Shown in pieces: positions 1 through 49,919 of a stretch of 49,919 bases of DNA. The notes beneath the pieces were generated by a model, which did no database searches, was not told the origin of the DNA, and saw only the letters and a list, made by a program, of their open reading frames with translations. Where the stretch lies: positions 1 to 49,919 of the forward strand of contig JAFURP010000045.1 in the NCBI GenBank assembly GCA_017471785.1, written 5' to 3'. The DNA is from Clostridia bacterium (GTDB lineage: Bacteria > Bacillota > Clostridia > Christensenellales > Borkfalkiaceae). A program made the position numbers and the translations under genes. The stretch's first letter is position 1, and each line of letters begins with the position of its first letter.

Positions 1-870
1 GCAAAGCCTGCCGCGGAGAAAAAATCGACGGTGAAACCGACCGCGGAAAAAGCGAAAGAAGAAAAGCCCGTAGAAGCGGCAAAGCAAGAAAAGAGCCCTG
101 CCAAGGCGTATAGCGGCAAGTGGTCCATCTTCCGCGTGGTAACGAACGATACGGAAGCGGAGGAGATGTATTTCTTCGAGCTTCGCGCGTCCAACGGCGA
201 AAAGCTGCTCTCGTCCGAGGAGTACACCTCGTACAACGGCGTGTTGAAAGGCATTGAAACGCATAAGGCGAACATCGAAAAGGGTAATTTCAGGATCACC
301 CTCTCCAAGAAAGGCGATTATATCTTCAAGCTTTTGAGCGGTAAGAACACCCTGCTTTGCACGGGTGCAAATTATCCGACGAAAGCGCGCTGTGAAAGCG
401 CGGTGGAATCGACCAAGCGGTTTGCGAAAACGGCGATCGTCGACGAGAACGTGCAAGACTATCTCGTGAAAGTCCCCGTTGAGGACGACGCGGATTTCAC
501 CGAATTGCCCGACGGCTATAACGGTAAATGGATCATCGTGGGCAACAAGGACGAGGACGGCGAGGAGGTGTTCTACTTCGAGCTGTTTGCCAACAACGGC
601 GAAAAGCTGCTCTCCTCCGAGGAATACACCAGCTATATCGGCGCGGTGAACGGTATTCAAACGCACAAGACGAATATTGAAAAGGGCAATTTCCGTATCT
701 CGCTTACCAAGCGCGGCGATTATATCTACAAGCTCTTGAACGGCAACGGACAGCTTCTTTGCCTCGGCGAGCATTACAAGACCAAGCGCCGCTGTCAAAG
801 CGCGGTGGAATCGGTAAAACGGTTTGCGAAAAACTCCCCCGTGCTCACCGATCCCGAGCACACGAAATAA
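1..870 (+). CDS. tandem DUF1508 (YegP-like) protein, 5' end outside window
   Basis: The frame is open from base 1, so the true start lies upstream; 289 residues are visible. The first 37 or so are a low-complexity Ala/Lys/Glu/Pro linker. Two copies of a DUF1508-like unit follow, at about residues 38-140 and 166-275. Each has the motif NGEKLLSSEEYTSY, then a helix ending in GIQTHK or GIETHK, and a strand K(G/R)GDYI(F/Y)KLL(S/N)G. The two copies are close paralogues, so the array arose by internal duplication. DUF1508 domains are small beta-rich folds of unknown biochemical role, often found in stress-associated small proteins such as E. coli YegP. No membrane segment is visible. A strong terminator follows, so this is the last gene of its transcript. 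Domain identity is fairly sure; function is unknown. Confidence 0.85.
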   Translation, partial: AKPAAEKKSTVKPTAEKAKEEKPVEAAKQEKSPAKAYSGKWSIFRVVTNDTEAEEMYFFELRASNGEKLLSSEEYTSYNGVLKGIETHKANIEKGNFRITLSKKGDYIFKLLSGKNTLLCTGANYPTKARCESAVESTKRFAKTAIVDENVQDYLVKVPVEDDADFTELPDGYNGKWIIVGNKDEDGEEVFYFELFANNGEKLLSSEEYTSYIGAVNGIQTHKTNIEKGNFRISLTKRGDYIYKLLNGNGQLLCLGEHYKTKRRCQSAVESVKRFAKNSPVLTDPEHTK

Positions 871-880
871 GCTTCATTAA

Positions 881-921
881 AAAAAGCGCTCTCTACACAG
901 GTGGTAGAGAGCGCTTTTTTT
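881..921 (+). terminator. intrinsic terminator of the DUF1508 gene
   Basis: Perfect 12-bp stem AGCGCTCTCTAC (885-896) with GTAGAGAGCGCT (904-915), 7-nt loop, then a run of T. It lies 15 bases after the stop. The A run on the other side could let it also stop minus-strand transcription coming from nfnB. Confidence 0.9.
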
Positions 922-948
922 ATAAAAGTAATAGTGAATAAGTGGGGT

Positions 949-1053
949 AAATTTATATGCGATTGCTTCACCCCGTTCGCAATGACGCAATTCGGTTAAA
1001 CCCGAGCCGTGCGAAATAAAAATGCGAAAAGGAGGCTGCTATACGCGTTTTTA
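949..1053. repeat. composite intergenic repeat, degenerate copy 3' of nfnB
   Basis: Begins AATTTATATG, then GATTGCTTC...CCGTTCGCAATGAC (961-986), the widespread GTCATTGCGA/GAAGCAATC palindrome read from the other strand. A hairpin-like TTCGG...CCGAG stretch follows, then AAATGCG...ATACGCGTTTTTA. The same order of blocks occurs at 8645-8819, where the last block is a full copy of the roughly 100-bp element also seen at 31157 and 41737. The right end contains the complement of the nfnB stop codon (1051-1053). The match to the other copies was made by eye and is partial. Confidence 0.55.
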
Positions 1054-2475
1054 TCGTTTGGAGCGGATATACTCGTCTATCGCCTTGGCAGCGATCTTCC
1101 CCGCCCCCATCGCTTTGATGACCGTAGCCGCGCCCGTTGCCGCGTCGCCGCCGCAATAAACGCCCTCGATCGAGGTCTTACCCACTTCGTCTACCGCGAT
1201 CTCGCCGCGACGGAGAGTCTCCAACCCGGGGGTAGTCGCCTTGAGCAAGGGATTGGGCGAGGTACCGAGGGACATGATCACGCAATCGACGGGAATGATA
1301 AATTCGCTGCCCGCGATCTCCTTGGGGGAACGACGACCGCTTTCGTCCGGCTCGCCAAGCTCCATACGGATACATTCGATACCGTTCACCCAGCCGTACG
1401 AGGGATCGCGAGGATCGGTCGTTTCCGTAGCCAAAATGCGCGTGGGATTGGTGAGCAGATCAAAGACGATACCCTCCTCTTTCGCGTGCTCGATCTCCTC
1501 GCGACGGGCAGGCAATTCCTCCTCGCCGCGGCGGTATACGATATGTACCTCCGCGCCCAAGCGTTTCGCCGTTCTCGCCGCGTCCATAGCCACGTTGCCG
1601 CCGCCTACGACCGCTACGCATTTACCGTGCTGAATGGGGGTATGACTGCCCGTTCTATACGCTTTCATCAGGTTGGAACGGGTCAAAAATTCGTTCGCGG
1701 AATATACGCCCTTCAAGCTTTCTCCGGGGATATTCATAAACTTGGGCAAGCCCGCGCCGCTACCGATAAACACCGCCTCGAAGCCGTATTCCTCTTTCAA
1801 TTCGGCGATCGTGATCACGCGGCCGATAACCATATTCGTTTCCACTTTTACGCCCAACGCTTTCAAATTGTCCACTTCCTTTTGTACGATCGCCTTGGGC
1901 AAACGGAATTCGGGAATACCGTACACCAGCACGCCGCCCGCTACGTGGAGCGCCTCGAATACTGTAACCTCATAGCCGAGCTTTGCCAAATCGCCTGCAC
2001 AGGTAAGACCTGCGGGACCGCTGCCTACGACCGCTACTTTATGCCCGTTGGAGGGGGCAGGTACGGGTTGAACGTTGCAATTTGCGTTGTGCCAATCGGC
2101 AACGAAGCGCTCCAACCGCCCGATACCGACCGCTTCGCAGCCCGCCTTGATACCGCGCGTGCATTTACCCTCGCATTGCGTTTCCTGCGGACAAACTCTG
2201 CCGCAAACGGCAGGGAGCGAAGAATCTTGCGCGATGATCTGATACGCGCCCTCAAAGTCGCCCTCGGCGACCTTGGCGATAAATTCGGGGATCGCGATAT
2301 TGACGGGACATGCCGCTACGCAGGGACGGTTTTTACAGCCGATACAGCGCTTGGCTTCGTCCATCGCCATCTCCGCCGTATAGCCGAGCGCCACTTCCTC
2401 GAAGTTACCGTTGCGGACCTCGGGATCCTGCGTGGGCATAACGTTTTTCAAAGGGTTCATATTAAACTTCGCCAT
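1051..2475 (-). CDS. nfnB: NfnB-type large subunit, NADH-dependent ferredoxin:NADP+ oxidoreductase (GltA-like)
   Basis: 474 residues, the usual length for the GltA/NfnB family. The N-terminal ferredoxin-like domain carries cysteines for two [4Fe-4S] clusters (Cys44/47/52/56 in RCIGCKNRPCVAACP, and Cys91/95/101/105). An FAD-binding GSGPAG motif lies at about 151-156 and an NADP(H)-binding GGGNVAMDAARTAKRLGA at about 291-308. Alone it could be called the small subunit of glutamate synthase. However, the gene directly upstream encodes an NfnA-like FAD/[2Fe-2S] protein one base away, and this pair is the electron-bifurcating transhydrogenase NfnAB of clostridia and Thermotoga. That enzyme couples NADPH, NAD+ and ferredoxin in the cytoplasm. 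The stop codon lies in the end of an intergenic repeat. No large glutamate synthase subunit is nearby, which supports the Nfn reading. Confidence 0.88.
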   Translation of the reverse strand: MAKFNMNPLKNVMPTQDPEVRNGNFEEVALGYTAEMAMDEAKRCIGCKNRPCVAACPVNIAIPEFIAKVAEGDFEGAYQIIAQDSSLPAVCGRVCPQETQCEGKCTRGIKAGCEAVGIGRLERFVADWHNANCNVQPVPAPSNGHKVAVVGSGPAGLTCAGDLAKLGYEVTVFEALHVAGGVLVYGIPEFRLPKAIVQKEVDNLKALGVKVETNMVIGRVITIAELKEEYGFEAVFIGSGAGLPKFMNIPGESLKGVYSANEFLTRSNLMKAYRTGSHTPIQHGKCVAVVGGGNVAMDAARTAKRLGAEVHIVYRRGEEELPARREEIEHAKEEGIVFDLLTNPTRILATETTDPRDPSYGWVNGIECIRMELGEPDESGRRSPKEIAGSEFIIPVDCVIMSLGTSPNPLLKATTPGLETLRRGEIAVDEVGKTSIEGVYCGGDAATGAATVIKAMGAGKIAAKAIDEYIRSKR

Positions 2476-2476
2476 C

Positions 2477-3319
2477 TTACTTTACCTCCTGTTTGAAAAG
2501 GTTGCAAGCCGATTCTCTCTCGTGCGTTTCGAAATCGCTATAGGTGCGCGAACGGCTCATCGCCTCGTCGAAATCGATCTCGTGTCCGTCGAACTCGGGT
2601 CCGTCTACGCACGCGAATTTCATCTTACCGCCCACCGTCAAGCGACAGCCGCCGCACATACCCGTACCGTCGATCATAATGGGGTTCATGCTCGCTACCG
2701 TTTTCACGCCGTATTCCTTGGTCGTCGCGCAAACGAATTTCATCATGATAAGCGGTCCGATGGTGATGACCTCGTCGAACTGCTCGCCCTTTTCCAAGAG
2801 CTCTTTCAAAGGCACGCATACGTTGCCTTGACGACCGTACGAGCCGTCGTCCGTCATCATATAGCAATCCTTGGACGCCGCCTTGAATTCCTCTTCCAAA
2901 ATAACGAGATCCTTATTTCTAAACCCGATAATGGAGGTAACTTCCGCGCCCTGCGCCTTCAGCGCGCGCGCTACGGGCAGCGCGATCGCACAGCCCACGC
3001 CGCCGCCGACGACGCACACCTTTTTCAAGCCCTCCGTATGCGTGGGTCTACCCAAAGGACCGACGAAATCGGGGATATAATCCCCTGCGTTCTTGTGATT
3101 GAGAAGCTCGGTCGAGCCGCCGACGATCTGGAAAATGATGGTAACGGTACCCTTTTCCCTATCGTAGCCCGCGATCGTGAGGGGGATACGCTCGCCCTCC
3201 TCGTCCACGCGCAAGATGATAAACTGACCCGCAAGCGCTTTCTTCGCCACGAACGGCGCAAGGATCTCCATTTGCGTTACCGTGGGATTGAGCGATTTTT
3301 TGCTGACGATTTGATACAT
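2477..3319 (-). CDS. nfnA: NfnA-type small subunit, NADH-dependent ferredoxin:NADP+ oxidoreductase
   Basis: 280 residues with the layout of the ferredoxin-NADP reductase / PyrK-like superfamily. There is an N-terminal FAD-binding beta-barrel, a nucleotide-binding GGGVGCAIALPVARAL at about 105-120, and a C-terminal [2Fe-2S] site in DGTGMCGGC (Cys222, Cys225) plus Cys237, with Asp218 placed like the aspartate ligand known in NfnA. In the complex this subunit binds NAD(H), and its FAD passes electrons to the large subunit. The start has AAGGAG 8 bases upstream. The stop is one base before the nfnB start, so the two are translationally coupled. Similarity to PyrK is expected from the family; the neighbour settles the call. 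Confidence 0.88.
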   Translation of the reverse strand: MYQIVSKKSLNPTVTQMEILAPFVAKKALAGQFIILRVDEEGERIPLTIAGYDREKGTVTIIFQIVGGSTELLNHKNAGDYIPDFVGPLGRPTHTEGLKKVCVVGGGVGCAIALPVARALKAQGAEVTSIIGFRNKDLVILEEEFKAASKDCYMMTDDGSYGRQGNVCVPLKELLEKGEQFDEVITIGPLIMMKFVCATTKEYGVKTVASMNPIMIDGTGMCGGCRLTVGGKMKFACVDGPEFDGHEIDFDEAMSRSRTYSDFETHERESACNLFKQEVK

Positions 3320-3337
3320 ATATCTACTCTCCTTAAA

Positions 3338-3472
3338 TTATTCTTTAGCAACGGCGACCTCTTGCTCCGCCGTAGCTTCCTCCGCCCCGTCGGGCGTTTC
3401 TTCCGTAAATGATTGTGTTGGTTTATATAGGGCTCGCGCCGTGAATTGCGTACTGCGTACGCGCCGTTTTTA
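3338..3472 (-). other. trpS-nfnA intergenic region with possible gene remnant and short repeat
   Basis: Read on the minus strand, one frame runs without a stop from just after the trpS stop to a TAA at 3338-3340, seven bases before the nfnA ribosome-binding site. Its last 22 residues (TEETPDGAEEATAEQEVAVA then KE) look like an acidic protein tail, yet no start codon or ribosome-binding site is present. The trpS-proximal end has a short dyad CGTAC/GTACG and ends CGCCGTTTTTA, resembling the end of the dispersed repeat, with the trpS stop inside it. It may be a decayed gene end or chance. Confidence 0.25.
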
Positions 3473-4513
3473 CTCGAAATAGTTGATCTTCATAGCGCGC
3501 TTCACCTCCGCAAGCGTTTGCGCCGCTACCTCTCTCGCCTTTTCGCTGCCCTCTTTGAGCATAGCCCAGATCGCGGGGATATCCTTGGCGAGCTCCTCCC
3601 GTCTTGCGCGAATGGGCGCGAGCGTTTCCTGCATTACCTCGTTGAGCAGGCGTTTCACTTTCATATCCCCCAAGCCGCCGCGCTCGTAATGGGCTTTCAG
3701 CTCGTCGAGATTGGCGTATTCGGGCAGATATTTGGCAAAATGCTCGTCCGTGGAAAACGCGTCCAAATAGATAAAGGTGGGGTTATTCTTCGTGTCCCCT
3801 TGGTCTGTGACCTTGATATGATTGGGATCGGTATACATACCCATTACCTTGCGCTTGATCTCGTCCGCGGAATCGGAGAGGTAGATACAGTTGCCGAGCG
3901 ATTTGCTCATCTTCGCCATACCGTCCGTCCCGGGGAGGCGGAGGCAGGATTTGTTTTCGGGTAACACCGCCTTGGGCTCGACGAGCGTTTCGCCGTACAA
4001 GCCGTTGAAGCTTCTCACGATCTCGCGCGCCTGCTCTAGCATAGGCAGTTGGTCCTCGCCCACGGGTACCGTCGTCGCTTTGAACGCGGTGATGTCCGCC
4101 GTTTGCGATACGGGATAGGTCAAAAAGCCCATAGGGATAGAGGCTTCGAAGTTTTTTTGCTTAAGCTCCGTTTTTACCGTCGGGTTGCGCTCCAAGCGCG
4201 ACAGCGTTACGAGGTTCATATAATAGAAGGTAAGCTCGGTAAGCTGTTCGATATGCGATTGCACGAAGATCGTCGATTTTTTAGGGTCGATACCGCAAGC
4301 GAGATAATCGAGCGCGACCTCGGTGATATTCGCGCGCACCTTATCGGGGTTATCGAAGTTGTCGGTAAGCGCCTGCGCGTCCGCGATCATCACGTAAATT
4401 TCGTCGAATTTACCGCTGTTTTGCAGCTCCACGCGCCGCTTGAGCGAGCCGACGTAGTGTCCGATATGCAATTTTCCCGTGGGGCGGTCGCCCGTCAAAA
4501 TAATATTTTTCAT
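3470..4513 (-). CDS. trpS: tryptophan--tRNA ligase
   Basis: 347 residues from the chosen start. A longer frame begins 48 bases upstream, but the family N-terminus ([20 protein letters not shown]) and the preceding AAGG-rich site favour 4513. The class I signature HIGH is at residues 16-19 and KMSKS at 201-205, with GEDQ at about 152-155 as in TrpRS. It charges tRNA-Trp in the cytoplasm. No T-box or trp leader peptide is visible in the short upstream region. It sits between pyrE and nfnA on the same strand; whether it is cotranscribed with pyrE is unclear, since about 245 bases separate them. Confidence 0.95.
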
Positions 4514-4570
4514 AACCTTTTTTCCTTTTATTTCCGCATACTCTATCCGTTTTTTTCGCATACTGCGAAT

Positions 4571-4771
4571 ATGAAACGCAATTTTTTAGCCGCAACGGCG
4601 TGCCTGTTTCTTTGCGCCGCCGCCATCGTACTCTTCGCAGGGCACACTTTTAAGGTACGTTCGTCCGTACCCACCTTTTCCGAGCGCGCGATCGAGCAAA
4701 ACGCGGATATGCCGAAAATCAAAAATCTACTTCCGCACTTTAAGCACAGACCGCACAATTACGCGCCGTAA
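4571..4771 (+). CDS. possible small membrane or exported protein
   Basis: A 66-residue frame with start MKRN and a hydrophobic stretch [20 protein letters not shown] at about residues 5-24. That is followed by a basic, His/Pro-rich tail, like a single-span protein or uncleaved signal anchor. Codon third positions are G/C rich, as in neighbouring genes. Against it: no ribosome-binding site is visible, it lies on the strand opposite its neighbours, and its last 13 bases overlap the end of pyrE. Function unknown; it could be a chance frame. Confidence 0.4.
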
Positions 4772-5418
4772 GCGTTGCGGTATTTATACATGGCGGAAAG
4801 ATGCTCCTTACCGTCCACTACGCCGTCCTCGATCGCCGCGATGATATCGTCGATGGTCACGACGGAATATACGTCGATACCGAACTCTTTCTTCGCTTCC
4901 GCCACCGCCGACAGGTCGCTATTGAGCGCCTTTTCCTTGCGGTCTACGGAGATGACCATACCTACGACCTGCACCTTTGCCGCCGCCTCCAGCTTGGGCA
5001 AGATCTCGCGAAGCGCTTTACCCGAGGTCATAACGTCCTCGATAATGATCACCCTTTCGCCGTCTTGCAGCTGTTTGCCGACGAACAAGCCGCCCTCGCC
5101 GTGGTCCTTGGCTTCCTTGCGATCGAACGCGTAGTTGACTTCCTTTTCGTAATCGTTATACAGCGCGATCGCCGTCGCAACGGACAGGGGGATACCCTTA
5201 TACGCAGGACCGACGAGCGTGTCCGCCTCCAAACCGTTGTCGCGGATACAAGCGGCGTAATATTCGCCTAATTTCGCGAGCTGTTTGCCCGTTTTATAGT
5301 TGCCCGTATTGATGAAATAGGGAGCGATCCGTCCGCTTTTCAAGGTAAATTCGCCAAAGCGCAAAACGCCGCTCTTGACCATAAACTGAATGAACTGTTC
5401 TTTGTAGGTATATTCCAT
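4759..5418 (-). CDS. pyrE: orotate phosphoribosyltransferase
   Basis: 219 residues. The PRPP-binding signature VIIIEDVMTSGKA lies at about 123-135. The N-terminal FGEFTLKSGRIAPYF is typical of the longer PyrE type. It joins orotate and PRPP to make OMP, the fifth step of UMP synthesis. It is last among the pyr genes in transcription order, 21 bases after the RpiB-like gene, with AAGGAG before the ATG. Its 3' end overlaps a small opposing frame. Confidence 0.95.
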   Translation of the reverse strand: MEYTYKEQFIQFMVKSGVLRFGEFTLKSGRIAPYFINTGNYKTGKQLAKLGEYYAACIRDNGLEADTLVGPAYKGIPLSVATAIALYNDYEKEVNYAFDRKEAKDHGEGGLFVGKQLQDGERVIIIEDVMTSGKALREILPKLEAAAKVQVVGMVISVDRKEKALNSDLSAVAEAKKEFGIDVYSVVTIDDIIAAIEDGVVDGKEHLSAMYKYRNAYGA

Positions 5419-5439
5419 TATATTCTCCTTTTTCGCGGC

Positions 5440-5961
5440 TTACGTCGTAAAGCCGTTTTCTTTATATTTTTGATAATCGAACGCTTCGATCTCGTCCATG
5501 GCTATCTTGTGCGAATCGTAAAAGGCTTGATCGTACCCGTCGCCTAGTTCGGCGCCCAAATACGCGTCCGCGATCTCGCAGCCCGTTTTATTATCCACGT
5601 AAAACGCGCCCATAGCCAAGGCGTTTACACCGTTGCCCGTGATCGCGCGAAGGGCGGCGGGAACGCTCTCCACCACGCCCGAATGTACGCGCGGGCATTT
5701 GCTCGCCGCGATATGGATACCCATACCCGTACCGCAAAAGAGCAAGGCTCTTTCAAATTCCCCCTCCGAAATTTTCGAGCCAACCCGAAAGCCTACGCGT
5801 TGAAAGGCGTTTTCGGGCGCAGTCTTATCCGCTTCGCCCAGCACGCCGAGGTCGGTGATCTCCCAGCCCTTCGCGCGCAAATGCGCTACGACCGCCTCCT
5901 TTAAGGGAAAGCCGGAAATATCCGCGCCGACGACGAGCTGCTTGTCCTTGATCTTCTTCAT
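5440..5961 (-). CDS. RpiB/LacA/LacB-family sugar-phosphate isomerase
   Basis: 173 residues. The family core is clear: an N-terminal GADISGFPLKEAVVAHL strand-helix, the phosphate-loop and catalytic CGTGMGIHIAASK with Cys76, and a second half GNGVNALAMGAF. The substrate-specifying stretch after the cysteine differs from ordinary RpiB, so ribose-5-phosphate is not certain; RpiB relatives also act on galactose-6-phosphate or tetrose phosphates. It lies 6 bases after pyrD and 21 before pyrE, inside the pyrimidine operon. A pentose-phosphate isomerase could feed ribose-5-phosphate toward the PRPP used by PyrE, but that is inference from position. Confidence 0.8.
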   Translation of the reverse strand: MKKIKDKQLVVGADISGFPLKEAVVAHLRAKGWEITDLGVLGEADKTAPENAFQRVGFRVGSKISEGEFERALLFCGTGMGIHIAASKCPRVHSGVVESVPAALRAITGNGVNALAMGAFYVDNKTGCEIADAYLGAELGDGYDQAFYDSHKIAMDEIEAFDYQKYKENGFTT

Positions 5962-5967
5962 AAAAGC

Positions 5968-6885
5968 TTACCGTCCGTTAAGCTGTAAAACGCCCGTAAG
6001 CTCGGTGACGTTTGCAATACCGTGCTTATCGCACCAAGCGTTCAAGCCGTCTATGATTTTGGGCATTGCGTAGGGATCGGTGAAGCTTGCCGTACCCACC
6101 TGCACCGCGGTCGCGCCCGCCATCAAAAATTCGATCGCGTCCTCCGCGCAAGTGATACCGCCCATACCGATCACGGGAATTTTGACCGCTTGCGAAGCCT
6201 CGTACACCATGCGTACGGCAACGGGCTTCACGCCCGCGCCCGAAACGCCGCCCGTGTTGTTGGCGATGATCGGCTTCCTACGCTCGATATCGATCGCCAT
6301 ACCCGTCAAGGTGTTGATGAGCGAAACGCAGTCCGCGCCGCCGTTTTCCGCCGCTTGGGCGTTTGCTGCAATGCTTTCGACGTTGGGGGAAAGCTTGACG
6401 ATCAAGGGGGTCTTTTGCAAGCCGCTCTTGGCTACGCGCGTGACCTCCTCCACCGATTGAGGCTTGATGCCGAACGCCATACCGCCGCTTTTTACGTTGG
6501 GGCAGGAGATGTTCAGCTCGATCATATCGACCAGCCCGTCGAGCGTTTCGCAAATATTTTTATAATCGTCGAGCGTCTTGCCGGCAACGTTCGCGATAAC
6601 GCGCGTTCCCGTCGATTTGAGCCATTCCAGATCGCGTTCGATAAAATGCTTCACCCCCGGGTTTTGCAAGCCCACCGCGTTCAAGATCACGCCGCGGCTC
6701 TCCGCGATACGGGGCACGGGATTGCCGAGACGCGGCTCCAAGGTCAAGCCCTTGGTGGACACGCCGCCGATCGTGCCGATATCGTAAAGCTCGTTAAATT
6801 CCCGACCGAAGCCGAAAGTACCCGAAGCGGCGATCACGGGGTTTTTGAATGGTACGCCGCAAAGATTGACCGATAAATTTGCCAT
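5968..6885 (-). CDS. pyrD: dihydroorotate dehydrogenase B, catalytic subunit
   Basis: 305 residues, the length of class 1B enzymes. The active-site loop NISCPNVKSGG places catalytic Cys128, which is Cys rather than the Ser of class 2 enzymes. The glycine-rich FMN-phosphate site GMGGITCAEDAIEFLMAGA lies near the C-terminus. It oxidises dihydroorotate to orotate and passes electrons to PyrK, whose gene is directly upstream. ACTCTCC on the plus strand corresponds to a GGAGAGT ribosome-binding site. Confidence 0.95.
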   Translation of the reverse strand: MANLSVNLCGVPFKNPVIAASGTFGFGREFNELYDIGTIGGVSTKGLTLEPRLGNPVPRIAESRGVILNAVGLQNPGVKHFIERDLEWLKSTGTRVIANVAGKTLDDYKNICETLDGLVDMIELNISCPNVKSGGMAFGIKPQSVEEVTRVAKSGLQKTPLIVKLSPNVESIAANAQAAENGGADCVSLINTLTGMAIDIERRKPIIANNTGGVSGAGVKPVAVRMVYEASQAVKIPVIGMGGITCAEDAIEFLMAGATAVQVGTASFTDPYAMPKIIDGLNAWCDKHGIANVTELTGVLQLNGR

Positions 6886-6947
6886 AAACTCTCCTGTGGT
6901 AAACGTATTAAAACCGTTTTTTCGTATATTTCGTATGCTTTCGCGAT

Positions 6948-7706
6948 TTACAGAGATACGTCGCTTGCGTTAAAAACGGGACCGTCTTTGCAAACGCGCG
7001 CTTTCGCGCCTCCCGTCAAATCGCATACGCATACCAAGCACGCGCCGATACCGCAACCCATTCTCTCCTCGAGGGACACGAAGCAGGTCAAATTTTCTCT
7101 TTCCACGAGCGCTTTGAGCGCGCGAAGCATAGGCGTCGGACCGCAGGCAAGCACCACGTCGGGACGATTGCCCTTTTTCAAGTCCGCTTCGAACGCCTGC
7201 ACCGCGTTCATCTTGTCGCCGTAGCTGCCGTCGTCGGTAACGCCCACGAATTTACGGGCTTTTTCAAACTCGTCCACGCCGCAAACCGCGCCCGCGTTCC
7301 GATAGCCGATATACGCCGAGATCTCTTTCGAAGCGCCGTACTCGCGTAAAACGGAGATGAGGGGAAACACGCCCACGCCGCCGCCGACGAGCGCGACTTT
7401 TTTCTCCTTTTCTTCTATGAAGAAACCGTTGCCGAGGGGCATCAGTACGTTTACTTTCGTACCTGCCGCCAGCGTTTTCAATTTTTGCGTACCCTCGCCC
7501 TTGATCTGATAGCAAAAGGTGACCTCTCTACCGTCTACCTTACAAACGGCGATAGGACGGCGGAGCAAATGGCTGCCGCCGAGGGAGATATTGCCGAACT
7601 GTCCGCAGCGGACTTTGCAAGCCTCGTCGAGAGCAAAGGTGACCGAGTGGATATTTTCGGCGATCCGTTCGTTTTTTACGATGGTTGCCAAATAATCTTT
7701 CATCAT
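6948..7706 (-). CDS. pyrK: dihydroorotate dehydrogenase B, electron-transfer subunit
   Basis: 252 residues, FAD and [2Fe-2S] protein of the ferredoxin reductase superfamily. The cluster cysteines form C-x4-C-x2-C-x12-C at Cys218, 223, 226 and 239. The NAD-binding GGGVGVFPLISVL lies near residue 108. It carries electrons from PyrD to NAD+. Two ATG codons lie in tandem; the first (7706) is kept, with a GGGAAAAT site before it. The start is one base after the pyrF stop, so translation is probably coupled. Confidence 0.93.
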   Translation of the reverse strand: MMKDYLATIVKNERIAENIHSVTFALDEACKVRCGQFGNISLGGSHLLRRPIAVCKVDGREVTFCYQIKGEGTQKLKTLAAGTKVNVLMPLGNGFFIEEKEKKVALVGGGVGVFPLISVLREYGASKEISAYIGYRNAGAVCGVDEFEKARKFVGVTDDGSYGDKMNAVQAFEADLKKGNRPDVVLACGPTPMLRALKALVERENLTCFVSLEERMGCGIGACLVCVCDLTGGAKARVCKDGPVFNASDVSL

Positions 7707-7707
7707 T

Positions 7708-8616
7708 TTATTTTCCCATTTTGCCGATCACGTCGGACAAGTCTTTTTGCATAGCGATACAAGCCGCGCGCGCCGCTTCATAATACGTGCCGCCGTTTTT
7801 CTTATACGCGCAAAGGATACCGCGCGAATTGTTCACGACGCCGCCCAAGCCGTTTGCGCCGAAACAGCTTTTGAGCATTTGCGCGTTGCCGCCCTGCGCC
7901 CCGTACCCGGGGATAAGGAAGAAGGTGTGCGGCATCGTTTGACGAAGCCTTGCCGCTTCCGTCGGGTGCGTAGCGCCGACCACCGCGCCCACCGCCGAAT
8001 AACCGTATTTGCCTATCGTGCTCTCCCCCCATTTTTCCACGAGGTTGCCCATATGCTCGTACATAGGCACGCCGTTTTCCAAAACGACGTTTTGTATTTC
8101 CGCGCCCGAGGGATTGGACGTTTTAACGAGTACGAAAATACCCTTATCCGCCTTTTCGCACTCCTCCACGAACGGCGCGATACCGTCCGTACCCAAATAA
8201 CCGTTGACGGTCACGTAATCGGACGGGAACGCCTTGAGCGCGTTGTCGTTGACCGCCGTTTCTCCAAGAAACGTTTTCGCATAGCAAGCCGCCGTCGAGC
8301 CGATATCGTTGCGCTTTGCGTCCGCGATCACGACGAGGTCCTTTTCCGCCGCGTATTTGAGCGTTTCCTCGTACGCTTTCAAGCCCGCCACGCCGTACAT
8401 TTCGTAATAGGCGATCTGCACCTTCACCGAGGGCACGATATCGCGTACGACGTCGACGATCTTTTTATTGAACTCGAACACGCGCTCGGCTACGCCCTCG
8501 AAAGTCGTTACCCCCTCTTTCATAGTATCGGGCAGGTAATCGAACAAGGTGTCCAACCCTACGCAAGTGGGGTTTTGCATATCGATAATTTTTTCAATCA
8601 ATTTATCCGTAATCAT
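7708..8616 (-). CDS. pyrF: orotidine 5'-phosphate decarboxylase (long form)
   Basis: 302 residues, matching the roughly 300-residue PyrF type rather than the 230-residue one. The catalytic DAKRNDIGS carries Asp99, Lys101 and Asp104. It converts OMP to UMP, the last step of the pathway. The start is preceded by GGAGAGG. It is separated from pyrC by 200 bases of repeat sequence, so the distal pyr genes must be read through that structure or from an undetected promoter. Confidence 0.95.
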   Translation of the reverse strand: MITDKLIEKIIDMQNPTCVGLDTLFDYLPDTMKEGVTTFEGVAERVFEFNKKIVDVVRDIVPSVKVQIAYYEMYGVAGLKAYEETLKYAAEKDLVVIADAKRNDIGSTAACYAKTFLGETAVNDNALKAFPSDYVTVNGYLGTDGIAPFVEECEKADKGIFVLVKTSNPSGAEIQNVVLENGVPMYEHMGNLVEKWGESTIGKYGYSAVGAVVGATHPTEAARLRQTMPHTFFLIPGYGAQGGNAQMLKSCFGANGLGGVVNNSRGILCAYKKNGGTYYEAARAACIAMQKDLSDVIGKMGK

Positions 8617-8644
8617 AAGCCTCTCCTTTTCGTGAATGAATCGT

Positions 8645-8819
8645 AAAATTTATATGAGCTTGCCGCACTACGCTTCGCTCCGTTCGCAATGACAGCTCGG
8701 CTGGAGCCGAGCAAAGCAAAACGGCGGCGCTACGAGCTGTTCAAGGCGCTACGAGGGCGCGTACCGTTAGTACGTAACCGAGGGGCAACGCCGAAATGCG
8801 ACGCATATACGTCGTTTTA
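8645..8819. repeat. composite intergenic repeat 3' of pyrC
   Basis: Starts AAATTTATATG. Then comes a GCTTCGCTCCGTTCGCAATGAC palindrome-family block ending at 8693, a perfect short hairpin GCTCGGCT/AGCCGAGC (8695-8712), and a full copy of the roughly 100-bp element at 8718-8819. That copy begins AAAACGGCG, has inner stem CGTAC/GTACG, and ends ATACGTCGTTTTA. The end of the element contains the complement of the pyrC stop codon (8817-8819). The same block order is seen, decayed, at 949-1053. The element lies inside the pyr operon. Confidence 0.8.
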
Positions 8820-10079
8820 CCCCTGGTATTTAATGGAGCCGTCTACGATAGTATACTTCACCACGCCGTCCAGCTCGTAACCCTTGAACGGGCTGTTTTT
8901 GCCCTTGCTGACGAACGCGGCAGGGTCTACGACGAAGCTTTCGTCCAAGTTTGCCAAGGTGAGATCGGCAACGCCGCCCTCCTTGATCTCGCCGCCCTCC
9001 AAGTTCAGGATACGCGCAGGCGCGGCGGACATCTTTTCCGCGATCTCGGGCAAGCTCAATACGCCTGCTTTATACAAATAGGTGATCGCAAAACCGAACG
9101 AGGTTTCGATACCGCTGATACCGAACGCCGCGAGGTTGTATTCCACGTTCTTGTCGTTGATATGATGGGGCGCGTGGTCGGTCACGATACAGTCGAGCGT
9201 ACCGTCCTTCAAGCCCTCCAAAACCGCTTGCTTGTCTATCTCCTCGCGAATGGGGGGATTGACCTTGGTGTTCGTATCGAAGCTCGTAACGATCTCGTCG
9301 GTGACCGCAAAATAGTGCGGACAGGTTTCCGCCGTGACCTTTACGCCCGCCTTTTTCGCGTCGCGAATGAGGCGCACGCCGCTGTGCGTGGACACGTGGC
9401 AAATGTGCACGGGCACGTCCAAGCTTTCCGCAAGCGCGATCTCACGCGCGATCACGATATCCTCCGCCGCGCGGGGAATCCCCTTTAAGCCTGCGATCGT
9501 CGAGGACAAGCCCTCGTTCACCACGCCGCCGTCCACGAGCTCTTTCTCCTCGCAATGGCACAAGCATTTCATGGCAAAGCCGCTCGCGTACTCCATAGCA
9601 AGGCGCATGAGCCGCGTATTCTTTACGGTCACGCCGTCGTCGGAGATAGCGACCGCGCCCGCGCGCTTCATTTCACCGATCTCGGCAAGCTGTTCGCCCT
9701 TTTCCCCTTTGGTGATCGCGCCGATGGGGTGCACTTTACAAAGATCGACCTCTTGCGCCTTGTGCTTGATATAGCTTACGACCACCTTATTGTCGGCGAT
9801 CGGGTCGGTGTTGGGCATACAGCAAATTTGGGTGAAACCGCCCTTTACCGCCGCCTTGGAGCCGCTCTCGATATCCTCTTTATATTCGTACCCCGGGTCG
9901 CGCAAATGTACGTGCATATCGATAAGCCCCGGGAAGATATGCAAGCCGCTCGCGTCAAGCTCCGTATCCCCGTTTGCGGGAATGGTATCGGCGATCTTGA
10001 CGATCCTACCCCCTTCAACGAGAATATCCTTTTTCTCCACCGAATTTTTCAGTACTACCTTGCCGTTTCTGATAATCAT
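8817..10079 (-). CDS. pyrC: dihydroorotase
   Basis: 420 residues, a class I amidohydrolase. The metal-binding DMHVHLRDPG has His56 and His58; other metal ligands fall in the CHCEE and HICHVST stretches, and the C-terminal catalytic Asp is in TDHAPHH. It interconverts carbamoyl aspartate and dihydroorotate. The start is 15 bases after the pyrB stop with AGGAGAGAGGAG in between. The stop codon is contributed by the end of the adjoining repeat, so the C-terminus may have been set by that insertion. Confidence 0.95.
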   Translation of the reverse strand: MIIRNGKVVLKNSVEKKDILVEGGRIVKIADTIPANGDTELDASGLHIFPGLIDMHVHLRDPGYEYKEDIESGSKAAVKGGFTQICCMPNTDPIADNKVVVSYIKHKAQEVDLCKVHPIGAITKGEKGEQLAEIGEMKRAGAVAISDDGVTVKNTRLMRLAMEYASGFAMKCLCHCEEKELVDGGVVNEGLSSTIAGLKGIPRAAEDIVIAREIALAESLDVPVHICHVSTHSGVRLIRDAKKAGVKVTAETCPHYFAVTDEIVTSFDTNTKVNPPIREEIDKQAVLEGLKDGTLDCIVTDHAPHHINDKNVEYNLAAFGISGIETSFGFAITYLYKAGVLSLPEIAEKMSAAPARILNLEGGEIKEGGVADLTLANLDESFVVDPAAFVSKGKNSPFKGYELDGVVKYTIVDGSIKYQG

Positions 10080-10094
10080 ACTCCTCTCTCCTCT

Positions 10095-11024
10095 TTATTT
10101 GGTAAAATCTCTATAATCGTTGAGCAGCTTCAACACCGCCATTCGAACGGCGATACCCGAGAATACCTGTTCCTCGATACGGCTCTTTTCGTGGTCGATC
10201 ACCTTACCCGTCAATTCCACGCCGCGATTGACGGGGCCGGGGTGCATAATGATCGCGTTGGGTTTTGCCAGCCTCAACGATTTTGCGTCCACACCGTAGA
10301 ACGCCGCGTATTCGTTGAGCGTGGGGAAGTTCCCCGCCTGTTGGCGCTCTAATTGTATCCGCAAGCCCATCACGACGTCGGCGCCCTCCAGCGCCTCCTC
10401 CTTGCTCTTACAAAGCTTTGCGCCCAATTTATCGATATCCTTGGGGATAAGCGTTTCGGGTGCGTACATATACACCTGCGCGCCCATCGTCTTTAAGCCG
10501 AACAAATTGGACTTGGCTACGCGCGAGTGCTTGATATCTCCGACGATCGCCACCTTTAAGCCTTGCAAGCTTCCGAAATGCTCGCGCATGGTCAGCATAT
10601 CGAGGAGGGCTTGCGTGGGGTGCTCGTTCATACCGTCGCCTGCGTTCAACACGCCCGCTTTGGCTACTTTCGCAAGTAGATAGGGCGCGCCGCCCATGGG
10701 ATGGCGCATGATCAAAAAGTCGTTGAGCTGTGCGTCCAACGTCTTACCCGTATCGACGAGCGTTTCCCCCTTGGCTACGGAGGAGGTCGCCGCCGCGATA
10801 TTGATGACCGTCGCGCCGAGATATTTAGCCGCAAGCTCGAAGCTCGTACGGGTCCGCGTGCTGTTCTCGTAGAAGAGAATGGTCGCCGTTTTGCCCTTGA
10901 GATAGGGCAGGTTCTTGTCCCCTGCTTTGAGGTGCTTTTTCATCTCCGACGCCACGTCGAGGATCTCGGTAATCTCCTCCGCCGTGAGGTCGATAAGCCC
11001 CAGCAGGTCTTTTCTTTTGAGCAT
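10095..11024 (-). CDS. pyrB: aspartate carbamoyltransferase catalytic subunit
   Basis: 309 residues from the ATG at 11024, which has AAGGAG 6 bases upstream. A longer frame upstream is rejected because it would include the leader RNA. The carbamoyl-phosphate site STRTRTS is at 55-61 and HPTQALLD lies mid-protein. It makes carbamoyl aspartate, the committed step. No pyrI regulatory gene is adjacent, as is usual for Firmicute PyrB. It is the first gene of the pyr operon, downstream of a structured leader with a terminator, so it is very likely controlled by attenuation. Confidence 0.95.
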   Translation of the reverse strand: MLKRKDLLGLIDLTAEEITEILDVASEMKKHLKAGDKNLPYLKGKTATILFYENSTRTRTSFELAAKYLGATVINIAAATSSVAKGETLVDTGKTLDAQLNDFLIMRHPMGGAPYLLAKVAKAGVLNAGDGMNEHPTQALLDMLTMREHFGSLQGLKVAIVGDIKHSRVAKSNLFGLKTMGAQVYMYAPETLIPKDIDKLGAKLCKSKEEALEGADVVMGLRIQLERQQAGNFPTLNEYAAFYGVDAKSLRLAKPNAIIMHPGPVNRGVELTGKVIDHEKSRIEEQVFSGIAVRMAVLKLLNDYRDFTK

Positions 11025-11034
11025 ATATTTCTCC

Positions 11035-11079
11035 TTACTTCCTTCCGTTTTCCGCCTTGCATAAAAAAATCTCGGACAT
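11035..11079 (-). CDS. candidate 14-codon pyr leader peptide
   Basis: The frame ATG TCC GAG ATT TTT TTA ... encodes MSEIFLCKAENGRK. It starts in the terminator hairpin, is read across the T run, and its stop codon (AAGTAAGGAG) touches the pyrB ribosome-binding site. No strong ribosome-binding site precedes it: only GGGCAGGT, which is very close. If translated, the ribosome would melt the terminator and could couple to pyrB. It could also be a chance frame. Confidence 0.3.
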   Translation of the reverse strand: MSEIFLCKAENGRK

Positions 11080-11091
11080 ACCTGCCCAAGA
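11063..11091 (-). terminator. attenuator terminator in the pyrB leader
   Basis: On the transcribed strand TCTTGGGCA pairs with TGTCCGAGA (9 bp, two G-T wobbles) around a GGTA loop, followed by seven T. It lies about 40 bases before the pyrB start. Its 5' arm shares TCTT with the last strand of the upstream pseudoknot, so the two folds exclude each other. Confidence 0.75.
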
Positions 11092-11123
11092 CGCCGATAC
11101 AATTTCCGTCTTTCGGCTATCGG
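11088..11123 (-). promoter_or_regulatory. H-type pseudoknot in the pyrB leader, candidate riboswitch
   Basis: On the transcript the order is CCGATA, 5-nt loop, AAGACG, 7-nt loop, TATCGG, then directly CGTCTT. CCGATA pairs with TATCGG and AAGACG with CGTCTT, all Watson-Crick, giving two stackable 6-bp stems. The last strand overlaps the 5' arm of the terminator at 11063-11091. The region does not match the PyrR-binding loop I know from Bacillus. An alternative hairpin TTCGG/CCGAA just upstream overlaps the first stem. Sensing of a ligand is inference. Confidence 0.55.
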
Positions 11124-11145
11124 AAAAACCGAACTTATCTTTATT

Positions 11146-11174
11146 ATTATACTACTTTTTTTCGGTGTTGTAAA
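11146..11174 (-). promoter_or_regulatory. pyr operon promoter
   Basis: TTTACA (complement at 11169-11174), 17-bp spacer, TATAAT (complement at 11146-11151). Transcription would begin near 11139, leaving a 115-nt leader before pyrB that holds the pseudoknot and terminator. Confidence 0.8.
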
Positions 11175-11220
11175 GAAAAAAAACAGCCTTTTCAAAAACC
11201 CGAAAAAATTCTTTTGAAAA

Positions 11221-11916
11221 TCAGTAAATTTTCACCAACTTAAAACCCACTTTATCGCACGAGGAAAGGATATATTCGATACCGTCCTTTTGCGTTTTCA
11301 AGGGGTAATACGCCCCGCCGTGGATATGCCCGAACACCACCTTTTCCACGCCGTTTGCCTTGAACAGCTCGGTAAAAAGGGTATCCTCCCCCTTTTGGGT
11401 AAAGGGCGGGAAATGAATGAGCGCGATCTTTTTATCCCCCTCTTTATACAGCTTGTCCGCCTCTAAAAACGCGAGCTTAAAACGCTCCGCTTCGCGAAGA
11501 TACAGCTTTTTATCCCGTTCGGTGTAATCGGGGCTGTTTGGACAGCTCCAACCGCGGGAGCCGATAAGGACGAACTCTCCGATCTTCACCGCGTCCGTTT
11601 GCAAAAACACGAAGCTGTCGTCGGGCGCGGCGGCGCGGATCTTGCCGATACCGTTCCACCAATAATCGTGATTACCGCGAACGAATATTTTTTTACCACG
11701 CAAAGGGACAAGCGCGCGCAGGTCCGCAAGCGCTTCTTCCAGCTTCATCGCCCAGCTGATATCGCCCGAAACGAGGACGATATCCTCGTCCTTTACGACC
11801 TTCTCCCAGTCCGATTTGATTTTTTCGAAATGCCCCTCCCAATTATCCCCGAATATCTCCATAGGCTTATCCGAGGAAAAGGACAGGTGCAGATCGCTGA
11901 TCGCGTAAACATTCAT
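11221..11916 (-). CDS. calcineurin-like metallophosphoesterase
   Basis: 231 residues from MNVYAISDLHLS. The binuclear-metal motifs are in order: SDLHLS (Asp8, His10), SGDISW, RGNHDYWW, ALIHFPPF and FGHIHGG. This is the calcineurin-like phosphoesterase fold, cytoplasmic; the physiological substrate (phosphoprotein, nucleotide or nucleic acid) cannot be told. A 17-codon upstream extension is open but contains the promoter, so it is rejected. The -10 box TATAAT sits 6 bases before the ATG with no ribosome-binding site, suggesting a leaderless mRNA. Confidence 0.88.
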   Translation of the reverse strand: MNVYAISDLHLSFSSDKPMEIFGDNWEGHFEKIKSDWEKVVKDEDIVLVSGDISWAMKLEEALADLRALVPLRGKKIFVRGNHDYWWNGIGKIRAAAPDDSFVFLQTDAVKIGEFVLIGSRGWSCPNSPDYTERDKKLYLREAERFKLAFLEADKLYKEGDKKIALIHFPPFTQKGEDTLFTELFKANGVEKVVFGHIHGGAYYPLKTQKDGIEYILSSCDKVGFKLVKIY

Positions 11917-11922
11917 AGCTAT

Positions 11923-11951
11923 ATTATAACAAATCGCAACGAAAAAAGCAA
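11923..11951 (-). promoter_or_regulatory. promoter of the metallophosphoesterase gene, leaderless
   Basis: TTGCTT (complement 11946-11951), 17-bp spacer, TATAAT (complement 11923-11928), then ATAGCT and the ATG. Transcription should start at or within a base or two of the start codon. Confidence 0.75.
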
Positions 11952-12000
11952 GAAAAATGTGGCGCAACCTTACGGTTCCGCCACAAATATTTCTCCGCGT

Positions 12001-12663
12001 TTACTTATTGCAACAGCCGTTTCCGCTTTGCCCTTGAGGATACAAGGGAAGCTCGAAGAAGCCCGCGCAAACCTCTTGCGAATATTCCTGCGCAGGGGGG
12101 ATCGCGCAATAGCCGTAGGCGGGAATGAGAAGCTCCACGGGCATAGCGATCTTCATGATCACCGTCGCGCAAACGGAAGCCGTGAAGCCGTTCGTCGCCG
12201 TATCGAATACCGCGTCGGGCACGACCGCGCTCACCACCGCCTTTACCGTAAAGGGCATGATCGAGGGCGAGGGCACGAACAAGAGCAGGTCTTGGTTGAT
12301 GGAAACGATAGCCGTCGCGCTACCCTCCACGCCGTTTGCGTCCGTATACAATACCTCCAAGGGTACGGAAACGGTAGCCTGCACGCGCGCGCAATGTTTA
12401 TCTACTTGACGTTCGATATTGAGATTGGTGACAGTCGCCTCCGCCGCGGTGGAGCGGGCGCTGATAAAGGTCAAAGGATATGTAGGACTTTCGGGAGAAA
12501 GATCGGTGAGCGTAAGCGCGTAGTTTTCAAGCTGCGTTTGCTTGATCGCCGCGTCGAAGATTTTTTCCGCCTGAATACACACTTTTTCCGTCAAGCCGTT
12601 GATCGGATTACCCGTGATGGAGCAAGGGCATTTATCCGATTGAAAATTGGAATAAAAGGACAT
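12001..12663 (-). CDS. uncharacterised cysteine-containing protein, possibly spore-associated
   Basis: 220 residues. The start at 12663 is set by AGGAGG seven bases upstream; an earlier ATG is too close to it. The protein opens with CPCSITGNPINGLTEKVC, continues with two beta-rich stretches that look like repeats of one fold (about residues 50-120 and 125-190), and ends GNGCCNK. Both halves alternate hydrophobic and polar residues without a signal peptide or membrane span. I do not recognise the family with certainty. The layout recalls clostridial DUF3794/SPOCS-type proteins, and a LysM protein and SpoVB lie next door, so a spore-coat role is possible but unproven. Confidence 0.75.
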   Translation of the reverse strand: MSFYSNFQSDKCPCSITGNPINGLTEKVCIQAEKIFDAAIKQTQLENYALTLTDLSPESPTYPLTFISARSTAAEATVTNLNIERQVDKHCARVQATVSVPLEVLYTDANGVEGSATAIVSINQDLLLFVPSPSIMPFTVKAVVSAVVPDAVFDTATNGFTASVCATVIMKIAMPVELLIPAYGYCAIPPAQEYSQEVCAGFFELPLYPQGQSGNGCCNK

Positions 12664-12764
12664 AAGCATACCTCCTGTGTTACGAATGACGAAACGACAA
12701 GCGTTCGCACGGTATTCATACGCTTTGCTCGCGCACACTCGCCTCGTTTTTCGGTCGTTTTCTT

Positions 12765-12792
12765 ATTATATCGTATGCTATACGCCAAGCAA
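12765..12792 (-). promoter_or_regulatory. promoter for the 12001-12663 gene
   Basis: TTGCTT (complement 12787-12792), 16-bp spacer, TATAAT (complement 12765-12770). It would give a leader of about 95 nt, which holds no obvious hairpin-T structure. Confidence 0.6.
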
Positions 12793-12800
12793 AATGTTAC

Positions 12801-13088
12801 CTATAAGATCACGCGCATACCCAAATACAGCGCCGCCGTTCCGTTCTTGCGCTCGTACGCCGTATCGCCGCCCGAAAGCAGCGCTTTGTTATCCCCCTCT
12901 TTCACCGTGTACGCGTTACCCTTGGTATCGGGGATACGCAAAAGCTCTCCCGCGCAAGGCTCGCCCGTCAGCGCGTTGCATTTGACGAGCGCGCGCTCGG
13001 CAACGCAAAAGGCGGCGGCGATCTCGCGCACCGTTTGACCGCGCTTGACCTTGTAATATCGGGGCGTTTTCAACTGCAAACCGTTCAT
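12801..13088 (-). CDS. small LysM-domain protein
   Basis: 95 residues from MNGLQL. One LysM-like unit covers about residues 9-55: YYKVKRGQTVREIAAAFCV, then NALTGEPCAGELLRIP. LysM binds peptidoglycan-type glycans. No signal peptide is visible, as in several spore-coat LysM proteins such as SafA-like factors. It is divergent from spoVB with 82 bases between, and upstream of the cysteine-containing gene on the same strand. No good ribosome-binding site precedes either candidate ATG. The LysM call is sure; the spore role is inference. Confidence 0.75.
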   Translation of the reverse strand: MNGLQLKTPRYYKVKRGQTVREIAAAFCVAERALVKCNALTGEPCAGELLRIPDTKGNAYTVKEGDNKALLSGGDTAYERKNGTAALYLGMRVIL

Positions 13089-13170
13089 AGCATAATAATA
13101 TGCACGCACGCAAAAAAATATGCCCGTGCTCCGCCGTCATACTTTGTCAAAAAGGCTCGTACAATATAGT

Positions 13171-14745
13171 ATGAAAAAACGCACGCACTCCCAAACGGCT
13201 TCGCCCGTAACCAACACCGTTTACGCCACCGCCTCTATCGTCACCGCGCTCTCCGTAGCCGAGCGCGGCTTGGGCTTTTTATACCGTATCGTGCTCTCGC
13301 GGCTTATCGGCGCCGAGGGGTTGGGGCTGTATCAGGTCGCCCTTTCCCTCTTCGCCGTATTTCTCACGATCGGCACGGGCGGTATTCCCATCACCGTATC
13401 CCGACTTATCAGCAAGAGCAAGGCGGAAAACGATCCCAAAGGCGAACGCGGTGCGGTGAGCGCGGGCATTTTGCTCTCCCTGCTTTTGACCGTGCCCGTC
13501 GTGCTCGTCCTTTTGCCCTTTGCGGATAAATTCACCTTTTTATTCTCGGACGAACGGTGCGCGCCCGTGTTCCGTATTCTACTGATCGGCTTATGCTTTT
13601 CCGCCGTCTACGCCGTTTTTCGCGGCAGCTTTTGGGGAAATAAGAGCTTTTTGTTCCCCTCCGTGATCGAGATCGCGGAAGAAACGGTAATGGTGATCGC
13701 CGGCGTATTGCTGCTCCAAAACGTTTCCGATTCCTTGACGGGGGCAAAGCTCGCCGCGTGGGCGGTGGTGATCTCCTACCTGTTCTCCTTCACCCTTTCG
13801 ACGGTCGGCTATTTCGTTTGCGGCGGTAGGCTGTCCTCGCCCGAACGGGCGCTCAAGCCCCTTTTCACCGCGACCCTGCCCATCACCTCCGTCCGCGCGA
13901 GCGGCTCGCTCGTCAATTCCGCCGTCGCCGTTTTGCTCCCCGCTATGCTCGTCCGCGCAGGCTATCAAAGCGCGGACGCGCTCGAGCTGTTCGGCGTGGT
14001 GAGCGGTATGGCGATGCCCGTTTTGTTTATCCCCGCCACCATCATCGGCTCGTTGTCCCTCGTACTCGTGCCCGAGCTGTCGGAGGATTTCTACCGCAAA
14101 AACGAAGCGCGACTGTATAAAAACCTCGAACGGGGGATACGGGTGGCTTTTTTGGTCGCGTGCGTGCTGCTGCCCTTTTTCTACGCCCTGGGGAACCGCC
14201 TCGGCGCGCTCGCCTTTTCCAACCTGTTGGCGGGAGAGATCATTTCCAAGGGGTGCGTGATCCTATTGCCGATGAGCTTGACGATGATCACGACGGGCAT
14301 GCTCAATTCTATGGGGTTTGAAAGGCAGACCTTTCTCTATTATTTTATCGGCGCGGCGGCGATGCTCCTTTGTATTTTGCTGCTTCCCTCCGTTTGCGGC
14401 GTGTACGCCTACGTGATCGGGTTGGGCGTGAGCTACGTTCTCACCAGCCTTTGCAATTTATTGCTTTTGAAAAAGAAATGCGGCGGACTTTTCAAAAAGC
14501 ACGGCAAGGGATTGTTGTTCACCGCCACGCGCGGCGTGATCGCCGTACTGCCCTTATCCCTTATCGGCAAGCTGTTTTCGGCGTTGTTCGCGCGCGTATT
14601 CGGCGCGACGCTCACCGCGATCGCCACCGCCGTCGCCCTTGCGCTTTGCACCGTCTTGCTCTATTTTTTGCTCGGACTTTTTTCCAAAAACGAGCTCAAG
14701 GAAGCTTTTTCGCTAGGCAAACGCAAAAAAGCGGCGAACCGCTGA
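13171..14745 (+). CDS. SpoVB/MurJ-type polysaccharide flippase
   Basis: 524 residues, a polytopic membrane protein with about 12-14 hydrophobic segments. The N-terminal LGFLYRIVLSRLIGAEGLGLYQ is the hallmark of the stage V sporulation protein B / oligosaccharide flippase (MOP) superfamily. Members flip lipid-linked precursors across the membrane; SpoVB acts in spore cortex formation. The start MKKRTH at 13171 fits the family length; a 17-codon extension has no ribosome-binding site, and neither does this start. A related lipid II flippase role cannot be excluded. Confidence 0.85.
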   Translation: MKKRTHSQTASPVTNTVYATASIVTALSVAERGLGFLYRIVLSRLIGAEGLGLYQVALSLFAVFLTIGTGGIPITVSRLISKSKAENDPKGERGAVSAGILLSLLLTVPVVLVLLPFADKFTFLFSDERCAPVFRILLIGLCFSAVYAVFRGSFWGNKSFLFPSVIEIAEETVMVIAGVLLLQNVSDSLTGAKLAAWAVVISYLFSFTLSTVGYFVCGGRLSSPERALKPLFTATLPITSVRASGSLVNSAVAVLLPAMLVRAGYQSADALELFGVVSGMAMPVLFIPATIIGSLSLVLVPELSEDFYRKNEARLYKNLERGIRVAFLVACVLLPFFYALGNRLGALAFSNLLAGEIISKGCVILLPMSLTMITTGMLNSMGFERQTFLYYFIGAAAMLLCILLLPSVCGVYAYVIGLGVSYVLTSLCNLLLLKKKCGGLFKKHGKGLLFTATRGVIAVLPLSLIGKLFSALFARVFGATLTAIATAVALALCTVLLYFLLGLFSKNELKEAFSLGKRKKAANR

Positions 14746-14794
14746 ACTTTTTTGATTTTTTCTTCTTTTTTCCTAACTTTTTCCATTCCGTTCC

Positions 14795-14823
14795 TTGACT
14801 TTACGGGAAATTAAGAGTAAAAT
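14795..14823 (+). promoter_or_regulatory. pgi promoter
   Basis: TTGACT (14795-14800), 17-bp spacer, TAAAAT (14818-14823), followed by AAGGAG at 14846-14851 and the ATG at 14859. Confidence 0.85.
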
Positions 14824-14858
14824 AATAAAGTAAACTTTATTTTACAAGGAGATCTATA

Positions 14859-16292
14859 ATGGGTTACAAGACCAAAGAATGGCGCAATTCCATGCGCGTA
14901 ACGCTTGACTACAACAACATGATGGATACGTTCGTGGGCGAACACGGACTTTCCTCCAAAGACGTTTCCAAATACGTCCGCAAAGCGGCGGCTGCTTACC
15001 GTTACGTAAGCGAAAACCGCGGCAAGGACGAGCTGTATATGGGCTGGACGGAGCTTCCCTACAACCAAACGGAAATCGTCGCAGACATCAAGGAAACGGC
15101 GAAGATGATCCGCAGTAAATTCCAATACTTCGTAGTGCTCGGTATCGGCGGCAGCGCGCTCGGTCCCATCATGGCGTTCAACGCCCTTTGCCATTTGCAC
15201 TATAACGATTTGACGAAGATCCAAAGAAAGGGTCCCAAATTCTACGTGGAGGACAACGTAGACCCCGTTCGTATGCGCGATCTGCTCGACGTTATCGAGC
15301 CGGAAAAGACCTGCTTCAACGTCATCTCCAAATCGGGCGCGACGAGCGAAACGATGGCGCAATACCTTATCATCCTGGATCTTTTGACCAAGGCAGGCGT
15401 CAATATCAAGGAAAACGTCATCTTCACGACGGACGCGAAAAAAGGCAATTTGAAGAAGATCTCGGACGAAGTGGGCGGCATCAAGAGCTATATCCTGCCC
15501 GACGGCGTAGGCGGTAGATTTTCCGAGCTTTCCCCCGTCGGCTTGTTGCCCGCGGCGGTTTGCGGTATCGATATCAAGGGGCTTTTGGCTGGCGCGGCGT
15601 ATATGGACCACCTTTGCAAGCCCCACTCTATGTATAAAAACCCCGCCCTTATGAGCGCGGTGTTGCAGATCGAGGCTATGAAGCAGGGCAAAAACATCGG
15701 CGTTATGATGCCCTATTCGGACAACTTGAAATATCTCGCCGACTGGTATTGCCAGCTTTGGGCGGAAAGCCTCGGCAAGAACGAAACGCTGGACGGACAG
15801 CCCTGCAACGTGGGTCAAACCCCCGTCAAATCGCTCGGCGTGACCGACCAACACTCGCAGGTACAGCTCTATACCGAAGGTCCTTACGACAAGGTCGTGA
15901 CCTTCCTCTCCCTTAAAAAGTACGGCTGTGAGATGACCATTCCCCACGGCTGCGAGAATATCCCCGACGTTTCCTTCCTCGGCGGTCATACGATGGAGGA
16001 ATTGATCCAAGCGGAGAACGCGGCGACGGCGTACGCGCTCACCAAGGCGGGTAGAATGAACTACACCATTTGGATCCCCGAGCTCAACGCGTTCACCCTC
16101 GGTCAGCTCTTGTTCCTGTTCGAAATGCAAACGGCGTACGCAGGCGCGCTTTTGAATATCAACACCTTCAATCAGCCGGGGGTGGAGGAAGGCAAAAAAG
16201 CCACTTTCGCGCTCCTTGGCAAGGCGGGCTATGCGGAAAAGAAAAAGGAACTCGATTCCCTCCCCGCAAAAGACCCTGCTTGCATCATCTAA
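14859..16292 (+). CDS. pgi: glucose-6-phosphate isomerase
   Basis: 477 residues. The sugar-phosphate isomerase domain signatures are present: VLGIGGSALGP at about 87-97, SKSGATSET at about 160-168, GGRFSELSPVGLLPAA at about 218-233, and the C-terminal catalytic Lys region. It interconverts glucose-6-phosphate and fructose-6-phosphate in glycolysis. It has its own promoter and terminator, a single-gene transcript. The length slightly exceeds the usual 450 residues of Firmicute enzymes, with the extra residues spread in loops. Confidence 0.95.
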   Translation: MGYKTKEWRNSMRVTLDYNNMMDTFVGEHGLSSKDVSKYVRKAAAAYRYVSENRGKDELYMGWTELPYNQTEIVADIKETAKMIRSKFQYFVVLGIGGSALGPIMAFNALCHLHYNDLTKIQRKGPKFYVEDNVDPVRMRDLLDVIEPEKTCFNVISKSGATSETMAQYLIILDLLTKAGVNIKENVIFTTDAKKGNLKKISDEVGGIKSYILPDGVGGRFSELSPVGLLPAAVCGIDIKGLLAGAAYMDHLCKPHSMYKNPALMSAVLQIEAMKQGKNIGVMMPYSDNLKYLADWYCQLWAESLGKNETLDGQPCNVGQTPVKSLGVTDQHSQVQLYTEGPYDKVVTFLSLKKYGCEMTIPHGCENIPDVSFLGGHTMEELIQAENAATAYALTKAGRMNYTIWIPELNAFTLGQLLFLFEMQTAYAGALLNINTFNQPGVEEGKKATFALLGKAGYAEKKKELDSLPAKDPACII

Positions 16293-16298
16293 ACGCGT

Positions 16299-16322
16299 AA
16301 ACCGCCTTTTCGGGCGGTTTTT
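16299..16322 (+). terminator. pgi terminator
   Basis: AAACCGCC/GGCGGTTT stem with a 6-nt loop and a T run, 7 bases after the pgi stop and directly followed by the promoter of the next gene. Confidence 0.85.
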
Positions 16323-16324
16323 CG

Positions 16325-16354
16325 TTGACAAACGGTTTGAATTTGCGTTATAAT
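16325..16354 (+). promoter_or_regulatory. promoter of SDR gene 16386
   Basis: Consensus TTGACA (16325-16330), 18-bp spacer, consensus TATAAT (16349-16354). It implies strong basal expression. Confidence 0.85.
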
Positions 16355-16385
16355 AAAAATATAAATTAAAAGGTAGGTACGATAT

Positions 16386-17147
16386 ATGATCTCATTAGAC
16401 GGAAAGGTAGTTATCATCACGGGCGGCGGCAGAGGTATCGGCTTCGGGCTCTCCACCGCGTTCGCCAAGGCAGGCGCAAAGCTCGTCATCACGGGTAGAA
16501 CGGAAAGCACCCTGCTTGCGGCAAAGGAAAAGCTGGAAAGCGCGTACGACTGCGAGGTGCTCACCGTGGCCGCGGACGGCGCGGACGAGCAGGCGATCGC
16601 AGGCGTTATCCAAAAGACGGTGGAAAAATTCGGCAGGATCGACGCGGTCATCAATAACGCGCAGGCCTCCGCTTCGGGCAAGATGCTCGTAGACCACACC
16701 AAAGAGGATTTCGACCTCGCCGTATATTCGGGTCTTTACGCGGCGTTCTTCTATATGCGCGCGGCGTTCCCCTACTTAAAGGAAACGAAGGGCTGCGTTA
16801 TCAACTTCGCTTCGGGCGCGGGACTTTTCGGCCGTATCGCGCAATCCTCCTACGCAGCGGCGAAAGAGGGTATCCGCGGACTTTCGCGCGTAGCGGCGAC
16901 CGAGTGGGCTCCCGACGGCGTGCGCGTGAACGTCATTTGTCCCTTGGCTATGACCGAGGGCTTGCAAAAGTTCAAGGAGGAATATCCCGAACGCTACGCG
17001 CAAACCATCAAGGGCGTGCCTATGGGTAGATTTGCCGATCCCGAAAAGGACGTCGGCGCCGTTTGCGTGTTCCTTTGCTCGGACGAGGCGTCGTATATCA
17101 CGGGTGAAACGATCACCCTCCAAGGCGGCAGCGGCTTGCGTCCGTAA
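16386..17147 (+). CDS. short-chain dehydrogenase/reductase (SDR)
   Basis: 253 residues, classical SDR. NAD(P)-binding GGGRGIGFGLS is at about 13-23, NNAQA is in the place of NNAG, and catalytic SSYAAAKEG holds the Tyr-x3-Lys pair at about 157-161. The C-terminal GETITLQGG is usual. It reduces or oxidises a carbonyl/alcohol substrate; which one cannot be told. An AGGTAGG ribosome-binding site lies 9 bases upstream. It is a monocistronic unit with its own promoter and terminator, next to pgi. It is unlike the second SDR at 18743. Confidence 0.88.
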   Translation: MISLDGKVVIITGGGRGIGFGLSTAFAKAGAKLVITGRTESTLLAAKEKLESAYDCEVLTVAADGADEQAIAGVIQKTVEKFGRIDAVINNAQASASGKMLVDHTKEDFDLAVYSGLYAAFFYMRAAFPYLKETKGCVINFASGAGLFGRIAQSSYAAAKEGIRGLSRVAATEWAPDGVRVNVICPLAMTEGLQKFKEEYPERYAQTIKGVPMGRFADPEKDVGAVCVFLCSDEASYITGETITLQGGSGLRP

Positions 17148-17164
17148 GCTTTCAAAAAGACGTT

Positions 17165-17199
17165 ATCCCGAAAGGCTTCCCCCCTTTCGGGATTTTTTT
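17165..17199 (+). terminator. terminator of SDR gene 16386
   Basis: ATCCCGAAAGG pairs with CCTTTCGGGAT, followed by seven T. Confidence 0.9.
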
Positions 17200-17229
17200 A
17201 TAAAATTTTAATTTTATAACTCTTTTTGG

Positions 17230-17258
17230 TTGCTTTTCCGAAAAAGAAGTAGTATAAT
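17230..17258 (+). promoter_or_regulatory. antiporter promoter
   Basis: TTGCTT (17230-17235), 17-bp spacer, TATAAT (17253-17258), giving a 5' leader of about 62 nt. Confidence 0.8.
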
Positions 17259-17274
17259 GTTTCACGAATTAAAC

Positions 17275-17309
17275 AAGGCTACGTCGCAATAAACGGTTGG
17301 CATAGCCTT
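17275..17309 (+). promoter_or_regulatory. stem-loop in the antiporter 5' leader
   Basis: AAGGCTA (17275-17281) pairs with TAGCCTT (17303-17309), and CGT with ACG inside, leaving conserved-looking unpaired segments. The ribosome-binding site AGAGG follows directly. It may be an mRNA regulatory element; ion-sensing RNAs are known upstream of antiporter genes, but no known consensus was recognised. Confidence 0.4.
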
Positions 17310-17327
17310 CAACAAAAGAGGCGTATT

Positions 17328-18674
17328 ATGCAGGCATTACTTACTTTATCCATAGCACTTTTGGCAGGGCTCATGCTCTCGCGTTTGGCAAAGCTCGCCA
17401 AGCTCCCCGCCGTCACCGCCTACCTCGTGGCAGGTATTCTCGTCGGTCCCTACTGTTTGGGCGCGTTCGGCGTTTCGGGCCTCGGCTTCACCTCCAAGGC
17501 GGATATCGAGGCGGTGGGTATCCTCGCGGACGTAGCGCTCGGATTTATCGCTTTTTCTATCGGTAACGAATTCCGCTTGTCCCAACTCAAAAAAATCGGT
17601 AAGCAAGCGACGATCGTCGGTATTTTCCAAGCGGTCATCACCACTATCGTCGTGGACGTCGCTTTGATCTTGTTACATCTTGCTATGCCCGACAAGCTTT
17701 CGCTTTCGGCGGCGCTCGTCTTGGGGGCGATCGCTTCGGCGACTGCGCCTGCGGCAACCTTGATGGTCGTAAAGCAATATAAAGCAAAGGGTCCCGTGAC
17801 CGATATCTTATTGCCCGTCGTCGCTTTGGACGACGCGGTGGGCTTGGTTCTTTTCGCCGTTTCGTTCGGCGTAGCCAAGGCGATCAAGGTGGGCGCGATC
17901 TCGATCGTTTCCATCATCGTTGAACCGCTGCTTGAGATCGTTTGCTCGCTCGGACTGGGCGCGGCAATGGGCTTCTTGTTCAACTTTTGCGAGCAATTCT
18001 TCCACTCGCGCTCCAAGCGCCTTGCCGTATCCGTCGGCTTCGTGCTTTTGACCATCGGACTTTCCATGCTCAAATTCAATATCGGCGGCGTACATATCGG
18101 CTTCTCCTCCCTCCTCGTTTGTATGATGCTCGGCACCATCTTTTGCAACGTTTGCGATTTTTCGGAAGAGCTTATGGACAGGGTGGACAGATGGACGGCG
18201 CCCCTGTTCGTCGTATTCTTCGTGTTGAGCGGCGCGGAATTGGAGCTTTCGGTGTTTGCCGACTGGATGATCGTGCTCGTCGGCGTGGTGTATATCCTCA
18301 GCCGTTCGGCAGGCAAATACACGGGCGCGCGCCTCAGCTCGCAGCTTGCCAAGTGCGACGATAATATCGTTAAATATCTCGGCATCACCCTCCTTCCCCA
18401 AGCGGGCGTAGCGCTCGGTATGGCGAATATGGCTATGAGCTCGGCGGAGCTTGGCGCGGAGGGCGTACTGATCGCCAATATCACTCTCTTTGCCGTACTC
18501 GTTTACGAGCTTATCGGTCCCGCCCTGACCAAGATGGCGCTTTTGAAAGCGGGCGATATCGACCCCGAGGGCAAGACGAGCGCACGGCACGAACACGCCA
18601 AGAAAAAGGCGTTGGAAAAAGCCGCGATCGAAGCGGCAGCGACGAAAGCAGAGGAAACGCCCGACAACGAGTAA
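17328..18674 (+). CDS. monovalent cation:proton antiporter (CPA2/KefB-like membrane part)
   Basis: 448 residues with about 12 hydrophobic segments. The N-terminal LPAVTAYLVAGILVGPYCLG is typical of Na+/H+ or K+/H+ exchangers of the CPA2 group. A conserved acidic pair LDDAVG lies mid-protein, where the ion-binding aspartates sit in this fold. The C-terminal 40 residues are charged (Ala/Glu/Lys-rich), with no TrkA-N regulatory domain. It acts in the cytoplasmic membrane in pH or Na+ homeostasis. Cation specificity is not decidable from sequence. Confidence 0.88.
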   Translation: MQALLTLSIALLAGLMLSRLAKLAKLPAVTAYLVAGILVGPYCLGAFGVSGLGFTSKADIEAVGILADVALGFIAFSIGNEFRLSQLKKIGKQATIVGIFQAVITTIVVDVALILLHLAMPDKLSLSAALVLGAIASATAPAATLMVVKQYKAKGPVTDILLPVVALDDAVGLVLFAVSFGVAKAIKVGAISIVSIIVEPLLEIVCSLGLGAAMGFLFNFCEQFFHSRSKRLAVSVGFVLLTIGLSMLKFNIGGVHIGFSSLLVCMMLGTIFCNVCDFSEELMDRVDRWTAPLFVVFFVLSGAELELSVFADWMIVLVGVVYILSRSAGKYTGARLSSQLAKCDDNIVKYLGITLLPQAGVALGMANMAMSSAELGAEGVLIANITLFAVLVYELIGPALTKMALLKAGDIDPEGKTSARHEHAKKKALEKAAIEAAATKAEETPDNE

Positions 18675-18693
18675 GCGTTTTGCGTTTTGCAAA

Positions 18694-18729
18694 AAACCGC
18701 TCCGACGAAGTATCGTCGGAGCGGTTTTA
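18694..18729. terminator. bidirectional terminator between antiporter and SDR
   Basis: AAACCGCTCCGACGA pairs perfectly with TCGTCGGAGCGGTTT around AGTA, with A and T runs on either side; it serves both convergent genes. Confidence 0.9.
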
Positions 18730-18742
18730 TTTATCCTCTACG

Positions 18743-19573
18743 TTATTTCTTTTTCTTGAACTCTTTCATACCGTTGGTCGAGCCGCCGTCGCAAAGCACG
18801 TCCACGCCCGCGAGATAGCCGTTTCTCTCGTCGGCAACGGTCGCGAGGGCAAAGCCGAGCTCTTCGGGCTTACCCATTCTTTCCTCCGCGGAGAACGGAA
18901 TGAGCATACCGCCGTCCTTGGATTCCAAATTGCCCATATCGGTTGCGATCAACCCGGGGGAGAGAGATACCACGCGGATACCCTTTTTACCGTATTCGAA
19001 CGCGCACTTTTTCGCGTACCAAACGACGAAGTTTTTGGAAAGGGAATACGCAAAGCCCTTGCGTTGGTATTCGCCCTTGGCGAGATTGCTTCTTTTGATC
19101 AGTTTCTTCAAGAACTTCTCCTCGTTCGTGTCCGCCAAGGCGTACGCTTTCTTGGGAATGATCATGCTCGGCAAAATATACGCCGAGTTGGAGGATACGT
19201 CTACGATAACGCTGCCCGCGTTCATCACTTTGGAAAATTCTTCGTTGATATACACCGTGCCGAGCGCGTTGATACGCAAAATGCTTTCCTGCGTACCCTT
19301 CATTGCCGGCGAAACGCCTGCGCAATTGATAACGTTCTTCACCTCGCCCAGCTCGGTCGCGAACGCAACCAGCTCCTTTACGCTCTCTCTATTGGAAGTG
19401 TCGCAGGTCTTTGCGTACGCCGTAAAGCCGAGCTCCTTCAGCTCGTTGACCGCCCCCTCCAGCTTGCTCATCGTTCTACCCGAAAGGACGATAAGCTTGT
19501 CCTTGCTCATACATTTCGCGGCCTCCAAGCCCATACCGCTGCCGCCGCCCGTAATAACGCATACGTTTGCCAT
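18743..19573 (-). CDS. short-chain dehydrogenase/reductase (SDR), second type
   Basis: 276 residues. The N-terminal ITGGGSGMGLEAAK is the dinucleotide-binding Gly motif, NCAGVSP is the NNAG-like block, and FAYSLSKNF holds catalytic Tyr-x3-Lys. A roughly 35-residue insertion before the Tyr (about 150-185) is typical of the 3-alpha-hydroxysteroid-dehydrogenase-like subgroup. Substrate unknown; in gut clostridia this subgroup includes bile-acid and steroid dehydrogenases, but that is only a possibility. AAGGAG lies 11 bases upstream and a near-perfect promoter precedes it. Confidence 0.85.
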   Translation of the reverse strand: MANVCVITGGGSGMGLEAAKCMSKDKLIVLSGRTMSKLEGAVNELKELGFTAYAKTCDTSNRESVKELVAFATELGEVKNVINCAGVSPAMKGTQESILRINALGTVYINEEFSKVMNAGSVIVDVSSNSAYILPSMIIPKKAYALADTNEEKFLKKLIKRSNLAKGEYQRKGFAYSLSKNFVVWYAKKCAFEYGKKGIRVVSLSPGLIATDMGNLESKDGGMLIPFSAEERMGKPEELGFALATVADERNGYLAGVDVLCDGGSTNGMKEFKKKK

Positions 19574-19623
19574 AACTATTTATTCTCCTTATCTTTGAAA
19601 GTATTTAGGTCTTACCCTTTCGT

Positions 19624-19653
19624 ATTATAGCACATTTTTTTGCTCTTTGTCAA
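19624..19653 (-). promoter_or_regulatory. promoter of SDR gene 18743
   Basis: TTGACA (complement 19648-19653), 18-bp spacer, TATAAT (complement 19624-19629). Confidence 0.85.
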
Positions 19654-19685
19654 TTATAAAACGGAAAAAAGGCAATACTAACCGT

Positions 19686-21299
19686 ATGAAAGAACAGAAA
19701 ACGAACAAAGAACGGTTCCTCGATTGGACCTTCTATCAAATTTACCCGAGAAGCTTTTACGACGCAAACGGCGACGGTATCGGCGATCTACGAGGCGTCG
19801 AAAAAAAGCTCGACCACCTGCAAGCGCTCGGCGTGAACGCCGTGTGGCTTTCTCCCTGCTATAAAAGTCCCAACTGCGACAACGGCTACGACGTGTCCGA
19901 TTATCGGGATATCATGGACGAATTCGGCACGCTCGACGATTGGACGCGGCTTAAAAACGCCCTGCACGAGCGGGGGATCAAGCTGATCATGGACTTCGTC
20001 GCCAACCATACCTCCTCCGAGCATTTTTGGTTTCAAGAAGCCAAGAAATCGCGCGACAATCCCTATCACGATTACTATATTTGGGCGGAAAAGCCGCTCA
20101 ATAATTGGCGCTCCACCTTCGGCGGCAGCGCGTGGGAATATAACGAAGCGACGAACGAATATTATTTGCACTCGTTCGCCGTCGGTCAGCCCGATCTGAA
20201 TTGGGAAAACCCCAAGGTCCGCAAGGAAATGCAAGAGATCGTGGACTTTTGGGTAGAGCTCGGCGTGGACGGCTTCCGCTGCGACGTGCTCGACCACATC
20301 TCCAAAGACTTCCAAGCGGACAAACGCTACGACGGTCCGCGCCTGCACGAATATATCCGCGAGCTGTTCGACCGCGACGGGGTGCGGCATATCTTCGTTA
20401 TCGGGGAATGTCAATCGGACGAGAGCGGCGTTTGCGAGCTTTGCGGCAAGGATAGAGGCGAGCTTACCACGATCTTTCAGTTCGAGCACGTACGCCAAAG
20501 TGCGCAAAGCAAGTTTATCCCCTTTCGCTTCGATTTGAACCGTTTTCGCGACGTTCTCGTAAAATGGCAAGCCTTCACCGCGAAAAACGAGCTTTTATAC
20601 ACCCTTTTCACCGACAATCACGACCAGCCCTTTTTGCTTTCGCTTATCCAACCGCCTAAGGCTTTGCGCTACGAAGCGGCGACTATGCTCGGGGCGGCAG
20701 TCTATTTGCTGAAGGGTATTCCCTTTATCTATCAGGGACAAGAGTTCGGCGCGGTCAATTCCTACTTTGACGATATCGACGATTTTAACGATATCGAAAC
20801 GCACAACTATTACCGCGCGCGCAAGGCTACGACGGATAAGAAAACGCTGATGGAGGAGATCAATTTCGGTAGCCGCGACAATTCCCGGCGACCGATGGCT
20901 TGGACGGCGAACAAAGCCGAAAACTTCGGCTTCACGACGGGCAAGCCTTGGCTCGCGCCTCCCACGCAAGCTAAAAACGTCAATTTGGAAACGGATAGAC
21001 GAGCGGAAAGATCGGTATTCCGTTTTTATCAAGACCTGTTGCGCCTCCGCAAAGAAAGCGTTGCGATCAGGCGCGGCGCGTTTTGCGATCTGACCGAAAT
21101 CCAAAATTCGTTCGTCTTTTCACGCGCAACGGATAACGAAAGGATATTCGTCGTTTGCAATTTCGAAAAGGCGCAAAATATTTCCCTACCCGTAAAAAAC
21201 GCGCGGCTAATTTTATGCAACTACGCCGCGCGAAAAAACGACCCGTTCAACGAGGCGTTCGCTCCCTACGAGATCGCGGTATACCAAAATCGTCCGTAA
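19686..21299 (+). CDS. GH13 alpha-glucosidase (oligo-1,6-glucosidase / MalL-like)
   Basis: 537 residues from MKEQKT; an earlier TTG start overlaps the promoter of the divergent gene and is rejected. It is a GH13 (beta/alpha)8 barrel: WLSPCYKSPNCDNGYDVSDY near 54-73, DFVANHTS at about 103-110, nucleophile Asp200 in DGFRCDVLDHI, acid/base Glu241 in VIGECQSD, and transition-state Asp313 in FTDNHDQP. This set matches intracellular glucosidases acting on maltose, isomaltose or short oligosaccharides. No signal peptide. A weak AAAAAAGG site lies upstream and no clear promoter was found. Confidence 0.9.
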   Translation: MKEQKTNKERFLDWTFYQIYPRSFYDANGDGIGDLRGVEKKLDHLQALGVNAVWLSPCYKSPNCDNGYDVSDYRDIMDEFGTLDDWTRLKNALHERGIKLIMDFVANHTSSEHFWFQEAKKSRDNPYHDYYIWAEKPLNNWRSTFGGSAWEYNEATNEYYLHSFAVGQPDLNWENPKVRKEMQEIVDFWVELGVDGFRCDVLDHISKDFQADKRYDGPRLHEYIRELFDRDGVRHIFVIGECQSDESGVCELCGKDRGELTTIFQFEHVRQSAQSKFIPFRFDLNRFRDVLVKWQAFTAKNELLYTLFTDNHDQPFLLSLIQPPKALRYEAATMLGAAVYLLKGIPFIYQGQEFGAVNSYFDDIDDFNDIETHNYYRARKATTDKKTLMEEINFGSRDNSRRPMAWTANKAENFGFTTGKPWLAPPTQAKNVNLETDRRAERSVFRFYQDLLRLRKESVAIRRGAFCDLTEIQNSFVFSRATDNERIFVVCNFEKAQNISLPVKNARLILCNYAARKNDPFNEAFAPYEIAVYQNRP

Positions 21300-21300
21300 A

Positions 21301-21337
21301 AAAACGACCTTTCCGAAAAACTCGGAAAGGTCGTTTT
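21301..21337. terminator. bidirectional terminator between GH13 gene and trxA
   Basis: AAACGACCTTTCCGA pairs with TCGGAAAGGTCGTTT, loop AAAAC, flanked by A and T runs. It directly follows the GH13 stop and precedes the trxA end. Confidence 0.9.
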
Positions 21338-21346
21338 CCTTTATTT

Positions 21347-21670
21347 TCACAAATTTTTTTGCACGAAGCCTTCGAGCACCGCCGCAGGCACGAAGCCGAG
21401 GTTGTTGTCCTTGACCTCGCCGCCCTTGAACGCGATGATATTGGGAATGGAGGTGATGCCGTATTTCACCGCGGCGCTTTCGCTCTCCTCCTCGTCAACG
21501 TCGATCTTTACGAACACCGCTTTGTCCTCGTATTTGTCGGAAATATCCTCGAATACGGGCGCGAGCATTCTACAAGGTCCGCACCAGCTCGCCCAAAAAT
21601 CGCAAAAGACCGTCTTGTCCGTGCTTGCAAGCAATTCTTCCAACTCTTTACCGTTTACATACTTTACCAT
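21347..21670 (-). CDS. trxA: thioredoxin
   Basis: 107 residues with the redox site WCGPC (Cys30, Cys33) and the cis-proline region ITSIPN. A general dithiol reductant in the cytoplasm. AAGGAG lies 8 bases upstream. It is the last gene of the hslVU-hisS group, 28 bases after hisS. No thioredoxin reductase gene is nearby. Confidence 0.95.
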   Translation of the reverse strand: MVKYVNGKELEELLASTDKTVFCDFWASWCGPCRMLAPVFEDISDKYEDKAVFVKIDVDEEESESAAVKYGITSIPNIIAFKGGEVKDNNLGFVPAAVLEGFVQKNL

Positions 21671-21698
21671 ACTGTTTTCTCCTTATCTTTAACTTGTT

Positions 21699-22949
21699 TC
21701 ATTTGTTTTGAAAATATACGACCGCGTCTTCAAGCGCCACCCGTTCGCTCTCGCCCGTCGCCATATTTTTTACGTTCATAGCCCCCTCGGCAAGCTCGTT
21801 GCCGCCGATCACCGCCACGAATTTCGCGCCGATCTTGTCCGCGTACTTAAACTGCGCTTTCACCGAGCGTTCCATATGATCGAGCTCCGCAAACACCCCG
21901 TTTCTTCTCAGCGCCGCGCACAGCTCGAACGCCTTTTTGCGACATTCGCCGTCCATACCGGCAAGATATACGGTCGGCGTTTTCGGTTGGGGTATATCCA
22001 CGCCCGTTTGTTGCATTACGATCAGCAGTCGTTCGATACCCGCAGCAAACCCGACCGCAGGAGTGGGATTGCCGCCCAGCTCCTCGATGAGCTTATCGTA
22101 TCTACCGCCGGCGCATACCGTTCCCTGCGCGCCGATAGAGGTGGAAACGAACTCGAACACGGTGCGCGTGTAATAGTCCAAGCCGCGCACGATACGGGGG
22201 TCTATTTCATAGCTTACGCCCGCGAGCTCCAAATAATTTTTGAACTCGTCGAAATGCGCTTTACAAGCCTCGCAAAGATAATCGAGCATCTTGGGCGCGT
22301 CGGCGTTCACCCTTTTGCAGCCCTCCTCCTTACAATCGAGAAGCCGCAACGGGTTTTTCTCATACCGCGTTTTACAATCGTAGCAAAGCCCGTCCAAATG
22401 GGGGGCGAAAAAGGCTTTGAGCGCCTGATTGTACGCCGCGCGGCAGGCGGGACAACCGATAGAGTTGATATACAGCTGCACCTTAAGCCCCAGCTTTTTG
22501 AGCAAGGTATCGGCGGCAAGCACCGCTTCCGCGTCCGTTTGCGCGCCCTTCGCGCCGAATATCTCCACGCCGAATTGATGAAATTCGCGAAGCCGCCCTG
22601 CCTGCGGTCGCTCGTAGCGGAACGCAGGTATGATATAATACATTTTCGCCGGCAACACGCCGTTGCCCATACCGTTTTCGATAAACGAGCGCACCGCGCC
22701 CGCCGTACCCTCGGGCTTTAAGGTGATGGAGCGATCCCCCTTGTCCTTAAAGGTATACATTTCTTTCGTAACGATATCCGAGGTGTCGCCTACGCCGCGC
22801 TGAAACAGCTCGGTGTGTTCGAACACGGGCGTACGTATCTCTTTTAAGTGGAAAAGCTCCGCCGTTTCACGCGCGATATTTTCCACGTATTGCCATTTGT
22901 ACGATTCGGAGGGCAAGACGTCCTTCGTGCCCTTGGGAATGTTGATCAT
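21699..22949 (-). CDS. hisS: histidine--tRNA ligase
   Basis: 416 residues, class II synthetase. Motif 2 contains RYERPQAGRLREFHQFG, the histidine-binding loop is RGLDYYTRTVFEF, and GGRYDKLIEELGG follows; a C-terminal anticodon-binding domain begins near residue 325. Four cysteines (CPAC, then CYDC) form an insertion at about 166-208 that could bind zinc. It charges tRNA-His. It follows hslU by 17 bases and is probably cotranscribed. Confidence 0.95.
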   Translation of the reverse strand: MINIPKGTKDVLPSESYKWQYVENIARETAELFHLKEIRTPVFEHTELFQRGVGDTSDIVTKEMYTFKDKGDRSITLKPEGTAGAVRSFIENGMGNGVLPAKMYYIIPAFRYERPQAGRLREFHQFGVEIFGAKGAQTDAEAVLAADTLLKKLGLKVQLYINSIGCPACRAAYNQALKAFFAPHLDGLCYDCKTRYEKNPLRLLDCKEEGCKRVNADAPKMLDYLCEACKAHFDEFKNYLELAGVSYEIDPRIVRGLDYYTRTVFEFVSTSIGAQGTVCAGGRYDKLIEELGGNPTPAVGFAAGIERLLIVMQQTGVDIPQPKTPTVYLAGMDGECRKKAFELCAALRRNGVFAELDHMERSVKAQFKYADKIGAKFVAVIGGNELAEGAMNVKNMATGESERVALEDAVVYFQNK

Positions 22950-22966
22950 AATTTTTTCCTCGCCGC

Positions 22967-24274
22967 TTACAGCACGTATTTTTTCAGGTTTCTGTCGCCC
23001 GTGAGCTTTTGCAAATGCTCGTCTACGTAGCGACTGTCGATATTCAGGGTAAAGGTGGGATAATCGCCGCCCGCGTTAAAGGAGATGTCCTCCAGCAGAT
23101 ATTCCATAACCGTATGCAACCGCCGCGCGCCGATATCCTCGCTCGTGGCGTTGAGCTCGACGGACACCTCCGCGATACGCTCGATCGCGCCCTCGTCGAA
23201 TTGCAAATCGATATTATCCACGCTCAAAAGCTTGCCGTATTGGAAGGTGAGCGAATTTTCCGTTTCCGTCAAGATCCGCACGAAATCCTCTTTGGTCAAG
23301 CTTTGCAGCTCCACCGAAACGGGAAATCTACCCTGCAATTCGGGGATCAGATCCTCCACCGCCGCCACGTGGAAGGCGCCTGCCGCGATAAAGAGAATGA
23401 AGTCCGTTTTGATCGGTCCGTATTTGGTGACTACGGTCGAGCCCTCGACGATGGGCAAAATATCCCGTTGCACGCCCTCGCGCGACACGTCCGCGCCGCC
23501 GCGATTGCCCTTGCCTGCGATCTTGTCTATCTCGTCGATGAACACGATCCCGTCGTTTTCCGCACGGTATAACGCCTCCGCTTTAATAGCGTCCTCGTCC
23601 ACGAGCTTGCCCGATTCCTCTTCGAGCGCGATCGCAAACGCCTCTTTTACGGGGAATTTGCGTTTCTTTTTCTTTTGGGGGAACATATCCCCGAAAATAC
23701 TTCCGATAGAGATCGCCGCGCCCCCGGGGACCAATTCCATCGCCTGCGGCGTATCCAAGATCTCCATTTCGATCGTGAAATTATCGAACTGCCCCTTTCG
23801 CAAGCCGTCCAACAAATTCGCCTCGAACACCTCTTTCGCGGTATCCCCTTTCTCGTCCTTTTTCGCCTCCGCAAGCGCGCGCACGATACGCTTTTCCGCA
23901 GCGACCGTCGCCCTGGACTTCACTTCCTCTTCCTTTTCCGCTTTTACCAAACGGTAGGCGCACTCGGCAAGATCGCGGATCATACCCTCGACGTCCTTAC
24001 CTACGTAGCCGACCTCCGTGTATTTGGTGGCTTCCACCTTGACGAAGGGAGCTTTGACGAGCTTGGCAAGCCGACGGGCGATCTCCGTTTTACCTACGCC
24101 CGTAGGTCCCTTCATAATGATATTTTTGGGGGTGATCTCCTCGCGGATTTCGGTAGGGAGCTGCGCGCGACGGTAACGGTTACGCAAAGCGATGGCGACC
24201 GCCTTTTTCGCGTCGTCTTGACCGATAATGTATTTATCCAACTGATTTACGATCTGTTTGGGAGATAAATTCAT
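22967..24274 (-). CDS. hslU: HslU, ATPase subunit of the HslVU protease
   Basis: 435 residues from MNLSPKQIV, set by AAGGAGGT 7 bases upstream and by an ATGA overlap with the hslV stop. Walker A GPTGVGKT is at 56-63, Walker [10 protein letters not shown] in the middle third, and an I-domain insertion runs from about 100 to 220 between them. The C-terminal KKYVL is the tail that inserts into HslV. It unfolds substrates for the HslV chamber. A longer frame upstream overlaps hslV and is not real. Confidence 0.95.
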
Positions 24275-24858
24275 GCTTTGACCTCCTTTTTCGCCGTGCG
24301 TTTTTTGGGCTTTTGCTCTTTCTCGCCCACCACCTCGCAACGGATATTGTCGTTGGTGAACACGCATATCTCGGACGCGATCTTGAGCGCTTTTTTGGCG
24401 ATCGTTTCCGCGTCGAAATCCGTTTCCTGATACAGCGCGCGCGCCGCCGCCAAAGCGTAGTTTCCGCCGCTGCCGATAGCGCAAACGCCCTCGTCCGGCT
24501 CGATCACCTCGCCCGTGCCCGATAAAATGAGCAGGGTGTTCTCGTCCGCCGTGATCATCATAGCGTCCAGCTTACGCCCTATCTTGTCGCTTCTCCAAAG
24601 TTCGGCAAGCTCCACCGCCGAGCGCATCAAATTGCCCGAAAATTTATTGAGCATACCCTCGAAGCGTTCGGTGAGCGCAAACGCGTCCGTAACCGAGCCG
24701 GCAAAGCCCAAAATGACCTTGCCCCCGTAGATACGGCGCACCTTTACGGCGGTATTTTTGAATATTACCGATTCGCCCATCGTGACCTGTCCGTCGCCTG
24801 CGATCGCGGTCACGCCCTCTTTTTTGACCGCACAAATGGTCGTTCCTCTAAATTCCAT
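24271..24858 (-). CDS. hslV: HslV, proteolytic subunit of the HslVU protease
   Basis: 195 residues. The proteasome-like fold begins at [20 protein letters not shown], preceded by MEFRG, so maturation at Thr6 or Thr7 would expose the catalytic N-terminal threonine. A short N-terminal extension is also known in Bacillus CodW/HslV. The last 20 or so residues are a Lys/Glu-rich tail, longer than in most HslV. It forms a dodecamer capped by HslU. Overlaps hslU by four bases. Confidence 0.95.
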
Positions 24859-24870
24859 ACTTTTCTCCTT

Positions 24871-26172
24871 TTATCGGGATATCGTTGCAAGCGCGCGTGT
24901 AGCAAGCGCTTTATACCGCTCCTTTTTGTCCTTGATACGGGTATCGAGGGGAGCCAATATCCCGAAGTTTGCATTCATCGGCTGAAAATCCTTGGTTGGG
25001 GTGGAAATATGCGTTTCGAGCGCGCCGCACACCGTGCGGTTATCGAACGCGTGCTTTTCCCGCCCCAAGATCTCGTCGGCGATATGGATCGCCGCAAGCA
25101 GTCCGCTCGCCGCGCTCTCGACGTAGCCCTCTACGCCCGTGATCTGCCCCGCGAAATACAGCCTTCTATTATTCTTAACCGAAAAATCGCGATTCAAAAC
25201 GCTCGGGGCTTGAATATAGGTATTTCTATGCATCACGCCGTAACGCAAGAACTCCGCGTTTTTTAAGGCGGGTATCATAGAAAACACCCGTTTTTGCTCG
25301 GAAAACTTCAAATTCGTTTGAAATCCGACCAAATTATACGCCGTACCCGCTTCGTTTTCCTTACGAAGCTGTAACACCGCGTACGGACGGTTGCCGTTAC
25401 CGTCGACCAACCCCACGGGCTTGAGCGTACCGAAGCGCAAAGTGTCGCGCCCACGCGAAGCCATCACCTCGACGGGCATACAGCCCTCGAAAATATCTCC
25501 CTTTTCAAACTCGTGCAAATGCGCGCGCTCGGCGGCGAGCAACGCGTCCACGAACGCGTAATATTCCTCTTTGGTCATAGGGCAGTTGATATAATCCCCC
25601 GTACCCTTGCCGTACCTATCCCCCGTAAACGCGGCGTCTACGTCGATACTCTCCGCGGACACGATGGGCGCGGACGCGTCGTAAAAGTGCAAATTGCCGC
25701 CCGTTTTACTGCGAATATCCTCGCTTAAAGCGTCCGAAGTGAGCGGTCCCGTCGCGATGATCGCGTACCTGTCCCCCTCGCTATCCAATTCGGGAAGGCG
25801 TAACACCTCCTCCGAGCGTATCGTGAGGTTGGGACAATTTTTAAGTTTTTCGGTGATATACGCCGAAAACTGCTCCCTGTCAACGGCAAGCGCCGCGCCT
25901 GCCGGCACGCGCGTAGCGTCCGCCGCCTCTATCACCATCGAGCCAAGCCGCCGCATCTCCTCCTTCAAAAGTCCGCACGCGTTCGCGTAGATATCGTTGC
26001 TTTTGAGAGAGTTGGAGCACACGAGCTCGCCGAAGCTTTCGCTCTCGTGCGCCGGCGTGAATTTTTTCGGCTTCATATCGACGAGCGTGGTCGGGATACC
26101 GCGGCTCGCCAAATAATACGCCGCTTCGCTGCCCGCCAAGCCGCCGCCGACGACGAGTACCGTCTTACACAT
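24871..26172 (-). CDS. trmFO: TrmFO, folate-dependent tRNA (uracil-54-C5) methyltransferase
   Basis: 433 residues. FAD-binding VLVVGGGLAGSEAAYYLA at about 5-22, and the TrmFO/GidA-family sequences SLKSNDIYANACGLLKEE and GQITGVEGYVESAASG follow. It makes ribothymidine at position 54 of tRNA using methylenetetrahydrofolate and FADH2. Its first eight bases overlap the end of topA, giving translational coupling. The order topA-trmFO-hslV is the usual one in Firmicutes, except that a xerC/codV gene commonly found here is absent. Confidence 0.95.
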   Translation of the reverse strand: MCKTVLVVGGGLAGSEAAYYLASRGIPTTLVDMKPKKFTPAHESESFGELVCSNSLKSNDIYANACGLLKEEMRRLGSMVIEAADATRVPAGAALAVDREQFSAYITEKLKNCPNLTIRSEEVLRLPELDSEGDRYAIIATGPLTSDALSEDIRSKTGGNLHFYDASAPIVSAESIDVDAAFTGDRYGKGTGDYINCPMTKEEYYAFVDALLAAERAHLHEFEKGDIFEGCMPVEVMASRGRDTLRFGTLKPVGLVDGNGNRPYAVLQLRKENEAGTAYNLVGFQTNLKFSEQKRVFSMIPALKNAEFLRYGVMHRNTYIQAPSVLNRDFSVKNNRRLYFAGQITGVEGYVESAASGLLAAIHIADEILGREKHAFDNRTVCGALETHISTPTKDFQPMNANFGILAPLDTRIKDKKERYKALATRALATISR

Positions 26173-28525
26173 TATCGTCGAAATCCGCGGGGAAATAGCC
26201 GCCGTCGTCCAAATAGTTGGGTTCGTCCATCAAAGGCGGCGCTTCGAACGCGCTCACGAATTCGGGCGCGGTTTGTTTTTTAGCGCTCTTTTCCGACTTT
26301 TCCGCAGGCTTTTCCGTCTTGACGCGGTAGGAACAATCCTTGTTGTCGCACTTGATATTGCCGCGCGCCGTCTTGACGAGCGCGCCGCCGCAGGCGGGAC
26401 ATTTGTCGCCCGTGGGGATATCCCAGCTCATAAATTTACAATCGGGATAACCTACGCAGCTGTAATACACCTTGCCGCGCTTGGATTTCCGCACCGACAT
26501 CGCCGCGCCGCACTCGGGACATTTGCCCGCGAGCTTGGGCTCCTCGTCCGAGGGCATAGACAGGGTAGACTTGCAATCGGGATAGCTCGGGCACGCCAAA
26601 AACCGCCCGAATTTACCGCTCTTCACCACCATATTTTCGCCGCACTTGGGACAGCGCACGGAGGATATCTCCTCCTTGCTTTCGCTGACGATATTGCGAC
26701 ATTCGGGATAGTTGGAGCAAGCGAGATATTTACCGAATTTGCCCATTCTGCGGAGCATAAAATGACCGCACTTGCCGCATACCGTATCGGTGAGCTCGTC
26801 GCCGTACGAGGACGCCTTGCGGAGATTTTTCTCAAAGTCGGGATAGAAATCGCCTATGACCTCCCGCCAATTCACGCCGCCCTCCTCGATATCGTCCAGC
26901 TTGGTTTCCATACCCGCCGTAAACCCGATATCCATAACGTCTTGGAAGCATTTTACGAGCATATCCACCACGTCGTAGGCAATGGGCGTGGGCGTCATAT
27001 ATTTTCCGTCCTTTTTGACGTACTTTTGCATCAGTTTGGAAATGATGGTGGCGTACGTGGAGGGTCTACCGATCCCCTTTTCCTCCATCGCTTTGACGAT
27101 AGAAGCGTCGGTATAGCGCAAGGGCGGCTTGGTGAATTTTTGTTCCTTTTGCATAGATACGAGCGCGAGCTCGTCCCCCTCGCTCAGATCGGGCAACAGC
27201 TTCGCCGAGCTGATCCCCTCCTCGTCCTCTTTCTTGGAGATATCCTGATACACCGCCGTAAAGCCCGCGAATAACAGCACCTTGCCGCTCGCCTTGAAGA
27301 TATAACCGCCGTTATCGATCTCCATTTGCGCGCTGTTGTATTTCGCCTCCGCCATTTGCGAGGCGAGGAAACGCTCGTACACGAGCTTGTAAAGGGCGTG
27401 ATGCTTTTTATCGAGCAGCTTTTTCGCCTTTTCGGGGGTCATATTCAAGTCGATGGGTCTGATCGCCTCGTGCGCGTCCTGCGCGCCCTTTTTGGAGGCG
27501 TAATAGTTGGGCTTTTCGGGCGCGTAGTCCTCGCCGTACGTCTCGCGTATCTTATCGAGCGCCTTGGCTTGCGCCTCCTTGGATACGCGCACGGAGTCGG
27601 TACGCATATAGGTAATGAACGCGATATGGTCGCCATTCTCCGTTTCGATACCCTCGTACAAATGCTGGGCAAGGGACATCGTTTCGGGTGCGGTAAAACC
27701 GAGCTTGGTAGAGGCGTCCTGTTGCATAGAGCTGGTGGTGAAGGGAGCGGGCGCGTGCGATTTCGCGATCGTCTTTTTTACCTTGGAAACGACGAATTTG
27801 CCCTGCTCGAGCGCTGCAAGCACCTGCGCCGTTTCCTCCGCGGACGAGGGCTTGTATTTTTTCGTGCCTTTCTTTTCCAAAAGCGCCTTGAACGAGGCGT
27901 ATTTTTGCGGCAGGTCGCGAAGCTCCGCCGTCAAGTTCCAATATTCCTCGGGCTTGAACGCGGCGATCTCCCTTTCTCTTTCGACGATCAGCCTAAGCGC
28001 GACCGATTGCACGCGACCGCCCGAAAGGGTGCGTTTACCGTTGCCGTTCTTATCCTCGATCTTATGATTGAGCAGGGTGGAAAGCTTATAGCCCACGAGC
28101 CTATCCAAAACGCGGCGCGCCTGTTGCGCGTCCACGAGATTGTAGTTGATTTGACGGGGAGCCTCCAACGCCCGTTCGATGGCGCGCTGGGAAACCTCGT
28201 TGAATTCGATACGGTTCTTCCCCGTTTCCGAAAGCCCCAAAACCGTTTGTAAATGCCATGCGATCGCCTCCCCCTCTCTATCGGGGTCGGTCGCAAGATA
28301 AACGCGATCGGCTTTTTTCGTCGCGTCGGTGAGCCGACGGATCACGTCCTCTTTCCCCTCGGAATTGACGTATTTCGGCTCGAAATCGTTGCTTATATCC
28401 ACGCCGAGCGTATGCACGGGCAGATCGCGGATATGCCCCGCCGAAGCGTCTACGCGGTATTTTCCCTTGAGGTATTTGGAAATGGTTTTCGCCTTGGAGG
28501 GCGACTCTACGATAATTAAATCCAT
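26165..28525 (-). CDS. topA: DNA topoisomerase I
   Basis: 786 residues, type IA. The N-terminal Toprim domain has IVESPSKAKT and the acidic ATDPDREGEA. The catalytic tyrosine is in FITYMRTDSVRVS. The C-terminus carries four zinc-ribbon-like units of the form CxxC...CxxxxxC: CGKCGHFML, CPKCGENMV, CPECGAAMS and CPACGGALV. These are followed by an acidic tail DDGGYFPADFDDN. It relaxes negative supercoils in the nucleoid. It starts 33 bases after the dprA stop. Confidence 0.96.
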   Translation of the reverse strand: MDLIIVESPSKAKTISKYLKGKYRVDASAGHIRDLPVHTLGVDISNDFEPKYVNSEGKEDVIRRLTDATKKADRVYLATDPDREGEAIAWHLQTVLGLSETGKNRIEFNEVSQRAIERALEAPRQINYNLVDAQQARRVLDRLVGYKLSTLLNHKIEDKNGNGKRTLSGGRVQSVALRLIVEREREIAAFKPEEYWNLTAELRDLPQKYASFKALLEKKGTKKYKPSSAEETAQVLAALEQGKFVVSKVKKTIAKSHAPAPFTTSSMQQDASTKLGFTAPETMSLAQHLYEGIETENGDHIAFITYMRTDSVRVSKEAQAKALDKIRETYGEDYAPEKPNYYASKKGAQDAHEAIRPIDLNMTPEKAKKLLDKKHHALYKLVYERFLASQMAEAKYNSAQMEIDNGGYIFKASGKVLLFAGFTAVYQDISKKEDEEGISSAKLLPDLSEGDELALVSMQKEQKFTKPPLRYTDASIVKAMEEKGIGRPSTYATIISKLMQKYVKKDGKYMTPTPIAYDVVDMLVKCFQDVMDIGFTAGMETKLDDIEEGGVNWREVIGDFYPDFEKNLRKASSYGDELTDTVCGKCGHFMLRRMGKFGKYLACSNYPECRNIVSESKEEISSVRCPKCGENMVVKSGKFGRFLACPSYPDCKSTLSMPSDEEPKLAGKCPECGAAMSVRKSKRGKVYYSCVGYPDCKFMSWDIPTGDKCPACGGALVKTARGNIKCDNKDCSYRVKTEKPAEKSEKSAKKQTAPEFVSAFEAPPLMDEPNYLDDGGYFPADFDDNV

Positions 28526-28558
28526 GCTAACTTCCTTTACGAAAAATTTTTAACTTAT

Positions 28559-29425
28559 TTATACGGGCGCGTAACGGTTGCCGCCGATAGAGGCGATCAA
28601 CCCTTTCACTTCGAGCGAGGCGCAGACCGCCCTCGCCTTATACGTGGGCACGCCCGATCTTTCCGCAAGCGCGGCGATATGTCCCTCGGACAGCTCGCGC
28701 ACCGCCTGCAACAGCTTTTCCTCGTCCGCCGACAATTCCACCGCGGCGGCTTTTTCCCTTTTCTCTATCCCGAACGCACGGAAAATATCCTCGGCGCACT
28801 CGGCGAGGCACGCGCCCTCTTTGATGAGCCGATTACAGCCCACGCCCGTAGGCGCGTTTGGTGCGTAGGGCAGGGCGAACACGGGAATACCGATCCGCCT
28901 TGCGTATTTCGCCGTGATCAACGCGCCGCTCGTTTCGCCGGCGCTCACCACGAGCGCGCCGACCGAAAGCCGCGCGAGCAGCTTGTTGCGAAACTCGTAA
29001 GAAAAATTCCGAACGGGGATGTCGTAGGGGTGTGGGGATAAGACCAAGCCCCGTTTCGCCACCTGCGTCAAAAGGGGCAATTGCGCCTGCGGCAACGCGG
29101 AAAATCCACCCGCCAAAACGCAAATAATTTTGCCCGTACCCTGCAACGCGCCCTCGATCGCCGCGCCGTCGCCGCCGTCCGCCGTACCCGTAACGAGGGT
29201 GAACTCGGCGGATAATTCGCGCGCGAGCTGCACCGTCAGCTTAAGGGTATTCGCCGCCGTCCGCCGGGAGCCGACCACCGTGAATTTGCGCGTTTGCAAC
29301 AATTCCGTATCCCCCACGCCGTACAGCTTTTCGGGCGCGCCCGAAAGCCGCTTCCATTCGCTCGGATACTGCGCGGAGTCCTTGGTTATTTCTATGATAT
29401 GCTTTTCGTCGAAAATACTATACAA
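28559..29425 (-). CDS. dprA: DprA/Smf DNA-processing protein
   Basis: 288 residues. The Rossmann-like core has YPSEW, FTVVGSRRTA, the SGAD-equivalent TGTADGGDGAAIEGAL, and a C-terminal winged-helix unit (about 225-288). The start is TTG at 29425: no in-frame ATG gives a full domain, and GAGGT lies 8 bases before it. It loads RecA on incoming single-stranded DNA during transformation. The glycine-rich motif is somewhat divergent from SGxARGID. It lies 11 bases after the ComM-like gene. Confidence 0.9.
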   Translation of the reverse strand: MYSIFDEKHIIEITKDSAQYPSEWKRLSGAPEKLYGVGDTELLQTRKFTVVGSRRTAANTLKLTVQLARELSAEFTLVTGTADGGDGAAIEGALQGTGKIICVLAGGFSALPQAQLPLLTQVAKRGLVLSPHPYDIPVRNFSYEFRNKLLARLSVGALVVSAGETSGALITAKYARRIGIPVFALPYAPNAPTGVGCNRLIKEGACLAECAEDIFRAFGIEKREKAAAVELSADEEKLLQAVRELSEGHIAALAERSGVPTYKARAVCASLEVKGLIASIGGNRYAPV

Positions 29426-29436
29426 CGCCGTCTACC

Positions 29437-30969
29437 TCAATCCCCGTCGCCGTCCGATTCGTAGGCGCGATAGGAGATAGCCTCGTAGAGATGCTCGGGC
29501 AAAATGTTTTCGGAAAGCTCGAGATCGGCGATCGTCCGCGCGACCTTGATAATACGCGAGCGAGCACGCGCCGAAAGATGTAAATTTTCAAACGCCTCGC
29601 GAAGCAGCGCCTCCCCCTCCGCGTCCAAGCGACAACATTCGCGGCGCTCCTTTTCTCCCATCTCGGCGTTCGTCGAGATACCGCTTTCCGCAAACCGCTC
29701 TCTTTGTATCCTTCTCGCGCCGTCCGCGCGCGCTTTTACCTGCGCGCTCGTTTCCTCCTCCTTTTCGGATACGAGATCGTCGTAATCCACGCCGTCCACC
29801 TCTACTTGAATGTCTATCCTATCCAACAAAGGTCCCGAAACGCGGGCGCGATACCGCCGAATATCGTTGGGCGTGCAGGTACAACGGCGCTTACTGCTGC
29901 CGTAATTGCCGCACGGACAGGGGTTCATACTCGCGCACAGCATAAAGGAAGCGGGATAAGTGACCGTGCCGCCTGCGCGGGATACGGTGATCACGCCGTC
30001 CTCCAAGGGCTGTCTGAGCGCTTCGAGCGACGAGCGTTTATACTCGGGCAATTCGTCCAAGAACAGCACGCCGCCGTGGGCAAGACTGATCTCCCCGGGG
30101 TGCACCCCTTTACTGCCGCCGCCGCAAAGGGAAACGGTCGTAGCCGTGTGATGAGGGCTTCTGAACGGACGGGTAGACAAAATACCCGTTTCCCCCAAAA
30201 CGCCCGCCACCGAATGTATCTTGGTAATTTCGAGCGCCTCCTCGAAGGTCATATCGGGAAGCACGGAGGGAATGGAGCGCGCAAGCATCGTCTTACCGCT
30301 ACCCGGGGGACCGACGAACAGGATATTGTGTCCGCCTGCGACCGCCACCTCCAGCGCGCGCTTGGCGATGGATTGCCCCTTGACGAAAGCGAGATCGTAC
30401 GGCTGTTTTTCCAAAGCCGCGCCGCCGTCGAACGCCGATTCGGGCACGGGCGTAAGCCTTTGCAAGCCCGAAAGATGGTCCACTACCTCTTTGAGCGTTT
30501 TCGCCGCGTACACCTCCACGCCGCGAACGAAGCCCGCTTCCTTGCGGTTTTCGTAGGGTACGATAAACCGCGTAAAGCCCTTATCGCGCGCGGATATGAC
30601 GGTGGGAAGCACGCCCTTGACGGGGCGGAGGTCGCCGTTTAAGGCAAGCTCACCCAAAAACACCACGCCGTCCGTGTCGGCAACGAGCGCGCCGCTTGCC
30701 GACAGCAAGCTTACGGCGACGGGCAGATCGAACGCCGAGCCCTCCTTTTTGACGGAGGCGGGCGCGAGATTGACCGTGATCTTATGCGAGGGAAAGGGCA
30801 GCGCGGAATTTTTTACGGCGCTCCTCACCCGTTCCTTAGATTCCTTGACCGCCGTATCGGGCAAACCCACGATATCGTAGGAGGGAAGTCCCTTGGATAT
30901 ATCCGCTTCGACCGTTACGGGCACCCCCTCCAAGCCGATCAGCGTGTAACTTCGTACCTTTGCAATCAT
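29437..30969 (-). CDS. comM: ComM/YifB-family magnesium-chelatase-like AAA+ ATPase
   Basis: 510 residues from MIAKVRS, preceded by GAGGT. An N-terminal Lon-like domain (about 1-170) with TVNLAPASVKKEGSAFDLP is followed by Walker A GPPGSGKTML near 215 and a Walker B region GGVLFLDELPEY. A cysteine group MNPCPCGNYG...RRCTC suggests metal binding, and a C-terminal Mg-chelatase domain follows. ComM-type helicases promote branch migration in natural transformation. Paired with dprA, it suggests retained competence machinery, but no DNA-uptake genes are in view. Confidence 0.92.
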   Translation of the reverse strand: MIAKVRSYTLIGLEGVPVTVEADISKGLPSYDIVGLPDTAVKESKERVRSAVKNSALPFPSHKITVNLAPASVKKEGSAFDLPVAVSLLSASGALVADTDGVVFLGELALNGDLRPVKGVLPTVISARDKGFTRFIVPYENRKEAGFVRGVEVYAAKTLKEVVDHLSGLQRLTPVPESAFDGGAALEKQPYDLAFVKGQSIAKRALEVAVAGGHNILFVGPPGSGKTMLARSIPSVLPDMTFEEALEITKIHSVAGVLGETGILSTRPFRSPHHTATTVSLCGGGSKGVHPGEISLAHGGVLFLDELPEYKRSSLEALRQPLEDGVITVSRAGGTVTYPASFMLCASMNPCPCGNYGSSKRRCTCTPNDIRRYRARVSGPLLDRIDIQVEVDGVDYDDLVSEKEEETSAQVKARADGARRIQRERFAESGISTNAEMGEKERRECCRLDAEGEALLREAFENLHLSARARSRIIKVARTIADLELSENILPEHLYEAISYRAYESDGDGD

Positions 30970-31006
30970 TCGTAATACCTCGCCGTTTGCGCTAAATTGC
31001 TTCCTT

Positions 31007-31035
31007 ATTATATAGCCTTTCTTTTCTATTGTAAA
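31007..31035 (-). promoter_or_regulatory. promoter of the comM-dprA-topA group
   Basis: TTTACA (complement 31030-31035), 17-bp spacer, TATAAT (complement 31007-31012), 38 bases before the comM start. Confidence 0.8.
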
Positions 31036-31150
31036 CCAAACGCGCAAAAAAGTAAACAAATTTACGGGTGTTTTTTTGCAATTGCGGAATTTTTATAAAA
31101 ATTTATCCCCCGCCAAAAGCATTCCCCCGTATTTTATATGAGATTACCAC

Positions 31151-31340
31151 ATTGGTAAAACGGCGTAGATACGAGCAGTTCAAGGCGGAGCGAGGGCGCG
31201 TACCGTTCGTACGTAACCGAGCGACAACGCCGAATTGGTAAAACGGCGTAGATACGAGCAGTTCAAGGCGGAGCGAGGGCGCGTACCGTTCGTACGTAAC
31301 CGAGCGACAACGCCGAAATGCGAAGTATATACGCCGTTTT
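31151..31340. repeat. dispersed palindromic element with perfect 83-bp tandem duplication
   Basis: The unit beginning ATTGGTAAAACGGCGTAG occurs at 31151-31233 and again, identical, at 31234-31316, followed by the element's right end GCGAAGTATATACGCCGTTTT. The termini AAAACGGCGTA and TACGCCGTTTT are inverted repeats. Inside, GGCG/CGCC and CGTAC/GTACG form further stems. Related copies are at 8718 and 41737. It lies between the rplS terminator and the comM promoter. From 30970 to 31406 there is no gene; this element, the promoter and the rplS terminator are all that is seen. Confidence 0.9.
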
Positions 31341-31343
31341 TCA

Positions 31344-31381
31344 CAAAAAAACAAGCTCGCCTTTGACTTTAAGCGAACTTG
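31344..31381 (-). terminator. rplS terminator
   Basis: On the minus strand CAAGTTCGC pairs with GCGAGCTTG (one wobble) around a 12-nt loop, followed by a T-rich run of eight. Confidence 0.75.
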
Positions 31382-31406
31382 CCCTTTCGGATTTTTTCCG
31401 ATACGA

Positions 31407-31751
31407 TTAAATTTTTTCTTTGACTTTGGCAGCCTTGCCCGTCAATTTACGCAAATAATACAGCTTTGCTCTTCTTACCTTACCCCGTCTTACGACCGTG
31501 ATGGACGCGATCTTCGGGGAATGGAGAGGATAGGTTTTTTCCACGCCTACGCCGTACGAAATGTGGCGAACGGTGAAGGTTTCGGACACGCCGCCGTTTT
31601 TCTTTGCGATAACAACGCCCTCGAAGTTTTGGACTCTTTCCTTGCCGCCTTCAATGATCTTATAGCCGACTTTAATCGTGTCGCCTACGTTGAAGGACGG
31701 AACTTCTTTTTTCATGGTTTCCGCGTTGATAGCTTCGATCAATCCTTTCAT
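31407..31751 (-). CDS. rplS: 50S ribosomal protein L19
   Basis: 114 residues. The family core is present: [16 protein letters not shown] at about 18-33, [33 protein letters not shown], and the basic tail [21 protein letters not shown]. It lies at the subunit interface of the ribosome. GGAGG precedes the start by about 10 bases. It is a single-gene unit with its own promoter, structured leader and terminator. Confidence 0.97.
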
Positions 31752-31781
31752 TTTCTGACTTTACCTCCGTTATTTACGAAA

Positions 31782-31834
31782 CGTTCATAACCCGCTGCGT
31801 AGCTCCTCGCTACGCCCAAAAAGGCAGCGGAACG
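31782..31834 (-). promoter_or_regulatory. structured leader of rplS mRNA
   Basis: On the transcript CGTT...AACG and CCGCTG...CAGCGG enclose a perfect hairpin GCGTAGC/GCTACGC with loop GAGGA. This lies between the promoter and the ribosome-binding site of rplS. L19 leader RNAs acting as autoregulators are known in Firmicutes. That this is one is likely by position but was not matched to a consensus. Confidence 0.55.
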
Positions 31835-31850
31835 CTCGAAGTCGGTATCT

Positions 31851-31879
31851 ATTATATACGATTTTTCTCCCTTTTGCAA
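31851..31879 (-). promoter_or_regulatory. rplS promoter
   Basis: TTGCAA (31874-31879), 17-bp spacer, TATAAT (complement 31851-31856). Confidence 0.85.
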
Positions 31880-31952
31880 GCGTTTTTACATCATATTTTC
31901 ATTATTTTTATTTTTATTTTATTTTTTTCCGTCCTCTCCCACCCTTTTTCTC

Positions 31953-31981
31953 TTGACTGTCACGCGCGTATCACTTATAAT
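31953..31981 (+). promoter_or_regulatory. promoter of the Na+ decarboxylase beta gene
   Basis: TTGACT (31953-31958), 17-bp spacer, TATAAT (31976-31981). GGAGG lies 7 bases before the ATG at 32023. Confidence 0.85.
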
Positions 31982-32022
31982 TGTTTTATTAAGTATTTTT
32001 ATCCACTTTACGGAGGTTTTTT

Positions 32023-33141
32023 ATGGACTTTTTATTAAAGGGGTTCCAAGCCATCGGCGACAACCCTAAAATGATCGCTATGTGGATCATCGGTGGTCTT
32101 TTGATCTACCTTGCGATCAAAAAGGATATGGAGCCGGCGCTCCTTTTGCCCATGGGCTTCGGCGCAATTCTCGTGAATTTGCCCCTCTCGCCCGTGGTTG
32201 ACGAGCACGGTATCATCGCTTCCCTGTTCCAAGTAGGTATCGCCGCTTCCGAAGCAATGCCCTTGCTTTTGTTTATCGGTATCGGTTGTATGATCGACTT
32301 CGGACCCTTACTTACCAATCCCAAGCTCTTTATTTTGGGCGGCGCGGCGCAATTGGGTATCTTCATTACCATCATCTTGGCGGCAATGATCGGCTTCCCC
32401 CTCAACGACGCGGCTTCCATCGGTATTATCGGTGCGGCGGACGGTCCTACGGCTATTTTGGTCGCGCAAAAGGTAATGTCCAACTATCTCGGTCCCATCA
32501 TGGTCGTAGCTTACTCGTATATGGCGCTCGTACCTATCGTACAGCCCGCGGTCGTTAAGCTTTGCACGACGAAAAAGGAACGCCTTATCAAGATGAAATA
32601 CAGCGCCAAGCAAATTCCCAAGCTGATGCGTATTTTGTTCCCGATCATCGTTACCATTTGCTCGGGCTTGATCGCGCCCGACTCCCTCTCGCTCGTCGGT
32701 ATGCTGATGTTCGGTAACCTGATCCGCGAGTGCGGCGTACTCAAATCCCTTTCGGAAACGGCGCAAACGACCTTCTCGAATATCATCACACTGCTCCTCG
32801 GCATCACGATCGCTTTCCAAATGCAAGCGGATCAATTCCTGCAATTGGAAACGCTGATCATTATGGTACTCGGCTTGTTCGCGTTCGTATTCGATACGGT
32901 GGGCGGCGTTATGTGCGCGAAGCTTATGAACCTTTTCAGTAAGGAAAAGATCAATCCTATGCTCGGCGCGGCAGGTATTTCCGCATTCCCTATGGCAGCG
33001 CGCGTCGTGGAAAAGATGAGTATTAAGGAAGACCCGTCCAACCACTTGCTTATGCACGCGGTCGGCGCAAACGTATCCGGTCAGATCGCCTCCGCTATCG
33101 TCGGCGGCTTGATCATCGGTATCCTGTTCCCCGGTTTATAA
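32023..33141 (+). CDS. Na+-translocating decarboxylase beta subunit (OadB/GcdB/MmdB family)
   Basis: 372 residues with about nine to eleven hydrophobic segments. Family landmarks include LLLPMGFGAILVNLPL near residue 40, IGCMIDFGPLL, and the conserved IGAADGPTAILVA containing the Asp involved in Na+ and proton movement. The C-terminal NHLLMHAVGANVSGQIASA is also typical. The beta subunit performs the Na+ export driven by decarboxylation of a carboxybiotin. No carboxyltransferase alpha subunit or biotin carrier is in the window, so the substrate (oxaloacetate, methylmalonyl-CoA or glutaconyl-CoA) is open. Confidence 0.93.
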   Translation: MDFLLKGFQAIGDNPKMIAMWIIGGLLIYLAIKKDMEPALLLPMGFGAILVNLPLSPVVDEHGIIASLFQVGIAASEAMPLLLFIGIGCMIDFGPLLTNPKLFILGGAAQLGIFITIILAAMIGFPLNDAASIGIIGAADGPTAILVAQKVMSNYLGPIMVVAYSYMALVPIVQPAVVKLCTTKKERLIKMKYSAKQIPKLMRILFPIIVTICSGLIAPDSLSLVGMLMFGNLIRECGVLKSLSETAQTTFSNIITLLLGITIAFQMQADQFLQLETLIIMVLGLFAFVFDTVGGVMCAKLMNLFSKEKINPMLGAAGISAFPMAARVVEKMSIKEDPSNHLLMHAVGANVSGQIASAIVGGLIIGILFPGL

Positions 33142-33154
33142 GGAGGTATAGACT

Positions 33155-33379
33155 ATGTTGCATTTGTTATTGGCTTTTGAAAATTTGAACCCTATGAACT
33201 GGGAGGTCATCAAGCCTGCGCTCAACTTCCTGTGGCAAGGACTTTTGGCGATCTTCGTGGTTATCGGCTTGATCATTCTCGCCGTGAAGCTCACCGCCTT
33301 TTGTATCAACAAAGCGACGGAAGCGAAAAAGCGTCGCGAGGAAGCGCAAAACGCGGAAACGCCCGAAAGCGATTCGTAA
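33155..33379 (+). CDS. small single-span protein, gamma-subunit-like partner of the decarboxylase
   Basis: 74 residues: a short N-terminal stretch, one strong membrane span (LWQGLLAIFVVIGLIILAVK, about 28-47), then a charged, Lys/Glu-rich tail. This is the shape of OadG-type gamma subunits, which hold the decarboxylase complex at the membrane. AAGGAGG lies just upstream, 13 bases after the beta-subunit gene, and a terminator follows. Family assignment rests on shape and position. Confidence 0.7.
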   Translation: MLHLLLAFENLNPMNWEVIKPALNFLWQGLLAIFVVIGLIILAVKLTAFCINKATEAKKRREEAQNAETPESDS

Positions 33380-33389
33380 AACGCATCTT

Positions 33390-33429
33390 AAAGACGGTCC
33401 GTGCATATCTTATACGGACCGTCTTTTTT
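33390..33429 (+). terminator. terminator of the decarboxylase pair
   Basis: AAAGACGGTCCGT pairs perfectly with ACGGACCGTCTTT, followed by a T run. The next gene starts 10 bases later, so it may need its own start of transcription or read-through. Confidence 0.9.
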
Positions 33430-33439
33430 TGAGGTTCTT

Positions 33440-34606
33440 ATGACAAATCTATTGATCAAGCTATTCGTTAAAAACAGCGGGGAAACGCAAAATCCCAAGG
33501 TCCGCGCGGCGTATTTGTCCCTTTCGGGCTTTACGGGTATCGCCGTCAATATCCTCCTTTTTATCGGCAAGCTCGTGTTAGGTCTCGTATCCGCTTCGGT
33601 GGCGATCGTAGCCGACGCATTCAACAATATCTCGGACGCAGGCTCGGCGATCGTCGCGCTGATAGGCTTCCGCCTCGCGGCGAAGCCCGTCGATAAGGAA
33701 CACCCCTTAGGGCACGGACGCTTGGAATACGTGACCGGCTTTATCGTCGATATGCTCATTATCCTCGTCGGCTTCGAGCTGTTGAAAACCTCGCTCGATA
33801 AGATCGTAAACCCCGTTTTGCCGACGGTGGGCAATATCACCCTGCTCCTGCTCGGCGTAGCCATTCTCGTCAAGGCTTGGCTGTTCTTTTTCTATCGAAA
33901 GCTCGCCAAGCTCGCGCAATCGGCCCCCGTCAAGGCGGCGGCGTTCGATTCCCTCACCGATTGCGTAGCCACTACCTTGGTGCTTACCTCCTCGCTCGTA
34001 GCCCGTTTTTGGGGCGTGGCGATCGACGGCTGGGCAGGTATTGTGGTGGCGGCGTTTATCCTGTTTACGGGCGTGAAAGCGGCTAAGGAAACGATCGATC
34101 TTCTCCTCGGCTCGCCTCCCGACCCCGCTTTTATCCAAAGCATCTACGAATTTGCCAAAAACTATCCGCGTGTGATCGGGATCCACGACGTTATGGTACA
34201 CGATTACGGCGTAGGCAGACAGATCGTATCCTTCCACGCCGAAGTCCCCTCCGATTCGGATATCAATATCGCGCACGAGGAGGTGGATAAAATGGAACGG
34301 GATATGAACGAAAAATTCGGCTGTATCGTTACCGTTCACCTCGACCCCATCGTAACGGACGATCCCCTCGTCAACGAACTTCGAGCCCTCGCCGAAAGGA
34401 CGGCAAAAGAGGTAAACGGCGAATTTACCATTCACGATTTCCGTATGACCAAGGGAGAAAAGAAGATCAATTTGATCTTCGACCTCGTCCTGCCCGCCGA
34501 TTGCAAAACGCCCACGGACGAAGCGGCAAGGCTCGTTTCCGAAAAGCTACGCGAGAAAAACCCCGACTGCTCGTGCGTCATTCGCGCCGAACATCCCTTC
34601 GTATAA
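33440..34606 (+). CDS. cation diffusion facilitator transporter
   Basis: 388 residues from MTNLLIK, chosen because GAGG lies upstream and the extra 13 codons would lie in the terminator. Membrane part (about 30-215) with the metal-site motifs ADAFNNISD and HPLGHGRLEY in helices II/III and FDSLTDC in helix V. The remaining 170 residues form a soluble domain with HDVMVHDYG and FHAEVP, typical of CDF dimerisation. It exports Zn2+, Mn2+ or Fe2+ in exchange for protons; the metal is not determinable. Confidence 0.9.
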   Translation: MTNLLIKLFVKNSGETQNPKVRAAYLSLSGFTGIAVNILLFIGKLVLGLVSASVAIVADAFNNISDAGSAIVALIGFRLAAKPVDKEHPLGHGRLEYVTGFIVDMLIILVGFELLKTSLDKIVNPVLPTVGNITLLLLGVAILVKAWLFFFYRKLAKLAQSAPVKAAAFDSLTDCVATTLVLTSSLVARFWGVAIDGWAGIVVAAFILFTGVKAAKETIDLLLGSPPDPAFIQSIYEFAKNYPRVIGIHDVMVHDYGVGRQIVSFHAEVPSDSDINIAHEEVDKMERDMNEKFGCIVTVHLDPIVTDDPLVNELRALAERTAKEVNGEFTIHDFRMTKGEKKINLIFDLVLPADCKTPTDEAARLVSEKLREKNPDCSCVIRAEHPFV

Positions 34607-34612
34607 AACGCA

Positions 34613-34640
34613 AAAGCCCCTCGTTTCCGCGAGGGGCTTT
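34613..34640. terminator. bidirectional terminator between CDF and coiled-coil gene
   Basis: AAAGCCCCTCG pairs with CGAGGGGCTTT. It closes the CDF gene and lies two bases beyond the end of the convergent minus-strand gene. Confidence 0.85.
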
Positions 34641-34641
34641 A

Positions 34642-34878
34642 TCATAGCCGCTTTACTATCCTTTTCAGTTTTTCTATCTCTTTCTCGCTCTCTTGCAAGC
34701 GCGCCATCTTCCGTATCAGCCCGTCCAGCTTGCGGATATCCCTCTTGACTTGCGCGCCCGCCTCCGTAGCCGCCTCCGCTTGCAACGCCTCTCTCCGCGC
34801 TTTCGCCGCCGTCAGCCAACTTTCGATATACGCGTGCCTCTCTATCCGCAGCTCCAGCTCCTCCCGTTTCCTCTCCAT
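34642..34878 (-). CDS. small charged coiled-coil protein under divergent operator
   Basis: 78 residues, almost wholly helical by composition, with heptad-like spacing of Leu/Ile in two blocks (about 1-35 and 46-78), rich in Lys, Arg and Glu. No cysteine, membrane span or signal. AAGGAG lies about 10 bases upstream. I do not recognise the family. It faces a small XRE regulator, with a perfect promoter whose spacer holds one half of an inverted-repeat operator, so it is probably repressed by that regulator. Confidence 0.7.
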   Translation of the reverse strand: MERKREELELRIERHAYIESWLTAAKARREALQAEAATEAGAQVKRDIRKLDGLIRKMARLQESEKEIEKLKRIVKRL

Positions 34879-34901
34879 TTACCCAAACGCTCCTTTCTTA
34901 T

Positions 34902-34956
34902 ATTATACCTAACCAACGGTTAGTTGTCAAACAAAACACTAACCGTTGGTTATAAT
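34902..34956. promoter_or_regulatory. divergent promoter-operator of XRE module 1
   Basis: Minus promoter: TTGACA (complement 34925-34930), 17-bp spacer, TATAAT (complement 34902-34907). The spacer contains TAACCAACGGTTAGT (34910-34924). Its exact reverse complement ACTAACCGTTGGTTA lies at 34938-34952 and overlaps a TATAAT at 34951-34956 facing the regulator gene. Each half is itself a palindrome (AACC-AAC-GGTT). Confidence 0.85.
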
Positions 34957-34984
34957 TTTTGGTATAAGGGGGAAGAAAAAGAGT

Positions 34985-35194
34985 ATGTACGAGATCATCA
35001 AAGCGCGATTGAGCGAGGAACTGAAGCACTGTCCTTTTACGAAAACGGAGATGGCAAAGCGCGTAGGCGTTTCGCCCGAAATGATCACGCAGTATATCAC
35101 GACGAAGAAGCTACCCAAGCTGGACACCTTTGCCAAGCTGTGCAAGGAGTTGGATCTGCCTGCGACCTATATTCTCGGCTTGAGCGACATATAG
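34985..35194 (+). CDS. small XRE-family HTH regulator (module 1)
   Basis: 69 residues from MYEIIKAR. A single helix-turn-helix covers about 15-60: FTKTEMAKRVGVSPEMITQYITTKKLPKLDTFAKLCKELDLP, read in two steps as EMAKRVGVSPEMITQYI and LDTFAKLCKELDLPATYILG. There is no other domain. GGGGGAAG lies about 11 bases before the ATG. It probably represses itself and the divergent coiled-coil gene through the operator between them. Confidence 0.85.
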   Translation: MYEIIKARLSEELKHCPFTKTEMAKRVGVSPEMITQYITTKKLPKLDTFAKLCKELDLPATYILGLSDI

Positions 35195-35197
35195 ACG

Positions 35198-35228
35198 AAA
35201 GCCCCGTCCGATACGGACGGGGCTTTTC
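35198..35228. terminator. bidirectional terminator after XRE gene
   Basis: AAAGCCCCGTCCG pairs with CGGACGGGGCTTT around ATA. Confidence 0.9.
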
Positions 35229-35230
35229 GT

Positions 35231-35863
35231 TTACTCCTCGAGGGCGGCTTTCAGCCGTTCGTTTTCCGCGCGAAGCCGTTCGTTCTCCGCTTTCAGCGCC
35301 TTGGCGAGCCTGTCGTACAGGGCGTTGATCTCGTTTTCCAAGCGGCGGCGTAAAAAGTCCTTGTCGGGCATAGCCGTTTGGCTCTTTTCGGGGGCTTGTG
35401 CCCGCCGACCGCGCACGCTATCCGCGTCCAAGCCCATTTCGCTCGCGATCGCCGCGATACGCGCAGGGTCCTTTTTGAGGGTGTTGCGATACTTGTTTTG
35501 CAGGCGCAGCATCAGCTTGTCGTCCCCTTTGGACAGGTTAAAGATGGCGCGCCGCACGGACAAGCCCTTGCTCTTTTCCGCGAGGATACTACGCAGCGTC
35601 GCGTCCGTTTCCTCCTCGGTAAATTCGCGGATCTTTTCCACGGACAGGCTGGAGCCGTCGAGAAGCTTGACGATCCGCTCGTCCTTTTTCTCGTTCTTCA
35701 TCAGCGCGTAATAATAATTCCGCACGCTGCCCTTTGCTCTGCCCCGTTCCAAGCCGTACGCCGCGAAAAGATAGGTGAGCGTCTTGCCCTTTGCCTTGCC
35801 CCGTTTAATGTATTCCACCAAGCTCTTTGCTTCCTCTTCCGTGTAACCGTTGATCTTATTCAT
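35231..35863 (-). CDS. putative DNA-binding protein with duplicated Myb/SANT-like unit and C-terminal zipper
   Basis: 210 residues from MNKINGYT (GAGG upstream; a 10-codon extension is weaker). Two helical units resemble each other: YTEEEAKSLVEYIKRGKAKG, continuing to VRNYYYALMK (about 6-56), and FTEEETDATLRSILAEKSKG, continuing to LQNKYRNTLKK (about 80-130). The pattern (aromatic)-TEEE, then a basic helix and an aromatic helix, is like Myb/SANT or RsfA-type folds. The last 45 residues are a leucine-zipper coiled coil with the repeat ENERLRAENERLK. I infer a dimeric DNA-binding regulator. RsfA is a forespore regulator in Bacillus, but the relation here is only by pattern. Confidence 0.65.
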   Translation of the reverse strand: MNKINGYTEEEAKSLVEYIKRGKAKGKTLTYLFAAYGLERGRAKGSVRNYYYALMKNEKKDERIVKLLDGSSLSVEKIREFTEEETDATLRSILAEKSKGLSVRRAIFNLSKGDDKLMLRLQNKYRNTLKKDPARIAAIASEMGLDADSVRGRRAQAPEKSQTAMPDKDFLRRRLENEINALYDRLAKALKAENERLRAENERLKAALEE

Positions 35864-35957
35864 ACTTTTTTCCTCCGATTTGCGGTTTTTCACGGTGATT
35901 ATTACCCCATTTTTCCGATTTTATACATTTTCACGGATAAAAAGAATATAGTAAATT

Positions 35958-36854
35958 ATGAAAATTTATTTTTTATCCTCTCAACCCGCCGCGCTCACCC
36001 TCAACGAGCTGTATTTCGGCGTTACCGACAAATTCGAACGCTTTGCCGAGTTATCCCTCAAGGATAATATTTTCGTGCGTTTTACCCCCCAAAACGCCCT
36101 GCCTATCGGTTTTTTTCTCACCGAGGATATCCGCTTTACGCCGCCGCAGGGGGTTGAGGTGTACTTATTAAAGAACGCGATCGCGTTATACGCGCGCGAC
36201 TTTCCCCCCGCCGATCTCACCCTGCGCCCCGTAGCCCAGCTCCGCGACGGCGACACGCTCGCCACCGTCTTTGCTCAAGGCGCGTTACAGCTTTCCGTGC
36301 AATCGGAAAAGGGCTTTTTCGTCGCGACCCTGCCCCCCGCTTTCGCCCAATGCGAGCTATTCTTTCACTTGGGGCTTATCCTATTGAAAACGCCGACCGC
36401 GCTCGCCGTCTACACCCCCAAAGCGGAGCGGGTGTTTTTGGAAAATATCCTTTCCTACGAGCTGACGGACGACGGGCTGAAAGCCGTCCTGCCTCTTTCC
36501 GACCGCTTGCGCCGCACCGCCGAATGTACCTATCTTTTCACCGAGGAGGGTTGCACGCGCACGGGCTTTATATTGCGACAGGAAAACGCTACGGAAAACG
36601 CCGCCGCCGAGCTACTTCCCTACGCGTTCTTCGAGAGCGTTTTGATCGGGGCAAATTTCGAAGAAATGCTCGCGGACGAGTTAGTACTCGAAAAGGAGAA
36701 TATCGCGCGTTTTTTGGGCGATTTCGAGGCGGTGATCTTGACCGAGGACGCCAACACCTGCGGCTTAGTGCGGCGTAAGGGAGAGCGGCTTTTCGAGGCG
36801 TCCTATTTCACGGTGACGCTCCAAGAGGGCAAAATCGCGGATATTCGCGGATAA
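35958..36854 (+). CDS. uncharacterised protein
   Basis: 298 residues, mixed beta/alpha composition, no signal peptide or membrane span. It opens MKIYFLSSQPAALTLNELYFG and continues with alternating strand-like segments for about 150 residues, then a more acidic helical C-terminal half. I do not recognise the family. No ribosome-binding site is present. TATAGT lies five bases before the ATG, so the mRNA could be leaderless. It is divergent from the SANT-like gene, with 94 bases between containing two copies of TTTTCACGG. Confidence 0.65.
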   Translation: MKIYFLSSQPAALTLNELYFGVTDKFERFAELSLKDNIFVRFTPQNALPIGFFLTEDIRFTPPQGVEVYLLKNAIALYARDFPPADLTLRPVAQLRDGDTLATVFAQGALQLSVQSEKGFFVATLPPAFAQCELFFHLGLILLKTPTALAVYTPKAERVFLENILSYELTDDGLKAVLPLSDRLRRTAECTYLFTEEGCTRTGFILRQENATENAAAELLPYAFFESVLIGANFEEMLADELVLEKENIARFLGDFEAVILTEDANTCGLVRRKGERLFEASYFTVTLQEGKIADIRG

Positions 36855-36901
36855 TTGGCATAATTTCCTATAAAAAGTTTGCAAAACGACCGCGTGGACG
36901 C

Positions 36902-36931
36902 TTGACATCCGCGCGGCGTTTGTTATACAAT
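36902..36931 (+). promoter_or_regulatory. promoter of the 77-residue protein gene
   Basis: TTGACA (36902-36907), 18-bp spacer, TACAAT (36926-36931); AAGGAGAG lies 10 bases before the start codon. Confidence 0.75.
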
Positions 36932-36967
36932 AAACGGGTAAAAAATCTAAAAAGGAGAGAACGGAAT

Positions 36968-37201
36968 ATGCAAAAAGTCATTTGCAAAAAGGTTTACGAT
37001 ACGGAAACCTCCACGCTTATCAAAAAAGTAACTTTCGGGAACTTCGGCGACCCTAACGGTTACGAGGAAAGCCTCTACCAAACGGAAAGCGGTTCTTACT
37101 TCCTCTATACCAACGGCGGCGAAAGCTCCAAGTATACGAAAGAAAACATTACGCGTATGAGCGCGGAAAAGAAAGACGCGTGGTTGAAGGATCACGAGTA
37201 A
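36968..37201 (+). CDS. small conserved-type protein of unknown function
   Basis: 77 residues from MQKVICKKVYDTET. The middle section ESLYQTESGSYFLYTNGGES and the ending ITRMSAEKKDAWLKDH resemble a small Firmicute family with a LY-x-T-x-x-G-x-(F/Y)-FLY-x-x-GG core. I recall this family only as hypothetical proteins. Likely a beta-sheet followed by a helix; no cysteine pair or span. Own promoter and terminator, so it is expressed as a single gene. Confidence 0.8.
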   Translation: MQKVICKKVYDTETSTLIKKVTFGNFGDPNGYEESLYQTESGSYFLYTNGGESSKYTKENITRMSAEKKDAWLKDHE

Positions 37202-37210
37202 ACGAAAGAA

Positions 37211-37244
37211 AAAACCGTTTCGGGATAACCGAAACGGTTTTTTT
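37211..37244. terminator. bidirectional terminator 3' of the 77-residue gene
   Basis: AAACCGTTTCGG pairs with CCGAAACGGTTT, with a T run of eight. The A run on the other side suits the convergent lipoprotein gene. Confidence 0.9.
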
Positions 37245-37253
37245 ATACGCTTT

Positions 37254-38111
37254 TTAATATTTCTTTACGGTAACCTTTTTGATCACGATCGCCTTTTGGG
37301 GCACGTGGTAGCTTTCCGTATTGTCCTTTTGTCCCACGTACGGGTCGTCCCCGTCCACCTCTACGGTCGTTTCGGGTGCGAACACCTCGTCCTCGTCGCC
37401 CGCGCTATAATTTTCCGCGATATAGTCCTCGATATCCCCTTTCAGCTCTTCCAGCGCCTCCACGCTGTCGTCGTCGAGCGTTGCGAACGTACAATAATTG
37501 TCGTCCGATTTCGTTTCGCTTGCAAGGGAGATAAAGAACAAAGAGGTCGCGCAGTTGTTCTCGTAATCACGCCAAGCTACGCCCTCGCCGTTATGCCGTT
37601 CGATGACCACTTGATCCTCGCCGTCCTTTTCCGTATAGAACATAGAAAGGGAGCCGAAGGTTTGATCGAGCGCGCCGTTTTCCACGGTAAAGTCGGCGTT
37701 TTCGTAAAACTCGCCGTACAGGGTGTAGGTGGGCGTCGCTTTCGTTTCGTCCGTCCAAACGCTGACGGGGAAATCCGCGTAATTCTTTACGATATCGTAA
37801 TATTTTTTATACACGAGATTTTCGTTTTCGTAGGTGTAACCGCCGGTATACAGCTTATCGCTCGTATAATCGTGCACGCAAAGCCCGTCGTAATATCCGT
37901 TTTCCGCAAGCGCGAGGAAATGCTTGACGGTCGCCGGCGCGATCTTCCTGTACAGCTTATATTCCAGCTCGTAGGTCTGCCCGTTGAACTCGATCTCCAT
38001 TTCTACCTTCGGATGCGAGGTCTCGCAAGCGGTGAGCGTAGCCGTGCAAGCTACGGTCGCGCTAAGAGCCAACGCGCCGCAAAGTATTCTTTTCATCTTC
38101 GTTTTGAACAT
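37254..38111 (-). CDS. cyclophilin-like lipoprotein
   Basis: 285 residues. Signal peptide with a lipobox LTAC (Cys at about 29), so it is a lipid-anchored extracytoplasmic protein. The following IEFNGQTYELEYKLYRKIAP and TVKHFLALAENGYYDGLCVH resemble the first half of cyclophilin-type peptidyl-prolyl isomerases. The usual FHR motif is replaced by VHDY, so the catalytic arginine is missing and isomerase activity is doubtful. The C-terminal region is very acidic. GAGGAG precedes the ATG by 11 bases. It may be a folding factor or a binding protein. Confidence 0.75.
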   Translation of the reverse strand: MFKTKMKRILCGALALSATVACTATLTACETSHPKVEMEIEFNGQTYELEYKLYRKIAPATVKHFLALAENGYYDGLCVHDYTSDKLYTGGYTYENENLVYKKYYDIVKNYADFPVSVWTDETKATPTYTLYGEFYENADFTVENGALDQTFGSLSMFYTEKDGEDQVVIERHNGEGVAWRDYENNCATSLFFISLASETKSDDNYCTFATLDDDSVEALEELKGDIEDYIAENYSAGDEDEVFAPETTVEVDGDDPYVGQKDNTESYHVPQKAIVIKKVTVKKY

Positions 38112-38142
38112 AATGATACACTCCTCATTATTCTACCATTTT

Positions 38143-38171
38143 ATTTTACCTTTTATTTGCGTTTCCGTCAA
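38143..38171 (-). promoter_or_regulatory. promoter of the cyclophilin-like lipoprotein
   Basis: TTGACG (complement 38166-38171), 17-bp spacer, TAAAAT (complement 38143-38148). Confidence 0.75.
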
Positions 38172-38214
38172 GTACTTTTGCTATCTTTTCTTCATTTTTT
38201 ATCCGATTTACACA

Positions 38215-38252
38215 AACGAAAAAGCCGTTGCCCTATCGACAACGGTTTTTTT
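38215..38252 (-). terminator. terminator of the patatin/DUF4234 operon
   Basis: On the minus strand AAACCGTTG pairs with CAACGGCTTT (one wobble) around a 9-nt loop, with T-rich sequence after it. Confidence 0.7.
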
Positions 38253-38274
38253 CGTTCTTATGGAAAGCTTACGC

Positions 38275-38628
38275 TTACGCCTCCGCCTTTGCTTCCGCCT
38301 TCTTTTCGTCCACCCATCTATTGACGGTCGATTGCGCCATCGCGTAGCTGATGATGCCCAAGCCGAACAAGCCCAAAAGCAGGTGTACCACGCCGCTCGA
38401 CGAATTGTCGTACGCTTCGATCTTCTTGCCTAACATATAGAACCAATAGAACTGATAAATTCCAAGGGTTACGATCGTAAGCAAGAGCGCTTTTACGCCG
38501 CCAGCCGTTTTGATCCTCGACAATTTATTGGAATCGTTCGTAAGACAAACGAACCAATACAAGCCGTAGATACCGCAAGTGATGATGGAAAACAGGATCG
38601 CCAAACCGACGCTTCTCTTTTTCGCCAT
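38275..38628 (-). CDS. DUF4234-type membrane protein
   Basis: 117 residues with three hydrophobic segments: VGLAILFSIITCGIYGLYWF (about 7-26), ALLLTIVTLGIYQFYWFYML (about 47-66) and LLLGLFGLGIISYAMAQ. The repeated GIY-x-x-YW(F) motif is the mark of DUF4234. Tail Lys/Ala/Glu-rich and cytoplasmic by the positive-inside rule. GGAGG lies upstream, 20 bases after the patatin-like gene, so it is the last gene of the XRE-controlled operon. Function unknown. Confidence 0.8.
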   Translation of the reverse strand: MAKKRSVGLAILFSIITCGIYGLYWFVCLTNDSNKLSRIKTAGGVKALLLTIVTLGIYQFYWFYMLGKKIEAYDNSSSGVVHLLLGLFGLGIISYAMAQSTVNRWVDEKKAEAKAEA

Positions 38629-38648
38629 TTTTTCTACCTCCGTATAAC

Positions 38649-39550
38649 TTAAAATAATTTTTTATAACAATCGGATTTACTCCGAAATGTCCGACCCAAA
38701 ACGTTGAGCACGCTCACCAAGCCGTCCGCGGATGAATTGCGCTCCCGCTGTTCGTGCTCCTCCAAAAAGACGCGGTCTATCTTTTCCTTTAGCCCCTCTT
38801 TCGAGCAATCCCCCTCGAAAAGAAAGGCGCATATCCGCTCGCCGTACGCTTCGGCGCTATCCACCATCTCCGCGACGTATTCCGCGGAAAAATCGAAATG
38901 GTTTTTCTTGAAATCGTTGCAAATGGATACGTCCAGATCCAAAACGGGCGTATCGCAGGCGAAATACCGACGGTTGTCGTATCGCGCGTCGAAATGCAAC
39001 GCGAGAATTAGATCGAGCGGCGGCTCGCTTGCAAACGGTCGCGAAAAATTCGCGAGGGGATAGATGGGAATATTATCCACCGCGCCGCCGTCCAGCACGA
39101 TCCTGCCCCGTTGAAGCATCGGCGTCAAATGCAGGCTCGGAAAATATACCGCTTCCAAACGGGATTGTACGCCCCCTGTAACCAATAGTACCGCGTGGAA
39201 AACAGGGGTATGTAGCATACGGGAAAGCAAACGGGGATATCCAACCGATCGGTCGGCGCCGTAAAATCGTCGAGCGTTTTGGTCAAAAGCCCCTTGACCG
39301 CCACCTCCCAAAACAGCTTGGACGGTCGTTCGATATCTATTTTTCTATATATCCACTCCAAGCGAGCAAGCTTATCCGCCGAAAGCGCGTACGCCGAGAA
39401 AAGCCCCATACTCGATCCGCTCACCGCCGCGAGCTCGTCCCTATCGATATATCGTAATAAAGCTTTGGTAAAGCCCACTTGATACGCACACTTACTGACG
39501 CCGCCCGAATACGCTATACCGATTCGGAGTCTTCGTCTTTCTCGTCGCAT
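38649..39550 (-). pseudogene. patatin-like phospholipase interrupted by a frameshift
   Basis: Two overlapping frames make one protein of about 300 residues. The first (39550 down to the shift) has the oxyanion region IAYSGGVSKCAYQVGF and the nucleophile elbow GSSMG. The second has the catalytic-Asp motif LDGGAVDNIPIYPL. They join at a run of five C on the plus strand (39172-39176). One more base there would restore the frame as ...YYWLQGG-VQSRLEAVYFP. It is therefore either a real mutation, a slippage site or a sequencing error. The start overlaps the upstream helical gene by 37 bases. Patatins hydrolyse lipid acyl groups. Confidence 0.85.
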
Positions 39551-39999
39551 ACGCCGTTTTTGATCCTCTCAAGCCCCTCTATCGCCGCGTTTTTGAGAGA
39601 TCTCACCTTGCTCTTCGCCTTTTCGAATACGCCCTTGATATTTTGCGCCAAGTCCGCGACCGTGGGCTTGAGCGCCTCCTCCAACGCCTCCAAATGCGCT
39701 TCCATACCCTTTTTCGCCCGATTGAACTCCTCCGTCGTGTCCGCCGCGATCAAGCCTTGGATCACGCTCTTGCAATCGCCGAGCAGCTCCGCGATCTCCC
39801 CGAGCGCCGCTTCCGTCACCGAAAATCTCGAGCCCTTAAACCGCTTTTCCTCGCAAATCACGATCTTCTTCAAATATTTCAATATCTTCTTATTGTCGCA
39901 ATATACCTGCGCGAGCAGGGAAATTTGCCGTATCCTCTTGACGTGCTCCAGCTTGATCTCCAAAGCGATATCCAAGCCTCCCTTTTCTTCCGTTGACAT
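39514..39999 (-). CDS. helical protein of unknown function, first gene of the patatin operon
   Basis: 161 residues, predicted mostly alpha-helical, Lys/Glu/Ala-rich, with an acidic C-terminus DEKDEDSES. Cysteines at about 33, 48, 76 and near the C-terminus; no span or signal. I do not recognise the family. AAGGAG lies about 13 bases upstream. It overlaps the patatin-like gene by 37 bases, which indicates coupled translation, and is driven by a perfect promoter holding an operator for the divergent XRE regulator. Confidence 0.75.
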   Translation of the reverse strand: MSTEEKGGLDIALEIKLEHVKRIRQISLLAQVYCDNKKILKYLKKIVICEEKRFKGSRFSVTEAALGEIAELLGDCKSVIQGLIAADTTEEFNRAKKGMEAHLEALEEALKPTVADLAQNIKGVFEKAKSKVRSLKNAAIEGLERIKNGVCDEKDEDSESV

Positions 40000-40034
40000 T
40001 GTGCGAATACACTCCTTTTCATTTGTATATTTTA

Positions 40035-40112
40035 ATTATACATATTTTTAATATGTATGTCAAGTATTTAATAGTAATAATATTTATATTTTTCATATAC
40101 ATATTCTAAAAT
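40035..40112. promoter_or_regulatory. divergent promoter-operator of XRE module 2
   Basis: Minus promoter: TTGACA (complement 40058-40063), 17-bp spacer, TATAAT (complement 40035-40040). A palindrome ATACATAT-TTTTA-ATATGTAT (40038-40058) fills the spacer. A further ATACATAT (40097-40104) lies within the probable promoter of the regulator gene (TTTATA 40083-40088, TAAAAT 40107-40112). The -10 is six bases from the regulator ATG, so that mRNA is probably leaderless. Confidence 0.8.
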
Positions 40113-40118
40113 AGTATT

Positions 40119-40436
40119 ATGGATAAAAAATTCGTACAAAATCGGTATGCGACGATACGGCTTGCCCACAACGTATCGGCGCGGAAATTGAGCTTGGAGC
40201 TGGGGCAAAGCACGGAGTACATCAATCAGATCGAAAACGGCAAAAATATGCCGTCGCTCGAGGGGTTATTTAACTTTTGCGAATATTTCGGCGTTACGCT
40301 CGGAGAGTTTTTCGAACAGGAATACGCCTATCCCATCGAATACAAAAAGCTCATACAAGAGCTGAACAAGTTCGACGCGCTGGAATTAAAGCAAATACTT
40401 GATTTGGTGACGCTCATCAATTCCAAGCGGCAATAA
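40119..40436 (+). CDS. XRE-family HTH regulator (module 2)
   Basis: 105 residues. HTH at about 10-65: IRLAHNVSARKLSLELGQS, then TEYINQIENGKNMPSLEGLF, and NFCEYFGVTLGEFF. The C-terminal 35 residues are helical and may dimerise. No ribosome-binding site is present. Divergent from the helical-protein/patatin/DUF4234 operon, which it most likely represses together with itself. Confidence 0.88.
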   Translation: MDKKFVQNRYATIRLAHNVSARKLSLELGQSTEYINQIENGKNMPSLEGLFNFCEYFGVTLGEFFEQEYAYPIEYKKLIQELNKFDALELKQILDLVTLINSKRQ

Positions 40437-40439
40437 AAA

Positions 40440-40484
40440 AAGCGTGCTAAAAACACGCCCGTACCGCAAAGCGTGCTTTGCGGT
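40440..40484 (+). terminator. two hairpins after the XRE gene
   Basis: GCGTG/CACGC (40442-40458) and ACCGCAAAG/CTTTGCGGT (40463-40484). Neither has a good T run on the plus strand; they may be weak termination or RNA-stability structures. Confidence 0.4.
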
Positions 40485-40497
40485 AATTTATATATGA

Positions 40498-40528
40498 AAA
40501 AACACGGCTCGAAAGCCGTGTTTTTCGT
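40498..40528. terminator. rplL terminator
   Basis: AAACACGGCT pairs with AGCCGTGTTT around CGAA, with A and T runs on both sides, so it can stop both rplL and the convergent regulator transcript. Confidence 0.9.
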
Positions 40529-40541
40529 TGTTTCGTTAAAC

Positions 40542-40913
40542 TTATTTAAGCTCAGCGGTAGCGCCGTTCTCTTTAAGCTTCGCAACGAGCGCTTCAGCGT
40601 CAGCCTTGGGTGCGTTTTCTTTGATAACGCCCATGGATTCAACCGCTTTCTTCGCGTCTGCAAGACCAAGACCCGTAGCTTCGCGAACGACTTTGATGAT
40701 CGCGATCTTGTTGGGACCGATGTCTTTAAGAACAACGTCGAATTCCGTCTTTTCTTCCGCTGCGGGAGCTGCTTCCGCCGCGCCTGCCGCCGCGCCTGCT
40801 GCTACGGGAGCCGCCGCGCTTACGCCGAATTCAGCTTCCAATGCCTTTACGAGTTCGTTCAATTCAAGAACGGTCATAGATTTTACTTCTTCAATAAGTT
40901 TTTGTACGTCCAT
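40542..40913 (-). CDS. rplL: 50S ribosomal protein L7/L12
   Basis: 123 residues. N-terminal dimerisation helix ([16 protein letters not shown]), an Ala/Gly/Pro-rich hinge at about 38-55, and the C-terminal domain [20 protein letters not shown] with [12 protein letters not shown] that contacts translation factors. GGAGG lies upstream; 46 bases after rplJ. Multi-copy stalk protein. Confidence 0.97.
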
Positions 40914-40959
40914 AGTAATTTAATCCTCCGATTTTTTTTAATAATGATTTTTTAATAAA

Positions 40960-41463
40960 TTAGTTGCTTTCTTTTGCTTTCGCAATGGTGTCCAAAACGT
41001 ATACGAACTTGGAAATGGACGACTGGAAGCAGCCGAGCATCTTCGCAATAAGCACTTCCCTTGCAGGAATGAGCGAAAGTTCTTTTACGCCCGCTTTGTC
41101 GAAATACTTGTTCTCGACGTAAGCGCATTTGGGAACGATCTTTTCCACGAGCGCAGGGTTTGCTTTCGTTTCCTTTGCGAAAACCGCCGCACCGCTCGTT
41201 TCGTCTGCACAGAATACGGTTGCCGTCGTGCCGTTGAGGTCGTTATCGAAATCGGTGATGCCGAGTTCGTTGAACGCCTTTCTCACGAGCGTGTTCTTGT
41301 AAACCTTGTATTCGCAGTTCGCTTCCTTGAATTTGTTTCTCAAAGCGGTAACTTCCAAAACGGTGAGCTTGTTGTAATCCGCAAGGACGACCGACTTGCT
41401 TGCCGTGATCTTCGCTTTGATCTCCTCTACTACTTGTTTCTTTGCTTCAATATTTGCCGACAT
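40960..41463 (-). CDS. rplJ: 50S ribosomal protein L10
   Basis: 167 residues from MSANIEAKK, set by AAAGGAGG six bases upstream; an upstream extension of 20 codons would read through the leader. Core VVLADYNKLTVLEVTALRNK, VYKNTLVRKA and the C-terminal helix that binds L12 dimers are present. L10 with L12 forms the stalk and represses its own mRNA by binding the leader, which is present here. Confidence 0.97.
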   Translation of the reverse strand: MSANIEAKKQVVEEIKAKITASKSVVLADYNKLTVLEVTALRNKFKEANCEYKVYKNTLVRKAFNELGITDFDNDLNGTTATVFCADETSGAAVFAKETKANPALVEKIVPKCAYVENKYFDKAGVKELSLIPAREVLIAKMLGCFQSSISKFVYVLDTIAKAKESN

Positions 41464-41625
41464 ATTTACCTCCTTTAAGCGTTGCCGCCTGTCGATAAAA
41501 AAATTCCTTACGCCGCGCGGCATAAGGACCCAATACTTGTTACAAGCGTTATTTCCTCAAACCTCAACGAGCGGTTTCCCATCATACCTTTCGGTACTCG
41601 TTTTCTACGGCTTTTCATTTTTTAC
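41464..41625 (-). ncRNA. L10 leader RNA
   Basis: The transcript between the rplJ promoter and start has GTACCGAAAGGTA near its 5' part, as expected for the L10-binding portion of Firmicute L10 leaders, and ends in an intrinsic terminator. Together they form an autoregulatory attenuator: excess L10-L12 would favour termination. Assigned by position and the recognisable core, not by a covariance search. Confidence 0.75.
41497..41528 (-). terminator. attenuator terminator in the L10 leader
   Basis: On the minus strand TCCTTATGCCG pairs with CGGCGTAAGGA (one wobble) and is followed by seven T. It lies 34 bases before the rplJ start. Confidence 0.85.
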
Positions 41626-41631
41626 TGTCTT

Positions 41632-41660
41632 ATTATATCATCTCCGTCAAAGGCAGTCAA
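41632..41660 (-). promoter_or_regulatory. rplJ-rplL promoter
   Basis: TTGACT (complement 41655-41660), 17-bp spacer, TATAAT (complement 41632-41637). The remainder of the gene-free stretch 41464-41842 is the L10 leader, this promoter and the dispersed repeat. Confidence 0.85.
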
Positions 41661-41736
41661 CTGTTTTTAACCGCCTTTGACGAAAATTTTCGTGTTTTTT
41701 TGCGTAATACTTACGACGCCTACCCGCAAAGCTCTT

Positions 41737-41836
41737 AAAACGTTAAGATACGAGCAGTCCAAGAAGCCTTGAAAGCGCGTGCAAGCAGCACGCAACTGAA
41801 AGACAACGAAGAAATGCGAGTATATATACGCTTTTA
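41737..41836. repeat. dispersed palindromic element, copy 3' of rplA
   Basis: Starts AAAACGTTAAGATACGAGCAG and ends ATATATACGCTTTTA, the same termini as the copies at 8718 and 31157. The inner stem here is GCGTGC/GCACGC, while the others have GCGTAC/GTACGT, a compensatory change that keeps the pairing. It lies 7 bases beyond the rplA stop, between rplA and the rplJ promoter. Confidence 0.8.
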
Positions 41837-41842
41837 CTTGCG

Positions 41843-42529
41843 TTACGCTTTGGTTACAACCTTAACCCCAGGGCCCATCGTCGACGCGATCACTACGCTC
41901 TTCACGTATTGACCTTTTGCCGCCGCGGGTTTCGCCTTAACGATCGCGTCCATAAGCGCCGTGAAGTTCTCCACGAGCTTCTCTTTGCCGAAGCTCTTTT
42001 TGCCGATCGGGCAATGGATGATAGCCGTCTTGTCAAGTCTGTACTCGACCTTACCTGCTTTCACTTCCTTGATCGCCTTTTCAACGTCCATGGTAACAGT
42101 ACCCGATTTAGGGTTGGGCATCAAGCCCTTGGGACCGAGAACACGACCGATACGACCTACCATACCCATCATATCGGGAGTGGTGATGATAACGTCGAAA
42201 TCGAACCAGTTGTCGTTTTGGATCTTCGCAATCATTTCTTCCGCGCCTACGTAATCCGCGCCTGCCGCAGCCGCCGCGTCCGCTTTCGCGCCCTTCGCGA
42301 TAACCAAAACTCTCTTGGTCTTACCCGTACCGTTGGGAAGTACGAGAACGCCACGGACCTGTTGGTCCGCTTGACGGGGATCTACGCCCAAACGAACGTG
42401 CATTTCCACCGTTTCGTCGAACTTCGCCTTTGCCGTTTCAAGCAAGATGGAAACCGCTTCCGCCGCTTCGTATTGCTTAGTCAAATCAAATGCTTTTACG
42501 CTGTCTTGATATTTTTTTCCGTGTTTCAT
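41843..42529 (-). CDS. rplA: 50S ribosomal protein L1
   Basis: 228 residues. Family features: [33 protein letters not shown], and [17 protein letters not shown]1 binds the 23S rRNA stalk at the E site and can repress the L11-L1 mRNA. GGAGG lies upstream, 56 bases after rplK. It is the last gene of rpmG-secE-nusG-rplK-rplA; no hairpin with a T run follows, only the repeat. Confidence 0.97.
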
Positions 42530-42585
42530 TTTTTAATCCTCCTTGCGGTCGTAACGAGAAGCTCTCTGCCGCATATCTCCTTGAA

Positions 42586-43011
42586 TCAGTCCTCGACCGT
42601 TACGCCCATGCTGCGAGCGGTACCGGCGATCATGCTCATTGCGCTTTCCAACGACGTGCAGTTAAGATCGGGCATCTTCATCTTCGCGATCTCTTCCACT
42701 TGCGCTTTCGTAAGCTTACCTACTTTTACGCTGTTGGGTTTCGCGCTTGCCGTTTCCAAGCCAAGAGCTTTCTTGATCAGAACGGGAGCGGGGGGCGTCT
42801 TCAAAATGAACGTGAACGAACGGTCTTGATAGATCGTTACGACCACGGGAATAATGAGACCGGGTTTGTCTGCCGTTTTTGCATTGAACTCCTTGGTGAA
42901 CCCGGGTAAGTTGATACCGAACGGACCAAGGGTCGAGCCTACAGGGGGGGCAGGAGTTGCTTTACCTGCAGGAAGCTGCAATTTTACGACTGCTGTGATT
43001 TTCTTAGCCAT
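42586..43011 (-). CDS. rplK: 50S ribosomal protein L11
   Basis: 141 residues with the N-terminal [20 protein letters not shown] (prolines that meet thiostrepton-type drugs), and the rRNA-binding C-terminal domain with [15 protein letters not shown] helix and [10 protein letters not shown]. It forms the factor-binding base of the stalk. GAAGGAGAAAATATTT precedes the start. Confidence 0.97.
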
Positions 43012-43110
43012 AAATATTTTCTCCTTCGTGGTTTTGACAAAGTATCCTAAAAGGTATTTGATACTTCTCCCACATAATTCGCTTGTTTAGCGCCGCTTTC
43101 GCGGCTTCGT

Positions 43111-43668
43111 TTACGCTTCCTCTCCGCCTTCGGGAATGGACGCGTCCACTTTCTTCATTTGCAAATATTCCACTTCGACGTCCGTCGTTCTTCCGAACAT
43201 CGTCGTAGAGATCTTTGCCTTTTGCGCGGAGGGGTTGACCTCTTTGACCGTACCCAAGAAGCCCTTCAAAGGACCTTCTTCGATAGATACGGAATCGCCC
43301 ACCGCAAACGATTCGACTTCCGTCGGCTCCTCGAGCTTCATCTTGCGGATCTCCTCAGGCTTCATAGGAATAGGACGCCCTTGCGGACCGCAAAAACCCG
43401 TTACGCCACGGGTACTCGTAACGTAATACCAAATTTGGTTGGTGTAGATCATCTTGATAAAGACGTAGCAAGGCAGCAGCTTTCTTTCCACCACCTTGAG
43501 CTTACCGTTCTTTTCCTCGATAACCTGCTCCATCGGGATCTTCAAGTCGACGATATAATCGCCGAGATTGTTGTTTTCGATCAATTTTTCCAAGCTGTCT
43601 TTTACCATCGCTTCATACCCCGAATAGGTATGCAGGATGTACCACTTGGGTTCTTCATTCATCGGCAT
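43111..43668 (-). CDS. nusG: transcription termination/antitermination factor NusG
   Basis: 185 residues. NGN domain with KWYILHTYSGYEAMVKDSLE at about 8-27, LLPCYVFIKM and RGVTGFCG, then a KOW domain starting VGDSVSIEEGPLKGFLGTV. It binds RNA polymerase and links it to the ribosome. GGAGG lies 8 bases before the ATG. Confidence 0.97.
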   Translation of the reverse strand: MPMNEEPKWYILHTYSGYEAMVKDSLEKLIENNNLGDYIVDLKIPMEQVIEEKNGKLKVVERKLLPCYVFIKMIYTNQIWYYVTSTRGVTGFCGPQGRPIPMKPEEIRKMKLEEPTEVESFAVGDSVSIEEGPLKGFLGTVKEVNPSAQKAKISTTMFGRTTDVEVEYLQMKKVDASIPEGGEEA

Positions 43669-43683
43669 ATTACTCCCTCCGGA

Positions 43684-43905
43684 TTACGAAATCAAGCTTA
43701 AAAGCCAACCCAAAAGACGGTCGATACCCGTAACGATCGCAAGGAATGCGAATACGATCACGAGAACCAAGCCCGTCGTTTTCAAAACGGTGGGGAAAGT
43801 GGGCCACGTTACTCTTTTAAGCTCGGAGAACGTTTCCTTGAACTTTGCCCCAACGCGACGAAACCAATTGGGTTTTTTGTTCTTTGATTTAGGTGCGTTT
43901 GCCAT
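43684..43905 (-). CDS. secE: preprotein translocase subunit SecE
   Basis: 73 residues: a Lys-rich N-terminus, the amphipathic FKETFSELKRVTWPT that is the SecE signature, and one membrane span VLKTTGLVLVIVFAFLAIVT. It clamps SecY in the membrane. It lies 15 bases before nusG. Confidence 0.96.
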   Translation of the reverse strand: MANAPKSKNKKPNWFRRVGAKFKETFSELKRVTWPTFPTVLKTTGLVLVIVFAFLAIVTGIDRLLGWLLSLIS

Positions 43906-43968
43906 TTTCTACCTCTAAGGCGCACAAAAAGCTCGTCCGCTTTTAATAAAAGTGCGCGAAATGCAAAA

Positions 43969-44133
43969 TTATTTGGATTCTTTATGCTCGGTGTGCTTTT
44001 TGCAGAACGGGCAATACTTGCTCAACACGAGTCTGTCGGGATCGTTCTTCTTATTCTTGATCGTGTCGTAGTTTCTATGCTTGCACTCGGTGCATTCAAA
44101 AGTAATTTTGGCTCTTGCCGTTTTGGTTGCCAT
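43969..44133 (-). CDS. rpmG: 50S ribosomal protein L33 (zinc-binding type)
   Basis: 54 residues from MATKTARAK; a longer frame upstream covers the promoter and is rejected. Cysteine pairs ECTEC and YCPFC form a zinc ribbon, the C+ type of L33. GGAG lies 8 bases upstream. First gene of the secE-nusG-rplK-rplA unit; a tRNA-Trp gene often found next to it in Firmicutes is not present here. Confidence 0.95.
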
Positions 44134-44185
44134 AATCAAAACTCCATACAAAAAAATTACACCCTCGCTTGGGGCGCGTATATAG

Positions 44186-44214
44186 ATTTTAGCACACTTT
44201 AGTATACTTGTCAA
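44186..44214 (-). promoter_or_regulatory. promoter of the rpmG-secE-nusG-rplK-rplA operon
   Basis: TTGACA (complement 44209-44214), 17-bp spacer, TAAAAT (complement 44186-44191). Confidence 0.85.
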
Positions 44215-44263
44215 TCTTTTTTGAAAGCTTTTTTAATTTTTTTTATAATTTTTTCCTTTTTTT

Positions 44264-44303
44264 GCAAAACCCTCGCGCAACGCGTTTACGCGAGGGTTTT
44301 TTT
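44264..44303. terminator. terminator 3' of the 54-residue gene
   Basis: AAACCCTCGCG pairs with CGCGAGGGTTT around an 11-nt loop with A and T runs on both sides. It isolates the small gene from the rpmG promoter. Confidence 0.85.
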
Positions 44304-44339
44304 GCGCCTACTATAATTATTATAGTAATCAAAACCGAC

Positions 44340-44504
44340 CTATTTTTCTTCTTTGACACTAATCGAAAACACTTGCCCGTTCGTAAGCGTAAGAAGTATG
44401 TACCCCTCCTTTTCCTCCGTGTGCCCCACAAAGCAATCCCTTATTGCTTCCTTTACCTCGTAAAGCAATTTGCTTTCCGTTACCGTTTGTTTTTCATTTG
44501 TCAT
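44340..44504 (-). CDS. 54-residue protein of XRE module 3
   Basis: Starts MTNEKQTVTE and ends VFSISVKEEK; one cysteine in AIRDCFVGH. The first half is an amphipathic helix (about 8-24), the second half a beta-hairpin-like YILLTLTNGQVFSISV. The codon pattern fits neighbouring genes, and the frame has its own promoter, terminator and divergent regulator. The ribosome-binding site is weak (AGAAG about 10 bases before the ATG). Function unknown; no family recognised. Confidence 0.65.
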   Translation of the reverse strand: MTNEKQTVTESKLLYEVKEAIRDCFVGHTEEKEGYILLTLTNGQVFSISVKEEK

Positions 44505-44556
44505 TTTTTTATTACTTCTTTTTATTTTTTTCGTCGCGCAACGATCTTGTATAAAT

Positions 44557-44618
44557 AGTATACCACCTCAAAGAGAAACTTGCAAGCTTTTTGCAACCGT
44601 TTGAGGTCATAATAATAT
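44557..44618. promoter_or_regulatory. divergent promoter-operator of XRE module 3
   Basis: Minus promoter: TTGCAA (44580-44585), 17-bp spacer, TATACT (complement 44557-44562). Plus promoter: TTGCAA (44591-44596), 16-bp spacer, TAATAT (44613-44618). ACCTCAAA (44565-44572) and its reverse complement TTTGAGGT (44600-44607) each sit in one spacer, and the two -35 boxes themselves form TTGCAA-N5-TTGCAA. Confidence 0.75.
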
Positions 44619-44640
44619 AAGGAGTTATGTCTTTGTTTGT

Positions 44641-45081
44641 ATGAATTTGTCGATTTTTGCCGAAAGTCTTTCCGACCTTATATTCGAGGCGCGTTTAAGC
44701 ATACCTGCCTTTGCGAAAGAGATAGGTTGCGGACGAACGACGATCAACCGTTATTTGAGCGGAGAAAGAATGCCGTCCACGGAAATCGTCGTCCGTATGG
44801 CGGATTATTTCAAATGCACCACGGATTTTTTGATCGGAGAAGAAAAAGAAAATTATTCCCACAGCTTTTTGCCCTGTCCTCCGTTTTCCGAACGGTTGCC
44901 TTTTTTGTGCGCGCATTTCAAAACTACCAAATACCGTTTGCACAAGGACACGGGGATCGCCGCTTCGTTGATCGACTATTGGCATAACGGCAAACGCAAG
45001 CCGAATATGGGACATATCGTGCAGTTGTCCAAATATTTCTCCTGTTCGGTGGATTTTATCCTCGGACGAACAAATCTATAA
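44641..45081 (+). CDS. regulator with two tandem XRE-type HTH domains (module 3)
   Basis: 146 residues. First HTH at about 8-60: LIFEARLSIPAFAKEIGCG, TTINRYLSGERMPSTEIVV, RMADYFKCTTDFLIG. Second at about 85-140: LPFLCAHFKTTKYRLHKDTG, SLIDYWHNGKRKPNMGHIVQ, LSKYFSCSVDFILG. The two halves are clear repeats. AAGGAG lies 16 bases before the ATG. A six-codon frame ATG TCT TTG TTT GTA TGA (44627-44644) ends on the regulator ATG (ATGA overlap), so start may be by coupling. Confidence 0.85.
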   Translation: MNLSIFAESLSDLIFEARLSIPAFAKEIGCGRTTINRYLSGERMPSTEIVVRMADYFKCTTDFLIGEEKENYSHSFLPCPPFSERLPFLCAHFKTTKYRLHKDTGIAASLIDYWHNGKRKPNMGHIVQLSKYFSCSVDFILGRTNL

Positions 45082-45095
45082 AAAACGATCGCATA

Positions 45096-45125
45096 GTAAA
45101 AACCGAGGCTCGCCTCGGTTTTTAC
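45096..45125. terminator. terminator of the tandem-HTH gene
   Basis: TAAAAACCGAGG-type stem: GTAAAAACCGAGG pairs with CCTCGGTTTTTAC around CTCG; works in both directions. Confidence 0.9.
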
Positions 45126-45141
45126 TACTTTAATAATAGAA

Positions 45142-45180
45142 TTTATACGAGCCTATCCCCAACGGGATAAGCTCGTATCC
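45142..45180 (-). terminator. hairpin 3' of the 56-residue gene
   Basis: ATACGAGC pairs with GCTCGTAT and TATCCC with GGGATA, a long stem with small bulges and loop CAAC. The T run on the minus strand is poor, so it may protect the mRNA end more than terminate. Confidence 0.55.
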
Positions 45181-45183
45181 TGC

Positions 45184-45354
45184 TTAATACCAAGTTTCCG
45201 AAAAATCTTCGTTCTTAAACTCCGTTTTGCCGTTCGTTATCGAAAAATCGTTTACGCTAAGCAGTTCACCGCTCGTCCGCACTACGTCCGCTTCGTCGCA
45301 TACGATAATTTCCAGCTTCAATTTTTCGTGCGCTTTTTTGTTGTGTGTTTTCAT
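45184..45354 (-). CDS. 56-residue protein of XRE module 4
   Basis: Starts MKTHNKKAHEKLKLEI and ends FSETWY. Strong AAGGAG nine bases before the ATG and a perfect promoter. The segment KLEIIVCDEADVVRTSGELL resembles very common tiny clostridial proteins with the pattern (P/L)-x-(L/M)-E-(I/V)-(I/V)-x-(F/C)-(D/E)-x-x-D-(I/V)-(I/V)-x-TSG, whose role is unknown. The polar tail holds many Asp, Glu and Asn. A peptide precursor or small regulator are both possible. No export signal. Confidence 0.8.
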   Translation of the reverse strand: MKTHNKKAHEKLKLEIIVCDEADVVRTSGELLSVNDFSITNGKTEFKNEDFSETWY

Positions 45355-45387
45355 ATTTTTTTATCTCCTTGTATATTTTGTGGTATG

Positions 45388-45430
45388 ATTATACATCATT
45401 TTGTGGTGTAAGTCAACTATTTTACACCAC
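45388..45430. promoter_or_regulatory. divergent promoter-operator of XRE module 4
   Basis: Minus promoter: TTGACT (complement 45411-45416), 17-bp spacer, TATAAT (complement 45388-45393). GTGGTGTAA (45403-45411) and its reverse complement TTACACCAC (45422-45430) flank the -35. TTTGTGG recurs at 45378, 45400 and 45431. Confidence 0.8.
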
Positions 45431-45449
45431 TTTGTGGCATATTTTTTAT

Positions 45450-45659
45450 ATGAAAACAGCAAAGATAATCGGGGAAAACTTAAAAGAGGCGCGTAAGTAC
45501 AAGGGACTTACGCAAAAAGAGGTTGGGCAAGCGCTTTATATGACGCAACAGCAATACAGTCGTTTTGAAAACGGGGTATTCGAGTTAAACTACGACCAAA
45601 TTTTGTTTTTATGTAAACTATACGATATAACCCCCAACGAATTATTCAATATAGAATAA
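45450..45659 (+). CDS. small XRE-family HTH regulator (module 4)
   Basis: 69 residues from MKTAKIIGENL; an upstream extension would contain the operator and is rejected. Single HTH: LKEARKYKGLTQKEVGQALY, MTQQQYSRFENGVFELNYDQ, LFLCKLYDITPNELF. No ribosome-binding site is visible. Divergent from the 56-residue gene, which it probably represses along with itself. Confidence 0.88.
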   Translation: MKTAKIIGENLKEARKYKGLTQKEVGQALYMTQQQYSRFENGVFELNYDQILFLCKLYDITPNELFNIE

Positions 45660-45660
45660 A

Positions 45661-45689
45661 AAAAGCCGAGGAGCTCCCTCGGCTTTTTT
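45661..45689. terminator. terminator after XRE gene, shared with aminotransferase
   Basis: AAAGCCGAGG pairs with CCTCGGCTTT around AGCTC-type loop, followed by six T; lies 13 bases from the convergent aminotransferase end. Confidence 0.85.
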
Positions 45690-45701
45690 ATATTCAAAAC
45701 G

Positions 45702-46892
45702 TTATAATCCGTATTCTTGCGCCAGCTTTGCAAACAGCGGCAAGGCGCGTTCGATCGTTTCCGTCTTTACGCAATACGCCACGCGCACCCAGCCGTCGTA
45801 ACCGAAGTCCGCGCCGTTGACGAGCAGCAGCTCGTACTTTTTCGCGCGCTCGCAAAACGCTTTCGCGTCCCCCTCCGCCGCCTTGACGAACAAATAAAAC
45901 GCGCCGTCGGGGCGGATACAGGTAAAGCCGCATTTGGTCAAGCCGTTATAGAGCAGATCGCGATTGCGCTTATAGGTTTCCAAATCGCCCGTCAAGCCGT
46001 CGCATTCCGCCGCTACGCGTTGGAAGAGCGCAGGCGCGCACACGAAGCCGAGCGCACGACCCGCCCCGCATACCGCCGCGTAAACCGCGCGGTTTTCCTC
46101 CATTTGCGGATTGACCGCGATATACCCCACGCGCTCCCCGGGGAGGGAAAGGGACTTGGAATAGGAATAGCACACGATCGTGTGTTTATAGTACCGCATC
46201 GCGCAAGGCACGACGGTATTTTTATCGTAAACCAGCTCGCGATAGGGTTCGTCGGAAATCAAATAAACGGGCGCGCCGAACCGTGCCGACCCGTCCTCCA
46301 AGATCGCGCAAAGCGTTTGCAACGTCTTTTCGTCGTACACCACGCCCGAGGGGTTGTTGGGAGAATTGACGATCACCCCTTTCACGCGCGGATTGAGCGC
46401 GTTTTTCAGCGCTTCGAAATCGGGCAACATCGTTCTCTCGTCCGAGGGCAAGACCACGAGCTTGGCGCCCGTGTTCTCGACGAACACGCGGTATTCGGGA
46501 AAGAAAGGCGCGAACACGATAAATTCGTCGCCGTCGTTTACGAGCGCCTTGCAGGTGATAGTCAAAGAAGCCGCCGCGCCGCAGGTCATATACAGATCGT
46601 CGCCCGAAAGCGCCACGCCGAAGCGTTTGGAATAGTTCGCCGCGATCTTATCGCGTACCGTTTTATCCCCCTGCGCGGAGGTGTAGCCGTGGAGCTGTAC
46701 GGAGGGCGTTTCGTTTACGATACGGCAAATCGCCTCGTTCACCTCTTTGGGCGCGGGCACGGACGGATTGCCGATGGAAAAATCGTACACGTTTTCCGCG
46801 CCGATCTGCGCCGCGCGCGTCTTGGCGTATTCGAAAATCTCTCTTATCGTCGAACGCTTGCTACCAAGCTCGTACATTTTCTCGTTGATCAT
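45702..46892 (-). CDS. class I/II pyridoxal-phosphate aminotransferase
   Basis: 396 residues, fold type I. NSPNNPSG at 176-183, the PLP-contacting SDEPY (Asp214, Tyr217), and the Schiff-base lysine Lys246 in SYSKSLSLPGERVGY. The pattern suits aspartate/aromatic or AlaT-like enzymes; the exact amino donor cannot be told. No pathway genes lie around it. GAGGAG lies before the start. Confidence 0.9.
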   Translation of the reverse strand: MINEKMYELGSKRSTIREIFEYAKTRAAQIGAENVYDFSIGNPSVPAPKEVNEAICRIVNETPSVQLHGYTSAQGDKTVRDKIAANYSKRFGVALSGDDLYMTCGAAASLTITCKALVNDGDEFIVFAPFFPEYRVFVENTGAKLVVLPSDERTMLPDFEALKNALNPRVKGVIVNSPNNPSGVVYDEKTLQTLCAILEDGSARFGAPVYLISDEPYRELVYDKNTVVPCAMRYYKHTIVCYSYSKSLSLPGERVGYIAVNPQMEENRAVYAAVCGAGRALGFVCAPALFQRVAAECDGLTGDLETYKRNRDLLYNGLTKCGFTCIRPDGAFYLFVKAAEGDAKAFCERAKKYELLLVNGADFGYDGWVRVAYCVKTETIERALPLFAKLAQEYGL

Positions 46893-46986
46893 ACTTGCTC
46901 CTCTCTCTTTTTTCTATTCGATATATATTATACCATCAACGCTCGACTTTGTAAACGATTTTTCACGTTTTTCTTTCTTTTTCGGC

Positions 46987-47022
46987 AAAAACGACCGACG
47001 GATTTTCCGTCGGTCGTTTTTA
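46987..47022 (-). terminator. ppdK terminator
   Basis: AAACGACCGACGG pairs with CCGTCGGTCGTTT around ATTTT-type loop, with a T run on both strands. It lies about 45 bases after the ppdK stop and upstream of the aminotransferase. Confidence 0.85.
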
Positions 47023-47065
47023 CGTCTATTTAATTGGTTGCGATTTTTTTACAAGCTCAAAAATC

Positions 47066-49711
47066 TCAATTCCTGGGATTTTTGATATTCGCTTGTGCCG
47101 CGGAAAGTCTTGCGATAGGCACACGGTAGGGCGAGCAGGAAACGTAGCTCAAACCGATCGCATGGCAGAACTCGATGGACGAAGGATCGCCGCCGTGTTC
47201 GCCGCAAATACCGCAATGCATTTCGGGACGAGCCTTTCTACCGTCCGCAACCGCCATTTCCATCAGCTTACCAACGCCCGTCGTATCCAATCTTGCGAAC
47301 GGATCCGATTCGTAGATCTTGTTCGCGTAGTATGCGGGCAAGAACTTACCTGCGTCGTCACGCGAGAAGCCGAAGGTCATTTGCGTCAAGTCGTTCGTAC
47401 CGAAGCAGAAGAATTCCGCTTCCTTTGCGATCTCTTCCGCCGTCAAGCAAGCACGGGGAATTTCGATCATCGTACCCACTTCGTATTTAAGCGCAACGCC
47501 CGAAGCCGCGATGACCTCGTCCGCCGTCTTAACGACGATGTCTTTTACGAATTTCAACTCTTTCGTTTCACCCGTCAACGGGATCATGATCTCGGGAACG
47601 ATCGCCCAATCAGGGTGCTTCTTAACGATATTGATAGCCGCCTTGATAACCGCTTTCGTTTGCATGACCGCGATCTCGGGATAGGTTACCGTCAAACGGC
47701 AGCCACGGTGACCCATCATGGGGTTGAACTCGTGCAAGCTCGAAATGATGTCCTTGATCTGACCAACCGTCTTACCTTGCGCGTTCGCAAGCGCCGCGAT
47801 ATCCTCTTCGCTCGTGGGAACGAACTCGTGGAGAGGAGGATCGAGGAAACGGATGGTTACGGGATAGCCGCCGAGCGCTTCGAATAAGCCCTCGAAGTCC
47901 GCCTGTTGCATAGGCTCGATCTTCGCAAGCGCCGCCTCTCTTTCCTCTACCGTATCCGAACAGATCATTTCACGGAACGCGCCGATCCTTGCAGGGTCGA
48001 AGAACATATGCTCGGTACGGCAAAGGCCGATACCTTGCGCGCCGAACGCCGCCGCTTGTTTCGCGTCGTCGGGCGTATCCGCGTTCGTTCTTACGCCGAG
48101 CGCTTTATATTTGTCCGCAAGCTCCATAATACGTCCGAAATAGCCGGAGTTGGGATCCGCGGGAACGGTCTTGATAAGACAATCGTAGATAGTACCCGTC
48201 GAACCGTCGAGGGAAAGCACGTCGCCCTCGCGGAAGATCTTGCCCGCAAGCTCGAACCACTTTTCTTCTTCGTGCATCTTGATATCGCCGCAGCCGGATA
48301 CACAGCACGTACCCATACCGCGCGCAACGACCGCCGCGTGCGAGGTTTGACCGCCGCGTACCGTCAAGATACCTTGCGCGTATTTCATACCCTCGATATC
48401 TTCGGGGGAGGTTTCCAAGCGAACGAGGATCACTTTCTCGCCCTTCTTGCCCTCTACCACCGCGTCCTCCGCCGTAAATACGATCTTACCTGCCGCCGCG
48501 CCGGGGGAAGCCGCGATACCTTTACCTACGACGTTGTTCTTATCCGCGTCCTTGAGCGCTTTCGCGTCAAATTGAGGGTGCAAAAGCATATCGAGGCTCT
48601 TTGCGTCGATTTGCATAAGCGCTTCCTGCTCGGTGATCATACCCTCGTCGATGAGATCGCAAGCGATCTTGATCGCCGCCGCAGCCGTTCTCTTACCGTT
48701 ACGCGTTTGAAGCATATAGAGCTTCTTGTCTTGAATAGTGAACTCCATATCCTGCATATCGCGATAGTGGTCTTCGAGGATCTCGCAAACCTTCAAGAAT
48801 TGCTCGTAAACCTCGGGGAATACTTCTTTCATTTGCGCGATGGGCATGGGCGTACGAACGCCTGCAACGACGTCCTCGCCTTGCGCGTTGGTGAGGAACT
48901 CACCCATAAGCCCCTTTTCACCCGTAGCAGGGTTACGCGTGAACGCAACGCCCGTACCGGAGGTCTCGCCCATATTACCGAACGCCATCATTTGTACGTT
49001 GACCGCCGTACCCCAGCTGTAAGGGATATCGTGGTCCATACGGTAGATGTTCGCACGGGGGTTGTCCCAAGAACGGAATACCGCTTTGACCGCTTCGAAG
49101 AGCTGTTCTTTGGGGTCGCTCGGGAACTCTTTACCGAGCTGCTTTTTGTATTCGGCTTTGAATTGGTTTGCAAGCGCTTTGAGATCGTCCGCGTCAAGCT
49201 CGACGTCTTGCGTTACGCCCTTTGCCTCTTTCATCTCGTCGATAAGCTTTTCAAAATATTTCTTACCTACCTCCATAACGACGTCGGAGAACATTTGGAT
49301 AAAGCGACGGTAGCAGTCCCAAGCCCAACGGGGATTACCCGACTTGGCCGCGAGCGTGTTTACCACTTCTTCGTTCAAACCGAGATTCAAAATGGTGTCC
49401 ATCATACCGGGCATGGAAGCGCGCGCGCCGCTGCGCACGGAAACGAGCAAGGGATTTTCCTTGTCGCCGAACTTCATACCGCAAATGTTTTCCATCTTCT
49501 CGATGTACTCCATAATTTCCGCCTGAATGGACGGGTTGATTTGCTTGCCGTCTTCGTAATACTGGGTGCAAGCCTCCGTGGAAATGGTGAAGCCTTGGGG
49601 CACGGGAAGCCCGATGTTGGTCATTTCCGCAAGGTTTGCGCCTTTGCCGCCGAGAATCTCGCGCATTTTCGCGTTACCCTCGGTGAAGAGATAGCAATAC
49701 TTTTTTGCCAT
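47066..49711 (-). CDS. ppdK: pyruvate, phosphate dikinase
   Basis: 881 residues from MAKKYCYLF, with GGAGG about 10 bases upstream; a TTG six codons earlier lies in that site. ATP-binding N-terminal domain with LGGKGANLAEM and SVRSGARASMPGMMDT, the swivelling domain with phosphorylated His458 in GGQTSHAAVVARGMG (Thr456 is the position used by the regulatory kinase), and the C-terminal PEP/pyruvate barrel with GTNDLTQMTFG and the catalytic Cys in HCGICGEHGG. It interconverts PEP and pyruvate with ATP and pyrophosphate, common in anaerobes for PPi-linked glycolysis. Confidence 0.97.
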   Translation of the reverse strand: MAKKYCYLFTEGNAKMREILGGKGANLAEMTNIGLPVPQGFTISTEACTQYYEDGKQINPSIQAEIMEYIEKMENICGMKFGDKENPLLVSVRSGARASMPGMMDTILNLGLNEEVVNTLAAKSGNPRWAWDCYRRFIQMFSDVVMEVGKKYFEKLIDEMKEAKGVTQDVELDADDLKALANQFKAEYKKQLGKEFPSDPKEQLFEAVKAVFRSWDNPRANIYRMDHDIPYSWGTAVNVQMMAFGNMGETSGTGVAFTRNPATGEKGLMGEFLTNAQGEDVVAGVRTPMPIAQMKEVFPEVYEQFLKVCEILEDHYRDMQDMEFTIQDKKLYMLQTRNGKRTAAAAIKIACDLIDEGMITEQEALMQIDAKSLDMLLHPQFDAKALKDADKNNVVGKGIAASPGAAAGKIVFTAEDAVVEGKKGEKVILVRLETSPEDIEGMKYAQGILTVRGGQTSHAAVVARGMGTCCVSGCGDIKMHEEEKWFELAGKIFREGDVLSLDGSTGTIYDCLIKTVPADPNSGYFGRIMELADKYKALGVRTNADTPDDAKQAAAFGAQGIGLCRTEHMFFDPARIGAFREMICSDTVEEREAALAKIEPMQQADFEGLFEALGGYPVTIRFLDPPLHEFVPTSEEDIAALANAQGKTVGQIKDIISSLHEFNPMMGHRGCRLTVTYPEIAVMQTKAVIKAAINIVKKHPDWAIVPEIMIPLTGETKELKFVKDIVVKTADEVIAASGVALKYEVGTMIEIPRACLTAEEIAKEAEFFCFGTNDLTQMTFGFSRDDAGKFLPAYYANKIYESDPFARLDTTGVGKLMEMAVADGRKARPEMHCGICGEHGGDPSSIEFCHAIGLSYVSCSPYRVPIARLSAAQANIKNPRN

Positions 49712-49768
49712 AGTGTTTATTTCCTCCAAGTTGAATTTTTTCCTTTTTCGTTTTTAACCGCAAAAACG

Positions 49769-49799
49769 CTTACGCTCACATCATTATATTGGGCGTAAG
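49769..49799 (-). promoter_or_regulatory. ppdK upstream dyad around a TATAAT box
   Basis: CTTACGC (49769-49775) and its reverse complement GCGTAAG (49793-49799) flank a minus-strand TATAAT. No good -35 is seen. It may be a binding site for an activator or repressor of ppdK. The last 120 bases of the window are AT-rich with no gene or further signal. Confidence 0.45.
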
Positions 49800-49919
49800 T
49801 TCCTTTCGTTTTCATTTTTAGCCATTCCATTTTAATATAAAACGCAAGAAATAGCAAGTCTTTGAGCGGACTTTTTGAGATTTTTTCAAAAAAATTTGAA
49901 ATTTTTTCGTTTTTTACGC

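Follow-up and report, generated by a model that had tools for sequence, protein, structure and literature searches.

The leader of pyrB in the window (the whole stretch of 49,919 nucleotides analysed here) is probably an orphaned PyrR attenuator, in which the protein and its binding loop have been lost and the antiterminator/terminator pair has been kept, with the outcome likely left to a protein-free contest between hairpins. The leader holds a remnant of the PyrR hairpin, a terminator-like hairpin and complementary strands, and the binding loop is missing. PyrR is not found in the genome of the window (G000, 83% complete), nor in the clade of 41 species to which it belongs (see below).

The pyrB gene lies in an operon-like run, pyrB-pyrC-pyrF-pyrK-like-pyrD-pyrE, which is followed by a gene for tryptophan--tRNA ligase (window 3473-11024, minus strand). 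A promoter comparable to that of the window is also located upstream of pyrB in relatives. No Rfam family has a match in the window at the gathering score. The features of the locus are the following.

10098-11024, minus strand: pyrB, aspartate carbamoyltransferase (NF002032, E 6.3e-114)
4762-10079, minus strand: pyrC, pyrF, pyrK-like, pyrD and pyrE, the remainder of the operon-like run
11146-11174, minus strand: sigma-70-type promoter, TTTACA - 17 nt - TATAAT (11 of 12 consensus letters)
11107-11121, minus strand: remnant of the PyrR hairpin (3′ half), GATAGCCGAAAGACG against GATGCCGACAAGACG (local score 20)
11107-11117, minus strand: antiterminator 5′ strand in the predicted MFE fold, GCC (11117-11115), ga, AAGACG (11112-11107)
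11084-11093, minus strand: predicted antiterminator 3′ strand, CGUCUU-g-GGC, which overlaps the terminator 5′ arm
11069-11092, minus strand: terminator-like hairpin of 10 pairs, GTCTTGGGCA-GGTA-TGTCCGAGAT
11063-11069, minus strand: closing T run of the terminator, seven T in the sequence
11093-11117, minus strand: alternative hairpin predicted in the fold of the full leader, GCCGA (11117-11113) / TCGGC (11097-11093)

Judged by its letters, the hairpin at 11092-11069 with the seven T at 11069-11063 is an intrinsic terminator upstream of a pyr gene. An earlier reading of the sequence alone (to be referred to as the sequence-only reading) had proposed a pseudoknot whose last strand overlaps the 5′ arm of this terminator, and the overlap is confirmed. 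The strand needed by the terminator can also pair upstream instead, in the sequence and in the predicted fold, and the same reading was right to regard the pyrB leader as attenuator-like. For RNA extending up to the terminator loop, the MFE fold of the window is predicted to contain GCC-ga-AAGACG / CGUCUU-g-GGC. In the nearest relative, L002 (the same as L051; pyrB 94% identical), the counterpart of the 5′ strand is GCC-ga-CAAGACG, and the predicted fold contains GCC-ga-CAAGACG / CGUCUUGGGC. The predicted fold and the sequence remnant together give the arrangement of a PyrR attenuator, with an antiterminator composed of the 3′ half of the hairpin and the 5′ arm of the terminator.

Before the 3′ arm is present, the terminator 5′ arm is predicted to pair with an upstream partner (any such partner counts) with a mean probability of 0.76 for the window and 0.86 for L002; in 12 leaders of PyrR-bearing genomes the range is 0.71 to 1.00 (12 of the 13 such rows, L112 being dropped). 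The energy gained on completing the terminator is 9.5 kcal/mol for the window, inside the range of 4.2 to 14.4 kcal/mol given by the PyrR-bearing leaders. At this decision stage, L034 is predicted to employ the same remnant, and L010 another upstream stretch. In the predicted fold of the full leader, the alternative GCCGA/UCGGC hairpin adjoins the terminator, and several PyrR-less relatives have a predicted hairpin resembling GCCGAU/AUCGGC.

These folds suggest how the leader may operate. As the polymerase crosses the terminator loop, GCC-ga-AAGACG would pair with CGUCUU-g-GGC, and, as soon as its own 3′ arm has been transcribed, the 10-bp terminator could displace this antiterminator. In the ancestor, UMP-bound PyrR would have held the 5′ hairpin and favored termination, as in Bacillus. 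With PyrR gone, folding kinetics alone would set the outcome: a constant fraction of transcripts would read through, perhaps modulated by how fast the polymerase elongates or by the supply of NTPs.

The ancestry of the leader can be followed in its relatives. A PyrB search gave matches in 97 of 101 genomes, a count that includes matches to paralogous carbamoyltransferases. Within the genus, 50 pyrB upstream regions were read, the window's own included, and named loci were taken from GTDB genomes as the best 80 of 559 confirmed; the named relatives include Candidatus Scatosoma, Gallimonas and Borkfalkia. Leaders before pyrR in the relatives have the form UCUUUAA-n-GCGGYA[CNGNGA]UGCCGACAAGAC ... 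followed by a GUCUUG-type terminator. In loci with pyrR directly ahead of pyrB, UCUUUAA-GAGCGGYACCGNGAUGCCGACAAGACG usually comes after the promoter, then a spacer, and then GUCUUG, a hairpin and a U-run. Of the 63 related loci scanned, 38 have a hairpin that carries a CNGNGA hexaloop and has CAAG after it, and all 38 are in pyrR-bearing genomes. Among the other 25 loci, L102, L125, L126 and L128 are from PyrR-bearing genomes and have divergent forms that the hairpin pattern missed, the leader of L127 is similar by look (PyrR status unscored), and the remaining 20 are from genomes without a PyrR match.

Alignment of the 29 distinct hairpins shows a lower stem with 81.4% of its cells paired (the outermost pair in only 10 of 29), an internal loop, an upper stem of five pairs that is 100% paired, and the hexaloop CNGNGA. 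Two-sided changes occur in four of the 10 pairs, a number matched by 2 of 500 shuffles, and slid versions of the structure reach at most two. The proteins adjacent to L077 and L121 are named PyrR by NCBIfam. Bacillus PyrR recognizes the motif ARUCCAGAGAGGYU (PMC7430163), and the hexaloop of L081, L108 and L136 is CAGAGA, the same as in this motif. In Bacillus, UMP-bound PyrR stabilizes the anti-antiterminator, upon which the terminator forms (PMC7430163), and repression by UMP-bound PyrR is reported for Streptococcus (PMC10942264). We infer that the CNGNGA hairpins of the relatives bind PyrR, and predict that their leaders are PyrR-type attenuators.

At a permissive threshold, Rfam finds no pyr element in ten pyrB/pyrR loci, nine of them from PyrR-bearing genomes, and the PyrR-type leaders tested from the present group therefore go unreported by Rfam. 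The alignment behind the loop model R1 (see below) could seed an Rfam update, with the 38 hairpin loci (for example L073-L079, L081-L086, L103, L121 and L130) at hand. Nine loci without a PyrR match (L099, L100, L101, L106, L107, L116, L117, L120 and L123) have a different leader before pyrB, a long terminator-like AGCGG...hairpin...CCGCU-U-run with internal loops, which may be another pyr attenuator. L087, L091 and L113, also without a PyrR match, have GUCUUG-type terminators before pyrB and lack the intact loop; they are perhaps independent cases of the same PyrR loss.

PyrR is present in 12 of the 57 genomes of the genus. The loop model R1 has matches in 11 of the 57, all within these 12, and in none of the 45 PyrR-less genomes. 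Ten of the 11 genus hits of R1 were in its own training set, which also included an exact copy of the eleventh, and for this reason only its absence from the other 45 genomes is informative. The genome scan applied strict filters, with 121 candidates scored per genome, and the twelfth PyrR-bearing genome, the one without an R1 match, is G042, which is in about 270 contigs. R1 scores in the PyrR-bearing genomes of the genus are 37.8 to 58.9 bits. The best score in the window is 11.6 bits, compared to 57.4 bits for L067 and 53.1 bits for L068; no hexaloop is aligned there and an intact hexaloop is not found, in agreement with the sequence-only reading, which had noted the absence of the PyrR-binding loop. 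Twenty-five further genomes were reached via loci (some species repeated), and PyrR is present in three of them, with an intact loop before pyrB in L067 and L068 and before pyrR in L077; the best of the remaining loci scored with R1 is L072 (18 bits, E 0.69). From these sequences, PyrR and the binding loop appear to disappear together. In G007, G015, G029, G045 and G055 there are two PyrR genes each above the cut-off, one adjoining pyrB and one elsewhere.

No PyrR match is found in G000 at 1e-10, and in a search for paralogues the best weak match has 25.4 bits against a cut-off of 138. Since this genome is 83% complete, its own PyrR gene could be unsequenced. PyrR is also not found in nine clade members that are at least 92% complete (one with 6% contamination). 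The 41 species, in none of which the search finds PyrR, form a single clade on the pyrB tree (support 100/99). The tree was built from pyrB only, for 50 of the 57 genus genomes (the other seven are without a close pyrB), and was rooted at its midpoint; one outgroup row, L079, falls inside the genus. L032, outside the clade and from a genome 65% complete, is an apparent second loss of PyrR.

A remnant of the PyrR hairpin was searched for in 44 leaders. The window remnant, GAUAGCCGAAAGACG, is equalled by 2 of 500 shuffles. In L002 (GCCGACAAGACG), L010 (UGAUGCCGACAAGACG) and L032, none of 500 shuffles does as well, and the numbers for L034 and L036 are 1 and 3 of 500, respectively. The PyrR-bearing L027 and L028 match 25 and 23 of 25 letters. 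Three of the other 36 leaders are at p 0.012-0.034 and the rest are above 0.05. In the L010 leader the upper stem can still be aligned and the loop is altered, and the antiterminator strand of the window has lost one C. The relatives indicate that the window leader descends from a PyrR-type attenuator and that its binding loop has decayed.

The terminator outlasts PyrR in much of the clade. It is present before pyrB in 26 of the 41 PyrR-less members, in 24 by the program, compared to 0.9 expected from shuffles; those of L020 and L041 were found by eye and entered by hand, as were those of the PyrR-bearing L027 and L028. Two-sided changes are found at several positions of the stem among 25 leaders (the L005 row was anchored one base off; in the right register it has C-G replaced by T-A at position 0). 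In an alignment of 14 leaders, the terminator stem changes on both sides in three of 10 pairs. The five two-sided pairs of this alignment are reached by 20 of 500 shuffles and its covariation score by 2 of 500. A control slid by +1 has seven two-sided pairs against the five of the structure, with 46.1% of its cells paired against 87.3%. Selection on the terminator across the clade is, on these alignments, fairly supported. A pattern for one form of the terminator has four matches in the 57 genus genomes, all just upstream of pyrB, and says little about second copies in G000 because it misses the window's own terminator. In L022 the terminator hairpin comes directly after the promoter, with no room for an antiterminator.

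The antiterminator duplexes are above shuffles in L010, L033, L034 and L036 (p 0.003-0.007), and that of the window is unexceptional (z -1.4, p 0.10). For 25 PyrR-less leaders, p is below 0.05 in five and above it in 20, z is negative in 19 and positive in six, and 19 duplexes are stronger than with the reversed target. The combined p is 7e-6, a figure that ignores relatedness. With p of 0.10 for the window and 20 of 25 leaders above 0.05, the case for the window's antiterminator is one of ancestry and prediction.

Two overlapping extensions of the orphaned attenuator can be considered, and we hold both tentatively. In the first, the 41-species clade would have kept and rewired the pyr attenuator after the loss of PyrR, such that RNA alone sets the transcription of the operon; elongation speed or direct binding might let it sense how much nucleotide is available. 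This would comprise the old remnants in the window and four others, as well as 14 species with a re-registered AACGAAAC/GUUUCGUU pairing, maybe recruited from neighboring bases. In the second, which overlaps with the best explanation and which we consider possible but doubtful, some other sensor would have taken over from PyrR at this antiterminator/terminator pair; candidates are NTP-dependent elongation kinetics, an RNA-binding protein and the direct binding of a ligand.

The persistence of terminators in 26 of the 41 species is consistent with a replaced sensor, as is a second type of leader. Fourteen PyrR-less leaders have a conserved AACGAAAC, exact or near, toward the 5′ end, which is fully or partly complementary to GUUUCGUU within the terminator loop, and in some of them a hairpin resembling GCCGAU/AUCGGC encloses AACGAAAC. 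The seven antiterminator pairs of AACGAAAC/GUUUCGUU are 92.9% paired and none of them has a two-sided change, so the pairing is conserved but not proven, which counts against a replaced sensor; moreover, no candidate signal, protein or ligand emerged. The GCCGA(U/A)AAAACG of L030, L031 and L013 resembles GCCGACAAGACG (p 0.012-0.034), and this likeness suggests that the second leader type may derive from the same remnant. RNAalifold predicts only the terminator for the 14-leader set. A kissing interaction between the terminator loop and the 5′ leader was considered and rejected: the complementarity is long in one leader type, but for most leaders taken singly p exceeds 0.05, and the pairs do not covary.

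A dead relic of the same ancestry, in which terminator and antiterminator decay passively with no regulatory value and pyrB is constitutive, is an unlikely account of the leader. No terminator is seen before pyrB in 15 of the 41 clade members, which could mean nothing more than decay of the element. Leader types are intermingled on the pyrB tree, with differences between close neighbors, and the base lost from the window's antiterminator strand points the same way. However, passive decay does not readily accommodate a terminator with its T-run in 26 of 41 species, the two-sided changes in its stem, or the strong antiterminators of L010, L033, L034 and L036.

The sequence-only reading had instead proposed a perfect H-type pseudoknot, by analogy with small pseudoknot riboswitches of the preQ1-I kind. 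Its strands and loops are the following.

11094-11123, minus strand: first stem (S1), CCGATA (11123-11118) / TATCGG (11099-11094), judged a lineage-specific or chance match
11088-11112, minus strand: second stem (S2), AAGACG (11112-11107) / CGTCTT (11093-11088)
11113-11117, minus strand: loop between the strands, GCCGA (5 nt)
11100-11106, minus strand: loop between the strands, GAAATTG (7 nt)

The letters, the positions, the loops of 5 and 7 nt and the zero gap are all correct; the pseudoknot itself is not supported. A ligand-binding riboswitch of this design, with the two 6-bp stems as aptamer and the last strand contested by the terminator, is in our view highly improbable. Its stems are perfect and jointly rare: when the 70-nt leader is shuffled with its dinucleotides preserved, a 6+6 H-type pattern with loops of at most 10 nt arises in 22 of 20,000 cases, and to this extent the two stems together are unusual. 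With AAGACG/CGUCUU fixed, however, the other stem arises in 1,781 of 20,000 shuffles (8.9%), and a scan of both strands of the window finds 20 such patterns. The key issue is therefore which stem is older.

The leader is conserved beyond its flanking DNA (75 of 88 columns, compared to 54 of 91 upstream and 29 of 39 downstream), as the pseudoknot would lead one to expect. Conservation of both stems in a relative, expected likewise, is not observed: in the single comparison, with L002, S2 is kept and CCGAUA/UAUCGG retains three of six pairs (L001/L002 alignment, pairs counted by eye). No counterpart of S1 is seen by eye in the relic leaders L010, L034 and L036. CCGAUA/UAUCGG is also missing from both printed folds of the window, with a nested antiterminator predicted in its place; the program is blind to pseudoknots, and a pseudoknot is thus compatible with its nested output. 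The geometry is awkward as well. By our own reasoning, the lack of any nucleotide between the two 3′ strands, a third loop of zero length, would leave a 5-nt loop to bridge the 12 bp of the two stems, which differs from preQ1-I. The analogy with that class is not supported, S1 being unconserved in L002, outside the predicted decision-stage fold and sterically odd. In the fold predicted for RNA ending at the terminator loop, AAGACG/CGUCUU forms the central part of a plain nested hairpin, GCC-ga-AAGACG / CGUCUU-g-GGC, and we judge CCGAUA/UAUCGG to be a lineage-specific or chance match; by eye, CCGAUA aligns approximately where the ancestral hexaloop stood. The orphaned attenuator does not need this stem. 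Among the literature matches listed, no title concerns PyrR-less pyr attenuators or a pyrB pseudoknot.

UTP-sensing, ribosome-coupled attenuation through a leader peptide, as in E. coli pyrBI, can be set aside as the least probable account: small open frames exist (in the window from ATG 11079-11077, within the terminator, and a longer one in L010), but by eye no plausible ribosome-binding site precedes any of them, and none of L002, L034 and L036 preserves the start codons (L001, L002, L034 and L036 compared). The open frame of L010 runs from ATGCCGACAAGACG to the pyrB start region, with no ribosome-binding site seen by eye.

The orphaned attenuator suggests that, after an RNA switch loses its protein, the binding loop may decay while the terminator persists over many species, and in several lineages the antiterminator as well. 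The PyrR-less clade offers a natural series for the survival of an attenuator without its sensor, and the same series bears on the control of pyrimidine synthesis in PyrR-less Clostridia.

The preQ1 class I riboswitch is small, with one strand common to aptamer and terminator. The window leader is also small and shares a strand with its terminator, but has no second conserved stem, no third loop and no known ligand. In E. coli pyrBI, the terminator in the pyrB leader works without a dedicated regulatory protein. The terminator of the window leader is likewise without one, but a leader peptide is unsupported there. The PyrR attenuators of Bacillus and other Gram-positive bacteria (PMC7430163) differ from the window, where the binding loop has decayed and neither the genome nor the 41-species clade yields a pyrR match; they are similar to it in serving pyr genes, in reusing the anti-antiterminator strand in the antiterminator, and in having an antiterminator 3′ strand common to the terminator. 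The PyrR-type leaders of related Clostridia (38 loci) keep the CNGNGA hexaloop intact and come from genomes that encode PyrR, in contrast to the window, for which neither is found. They share with it the promoter and the GCCGACAAGACG block, and the genus members L067 and L068 have the same terminator arm, GUCUUGGGC.
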